21,123 nt of DNA from a virus, in the IMG/VR virus record IMGVR_UViG_3300034200_000618, positions 1 to 21,123 of that record, one strand, 5' to 3'. The position numbers were made by a program, and so were the translations under genes. The notes below the pieces were generated by a model. It was not told where the DNA came from. It saw only the letters and a program-made list of their open reading frames with translations, and searched no databases. Shown one piece after another: positions 1-21,123 of the stretch. Within the stretch, counting starts at the first letter, position 1; each line of letters starts with the position of its first letter.

Positions 1-41
1 GCGAGAGAAGAACAAGCCGATGTGCCGGGACACCCACCACC

Positions 42-69
42 TATATAACCGTCCTGCCCTATCTGTCAG
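42..69 (-). promoter_or_regulatory. Candidate leftward promoter
   Basis: On the - strand CTGACA (bases 69 to 64) is followed after 16 bases by TATATA (bases 47 to 42). This is close to the sigma-70 type TTGACA and TATAAT pair. It would drive a leftward transcript that leaves the window at base 1. The same AT-rich box read on the + strand has no comparable -35 partner. It is based on pattern alone. Confidence 0.35.
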
Positions 70-255
70 CACGGTTACGGTCACACACCCAAGCGTCGGG
101 GCTCTCGTTGTGCAGGGAGGTGGTCACCCCATCTCACTCATGGCTGGCTGTGCGGAGACAGACTTGTGGAATCCCCCGTCTGGTTGCCACACCCAGACTC
201 CCGACCGTGTTGGTATGTACGGCTCGACATGGAGATGCACTGATGCCTCGATACT

Positions 256-341
256 CACTTCGGAGCGAGAGGCCTTGTGGGCATCTGTTCCATGCAGTAC
301 CCAGCGGCCTGGGCAGTGGAACATGCAGCATCTCCGAAGTG
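256..341. repeat. Nested inverted repeats (possible structured RNA)
   Basis: A perfect 10-base inverted repeat (CACTTCGGAG at 256-265, its complement at 332-341) encloses a 7-base pair (TGTTCCA at 286-292 with TGGAACA at 317-323). That in turn encloses a 5-base stem (CCCAG at 300-304 with CTGGG at 309-313) closed by a four-base loop. A run of T after the outer arm is absent on both strands, so a simple intrinsic terminator is unlikely. The strand of any transcript is unknown. Confidence 0.5.
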
Positions 342-376
342 GCGACCGTCTTACCTTGGTCGCAAGGTGTGAGGCT

Positions 377-395
377 GATCAGCGTGCGGCTGATC
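377..395 (-). terminator. Hairpin straddling a stop codon
   Basis: GATCAGC (377-383) and GCTGATC (389-395) form a perfect 7-base stem with a 5-base loop. The stop codon of the leftward gene (379-381) lies inside it. It may end or protect that transcript, but no T run follows on the - strand, so a classical intrinsic terminator is doubtful. Confidence 0.25.
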
Positions 396-642
396 GTTGT
401 TGACGCAGAGTTTCGCGCCGTTGTGTCATGAGGTCGTGGATGGATGGGGTGATTGCGCAGTGGGCGTGTTTCCAGCCGGCCGTTGACCGTTGGATTCCTT
501 GGCCTGCGTTGTAGTGGACCTTGCACTCGGTGCACTGTCCGGCGTACTTGGCTCTGATGGTGTGGGGAAGCTCGTCGGCGGCAGCACGGATCAGCGCCTT
601 CTTGCGGCTCTGCTCTGTCTTGTCCCAGTTCATGCGGGCCAT
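379..642 (-). CDS. Small zinc-finger-like phage protein, 87 aa
   Basis: This is the only gene on the - strand. The start chosen is the ATG at 642, because AAGGAGG lies 6 bases upstream; a longer frame up to 693 lacks such a site. The protein begins basic and helical (residues 1-32). It then has a compact metal-binding pattern: QCTEC near residues 36-40, a short Gly-containing strand, and WKHAHC near residues 56-61. The CxxC...WxHxxC spacing is that of small zinc ribbons found in many phage proteins. A role in binding nucleic acid or a partner protein is inferred, and no exact function is recognised. Its opposite orientation to the virion genes suggests early or regulatory expression. A structured leader candidate lies upstream at 664-770. 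Confidence 0.75.
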   Translation of the reverse strand: MARMNWDKTEQSRKKALIRAAADELPHTIRAKYAGQCTECKVHYNAGQGIQRSTAGWKHAHCAITPSIHDLMTQRRETLRQQRSAAR

Positions 643-663
643 CGTTCCTCCTTGCACCATCTC

Positions 664-770
664 GTGATGCGGGGTATGATCTCCGCATCCCATTCACGAA
701 GGCCGTCCCTGCTCGAACTGGTAACTCGAGCGTTCAGGGGGCGGCCTTCGTTGTTCAGTATGGCATACCC
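664..770 (-). promoter_or_regulatory. Possible pseudoknot-type leader element
   Basis: Read on the - strand, GGTATG (769 to 764) comes first. Next is a long hairpin at 750 to 697, with stem CGAAGGCCG/CGGCCTTCG and inner stems CCCTG/CAGGG and CTCGA/TCGAG. A second hairpin follows, GATGCGG/CCGCATC (689 to 666), with a 10-base loop. That loop contains CATACC, the complement of the first element, so the loop can pair back across the long hairpin. The ribosome binding site of the leftward gene begins about 10 bases further on. Regulation of that gene is inferred; no known riboswitch class is recognised. Confidence 0.4.
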
Positions 771-843
771 TGAGAGCCTTCGGTAGTCCCCTGTTCAGGG
801 GTCACCCGTTTGGGGGACAGAGGGCTACGCCAAACACGCGCAA

Positions 844-876
844 AGCCCCCGGGAGACTGGCATCCCACCGGGGGCT
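844..876. terminator. Strong GC hairpin, possible terminator
   Basis: AGCCCCCGG (844-852) pairs perfectly with CCGGGGGCT (868-876) around a 15-base loop. The stem is very stable. On the - strand it is followed by TTTG, and on the + strand by GGTGTC, so the T run of an intrinsic terminator is short or absent. It could insulate the two divergent units. Confidence 0.35.
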
Positions 877-977
877 GGTGTCGAGGTCTTGCGACAAGCG
901 ACGAGGCGAACAGTATCTCCGTTCACGGGGACAAAGGCGTGCGCGGCGAAGAACCGCTTTTTCCGGTGGCAACGTGG

Positions 978-983
978 TATATC
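978..983 (+). promoter_or_regulatory. Candidate -10 box before first rightward gene
   Basis: TATATC lies 9 bases before the ATG at 993, which has no Shine-Dalgarno sequence. A transcript from it would start within a few bases of the ATG, as in leaderless actinobacterial mRNAs. No good -35 box is seen. Confidence 0.35.
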
Positions 984-992
984 GTTCGGCTC

Positions 993-1412
993 ATGCCCGC
1001 CAAGAAGCAGACACCCAAGTCGGCCACTCCCAAGCCGAAGTCTCCCACTGACCCCAAGCCCGGCGATTCAGGACCGGGGACGACCTCCAAGGCGACTCCC
1101 AGGGTGCGTGCAACTGGCAAGCCAGCCGGAGCTGGCAAGCCGTCCCGGCCGGCTGTCGGTAAGTATGGGCCGCAAGGCCCGATGATCGAGAGCAGTCGGC
1201 GCAGAGCACGCTGGTATGGGGGCAATGACGATCATCCGATGCCGGACAAGGGCAAAGTAAGCCGGACTGCCATCAAGGATGGTCGTGCCGCAACAGGCGG
1301 CGCTCGAACAGCCACCAGGGTGGATCGTGGCGGCGGCGGCGTCGGGCGTGGCATCGGCGGCGGCGGCGGCGGGCGTGGCGGCGGCGGCCGGCTGTTCGCG
1401 CGAGGCAAGTAG
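993..1412 (+). CDS. Basic low-complexity protein with glycine-rich tail, 139 aa
   Basis: Function not recognised. Residues 1-60 are rich in Lys, Pro, Thr and Ser, like a disordered DNA-binding or linker tail. A short ordered-looking patch with RRRARWYGG follows near residues 70-80. The C-terminus (about residues 110-139) is a glycine run coded by GGC repeats and ends in RLFARGK. The ATG at 993 was chosen because the protein character changes abruptly there; the in-frame extension upstream to 810 runs through the hairpin region and looks non-coding. No ribosome binding site is present, but a TATATC box precedes it. The next gene begins 2 bases after its stop and also ends in poly-Gly plus RGK, so the two may be related or interact with the same partner. 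Confidence 0.6.
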   Translation: MPAKKQTPKSATPKPKSPTDPKPGDSGPGTTSKATPRVRATGKPAGAGKPSRPAVGKYGPQGPMIESSRRRARWYGGNDDHPMPDKGKVSRTAIKDGRAATGGARTATRVDRGGGGVGRGIGGGGGGRGGGGRLFARGK

Positions 1413-1414
1413 TC

Positions 1415-1540
1415 ATGGCTGACTCAGGAGCACAGAAGTACCTCACGGCGCTGGAGAAGAAGCGTCAGCGAGAGCAGCGCACCAAGGGTGGACGCAGCGG
1501 TGGCGGCGGCGGTCTGTTGACGATGCGGCGCGGCAAGTAG
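1415..1540 (+). CDS. Small basic glycine-tailed protein, 41 aa
   Basis: ATG at 1415 follows the previous stop by 2 bases, suggesting coupled translation. The 41 residues are a charged helix (about 7-24, with EKKRQREQR) followed by GGRSGGGGG and the hydrophobic-basic end LLTMRRGK. Codons favour G or C in third position, supporting real coding despite the small size. The glycine run and RGK end repeat the layout of its upstream neighbour. Function unknown; a small virion or DNA-binding peptide is possible. The frame alone would not be strong evidence, but the tight spacing and shared ending raise confidence. Confidence 0.55.
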   Translation: MADSGAQKYLTALEKKRQREQRTKGGRSGGGGGLLTMRRGK

Positions 1541-1553
1541 AGCCGACAGCAGC

Positions 1554-1829
1554 ATGGCAATCAAGCGGGGCTCGGAGACGTTCGCTGGCTACAACAAGCC
1601 CAAGCGCACGCCCAACCATCCGACGAAGTCGCACGCCGTGTTGGCCAAGAAGGGCGAGCAGGTCAAGCTCGTCCGCTTCGGCCAGCAGGGCGTGCGGGGA
1701 GCGGGCAAGAACCCGACCTCGGCCAAAGACAAGGCCCGCAAGAAGTCGTACTACGCGCGCCATGACGCCCAGGACGCATCGCCTGACATCCTGTCGGCCC
1801 GGTACTGGTCGTCAAAAGTGAAGTGGTGA
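1554..1829 (+). CDS. Conserved-type small basic phage protein, 91 aa
   Basis: A lysine- and arginine-rich protein with the patterns KPKRTPNHPTKSHAV (about residues 16-30), LVRFGQQGVRGAG (about 39-51) and a C-terminal ARYWSSKVKW. From memory, small proteins with a KPxRTPxHPxKSH stretch and an FGxQG motif, ending in YW..KVKW, recur in environmental phage and algal-virus genomes; their function is not established. No clear ribosome binding site lies before the ATG, 13 bases after the previous stop. Its 3' end is of special interest: the last four codons and stop are nearly repeated after the HNH gene (2310-2324), as if the endonuclease gene was inserted at this point. Confidence 0.8.
   Translation: MAIKRGSETFAGYNKPKRTPNHPTKSHAVLAKKGEQVKLVRFGQQGVRGAGKNPTSAKDKARKKSYYARHDAQDASPDILSARYWSSKVKW
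1818..1827 (+). repeat. Direct repeat, left copy (GTGAAGTGGT)
   Basis: GTGAAGTGGT at 1818-1827 encodes V-K-W of the 91-aa protein and the first base of its stop. The same 10 bases occur at 2313-2322, just after the HNH coding sequence ends. The pair brackets the HNH cassette. Confidence 0.6.
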
Positions 1830-1851
1830 ACAGTCCTAAGTGGTAGTGCGA

Positions 1852-1857
1852 TATGCT
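1852..1857 (+). promoter_or_regulatory. Candidate -10 box before HNH gene
   Basis: TATGCT lies 6 bases before the ATG at 1864, a gene with no Shine-Dalgarno sequence. It is preceded by AAGTGGTAG (1838-1846), which recurs with a TATCCT box at 2316-2333. The arrangement fits a leaderless start. Confidence 0.35.
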
Positions 1858-1863
1858 GTCAGT

Positions 1864-2316
1864 ATGCCAAACGCAAACGCTCACTACGAAGTGGAATGTC
1901 CCATCTGTACTGAACTTCGTCTGGTCAGATCAGACGTGATAAAGCGAGCAGTCAGGCAACTCAGGCCGTTGATTTGCAAGGGATGCCACAACCGGATTCG
2001 TTTTGCGGAACGCGACCACCCCGCAAAAGGCACGGGGGTCAAGCATGACCCCGACTTGCTGCGCACGCGAACGAGCTTCTACAGGGCCAAGCGGCGATGC
2101 GCGATGGGAGCAGCCCATCACCCTTGCTACGCGAATGTTGAGTTTCGACTGGACTCGTTGCAGCACCTCATCGAGTGCATCGGCATTCGTCCTGAGGGAA
2201 TGACGTTGGACCGAATCGACCCATTCGGCCACTACGAACCAGGCAACATCCGCTGGGCCACCATGCAGCAGCAGGTGGACAACCGTCTGCCAAGGAACTA
2301 CTGGAACACAAGGTGA
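1864..2316 (+). CDS. HNH-type (homing) endonuclease with zinc ribbon, 150 aa
   Basis: The N-terminus has a zinc-ribbon pair, CPIC (residues 12-15) and CKGC (38-41). The C-terminal half has the hallmark TLDRIDPFGHYEPGNIRWAT (near residues 116-135) followed by QVDNR. That is the LDRID...Y.P.NxRWAT...N.R signature of the phage HNH-like endonuclease family, which cleaves DNA and promotes its own spread. The ATG at 1864 is preferred over the frame opening at 1840, because protein similarity begins there and TATGCT sits 6 bases upstream. The gene interrupts a run of small phage genes and is flanked by 10-base direct repeats, as expected of a mobile free-standing homing endonuclease. DNA target and activity are unknown; the family assignment is firm. 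Confidence 0.85.
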   Translation: MPNANAHYEVECPICTELRLVRSDVIKRAVRQLRPLICKGCHNRIRFAERDHPAKGTGVKHDPDLLRTRTSFYRAKRRCAMGAAHHPCYANVEFRLDSLQHLIECIGIRPEGMTLDRIDPFGHYEPGNIRWATMQQQVDNRLPRNYWNTR

Positions 2317-2322
2317 AGTGGT
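2313..2322 (+). repeat. Direct repeat, right copy (GTGAAGTGGT)
   Basis: Identical to 1818-1827. Read with the preceding AAG and the following AG, the right copy spells codons K-V-K-W-stop (2310-2324), the same ending as the 91-aa protein 495 bases upstream. Confidence 0.6.
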
Positions 2323-2327
2323 AGCGG

Positions 2328-2333
2328 TATCCT
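2328..2333 (+). promoter_or_regulatory. Candidate -10 box after HNH gene
   Basis: TATCCT lies 1 base before the ATG at 2335 and 6 bases before the ATG at 2340. A transcript starting about 6-7 bases downstream would begin at the second ATG, which matters for which of the two overlapping frames it expresses. The upstream AAGTGGTAGCGG resembles the sequence before the HNH gene. Confidence 0.3.
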
Positions 2334-2334
2334 G

Positions 2335-2493
2335 ATGAAATGGCTCGGGTTCCTCATCGACAGCGCCATCGCGATCGTGTTGTGTGCGCTGTTCCTGACG
2401 GTGACGCTGGTGGCCGTGCACGACTGGCGCAAGATGGCGCGCAAGACGCCACCTCGAGGGACAGCGGATCAGCCGTTCCCTCGGAAAGACTGA
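2335..2493 (+). CDS. Small single-span membrane protein, 52 aa
   Basis: The reading begins MKWLGFLIDSAIAIV and gives one hydrophobic helix at about residues 4-28. A basic tail follows (WRKMARK, then RGTADQPFPRKD). The positive charges predict the C-terminus in the cytoplasm. Third codon positions are almost all G or C through the helix, so this frame, not the overlapping one, looks like the coding frame for 2335-2450. No Shine-Dalgarno sequence is close; AAGGTGA lies 18 bases upstream. Small membrane proteins of phages are often holin or spanin helpers, but no lysis gene is adjacent and no function can be assigned. Confidence 0.6.
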   Translation: MKWLGFLIDSAIAIVLCALFLTVTLVAVHDWRKMARKTPPRGTADQPFPRKD

Positions 2494-2603
2494 GCGCCGA
2501 CGAACTGTGGGTGGCCCAGCGAGGCCGCCCGGTGCTGACGGTGATCGACGGTGACGGCGAACTCGTTGCGCCAATGCACCGCGCGTCGCTGCGCGTTGTG
2601 TAA
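2340..2603 (+). CDS. Frame overlapping the membrane-protein gene, 87 aa or a shorter downstream gene
   Basis: The frame from the ATG at 2340 to the stop at 2603 overlaps the 52-aa gene in another phase. Its last part (from about 2493) has coding-like codons and a plausible strand-rich sequence, LWVAQRGRPVLTVIDGDGEL. The first 50 codons have poor third-position G/C and an arginine-histidine-rich product typical of a shadow. Three readings are possible: a true overlapping gene started by a leaderless transcript from the TATCCT box; a short gene from GTG at 2511 (30 aa) or CTG at 2490, coupled to the upstream stop; or one gene broken by a frame change near 2485. No slippery heptamer is evident. 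Function unknown. Confidence 0.4.
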   Translation: MARVPHRQRHRDRVVCAVPDGDAGGRARLAQDGAQDATSRDSGSAVPSERLSADELWVAQRGRPVLTVIDGDGELVAPMHRASLRVV

Positions 2604-2648
2604 CGTGCCAGCCATCGAAGTCCCGACGAACGATGGAGGTTCTGGGCA

Positions 2649-2987
2649 ATGGCAGACAACAACGGTCAGTTGATCACGCACGGTTCGGTGGGCACCACCG
2701 CTGAGACCTCGTACCTGACGGCATCCGTCAACCAGGTGGCAGTGCGCAACACCCACGCCACGCAGACGCTGGCGGTGCGCGTGTTCACCGGCAGCACGGC
2801 TGCCGCTGCGGCGGCCAGGGCCGATGCCACCGATGCGGTCGCGCTGGCCGACGAGAACTGGCACGTTCCGGCTGGCGGCCGAGTCGTCGTGTTCAAGTCG
2901 CCTCGCGCCAAGTACGTCGCGCTGTCCGTCGTCGGCTCGGGTGCGGCAACCCCGTACGTCACCGAAGGTTCGGACTGGTTCGACTGA
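2649..2987 (+). CDS. Putative virion decoration-type protein, 112 aa
   Basis: A good ribosome binding site, GGAGG at 2635-2639, lies 9 bases before the ATG. The protein has no Cys, is rich in Ala, Val, Thr and Ser, and alternates short strands: VAVRNTHATQTLAVRVFTG (near 30-48), a polar linker, then GGRVVVFKSPRAKYVALSVV (near 76-95). This looks like a small beta-sandwich. Such proteins next to structural genes are commonly head decoration or fibre-associated subunits; here that is inferred only from composition and location. The stop TGA overlaps the ATG of the next gene by one base (TGATG), so the two are translationally coupled and probably act together. Confidence 0.75.
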   Translation: MADNNGQLITHGSVGTTAETSYLTASVNQVAVRNTHATQTLAVRVFTGSTAAAAAARADATDAVALADENWHVPAGGRVVVFKSPRAKYVALSVVGSGAATPYVTEGSDWFD

Positions 2988-4543
2988 TGACGGCACGACG
3001 CGGGCCCAACCAAGTATGGGTGCCTGCCGTTGCCGGATACGAACAGGACAACGGCACCACCACGATCGATTCGATCCAGGCCAAGTGGCGTGACTCGTTC
3101 ACGTCCCCGGTGGCCGACAACTGGGATGTCACCACCAGCCTCGGCGTGACGGTGTCCCAGTCGGCAGGTGTGCTGACGATCGCATCCGGCACGACCGCAG
3201 CGGGCTATGCCGAACTGCTGTCGAAGCAGACGTTCCGCATCCCGTTCCGGGCGATGTTCGGCATCCAGTCGGGTGCTACTCGTCAGGCCAACACCCACCA
3301 CATCGTCGAGGCTGTCTCGGTCGACGAGAACACCGGCCTGCCCGATGGGCGACACCGTGTTGCGTGGGACATCGGCGGCGCTGCGTCTACCACCGTCACC
3401 CAGGGGATCTACGAAGTGCAGAACGGCGGGCTGGCTCCGCTGGCATCGGCGGCCTCAACGGTCGTCACCACGGCGACCTACATGGGCCTCGAACTGGAAC
3501 CGTTTGCCGACGAGGCGTACTTCCATGCACGGGCGATCGACTCGACGGCCGGTCGTGTCAACTCGTACGTCCGCCACCAGCAAATTCCCGACCCCAACGC
3601 GCTGTACAAGTTGCGCATCCGGTCGCTCAACCATGCGGCCTGGCGCACGATCAGCGGCGCTGTCGCTGGTACGGGCGGCGTGATCCGCCTGACGAGCACG
3701 GCGCACGGCTACACCGGCACGCCGACCGTCTGGGTCGAAGACCTGAACGGTGTCGTCAACGTGGTGAACGGCATCAACACGGCGGTGCGTGGCAACTACG
3801 CCATCAGCGTCGTCGACGCCAACACCATCGAGTTGACCGGCACCGTGTTCGGCGGCACCTACGTCGCTGGTTCCGGTCGCGTGGCGCTCGGTGCGGCACC
3901 TGCAGCGATCAACCTGCAGTTGCAGTTCGTCTCCGTGCAGGACTACGCCGAACTGACGGCCGAGATCACCGCTGGCCGAGGCCAGAACGTCCAGGGCCAG
4001 GCCATCGGCGTGCAACTCACGGGCGCTCCGTCTGCGACCACGGCAATCGGCCAAGTCGTCGCCGCTGGTCCGACGGCGCATGACGCCGTGCTGTCCGGCA
4101 ACCCGATGCGCATTGCCGCCCGAGCACTCTCGGCGGCGTACGCAACGGTCGCCACCGGCGATGTGGCCGACATGATCACCACCCTCCAGGGCGTGCTGGT
4201 GACCCGGCCGTGGCAGATTCCCGAACTGGAGTGGTCCTACGCAGCGGCGTCGGGCGGCGTCATCAACACCACTGATGTCGTGGTTGCGGCAGCGGCTGGC
4301 GCTGGCTTGCGCCGCTACATCACCTCCATGCAGTTGTCGAACAACTCGGCCACGGCGACCGAAGTGGTGCTGAAGGACGGCGCAACGGTGATCTGGCGAG
4401 GCCATCTGCCGGCGAACGCTCCGATGAGCGAGATCCTGTTCCAGAACCCGTTGAAGACGACCGCCAACGCTGCGCTCAACTTCGCGTGCATCACCACGGC
4501 AGCGGCCGTGTACGTCAACGCCCAGGGGTTCACCGCACCATGA
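2987..4543 (+). CDS. Large beta-rich virion or surface protein, 518 aa
   Basis: The start overlaps the previous stop by one base. Residues about 32-120 (KWRDSFTSP..., then GVLTIASGTTAAGYAELLSK) resemble a lectin-like beta-sandwich used in fibre and decoration proteins. Residues about 231-301 (IRLTSTAHGYTGTPTVWV, then NYAISVVDANTIELTG) match the pattern of the FCCH-like beta-barrel often met in phage structural proteins (named after the ubiquitin E1 domain). Residues about 420-518 form another small strand-rich module (LRRYITSMQLSNNSATATEV). The absence of Cys in most of the chain and the high Thr, Ala and Gly content fit an extracellular virion component. It could be a head fibre, a tail spike without an enzymatic domain, or a capsid decoration. 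Its position ahead of the terminase is unusual for a tail fibre. Confidence 0.75.
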   Translation: MTARRGPNQVWVPAVAGYEQDNGTTTIDSIQAKWRDSFTSPVADNWDVTTSLGVTVSQSAGVLTIASGTTAAGYAELLSKQTFRIPFRAMFGIQSGATRQANTHHIVEAVSVDENTGLPDGRHRVAWDIGGAASTTVTQGIYEVQNGGLAPLASAASTVVTTATYMGLELEPFADEAYFHARAIDSTAGRVNSYVRHQQIPDPNALYKLRIRSLNHAAWRTISGAVAGTGGVIRLTSTAHGYTGTPTVWVEDLNGVVNVVNGINTAVRGNYAISVVDANTIELTGTVFGGTYVAGSGRVALGAAPAAINLQLQFVSVQDYAELTAEITAGRGQNVQGQAIGVQLTGAPSATTAIGQVVAAGPTAHDAVLSGNPMRIAARALSAAYATVATGDVADMITTLQGVLVTRPWQIPELEWSYAAASGGVINTTDVVVAAAAGAGLRRYITSMQLSNNSATATEVVLKDGATVIWRGHLPANAPMSEILFQNPLKTTANAALNFACITTAAAVYVNAQGFTAP

Positions 4544-4746
4544 TCACCGTCATCGAGTTCTCCGTTGCAGGCACCAAGGTCTTCGGCACGCTGTGCGATA
4601 CGTCCAGCGGCGCCGAACGGTTCGCCGGATTCGTGGTGGCGAAGTCCAAGATCGTCGCACCGATCGATGCCGACTCGGTGCTGGCGGCCCTGGAGAGCGT
4701 CGACCCGTCGATTTCGGCGTTGGCGGCCGATCCACTGGACGAGTGA
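4540..4746 (+). CDS. Small hypothetical protein, 68 aa
   Basis: The ATG at 4540 overlaps the stop of the 518-aa gene (ATGA), a classic coupled start. Upstream in-frame codons from 4486 are shadow of the previous gene. The protein begins with two short strands (MITVIEFSVAGTKVFGTLCD), has a central AERFAGFVVAKSKIVAP strand, and ends in an acidic helix (VLAALESVDPSISALAADPLDE). The composition is acidic and compact, and no family is recognised. The stop overlaps the next ATG by one base, so it belongs to a run of co-translated genes leading to the terminase. Confidence 0.75.
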   Translation: MITVIEFSVAGTKVFGTLCDTSSGAERFAGFVVAKSKIVAPIDADSVLAALESVDPSISALAADPLDE

Positions 4747-5009
4747 TGGCCCCTCGGCCAGCGTCGAACCCCCGCAAGTCGGCGCGTGCGTACGCCGCCA
4801 ACCCCGAATCGCGCCGCAAGAAGGCTGCGTACGACACCAAGTTCGGCCAGAAACCCGATCAGCGGGCCAAGCGGGCTGAACTGGCTGCCGAGCGCCGCAA
4901 ACGGGGCATGATGGGCAAGGGCGGGCCTGATCTGTCGCACACCAAGGACGGGAAACTGGTGCGTGAAGCCCCTGCGGCCAACCGGGGACGGAACCGAAGC
5001 AAGAAGTAG
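4746..5009 (+). CDS. Small very basic conserved-type phage protein, 87 aa
   Basis: The start overlaps the upstream stop (TGATG). The chain is dominated by Arg, Lys and Ala: repeated AYAANPESRRKKAAYDTKFG-like segments, then LAAERRKRGMMGKGGPDLSH, and a tail ANRGRNRSKK. From memory, proteins with the order AYD...RAELxxxRRKRGxxGxG...DxSHxxxGKLVxExxxxNRxRN recur in environmental podovirus-like genomes, close to packaging and structural genes; no function is established. Its charge suggests binding to DNA or to a negatively charged virion surface. It sits 18 bases before the terminase, so a packaging accessory role is possible. No helix-turn-helix is seen that would make it a classical small terminase. 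Confidence 0.75.
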   Translation: MAPRPASNPRKSARAYAANPESRRKKAAYDTKFGQKPDQRAKRAELAAERRKRGMMGKGGPDLSHTKDGKLVREAPAANRGRNRSKK

Positions 5010-5014
5010 GCGTG

Positions 5015-5020
5015 TAGAGT
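5015..5020 (+). promoter_or_regulatory. Candidate -10 box before terminase
   Basis: TAGAGT lies 7 bases before the ATG at 5028, which has no Shine-Dalgarno sequence in the 18-base gap. AAGAAGTAGGCG upstream resembles the AAGTGGTAG...CG context of the boxes at 1852 and 2328. It suggests a leaderless transcript that starts the packaging and virion block. Confidence 0.35.
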
Positions 5021-5027
5021 CCCCGCG

Positions 5028-6839
5028 ATGACCGATGTAGTCGATGATCCGTGGGCCAACCTGCGTACCAAGCCCAAGGAAGACCCCCAAGCCCGTCGCT
5101 ACGAGACGATGAAGGCATATCAGGGCAAGTCCATTGAGGCGAACCGCCGCAAGGACCGCTTCATCGAGCTGATCGGCACCGGCAGCACCATCGACGAGGC
5201 GCTGGCCGAGGTCGGCGTGGGCCGCAACGCCTACAAGCAGTGGCGCAACCGTGACCGGTCGTTCGCTGCACGCGTTGACGTCGCCCGAGCGGGCAAGAAC
5301 GTGCTCCGAGGCGAGTATTCGGGCGGGCACGCCGAGTTCGCCGAGCGGTACTTCGGCATGTCGTACGCCTGGTTCCAGTTGCTGTTCATTCAGGAGTTGG
5401 AGAACCTGCCTCCGGGCAACATCCTCATGGCGCTGTGGCCGCCCGAGCACGGCAAGACCACCACTTACGAGAACTACGCCTCCGAGACGTTGGCCCGGCA
5501 CCCCGACCGACGTATGACCGTGGCCGGTGGCAACCTGCGCATCGCACAGAAGATCCTCGAGCGCGTGAAGCGACGCATGGAACCGGACGGCCCGTACCCG
5601 CAGTACGTCAACGACTGGGGTCCGTTCAAGCCGCCGACCGGCCAGGGCCGTGACCGGATGATCGCCCAACCGTGGGGCTCGGGCTACTTCAACGTGTTCA
5701 AGAAGTCGTCACACGACGAACGTGACTACTCGATGCAGGCGCTGGGCTTCAAGAGCGAGATCGTCTCGACCCGTACCGACCATCTGCACATCGACGACCT
5801 CCAGTCCACCAAGACGCTGAACCTGACCGACTCGATGGAGGAGTGGCTGCGCCAAGACGCCCTGTCGCGTCCCGGCGAGTACGGCATCACCACGATTGCG
5901 GGCACGCGCGTGGGCGACGACGACATCTACAGCCGCTTGGCGAACGACGAGTCGTTGTCGGGCATCTTGAAGGTCATCAAGTTCAAGGCCATCCGCACTG
6001 ATCCGATCACCGGCGAGCAGCAGGCGCTGTGGCCCGAGCGGTACAACCTCGACCAGTTGGATCGCCAGCGCCGCAAGGTCGGCCAGGAGGCGTGGGACCG
6101 CAACTACATGCAGGAGCCGGGCGCGTCGAACACCGATCGGGTGTTCACCGACGAGATGATCGACCGCTGCAAGAACCCGCTGCTGTCGTTGAAGCACAAC
6201 GTCACCCCCGGCAACATCGTCTACGTCGGCCTCGACCCGGCGCTCGGCGGCCAGAACTGCGTCATCGCGTGCGAGGCAACACCCGAGGGCCAACTGATCG
6301 TGCGCCGTATTCGTGAGGACGCCGGCCTGCAGCGCAACGAGCAGATCATGCAGTGCGTCAACGACGTGGTGGCCTGGTGCAACCTGAGTGGCTACGTCAC
6401 CGACGTCGTCGTGGAGTCGATGAACTTCCAGCGCGGCCTGGCCCGCGACGAGCGCCTGCTGGACATGCAGGCCCACTACGGCTTCGCACTGCGCGAGCAC
6501 CTGACGGGCTGGAACAAGTACGACGAGAACATCGGCGTGGCGTCGATGTGTGAGTCGTTCCTGCGCGAAGAGATCGTCATCCCGTGGGCCGACGACGACC
6601 TGACCCGCAACGAGATGGAGGAGTTGGTCCGTCAGTTGCGTGCGTGGAAGCCCGGCAAGCGCGGCACCAAGTTGCGCCAGGACCGGGTGATGGCGTTGTG
6701 GTTCGTGTGGATTCTGTGGCGCCAGCGGTACAAGCGGACCGATCTGGGTGCGGCGAATACCGGCCAGTGGCAGACAAGAGCGGTACCGTGGAAGCAGACC
6801 AGCAACAGTCTGATCATCCCCATTGGAGCGCGCCTGTGA
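5028..6839 (+). CDS. terL: Terminase large subunit, 603 aa
   Basis: This is the ATP-driven DNA packaging motor and headful/end nuclease. The ATPase domain shows Walker A at residues 137-146 (WPPEHGKTTT, Lys143) and Walker B with IDD at 255-257 (DHLHIDDLQ). The nuclease domain has the acidic residues expected of the RNase H-like fold: D403 in VGLDPALGG, E463 in VVVESMNF and D552 in RQDRVMALW. Residues about 48-76 (GSTIDEALAEVGVGRNAYKQW) look like a helix-turn-helix, a module normally carried by the separate small subunit or by an N-terminal extension. The length suits the family. The gene has no Shine-Dalgarno sequence and may be read from a leaderless transcript. It overlaps the portal gene by 4 bases (GTGA), as expected of partners in packaging. 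Confidence 0.95.
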   Translation: MTDVVDDPWANLRTKPKEDPQARRYETMKAYQGKSIEANRRKDRFIELIGTGSTIDEALAEVGVGRNAYKQWRNRDRSFAARVDVARAGKNVLRGEYSGGHAEFAERYFGMSYAWFQLLFIQELENLPPGNILMALWPPEHGKTTTYENYASETLARHPDRRMTVAGGNLRIAQKILERVKRRMEPDGPYPQYVNDWGPFKPPTGQGRDRMIAQPWGSGYFNVFKKSSHDERDYSMQALGFKSEIVSTRTDHLHIDDLQSTKTLNLTDSMEEWLRQDALSRPGEYGITTIAGTRVGDDDIYSRLANDESLSGILKVIKFKAIRTDPITGEQQALWPERYNLDQLDRQRRKVGQEAWDRNYMQEPGASNTDRVFTDEMIDRCKNPLLSLKHNVTPGNIVYVGLDPALGGQNCVIACEATPEGQLIVRRIREDAGLQRNEQIMQCVNDVVAWCNLSGYVTDVVVESMNFQRGLARDERLLDMQAHYGFALREHLTGWNKYDENIGVASMCESFLREEIVIPWADDDLTRNEMEELVRQLRAWKPGKRGTKLRQDRVMALWFVWILWRQRYKRTDLGAANTGQWQTRAVPWKQTSNSLIIPIGARL

Positions 6840-8668
6840 GAACCTTCGACGAGATCGTGCAGATCGTGCTGGATCTGCAACGCATCCAGGGCCCGACGTT
6901 GCTGCGGATGAAGGACGTGCTCGATCGGTACGACGGCGACTGGGTGATCCCCATGCCGTCGCTGAACGACGAGCCACGGCTGCCTCCGCTGACTCCGGCG
7001 CTGATCGGTGAGGCCGTCGACTCGATGGCGATGCGCGCGTCGAGCGTGCGGCCGACCGTGTACTCGCCGGCCATCGATTCGTCGAAGGACACGGGCCGTC
7101 GCTCGCGTGCGTACGCCACGACCCGGCGCAAGATCATCGCTGCGACGTACCACGAATCGAAGTGGCTGCTCGGTCGTCGCCGTTTCTACCGGCAACTGGC
7201 GGCGTACCACACCGGCTCGCTGGTCGTGGTGCCCGACTTCGAGACGAAGATGCCCCGCATCGAGGTCCGTGATCCGCTGAGTTCGCTCGTCGAGCCGCAG
7301 GCCAACGAGCAGTTGCGGCCACCGGACTACTGCGCGTTCATCACGCGCCACTCGGGCGAGCACCTGCGTCGGTTGTATCCACGCGCTCGCAGCGAGCAGG
7401 GTGGGCCGATCCCGCCGATGGAGGCCCACGAGATGTGGGACTGCGTGGAGTGGTTCGATCTGGACCAGGTCGTGTTCGGCATCGTCGGCCCGGTGCGTGA
7501 CTACGTCAACACCTACTACAGCCGCCAGATGTCGGCACCGTGGATGCAGTTGAGTCCTGCGTATCCGAACCGGGCAGGGATCGTTCCGGCCGTCGTGCCG
7601 CACAACGTGTCGCTCGGCAAGATCGCCAGCCGCATCGGCTCCATGCTCGGCAACGTCGATCTGCAGGCGAAGCTGATGGCGCTGGACATCGTCGCCCAGG
7701 AGAAGGCGATCTTCCCCGATATGTACGCAATCGGCCGGCAGAGCGGGATGCCGCAGGTCGTCGGCGGCCAGTGGAAAGACGGGCGCGAGGGCGAGATCAA
7801 CATGGTGCTCGACGTGGAGTCGATCGGGATGCTGCGCAACACGCCCGACCAGCGCACCGGCCAGATCATCGACCGCTTGGAGCGCAACTTCCGTGTCTCC
7901 ACCGGCCTTGTCCCCCAAACGGGGGGCGAGACGTACGGCGCGCTGCGCACCGGCGCTGGCATCAACGCGCTCGCTGGCATGGCGATCGACCATCGCGTGC
8001 AAGAACTGCATGAGATCAGCGAGGCGTACATGCCGCATCTGAACCATGCGATCCTGGCGACCTACAAGGGCTATTGGCCCGATCAGAAGTACGTTCTGTT
8101 CTCGGGCTGGCCCGACGATCCGGGCCGTGTGTCGTTCACGCCCGAGGAACACATCGAGACGTTCGACAACACCGTGTCGTACGCCATTGCTGGTGCCGAC
8201 GTCGTCCAGCAGACGCAGATCCTCGGCTCCCTCCTGGGCACCGGCACCATCAGCCGTCGCACGTTCCGCCAGAAGCACCCGTGGATCAACGACCCCGAGG
8301 CCGAGGGCGCTTTGGTCGACGAAGAGCAGTTCGAGGAGGCGTTGAAGCAGTCGATCATCCAGCAGTTGGCAACCGGCCAGATGCCGTTGCCCGTGGCGGC
8401 GATGATCCGTCGTGAACTGTCCAGCGGTGAGGACATCTTCACCGCCGTCGAGAAGGCCGACAAGATGATGCGTGAGCGTCAGGCCACCCCCGCACCGCCT
8501 GCGCCGGAAGGTATGGTGGCACCGCCCGAATCCATGCCTGGCATGGCCGGTGGCCCTGGGGCGCTGCAGCAGCCGTCCCCCGCAATCGCACCGCCTGAGC
8601 AGCAGCAGATCGAGGTGCCAGGTGACGTTCAGCGGATGCGTCAGTTGATGCAGGTCATGGGAGGCTGA
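6836..8668 (+). CDS. Putative portal protein, 610 aa
   Basis: The start is GTG at 6836, with GGAG 7 bases upstream and a GTGA overlap with the terminase stop. The frame stays open upstream but only as shadow of the terminase. Position directly after the terminase, the length, and the layout match phage portals: an alpha/beta N-terminal half, then a long helical stem region RTGQIIDRLERNFRVSTGLV with QTGGETYGALRTGAG (about residues 340-380), then a helical C-terminal wing. The final 60 residues are Pro-, Gln- and Met-rich (PAPPAPEGMVAPPESMPGMA), a flexible tail common in such proteins. The portal is the dodecameric DNA channel of the head. The assignment rests on context and general pattern, not on an invariant motif. 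Confidence 0.85.
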   Translation: MRTFDEIVQIVLDLQRIQGPTLLRMKDVLDRYDGDWVIPMPSLNDEPRLPPLTPALIGEAVDSMAMRASSVRPTVYSPAIDSSKDTGRRSRAYATTRRKIIAATYHESKWLLGRRRFYRQLAAYHTGSLVVVPDFETKMPRIEVRDPLSSLVEPQANEQLRPPDYCAFITRHSGEHLRRLYPRARSEQGGPIPPMEAHEMWDCVEWFDLDQVVFGIVGPVRDYVNTYYSRQMSAPWMQLSPAYPNRAGIVPAVVPHNVSLGKIASRIGSMLGNVDLQAKLMALDIVAQEKAIFPDMYAIGRQSGMPQVVGGQWKDGREGEINMVLDVESIGMLRNTPDQRTGQIIDRLERNFRVSTGLVPQTGGETYGALRTGAGINALAGMAIDHRVQELHEISEAYMPHLNHAILATYKGYWPDQKYVLFSGWPDDPGRVSFTPEEHIETFDNTVSYAIAGADVVQQTQILGSLLGTGTISRRTFRQKHPWINDPEAEGALVDEEQFEEALKQSIIQQLATGQMPLPVAAMIRRELSSGEDIFTAVEKADKMMRERQATPAPPAPEGMVAPPESMPGMAGGPGALQQPSPAIAPPEQQQIEVPGDVQRMRQLMQVMGG

Positions 8669-8669
8669 G

Positions 8670-9146
8670 ATGCCGAGGAAGCGCAAGACGCAGAGCGGGA
8701 TGGCCGCTCAACCCATCCAGGCAGTGCCCGGCACCGGCTACGGTCAGGGCATCAAGCAGGAACAGTTCGCACGGCAAATGCCTGCACCCAATGTGCGTGC
8801 TGGGGCCGCAAGGCCACCCGTATCGGCACCGATGCGCCCCCAAGCATCGAGGCCTACGGCCCCAGCCGTACAACCCCCGCAGCCGGTAGCGCAGCAGATG
8901 ACCACGTCGGCCAAGCCCGACCTGATGGCGATCGCGCAGCAGTTGCGTGGTGGCGGTGGTCTGCTACAGGCTCCAACGGCACGACCGAGCGAACCCGTGA
9001 CGGCAGGCTTGCGCATCGGACCGGGAGGTGGCCCTGAGATGCTGTCGCGTCCGTACGGCAGCCCGTTGACCGACATGATGATGCAACTCTCGCGCGCCAC
9101 CGGCGACCCGTACTTCGCTGACTTGGCGCAGAGGAGTCGGGCGTGA
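8670..9146 (+). CDS. Proline-rich linker-like protein, 158 aa
   Basis: GGGAGG lies 5 bases before the ATG; the same GGAGGCTGAGATG junction recurs before the gene at 19743. The N-terminus is basic (MPRKRKTQSG). Residues about 35-75 are rich in Pro, Ala and Gln with no regular structure. A short helix and GGGGLLQAP follow near residues 93-101, then a more ordered end (SPLTDMMMQLSRATGDPYFADLAQRSRA). It overlaps the giant gene by 4 bases (GTGA). A position between portal and giant virion protein could suit a scaffold or a head-internal assembly factor, but it is short for a scaffold and no protease is nearby. Function not recognised. Confidence 0.7.
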   Translation: MPRKRKTQSGMAAQPIQAVPGTGYGQGIKQEQFARQMPAPNVRAGAARPPVSAPMRPQASRPTAPAVQPPQPVAQQMTTSAKPDLMAIAQQLRGGGGLLQAPTARPSEPVTAGLRIGPGGGPEMLSRPYGSPLTDMMMQLSRATGDPYFADLAQRSRA

Positions 9147-12100
9147 CCGACTGGAGCAACTGGAACCCTGAGTCCGAACTGATCACAGCGGTTCAGAAGA
9201 ACATCGACATCAACAACCGAGTCCGGCTGGTAACTAGCATCAACCCATTGGTGCGCAACGACGCGCAGTTGGCGATGCGGATGGCGTCGTTGCCGATCTC
9301 GACGGACCAGTTGGGTACCAACTCGTTTGCGCTGGCAGGCATGATGGCGGCCGACCAGTTGCGCAGCAACGTGGAGTCGATGACTCCAGCGATGCAGCGC
9401 ATGGTGTGGGCACGGTTACCTCGAGCGCAACAGATGGCCCTCACGCAGCAGGGCTATCAGCCGCAGAAGGTTGACGAGTACGGCGTCACCGACATGCTGG
9501 GCGATGCGTTGAAGTTGCCGTTTCAGATCGTCGCTGCTCCCCTGAAAGGCTTGGGTCAGTTGACCGAGCCGATCTGGCAACCCGCCCTGCAGGGCTTGGC
9601 ATGGCTGGGCGATCAGCCTGCGCACATCTACCGAGCGATCCGCACGATGGACGATGGGCAGCAGTGGGCGGGCCTGGCTGGCGCAGTCATCGGCATTGGC
9701 GCAGCATTGGCAGCCATCCCGACGGGCGGCATGTCGTTGGTGGCGCTTGGGTCGTTGGGCGCTGCCGGCCTGGCAGGTGCGACCGCAGGCTCGATCCTTG
9801 CTGATCCGCTCAACCCGATGGACTTCGGGCGTGCGTGGATGGACACACGCGAGGGCGAGCGGTCGTTCGATCGCGCCGCCAGCCGCTACGCCGAAGGGCT
9901 GTTGGGCGACCCGCGCTTGAAGACGTTGGCTGTGGAGATTGCCGACATCTCCGAGCGATCGATCTACGAGATTGCTCGTGAAGTGGCTGGCGCGCAGGGG
10001 ACCTCTCCCGAGCAGCGGAACAACTCGTACCTGAGCGAACTGGTGCGCATTGCCGACGGCATCGCACAGCCCAACTCCGAGCAACATCAGCGCGTGATGC
10101 AGTCGCTGCAGAAGCTGATGACCGAGCCGGTGTTCTTGGAGGCCGTCAACAAACTGCAGAACGGCAAGATCAGCATTGGCCGTGACATTGCCGATGCGTT
10201 GCCGTGGGTCGAGAAGGACAGCGCGGTCTACACGATGATCTCGGGCGGATCGGACGCTCTGTTCCAGATCGCCGTGGACCCGTTCCTCGTGCTCGGGCGT
10301 GTCAACGAGATGGTGAAGTTCCGCCGTCTCGGGCTGGAAGTGATCGACGATGCGTTCAGCATCGACCGCTTCATGGACATTGCCCAGAACGTTCCGTCGG
10401 TCAAGCGTTTGCACACCAAGTTGGCCGAGGCTGTGGTGGCTGACAACTGGGACATGGCCCGTCGCCTTGGCACCGACAACGTGTCGCTGTGGGAGGGGCT
10501 GCGCACCTATCGAGAGAACTTGCTGCGTGAGGGCGTTGTCGGTCCGACGGAGTTCGGCGCCGAACACATCCGGGCGTACGTCAAGGACGTAAAGGACATG
10601 AAGTCCATCCTGTCCGGCATCGGCACCTACCGGAACAAGGGTCAGTTGATGCTCAAAGGCTTCAACTACCGCAACGAGGCGTGGGCTCGCGTTGGCGGCA
10701 CCCTTCGCAGTTTCTCCAGCGGTCTTACCGACATTCGGTCGGAAAGGCAGATGCTGAAAGAGATGGAAGCCTCGGGCGTCAATCGCGTCATGGACGGCCT
10801 GCCCGCCCATCTTCGACTGCATCGGCCGGTGCAGGAGGACATCCCGTTCCTGCAGGTGGTGGCGAACAACAGGGACTACTTGGCGCCAGGCCGTACCGGA
10901 TGGGATGTGTTGGCCGACGAACCGGCCAGGTTGAACGACGTGATGTTCGACTTCGCCAACCGTCTCGGCAAGCACGACCTGCTGCCCGACGACGACATTC
11001 AGTTCCTCGAGGATCTGCAACTGTCGATTGCGCAGAACGGTCGTCCGCTACAGCGCAAGACGTCTGAGTTCTCGGCCATCACCGATCGACTGTCTGACAT
11101 TGCGCAGCGCACGTTGGCGCTGCCGATCGAAGAACGGGCGGCATCGTTCTTGGACGAGTACGCGCTGTACAAGGAGCTGAACCCTGGGGCGCGTCAACTC
11201 GGTCGGAAGGTTGCGACTGTGTTGCCTCGTACGTCGCACGCTGTCGGCACCACGATGCAGATGGCAACGACGATGATCTCGCCCACCAAAGGCATCCAAC
11301 TGATGGGCGAAGGTGCGCCGGAGAACATCCGGCAGTTCGTGGAAGCACTGCGGTTGACCTCGATGCCCGAGTACATGCGGCGCATGTGGTTCGACGAGAT
11401 CATCAAGCACCCGACCGGGCACCTGCGTGGAGCAGCAATGCTCACTGCGTTGGACAACGGCCTGACGATTGCCGGGATGCGCTCGTTGAAGGGCGGCGAG
11501 GAGTTCGTCGACAAGTTCCTACTGCACGCACAGCACGCCTACGGCCTGGGCGGCGTCGTCGATCGCACCTACATCAACGGCCGTCGCATGGTCACGTCAC
11601 CGCTGTTGGACGACTCGGCGCAGTTCCTGATGATGCCGAACCTCACCGACCTGCGCAAGCTGACGCGTGCTGGGTTCGTGTCGCAGGTCATGGGCATCAC
11701 CGACGTCAAGGTGCTCGACTCGTTCATCAATCAGGTCTGGAAGCCTGCCGTGCTATTGCGCATGGCGTTCATTCCCCGTGCAGCGGGCGAAGAGTGGATC
11801 AACTTCATGCTGCGTGGAGGCTTTGGCTCCATCGTCGAGAACATGGGCGGGCAGTACGTCGGTCGCTACCGAGCCTGGCGCAACGTGATCGAGAAGGTCG
11901 AGAAGTTGGGTGCAGCCAAGGTGGGCAAGGGTGCGCTCACCGCCGAGGAAGCCTTGCTGTACTCGCAGGGCCCGTTGCCGAAGATCATGCGCCCGGTTGA
12001 ACGGATGCTCAACCGCTTCGACTGGGGCGCACCCATGCAGCGGCGCATGAGCGATTTCGCCGAGAACTTGCAGTATTGGCTCACGCCGGAATCGATGCAG

Positions 12101-15100
12101 GTGACGCTGCGCTCCGGCATCGAGGTGCCTGGCCGTGGCGGATTCGGCGTACAGGGCACGATCGATCGGATGATCGATCGCATCGGTGGCGACGCTCGTC
12201 GGCAGTTGTCAGCCGGTGCATCGGAGATCGAGTTGCGGCGCGCGATGACCCGTCAGGGGCGCTTCGCCAAGATGATCCCGACGTCCGAGAAGGCATGGTT
12301 CAACATTGCGGACTACGCCGACACGCTGCTGATGGGGTCGCCGTCATCGTGGCGACGTCTGCTGGCCGGCGGTGTGAACGACTACACCGTGGAAGCAGGT
12401 GAGCAGTTCGCCAAGACGTTCCAGACCATCCTCATGCGCGAGGTGTCGGCCACCGAGGCAGGCAACTTCGAGCGCAGTTACAACCGCAGCGACTTGAAGA
12501 CGTTTGAGGTGCCTGACGGCCAGGGCGGCACCAAGACGGTGCGGGCCGTGGCGATGCGTGGCGGCTGGAAGCGACACGAACGCATCATTGGTGACCCGAT
12601 GTTCAACTACGCCGCCCACCAGGGCGTGTTGAACACGATCGCTCTCGACGAGGGCGGGCGACGCGTAGCAACCGAGGTGCTGTCGCGAGTGCTGCCGTCG
12701 TCGCTGACGTACGACGAGGTGGCTGGCTTCTTGGACGAGGCCGCACGGATCGACGGTTCATTGGTGCGTGAACTGCTGCTCGGGTTCACGGCCAACGACC
12801 CGAAGATCGCACGCGTGACGTTGGAAGCCGTGGCTCGTCAAGACCCGTTCTTCGCGCTCGTGAAGAACCGGCTGCCTGAGACGGGGCCGATCATGCTCGA
12901 TGACGTGCGTGACGTGACAGATGCCGTGTTGGCTCGGTACACCGAGGTCGTGGCCGATGTGCGCAAGTGGCGCAGGGACATGCCCGACGAGGTCAAGAAC
13001 GAGGTCTGGGCCTACACGCGCACGGGCGAGATCCTGCCGTCGCCAGCAACCTTCAACACGGTGCCTGATCTTCCGCCGATGTTCGACACGGCCAACTCGT
13101 TGGTCGATGAAGGGGTGCGAGAGGCGATCGGGCGTGTGCAGGATGGCCTTGCAGCAGCGATGCGCCGAGGTGTCGATGAGCACGACTACCAGCGCCAGTT
13201 GATGAACCATCTGTACACGTCGCCACAGACGCTGTACGGCCCGAACAGCGCCGACGCCTCTCGTCGTCTGGCGCGCATCCAGCGAGACGAAGCACGCAAG
13301 ATGCTGAAAGAGGAGCGGCAGGCAGCACTGGATGAGGCCAAGCAGGCGGGCAGCGATGTCGACCCGGCCCTGCTGGCGAGCTTCGACCAGCGTCAGGCTG
13401 CGTTGGACGCCGAGCAGGCGTTGGCCGACGAGGCGCGCCGTCTGGCCGTCGAGCAGGGTGACATGCGTACCTACCGGCTGTACAACAACATCGACGAGGC
13501 TGACGCCGACGTGCGTGCGCTGCTGGCCGGGCACTTTGAGAACACGACCGTGCAGGAACGAGCGGCACTGTCGTTCCAATCGCCGGGTGGCTCCAACCAT
13601 GCCGAATACGACAACGTCACGGTCTACCGACCCGATGCAGCATTGATGATCCCCGATGAGGCCGTGCGTGCCATGTGGGATTCGCTGCCGCCGATGTACG
13701 AGGGCGAGCAGGCGCGCAACGCTGGCGATCTGGCCGACCTGCTGGTGAGCGAGTTGGCTCGGGCGGCAGGCATCGGCAACGCCTCCCAGATTTTGCAGCA
13801 TCGGGCCGAACTGGTGAATATGTACCTCACGCAGATGGACATGGTCTATCGGCGGGGCGGCAAGTTCTTCGGCTTCGATCTGATCGACGACTCGGCGGTG
13901 GTGCAATCGAGCCGCCCAGCTATCCGTGGGTACTTCACACAGCCTGATCCGGCCGACAGCCTGCCGGACCTCGACATGCTGTTTGCCGATCAGGCATTGG
14001 TGAGAGAACTGAACCAGGCCATGAAGAACCTCATGGCTCGCCACGGCAAGGTGGGACCGGAGGTTCCCGAGGTCTTTGCGGTGCGTGTCCCTCGAGCGGT
14101 GACGGACAACCGATCGACGAGCGTGATGAGCCCGCTGGCCCAGCGGATGCAGATTCGGGCTGCAACGCAGGACGAGGCGATGCTGGACGATCTGGCGCAG
14201 ATGCGCATGGATGCCACCAACGCACGCGAGCCGTTGACGTCGGAGATTCGGCCCATTGCCACCCGCCCGGGCACCGAGCTGCCGGCCATCTGGACAGCGG
14301 ACCGCAAGTACGTCAAGGACCGTGTGCAGTTGGCAAGCACGCTGCAGAACCCCGATGCGGCCGAGGCGTACGCCGACCGGATGTGGACGCACATCAAGCA
14401 GATGACGGGCAAGAAGAGCCGCGAGGTGCACCGTGCGCGGTTCGACGAGCGAGTGGTCGTAGCCGAGGACGGCACCGAGCAGACCGTGCGGAAGTCCCGT
14501 GTGTATCGCTACGGCAAGGACAACAAGGAGATCGTCGAGGTTCGGGACGGCGAGGATCTGTACCCCGAGTCGACGTTTGTTGATGAGCGCGGCAGGAAGG
14601 TCAAGTACGGCGACGGGCTGTTCATGGAGCCAGCGTCCTTGACCTATGAGCCGAACGATCTGATGTGGCAGTTGATCGGTCCCATGATCGAAGACACGTT
14701 CGATGGCATCCGGGGCATCCTCCGTCACGAACGCAAGGCAGAGATGATCACCGTTCGTGGTCGGCTGGAACCGTCGCCGGACTGGGTGCCGGTCTACCGC
14801 TCGAAGGACACGCACGTTCCCGACGAGGCGCACGGCGGTCCGCAGTTCGCTATCGGTCCGCTGCTCGAACCGCTGAAAGAGAACACCTGGCAGAAGATCG
14901 TGCGCTACGGCTTTGACGAGGTCATCGGTCCATCGATCGATGCCGTCGTGCGTCGGCCGATGGCCTTCCACTTCTTTGCTCAGCGGTACCGTTTCGCCAA
15001 GCAGGCGAACCAGTGGATGCTTGACCCAGACCTGGCGGGTCGGGCAATGCAGAGTCTGGCGGGCGCCCTGCACAGCCGGATCGTCGCTGACCCAGCGCAG

Positions 15101-17287
15101 ATCGAACAGGTCAGTGACGTCGTGCGCCGCATGGCGACGATCGATGGCTTCGGTGCCGAGAAGTGGGGCACGCGTGAGTCGATGGCATGGCTGCGGTCGC
15201 TGTCGGCCGATGAGGTGGGCCCAACATGGCGGCGCATCAAGGAAGCCATCGAGACGCGCGTTGATGCTCTGCCGCAGAGCGGTGCAGCGTCGCAGATGTT
15301 GCGCACGACGCTGGCCGACATGAATCAGTTGCAGAATCAGCTCTTGCAAGGCATCCCGCTCAACTCGGCGGTGCCCCAGGCGCTGCTTGACGAACGGTTG
15401 GCGGATCGTCTGCTGGGCATTGCCAACAGCAGCACCGTCGAACGTGACCTATTGGCCCAGATGGAGCGGCTGCTGCCCGTTGGTGCGATCTACGACCCCG
15501 ATCGGCTGTACGCCTCATGGAACCGCTATGTCGCCGAGCAGTACCGCTATGGCGGCATCTCGACTCGCGAGAGCGAGTTGACGTTGGACGAGGCTCGGAC
15601 GATTGCGGCACACGCCAAGGAGGTTCGTCACGCCAACGACGCAGCGGGCAATCTGGCGGCCGAGGCGGCGCTGCGCGACATCATGCCGTTCATCGACTCG
15701 CAGAAGGTGCGCACCCAGTTCGCTGAATACGGTCGGGGTTTGCTGCCGTTCTGGTACGCCGAGGAGAACTTCCTGAAACGGTGGGGCCGCACGATCCTTG
15801 ATGACCCGACGGTGATCCGCAAGGCGCAGTTGACGTACATGGGGCTACGCACGGCCGGCATCGTGCGCCAGGACGAGCAGGGCCAGGACTGGTTCGTGTA
15901 CCCCGGCTCGGGATTGCTGGTGGAAACGCTGTCGAAGGCGATGCCTGGTGTCGGTGTTGCTGCGATCGGCACGATGTTCCAGTCGCCCACGTCGTCGATG
16001 TTCCCTGGTCTGTCGGAGCGATTCGGCACGCCATCGTTCTCGCCGTTCGTATCGGTGCCGATGGACCTGGCGACATGGATGTTTGCTGATCTGGCGCCGG
16101 TCGAGCGTGCGCTGCTGGGCGATTACGCCGCAGGGCGCAACGCCCTCGAACACATCATCCCGACTTCGTTGACCAACCTGTGGGACGGCGTCATGCAGGG
16201 CGCAATGGGCCGGGTAGACGAGACGAACGTCCGCTACGCCTCGGCCATGATGAGCGCAATGGCACATCTCGACGCCATTGGAGACGGTCTGCCGGACAAC
16301 GCCAACGCACAGATGCGGGACGAGTTCTTGCGTCGCACTCGTGAACACGCTCGCGTCATTCTGTTCAGCCAGGCCATCGCTGGGTTCTTCACGCCGGGAC
16401 CGCCACAGGCGTTGATCACCGGCGAGACGGGGGGCGTGACGGGGTTCGGGGCCCAGGATCCCCGAGACATCCTCAACAGCCAGTATCAGACGTTGATCCG
16501 AGAACTTGGCATCGACGAAGGCACGGTGAAGTTCCTCGAGTTGAACCAGGATGCCAACCTGTTCGACATCGTCAACCCGGTTGCGCTGACGGTGGGCAAG
16601 ACCGAATCGACCAGCGGCGTGTCGCTGCCCACCACTGAGAAGGCTGTGCAGTTCTATAGCGAGCACAGCGACTACCTGCGGGCCATGCCGTTCGCTGGGC
16701 CGTGGCTGCTGCCGGTGGCCGAGAAGGGCGACGAGCGGTCGCAGTACGCATACGACCAGCAGTTGATCGAAGGTCTGCGGCGCAAGTTGACTCCCGACGA
16801 GTTTCTGTCCGAACTGAAGTACAAGGAAGCAGCGCCTCGCTACTTCGCGTTGAGGAAGCAGTACCTCGATGCGGTAGACCGCATGAAGATGGCCGGCAAC
16901 GAGGCGGGCGTCGAGCGGGCGAACCAGTATTGGCAGTCGGTGTCGACGGCGTATCGAGCGGCGCACCCCATCTTCGACGAGCAGATGAGCAGCAGCGATG
17001 GCCGGCAGCGACGAGCGAAGGTCATCGACGAGATGCGCACGGTGGTGTATGACCCGCAGGCTCCGCCATCGCCGCAGATGGAAGGTCTGCGTGAGATCAT
17101 GACGATGTGGGATCAGTACAAGATCGCTCTGGCAACGCTGCGGGAAGATGGCTCGGCGCGTGGCCGTGCCGCAGTGGAGCAGGCGAAGTCGACGTTCGAG
17201 CGGCTGATGGACGACATGCTGGTCCGACGGCCGGAGTTGCGCTCGTTCTACCTGGCTATCATCCGGCCCGAAGCTGATCTGGACTGA
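9143..17287 (+). CDS. Giant putative virion/ejection protein, 2714 aa
   Basis: The start is GTG at 9143 with GAGGAG 6 bases upstream. No stop interrupts 8.1 kb and codon use is uniform throughout. The protein is mostly helical and charged. Residues about 175-223 are an Ala/Gly-rich hydrophobic stretch (AGAVIGIGAALAAIPTGGM, then LGAAGLAGATAGSILADP) that could enter a membrane. Residues about 1373-1441 look like a coiled coil. Near 2198-2290 are RGLLPFWYAEENFLKRWGRT and YPGSGLLVETLSKAMPGVG, the most motif-like part. A transglycosylase ESxxxxxAxSxxGAxG motif, T7- or N4-type polymerase motifs and the DxDGD of two-barrel polymerases were looked for and not seen. Position after the portal and size suit an internal ejection protein; a divergent virion enzyme cannot be excluded. 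Confidence 0.8.
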   Translation: MTDWSNWNPESELITAVQKNIDINNRVRLVTSINPLVRNDAQLAMRMASLPISTDQLGTNSFALAGMMAADQLRSNVESMTPAMQRMVWARLPRAQQMALTQQGYQPQKVDEYGVTDMLGDALKLPFQIVAAPLKGLGQLTEPIWQPALQGLAWLGDQPAHIYRAIRTMDDGQQWAGLAGAVIGIGAALAAIPTGGMSLVALGSLGAAGLAGATAGSILADPLNPMDFGRAWMDTREGERSFDRAASRYAEGLLGDPRLKTLAVEIADISERSIYEIAREVAGAQGTSPEQRNNSYLSELVRIADGIAQPNSEQHQRVMQSLQKLMTEPVFLEAVNKLQNGKISIGRDIADALPWVEKDSAVYTMISGGSDALFQIAVDPFLVLGRVNEMVKFRRLGLEVIDDAFSIDRFMDIAQNVPSVKRLHTKLAEAVVADNWDMARRLGTDNVSLWEGLRTYRENLLREGVVGPTEFGAEHIRAYVKDVKDMKSILSGIGTYRNKGQLMLKGFNYRNEAWARVGGTLRSFSSGLTDIRSERQMLKEMEASGVNRVMDGLPAHLRLHRPVQEDIPFLQVVANNRDYLAPGRTGWDVLADEPARLNDVMFDFANRLGKHDLLPDDDIQFLEDLQLSIAQNGRPLQRKTSEFSAITDRLSDIAQRTLALPIEERAASFLDEYALYKELNPGARQLGRKVATVLPRTSHAVGTTMQMATTMISPTKGIQLMGEGAPENIRQFVEALRLTSMPEYMRRMWFDEIIKHPTGHLRGAAMLTALDNGLTIAGMRSLKGGEEFVDKFLLHAQHAYGLGGVVDRTYINGRRMVTSPLLDDSAQFLMMPNLTDLRKLTRAGFVSQVMGITDVKVLDSFINQVWKPAVLLRMAFIPRAAGEEWINFMLRGGFGSIVENMGGQYVGRYRAWRNVIEKVEKLGAAKVGKGALTAEEALLYSQGPLPKIMRPVERMLNRFDWGAPMQRRMSDFAENLQYWLTPESMQVTLRSGIEVPGRGGFGVQGTIDRMIDRIGGDARRQLSAGASEIELRRAMTRQGRFAKMIPTSEKAWFNIADYADTLLMGSPSSWRRLLAGGVNDYTVEAGEQFAKTFQTILMREVSATEAGNFERSYNRSDLKTFEVPDGQGGTKTVRAVAMRGGWKRHERIIGDPMFNYAAHQGVLNTIALDEGGRRVATEVLSRVLPSSLTYDEVAGFLDEAARIDGSLVRELLLGFTANDPKIARVTLEAVARQDPFFALVKNRLPETGPIMLDDVRDVTDAVLARYTEVVADVRKWRRDMPDEVKNEVWAYTRTGEILPSPATFNTVPDLPPMFDTANSLVDEGVREAIGRVQDGLAAAMRRGVDEHDYQRQLMNHLYTSPQTLYGPNSADASRRLARIQRDEARKMLKEERQAALDEAKQAGSDVDPALLASFDQRQAALDAEQALADEARRLAVEQGDMRTYRLYNNIDEADADVRALLAGHFENTTVQERAALSFQSPGGSNHAEYDNVTVYRPDAALMIPDEAVRAMWDSLPPMYEGEQARNAGDLADLLVSELARAAGIGNASQILQHRAELVNMYLTQMDMVYRRGGKFFGFDLIDDSAVVQSSRPAIRGYFTQPDPADSLPDLDMLFADQALVRELNQAMKNLMARHGKVGPEVPEVFAVRVPRAVTDNRSTSVMSPLAQRMQIRAATQDEAMLDDLAQMRMDATNAREPLTSEIRPIATRPGTELPAIWTADRKYVKDRVQLASTLQNPDAAEAYADRMWTHIKQMTGKKSREVHRARFDERVVVAEDGTEQTVRKSRVYRYGKDNKEIVEVRDGEDLYPESTFVDERGRKVKYGDGLFMEPASLTYEPNDLMWQLIGPMIEDTFDGIRGILRHERKAEMITVRGRLEPSPDWVPVYRSKDTHVPDEAHGGPQFAIGPLLEPLKENTWQKIVRYGFDEVIGPSIDAVVRRPMAFHFFAQRYRFAKQANQWMLDPDLAGRAMQSLAGALHSRIVADPAQIEQVSDVVRRMATIDGFGAEKWGTRESMAWLRSLSADEVGPTWRRIKEAIETRVDALPQSGAASQMLRTTLADMNQLQNQLLQGIPLNSAVPQALLDERLADRLLGIANSSTVERDLLAQMERLLPVGAIYDPDRLYASWNRYVAEQYRYGGISTRESELTLDEARTIAAHAKEVRHANDAAGNLAAEAALRDIMPFIDSQKVRTQFAEYGRGLLPFWYAEENFLKRWGRTILDDPTVIRKAQLTYMGLRTAGIVRQDEQGQDWFVYPGSGLLVETLSKAMPGVGVAAIGTMFQSPTSSMFPGLSERFGTPSFSPFVSVPMDLATWMFADLAPVERALLGDYAAGRNALEHIIPTSLTNLWDGVMQGAMGRVDETNVRYASAMMSAMAHLDAIGDGLPDNANAQMRDEFLRRTREHARVILFSQAIAGFFTPGPPQALITGETGGVTGFGAQDPRDILNSQYQTLIRELGIDEGTVKFLELNQDANLFDIVNPVALTVGKTESTSGVSLPTTEKAVQFYSEHSDYLRAMPFAGPWLLPVAEKGDERSQYAYDQQLIEGLRRKLTPDEFLSELKYKEAAPRYFALRKQYLDAVDRMKMAGNEAGVERANQYWQSVSTAYRAAHPIFDEQMSSSDGRQRRAKVIDEMRTVVYDPQAPPSPQMEGLREIMTMWDQYKIALATLREDGSARGRAAVEQAKSTFERLMDDMLVRRPELRSFYLAIIRPEADLD

Positions 17288-17295
17288 GGTGACGT

Positions 17296-18696
17296 ATGGC
17301 GGAAGAACTCACTCCGTGGACAAGCAAAGAGATCGCTGAACGGATCTCTCTCGATCCGGCGCTGCTTGCACGCGCCAAGGCGGAATGGGATGCGCCAACG
17401 CAGTCGACGCGCATCAAGCCGGTCTCGGAAGATGAAGCACGCGCGATCATCGAGGGGCTGATCCAAGAGCCGTTCGTCGCTGCTGAGATGGGCGCACCCG
17501 AGGCGATGGAGACGAAGGCGCTGGCGCGCCTGATCGTCGGTGCGTTACCGAAGGAGGCAATGAACGGCTCGGTGCTGACTGCGCTCGATGTGCGGCCGTA
17601 CATCCAGTTGGTGACCAGCGAGCCCGGTCGCAAGTTCAGCGAGACGCAGCGAGCAGAGACGCCGGTCGATGCCATCCTTACGGCTGGCGATCCGATGGCA
17701 GGCCAGTTCACGTTCACGGATCTTGGTGAGAAGTGGTCGCAGCTACAGGAGAACGACTACCGAACCACGAACTCGGCGTACACGCAGACGAACCAGGCAG
17801 GCGTGGCACCGCAGGTTGTAGCAACCGAGAACGCCACAGCAGGCGTTTCAGCCGCTGACACCAACCCATTCATCGATGGTGTGCAGACGATCGATCCAGG
17901 CGATCTTGCGTCGATGTTGCGGACCGGCAAGATCGACATCAATGACCCGCAGTTGCAGGATGCGCCGATCAGCGCGGGCAACCTGCCAGGCGTGTTCACC
18001 TCGGCACCTGGTGGTGTCGGTCGTGTGTCGCAGCGCGAGTTGCCGTCCGGCAAGATCATCGGTCGAACGACGGTCGGCGGCATGTTGGACTGGGCGTTCG
18101 GCCTCAACGAGAACGAGGTCAGCAACCTGCAGTCGTTGCTCGCCAACGCTGGCTACATGACCGATATGCGCTACGACGCGCAGACCGATCAGTGGGTCAT
18201 GCAAGACATGCAGTACGAGGACGGTTACGCCAACGATCCGGTGTTCCAGCAGGCGATGGTCATGGCCGTGCGTGACACGTACGCGCAGGGGAACGGCATG
18301 TCCGTGTCTCGATGGCTCGAGCAGAAGACTGTGGAGTTCAAGCAGCGCGAAGACGTCATGCGCACACGGTTGACCGAGGAGCGGATGACAAAGTTTCAAG
18401 ACGCGCTGAGTTCGACTCAGGCGGCTGCGGATCGAATGGCGCTTGATACGTTGGGCCGACGGTTGACGCCGGACGAGTATGTCCAGGTGCGGCAATACCT
18501 GCGCGAGTTGCAGACAGGCCGCGTGGACGATGCGTACGGCGTCAATGCAGAGCCGTGGATGAGCGAAGCGCCGACTAAGGGATTCACGCAGGCGGAGTTC
18601 GAGCAGGGAGTGACGGACGTGATGATGCCGGAGATCGAAGGTCGCATGGGCATGTCGACCAATCGGCAGATGAAGAAGTGGCTGGGGATCGACTGA
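17296..18696 (+). CDS. Putative internal virion protein, 466 aa
   Basis: GAGGTG (17286-17291) lies 4 bases before the ATG and overlaps the stop of the giant gene. The N-terminal 100 residues are helical and acidic (ELTPWTSKEIAERISLDPAL). Residues about 130-230 are Thr-, Asn- and Gly-rich and look flexible. Residues about 255-310 form a compact unit (GGMLDWAFGLNENEVSNLQS, then LLANAGYMTD). Long helices follow, with TLGRRLTPDEYVQVRQYLRE near 390-410. There are no membrane segments and no catalytic motif. It is placed with the giant protein and two further linker-rich proteins, so a multi-protein internal core, ejection tunnel or tail component is the likely setting. The family is not recognised. 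Confidence 0.7.
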   Translation: MAEELTPWTSKEIAERISLDPALLARAKAEWDAPTQSTRIKPVSEDEARAIIEGLIQEPFVAAEMGAPEAMETKALARLIVGALPKEAMNGSVLTALDVRPYIQLVTSEPGRKFSETQRAETPVDAILTAGDPMAGQFTFTDLGEKWSQLQENDYRTTNSAYTQTNQAGVAPQVVATENATAGVSAADTNPFIDGVQTIDPGDLASMLRTGKIDINDPQLQDAPISAGNLPGVFTSAPGGVGRVSQRELPSGKIIGRTTVGGMLDWAFGLNENEVSNLQSLLANAGYMTDMRYDAQTDQWVMQDMQYEDGYANDPVFQQAMVMAVRDTYAQGNGMSVSRWLEQKTVEFKQREDVMRTRLTEERMTKFQDALSSTQAAADRMALDTLGRRLTPDEYVQVRQYLRELQTGRVDDAYGVNAEPWMSEAPTKGFTQAEFEQGVTDVMMPEIEGRMGMSTNRQMKKWLGID

Positions 18697-18697
18697 T

Positions 18698-19741
18698 ATG
18701 GCGCCGAAACCGCAATCGCCAACTAGCCCAACGCCGGGGAACCCAACGCCACGTCCAACGCGACCGAGGAATCAGCCGACAACTCCACGGCCGCCTTCGC
18801 GTAACGTCGGTCAGGAGAAGCCGGCCGATGATGGCGTGCTTCGTCCGGGCAAACGGTACGACGAGTCATGGAAGACTTACGACCAGTGGTGGAACTCACC
18901 GGAGGCGGACTACGCCAAGGAGATCGCAGCGGTTCTCCCTGAGTACGCGTCGCAGATTCAGGAGATCGCCTGGACGTACCGATCCAGTGCTGAGGGCGCA
19001 GCAGATGCATTGCAACGTGCAGGCATCTGGGATGCGTGGTTTCTCAAAGGCGGAGGAGGAGGCGGCGGCTATCGAGGTGGCGGCGGTGGCGGTGGTAGCA
19101 CGGCACAGCAGTACGCCCAGGCCGAGGCAACCATCCGCAACCAGGTCAAGTCGATGGGCGTGCCGTTCAACGACGAGCAGATCAAGGGGCTTGCCAAGGC
19201 GGTCGTTGATGGCAACTGGTCAGCCGACATGGTCACCGACTACATCGTGGCGGGGGCAGGTGACTGGTCCACGGTGCAGGCAGGCCAGATCACCGCAGCG
19301 GCCGAGGCCGTTCGCAAGATGGCTGCTGCACAGCTCATCACGATCTCCGAGGACACGACGCGCGACTACGCACGGCGTGTGGCATCGGGCGAACTGACCC
19401 AGGACGGCATCCAGTCGATTCTGCTGAGCCAGGCCAAGACGCAGTTCGCCTGGCTGGCCCCGCAGTTGGACGCTGGCATGACGGTGCGAGATGTGCTGTT
19501 GCCGAGCCGTGATCTGATCGCTCGTGAGTTGGAGGTTCCGGCAGAAACGGTGGACCTGATGAACAGCAAGTGGCAGAGCATGGTCGTCACGAAGGAACCG
19601 AACGGTGCCATGCGGGCAGCGACGAACGACGAACTGATCAAGAACGCACGTCGGACGTCCGAGTGGCAGAACACCAAGGGTGCACGCGATCTGACGACGG
19701 CTGCGATCATGCGTATTCGATCGATGTTCTTCGGAGGCTGA
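18698..19741 (+). CDS. Putative virion protein with Pro-rich head and Gly-rich hinge, 347 aa
   Basis: It begins 1 base after the previous stop, with only a weak GGGG upstream, so translation is probably coupled. Residues 1-45 are a Pro/Thr/Arg linker (SPTSPTPGNPTPRPTRPRN). Residues about 50-115 are helical with YDQWWNSPEADYAKEIAAVL. Residues about 118-134 are an almost pure glycine run. The C-terminal 200 residues are a regular helical domain with AVVDGNWSADMVTDYIV, ISEDTTRDYARRVASGEL and LLPSRDLIARELEVP. The alternation of flexible linkers and helical domains recurs in the next gene. From memory, similar helical domains occur in actinophage and environmental phage structural regions; no exact role is known. 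Confidence 0.7.
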   Translation: MAPKPQSPTSPTPGNPTPRPTRPRNQPTTPRPPSRNVGQEKPADDGVLRPGKRYDESWKTYDQWWNSPEADYAKEIAAVLPEYASQIQEIAWTYRSSAEGAADALQRAGIWDAWFLKGGGGGGGYRGGGGGGGSTAQQYAQAEATIRNQVKSMGVPFNDEQIKGLAKAVVDGNWSADMVTDYIVAGAGDWSTVQAGQITAAAEAVRKMAAAQLITISEDTTRDYARRVASGELTQDGIQSILLSQAKTQFAWLAPQLDAGMTVRDVLLPSRDLIARELEVPAETVDLMNSKWQSMVVTKEPNGAMRAATNDELIKNARRTSEWQNTKGARDLTTAAIMRIRSMFFGG

Positions 19742-19742
19742 G

Positions 19743-21002
19743 ATGGCAAAGAACACACCACCGAGCGGGTCATCGTCGGGCGCTCCGTCAGGAGCCGAAC
19801 TGCGTCGTCTGCGCGAGGGCCAGGTGCCGGTCACCAGGCCAGCGTCACCGACGTCGCCCTTGCCGGGTGGTTCGATGTTCGGCACGCCAACGCAGCGGCC
19901 GACAGCACCGACGTCACAGCCGACGACGACTCGGCCGACGACCTCGACCACTCGGCCGTCTACGCCTGCACCATCGCCTGCACCATCGCCTGCACCTGCG
20001 CCGGAGCCGACGCCGGAGCCGACGCCTGCAACGGAAACGCCTCCGACGGGCGCCGAGGCACCGCTGACGCCCGAGACGCCGGGCGCGCAGCCGACGCTCG
20101 ACCCCAACTCGCCGCAGGCCAACACAACCGAAAACCGTCGCCTGTTCAGCCTGCTGTCGTCGATGCTTGGTGAACTGCGTCTCGGCGGGCTGTACTCGGT
20201 GGACGCGTCAGGCGCGCCGAGCGGGTGGCTGTGGGATCGCATCATCAACAACTCGATCAGCGAAGCCACGTTGGAGTTCGAGATCGAGCAGACCGACGAG
20301 TACAAGCGTCGCTTCCCGGCCGTGGAGTTCTTGAAGTCGGAGGCTCGGGCCGGTCGATTCACGGGACCGCCAACGGCAGCCACGGTGATTGAGTACGAGC
20401 GGGAAGCCAAGCGCATCTTGCAGGGGGCGCAACTGCCGCCCGAGTTCTACGACAACGACACCGAAGACCTGCAGGGGTTGATGATGAAGGGCATCTCCAC
20501 CGTGGAGTTGGAGCAGCGCGTCGGGCAGAGTTGGGCCCGTGTGCAGTCGACCAACCCGGCCATCCGCCAGGCATTCAGCGACTTCTACGGCGTCGGCAAC
20601 GGCGACTCGGCGCTCGCTGCGTTCTTCCTCGACCCCAACAACATGACGCAGAACCTGGACCGGATGAGCCGCAGTGCCTACACCGCAGGCATCGGCCGCC
20701 AGGCAGGCGTGGGACTGGACAAGGCCACGGCCGAGCGTATTACGACGATGACGACCAACGACGCGCAGATCGATCAGGGCATCGGCCAACTGTCCGAGTA
20801 CAGCACGCTGTTCGACGAGGGCATCACCGAGACGCAGGATCTGAGCGTCGAGGGCGCAGGCGTCGATGCAGCGTTCGGCAACAACGCCGAGGCACGCAGC
20901 GCGCTCGAGCGACGACTGATCAGTCGTCAGGCGAATCGTGGCCTGGGTGGCGGCGGTGCCGTGCAGACGCAGCGTGGTCTGATAGGAACAGGGAACGCGT
21001 GA
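19743..21002 (+). CDS. Putative virion protein with long Pro/Thr linker, 419 aa
   Basis: GGAGG (19733-19737) lies 5 bases before the ATG. Residues about 25-120 are a disordered linker of Pro, Thr, Ala and Glu, partly coded by 12-base tandem repeats (PAPSPAPSPAPAPEPTPEPT). The rest is helical: GWLWDRIINNSISEATLEFE, DEYKRRFPAVEFLKSEARAG, LPPEFYDNDTEDLQGLMMKG, ISTVELEQRV and GVGNGDSALAAFFLDPN. The order YKxRFP...LPPEFYD...ISxxELxxRV...FFLDP seems, from memory, to recur in actinophage and marine phage virion proteins of unknown function. The end is glycine-rich (GLGGGGAVQTQRGLIGTG). It closes the group of three medium-sized proteins after the giant gene, likely components of the same virion substructure. 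Confidence 0.7.
   Translation: MAKNTPPSGSSSGAPSGAELRRLREGQVPVTRPASPTSPLPGGSMFGTPTQRPTAPTSQPTTTRPTTSTTRPSTPAPSPAPSPAPAPEPTPEPTPATETPPTGAEAPLTPETPGAQPTLDPNSPQANTTENRRLFSLLSSMLGELRLGGLYSVDASGAPSGWLWDRIINNSISEATLEFEIEQTDEYKRRFPAVEFLKSEARAGRFTGPPTAATVIEYEREAKRILQGAQLPPEFYDNDTEDLQGLMMKGISTVELEQRVGQSWARVQSTNPAIRQAFSDFYGVGNGDSALAAFFLDPNNMTQNLDRMSRSAYTAGIGRQAGVGLDKATAERITTMTTNDAQIDQGIGQLSEYSTLFDEGITETQDLSVEGAGVDAAFGNNAEARSALERRLISRQANRGLGGGGAVQTQRGLIGTGNA
19972..20035 (+). repeat. 12-base tandem repeats coding a Pro-rich linker
   Basis: GCCTGCACCATC occurs twice in tandem with a partial third copy, followed by two copies of GCCGGAGCCGAC. They keep the reading frame and encode alternating PAPS and PEPT units. 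Such repeats can change length by slippage, which would lengthen or shorten the linker. Confidence 0.7.
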
Positions 21003-21015
21003 GAGGAGGTAACCC

Positions 21016-21123
21016 ATGAAGGCAGCATCGTGCCCCACCCCGGCGTCCAAGAAGTACACCGGCACCAAGGTCGTGACCGGCAGCACGTCGACCGTGAAGG
21101 TCGGCAGCGACAAGCGGTTCAAG
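21016..21123 (+). CDS. Gene cut by the window edge, first 36 aa
   Basis: AGGAGG (21004-21009), the strongest ribosome binding site in the window, lies 6 bases before the ATG. The visible part is MKAASCPTPASKKYTGTKVV followed by a Thr/Ser/Lys-rich strand-like segment ending in KRFK at the edge. It is not enough to name a family. The strong site suggests a highly made protein, for example a capsid or decoration subunit, but that is only an inference. It starts 13 bases after the previous stop and so probably belongs to the same transcript. Confidence 0.6.
   Translation, partial: MKAASCPTPASKKYTGTKVVTGSTSTVKVGSDKRFK

Follow-up and report, generated by a model that had tools for sequence, protein, structure and literature searches.

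What does a phage gene of 2714 codons, lying behind the portal gene and one small gene, encode? We asked this of a window of 21,123 nt (positions 1 to 21,123 of the IMG/VR virus record IMGVR_UViG_3300034200_000618), which is the whole stretch of DNA analysed here. A first-pass annotation had pointed to the uninterrupted reading frame and its place after the portal and a small protein, had seen no recognisable enzyme motif in it and had considered either a new class of ejected protein or a divergent virion enzyme. The gene and its neighbours are listed below.

5028..6839, + strand: terminase large subunit, TerL (PHROG 38, 1.9e-46)
6836..8668, + strand: portal protein (PHROG 64, 1.2e-3; PF05133, 6.2e-4, under the Pfam cut-off; syntenic with annotated portals; start inferred from the GTGA overlap with TerL)
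8670..9146, + strand: small protein l, 158 aa (PHROG 8200)
9143..17287, + strand: giant protein, 2714 aa, GTG start, open for 2714 codons
17296..18696, + strand: gene m, 466 aa, present in a subset of relatives only
18698..19741, + strand: gene n, 347 aa (PHROG 6654)
19743..21002, + strand: gene o, 419 aa (PHROG 8424)

The giant reading frame is a gene under purifying selection

The frame is real. Its GTG start is preceded by an AGGAG site and overlaps the stop of gene l as GTGA, and collinear versions exist in related contigs: L001 and L002 are 89% identical to the window gene, and L003 aligns with it in two blocks at 82% and 77%. Over the whole length, dN/dS was 0.102 against L002 and 0.164 against L003, and every block gave a value of 0.27 or less, indicating purifying selection throughout, including the centre of the window protein (0.10-0.21). 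Hence, the gene is functional and no accidental frame of high-GC DNA.

The giant protein belongs to a family with three shared modules

Searching 50,697 phage records by tblastn gave a single match, Planktophila phage E7 (OX376640). The Streptomyces podoviruses of the Beephvirinae were reached via the neighbouring TerL and gene o, and motif scans of IMG/VR gave 77 loci, with 23 in a second, partly overlapping scan. About 95 loci carry a homologous giant gene, including those of phage E7 and of the Beephvirinae, where the homologues are annotated only as "hypothetical protein". A whole-protein MAFFT alignment misplaced the N modules of the short members, so module boundaries were taken from iterative HMMs. 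The proteins bearing these modules include FlowerPower gp9 and JXY1 gp66, and Immanuel3 gp9 matches the N, M and C modules. By homology, then, the giant protein belongs to the unnamed Beephvirinae gp9/PHROG 10618 family; the first-pass annotation, made without databases, had no view of these relatives, which make the gene part of a family and no orphan.

In a tree of the C module, the window protein falls within a supported clade (99/97) together with other versions of 2,270-3,058 aa. In this long clade, the centre is longer by about 1,000 residues and a block at 1780-2060 is clade-specific, and across one gene order the size of the giant protein ranges from about 1,590 to 3,058 aa. The searched literature, with subscription papers mostly outside it, held no functional description of the Beephvirinae gp9/PHROG 10618 family. 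As far as we searched, these very large, mostly helical proteins are widespread and so far undescribed functionally. The scan of genome contigs gave one locus, a family member (L102, 2884-10233) on a contig assigned to a gammaproteobacterial MAG; it is probably a misbinned phage contig, and was therefore left out of host assignment.

A hydrophobic hairpin and a conserved C module stand out in the protein

The window protein comprises the following parts.

9143..10822, + strand: N module, aa ~1-560, family-wide (75 proteins by iterative HMM; all-helical model)
9653..9811, + strand: Gly/Ala hydrophobic helical hairpin, aa ~171-223, candidate membrane segment by hydropathy and model
10241..10300, + strand: signature SGxxDxxxxxxxDP, aa ~367-386, from family alignments
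11150..12205, + strand: M module, aa ~670-1021, family-wide (77 proteins by iterative HMM)
12473..14479, + strand: variable centre, aa ~1111-1779, site of optional domains in long-clade relatives
13259..13465, + strand: charged helical stretch, aa 1373-1441, where a domain of ~106 aa is inserted in L003
14480..15322, + strand: long-clade block, aa ~1780-2060; a small beta domain predicted at ~1760-1885 overlaps it
15560..17284, + strand: C module, aa ~2140-2714, family-wide and most conserved (82 proteins by iterative HMM)
15740..15790, + strand: LLPFWYAEENFLKRWGR motif, aa ~2200-2216, within the C module

The Ala/Gly hydrophobic stretch of the first-pass annotation (about 175-223) is real, with hydropathy peaks of 1.79 at residue 176 and 1.38 at 202, and the AlphaFold model predicts its helices at 171-191 and 199-220. 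The first of these peaks is above the best segment of T7 gp16 (1.44). A hydrophobic hairpin is predicted in 23 of the 25 long members, and its strong form is missing from the short clade. The stretch at about 1373-1441, described as a coiled coil, is charged and helical and coincides with the site of the domain inserted in L003. Regarding the motif-like segment at about 2198-2290, its FWYAEENFLKRW belongs to the block that is best conserved across the family, and PHROG 10618 matches aa 2172-2246 of the C module. The M module contains WKPAVLLRMAFIPRAAGEEW at aa ~866-885, and D371, D379 and P380 of the N-module signature are invariant in two family alignments. A likeness of this signature (SGxxDxxDP) to the VDPL of T7 gp16 was rejected, as the match was no better than those of shuffles.

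Profile and structure searches give no significant enzyme or tape-measure match

The sole significant match of the giant protein in Pfam, PHROGs and NCBIfam was PHROG 10618, a family of unknown function. These collections gave no match to an enzyme family (polymerase or hydrolase) or to a tape-measure family, and the family profile found no match with E <1 among PDB sequences. The AlphaFold models of aa 1-1110 (mean pLDDT 59.9, pTM 0.33) and aa 1515-2714 (mean pLDDT 64.0, pTM 0.35, best in the C module) are mainly helical, with a small beta domain predicted near 1760-1885 at low confidence. Given this low overall confidence, the models are too weak for us to claim a new fold. With both of them, Foldseek against the PDB gave no match at E <=0.001, and VIA-align returned Z values below 8, on generic helices. 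Five BFVD matches were significant, all of them to proteins lacking a functional name; those to tape-measure proteins were weak and non-significant (E ~0.02-0.03). The earlier impression of a protein with no recognisable enzyme motif is therefore borne out for this copy in Pfam, PHROGs and NCBIfam. Signatures of T7 gp16 and N4 gp50 had gone unseen by eye, and sequence comparison finds no similarity to them either. The profile search and the structure prediction with Foldseek that had been suggested gave no catalytic fold match and mainly helical, low-confidence models, and the strong tape-measure or tail profile match named as a refutation did not turn up.

Relatives carry additional domains in the centre

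In L012, the centre holds a GNAT acetyltransferase domain (best Pfam 1.8e-7); on both sides of it, L012 is 74-83% identical to phage E7, which has no GNAT. Insertions at a similar position occur in L065 and L059, the latter with only weak GNAT support. Another insert, X1, is present in L020, L024, L025, L026, L106, L115, L119, L121 and L123. Leave-one-out HMMs (4e-9 to 1.5e-14) identify it as one homologous domain in the first six of these, whose models found the copies in the other three. X1 shows the pattern [YF]RG - SxS - RRE, with M replacing R in two members, and by this motif it resembles the R-S-E ADP-ribosyltransferases (ARTs); the assignment had no profile support from Pfam, PHROGs, NCBIfam or the PDB. 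A further insert, X2, shared by L003 and L109 (3.1e-7), has the pattern YRG...GRxxxxD...AxxY/F and may be called ART-like on the strength of that motif. As the insertion labels are scattered on the C-module tree, several gains or losses are indicated. GNAT, X1 and X2 are all absent from the window copy, and no optional domain was recognised in its centre (aa ~1111-1779), a region that is poorly conserved between relatives.

The gene lies in a conserved block of virion genes

The block TerL - portal - ~150-aa protein - giant protein - (m) - n - o - capsid recurs in almost all relatives that could be tested. Where the flank was long enough, the genes upstream of the giant gene included TerL (37/37 loci), the portal gene (63/63) and l (87/89), and those downstream of it n (61/61), o (52/52) and the capsid gene, MCP (35/37). 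The window stops before the capsid gene, which follows in L002 (PHROG 1328, 7.2e-39). FlowerPower gp11 and gp12 are homologues of n with N-terminal NlpC/P60 (1.7e-29) and SLT (3.6e-5) domains; no wall-hydrolase domain was found in the window's own gene n.

Some further observations concern the flanking genes. The two n homologues of FlowerPower (L006, 12173-14767) stand in tandem, with different wall-degrading domains and a common C-terminal part. Gene m of the window gave a marginal peptidoglycan-binding match (0.036). The capsid gene of L002 (22697-23869) and the next gene (23942-24853) have a segment in common (capsid ~70-146), and PHROG tail and fibre families match it too, which suggests a decoration-like domain present in both. 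The few L002 genes checked included none recognisable as belonging to a long tail. At the other end of the window, an ORF at 1840-2316 has CxxC pairs and LDRID...YEPGNIRWAT...QxxN, an HNH-endonuclease-like end, with no Pfam match; L002 lacks positions 1830-2297, which thus look like an insertion. For the 518-aa gene that precedes TerL (2987-4543), no family match was obtained, and at its place L002 has a 568-aa gene, near whose start the DNA similarity stops. A variable tail or fibre gene would fit.

Regarding morphology, the Beephvirinae, which are only distant relatives of the window phage, are podoviruses by electron microscopy (PMC9753666), and the tail of phage Abafar measures 16 nm (PMC11536984). 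Planktophila phage E7 was isolated on a freshwater actinobacterium, and WhiB genes mark actinophages (PMC10202952). Such genes are present in 4 of 7 relative contigs and absent from the closest, L002. From this we infer the host of the window phage, which is probably an actinobacterium.

A putative ejection protein

We think it probable that the giant protein is an ejection (internal virion) protein, which would be held near the portal, expelled via the short tail and placed in the host envelope, on the path of the DNA. We propose this because of the fixed gene block, the podovirus homologues, the wall hydrolases linked to n, the hairpin, the helical models, the variable size and the selection. 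Variable size has been described for ejection proteins, and the T7 ejection set includes wall hydrolases, swapped between its members (PMC8954989). The steps beyond gene order and anatomy are drawn by analogy with T7 (PMC8954989) and N4 (PMC12633501). The giant protein would be packaged near the portal together with the products of l, n and o, and would travel through the portal and the short tail during infection. Its hydrophobic hairpin and helical modules would cross the host wall and membrane, the protein would contribute to a channel for DNA entry, and n-type partners may cleave the wall in relatives. The structural core would consist of the conserved N, M and C modules, and the variable centre would be the site where the family can hold effector domains. 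Against an ejection role stand the lack of similarity to T7 gp15/gp16 or N4 gp50, the low confidence of the models, a short clade devoid of the strong hairpin, a window gene n that has no wall-hydrolase domain and a podovirus morphology documented for distant relatives only. Of the two possibilities raised at the outset, the ejected protein of a new class is now the better supported (position, podoviral relatives, wall-hydrolase genes, hairpin, helices), and a divergent virion enzyme is unsupported for the window copy, with no enzyme profile and no confident structural match.

One could argue that the centre (aa ~1111-1779) hides an unrecognised catalytic domain, and that the protein is a virion-packaged enzyme or polyvalent effector delivered to the host. 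The central GNAT (best Pfam 1.8e-7) and ART-like domains of relatives are consistent with this, as is the selection on the window's centre; proteins of the polyvalent type are often longer than 2,000 aa and include ART and GNAT domains (PMC5512222). However, Pfam, PHROGs and NCBIfam contain no enzyme profile matching the protein, the window copy has none of the three inserted domains, and the centre is poorly conserved among relatives, and we regard this reading as unlikely. Doubtful, too, is a combined version, in which the family would be a DNA conduit and interchangeable effector carrier, with a cargo role for the centre: in the window copy, this poorly modelled region would hold a further, unrecognised effector domain, injected along with the genome.

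A tape-measure or tail-hub protein of a long-tailed phage would equally be large and helical, and the weak BFVD matches, non-significant as they are, go in that direction. Yet there is no profile match, the gene lies between the portal and capsid genes, the Beephvirinae relatives are short-tailed and the length varies about two-fold in one gene order, all of which makes such a protein very improbable. We give even less credit to a divergent N4-type virion RNA polymerase. Size speaks for it, and so does the three-part layout, as the central region of gp50 is flanked by non-polymerase ends (PMC5512222); however, BLAST gave a best E of 0.20, the family HMMs gave negative scores or no match against gp50, no polymerase profile matched, and the centre varies, where conservation would be expected of a polymerase core.

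As an ejection protein, the giant protein would define a candidate ejection system in actinobacteria-linked podophages. Its core has no sequence relationship to T7 gp16 or N4 gp50, and in proteins of up to 3,058 aa enzyme-like domains have been gained or lost repeatedly. Cultured relatives (FlowerPower, Abafar and Planktophila E7/F5) make this system testable.

Comparison with known systems

T7 gp16 is, like the giant protein, large and mainly helical, with hydrophobic segments and small partner genes among the virion genes; unlike gp16, the giant protein has no lytic transglycosylase (SLT) domain, and the two share no sequence similarity. N4 gp50, with the gp51/gp52 ejection set, offers the same arrangement of a giant protein and smaller partners in a virion cassette, but the giant protein has no detected polymerase domain or similarity to gp50. 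It was therefore filed outside both families. By analogy, our best reading is that it would act as T7 gp16 does, or as N4 gp50 does outside its polymerase part. Polyvalent proteins (PMC5512222) are likewise large and lie among portal-terminase phage virion genes; relatives of the window protein have GNAT and possibly ART-like domains, and the window copy differs in having no recognised effector domain. The Planktophila phages E7 and F5 (OX376640, OX376641; PMC10202952) were cultured on a freshwater actinobacterium, and E7 has a homologue of 1,764 aa in the same block, although it is a short version in a low-GC genome, with ~21% identity over the C module. Finally, Beephvirinae gp9 (FlowerPower YP_009838066, Immanuel3 YP_009836128), of about 1,635-1,650 aa, differs from the window protein in having neither the long centre nor a strong hydrophobic hairpin, but shares with it homologous N, M and C modules and the gene order TerL, portal, l, n, o, capsid.
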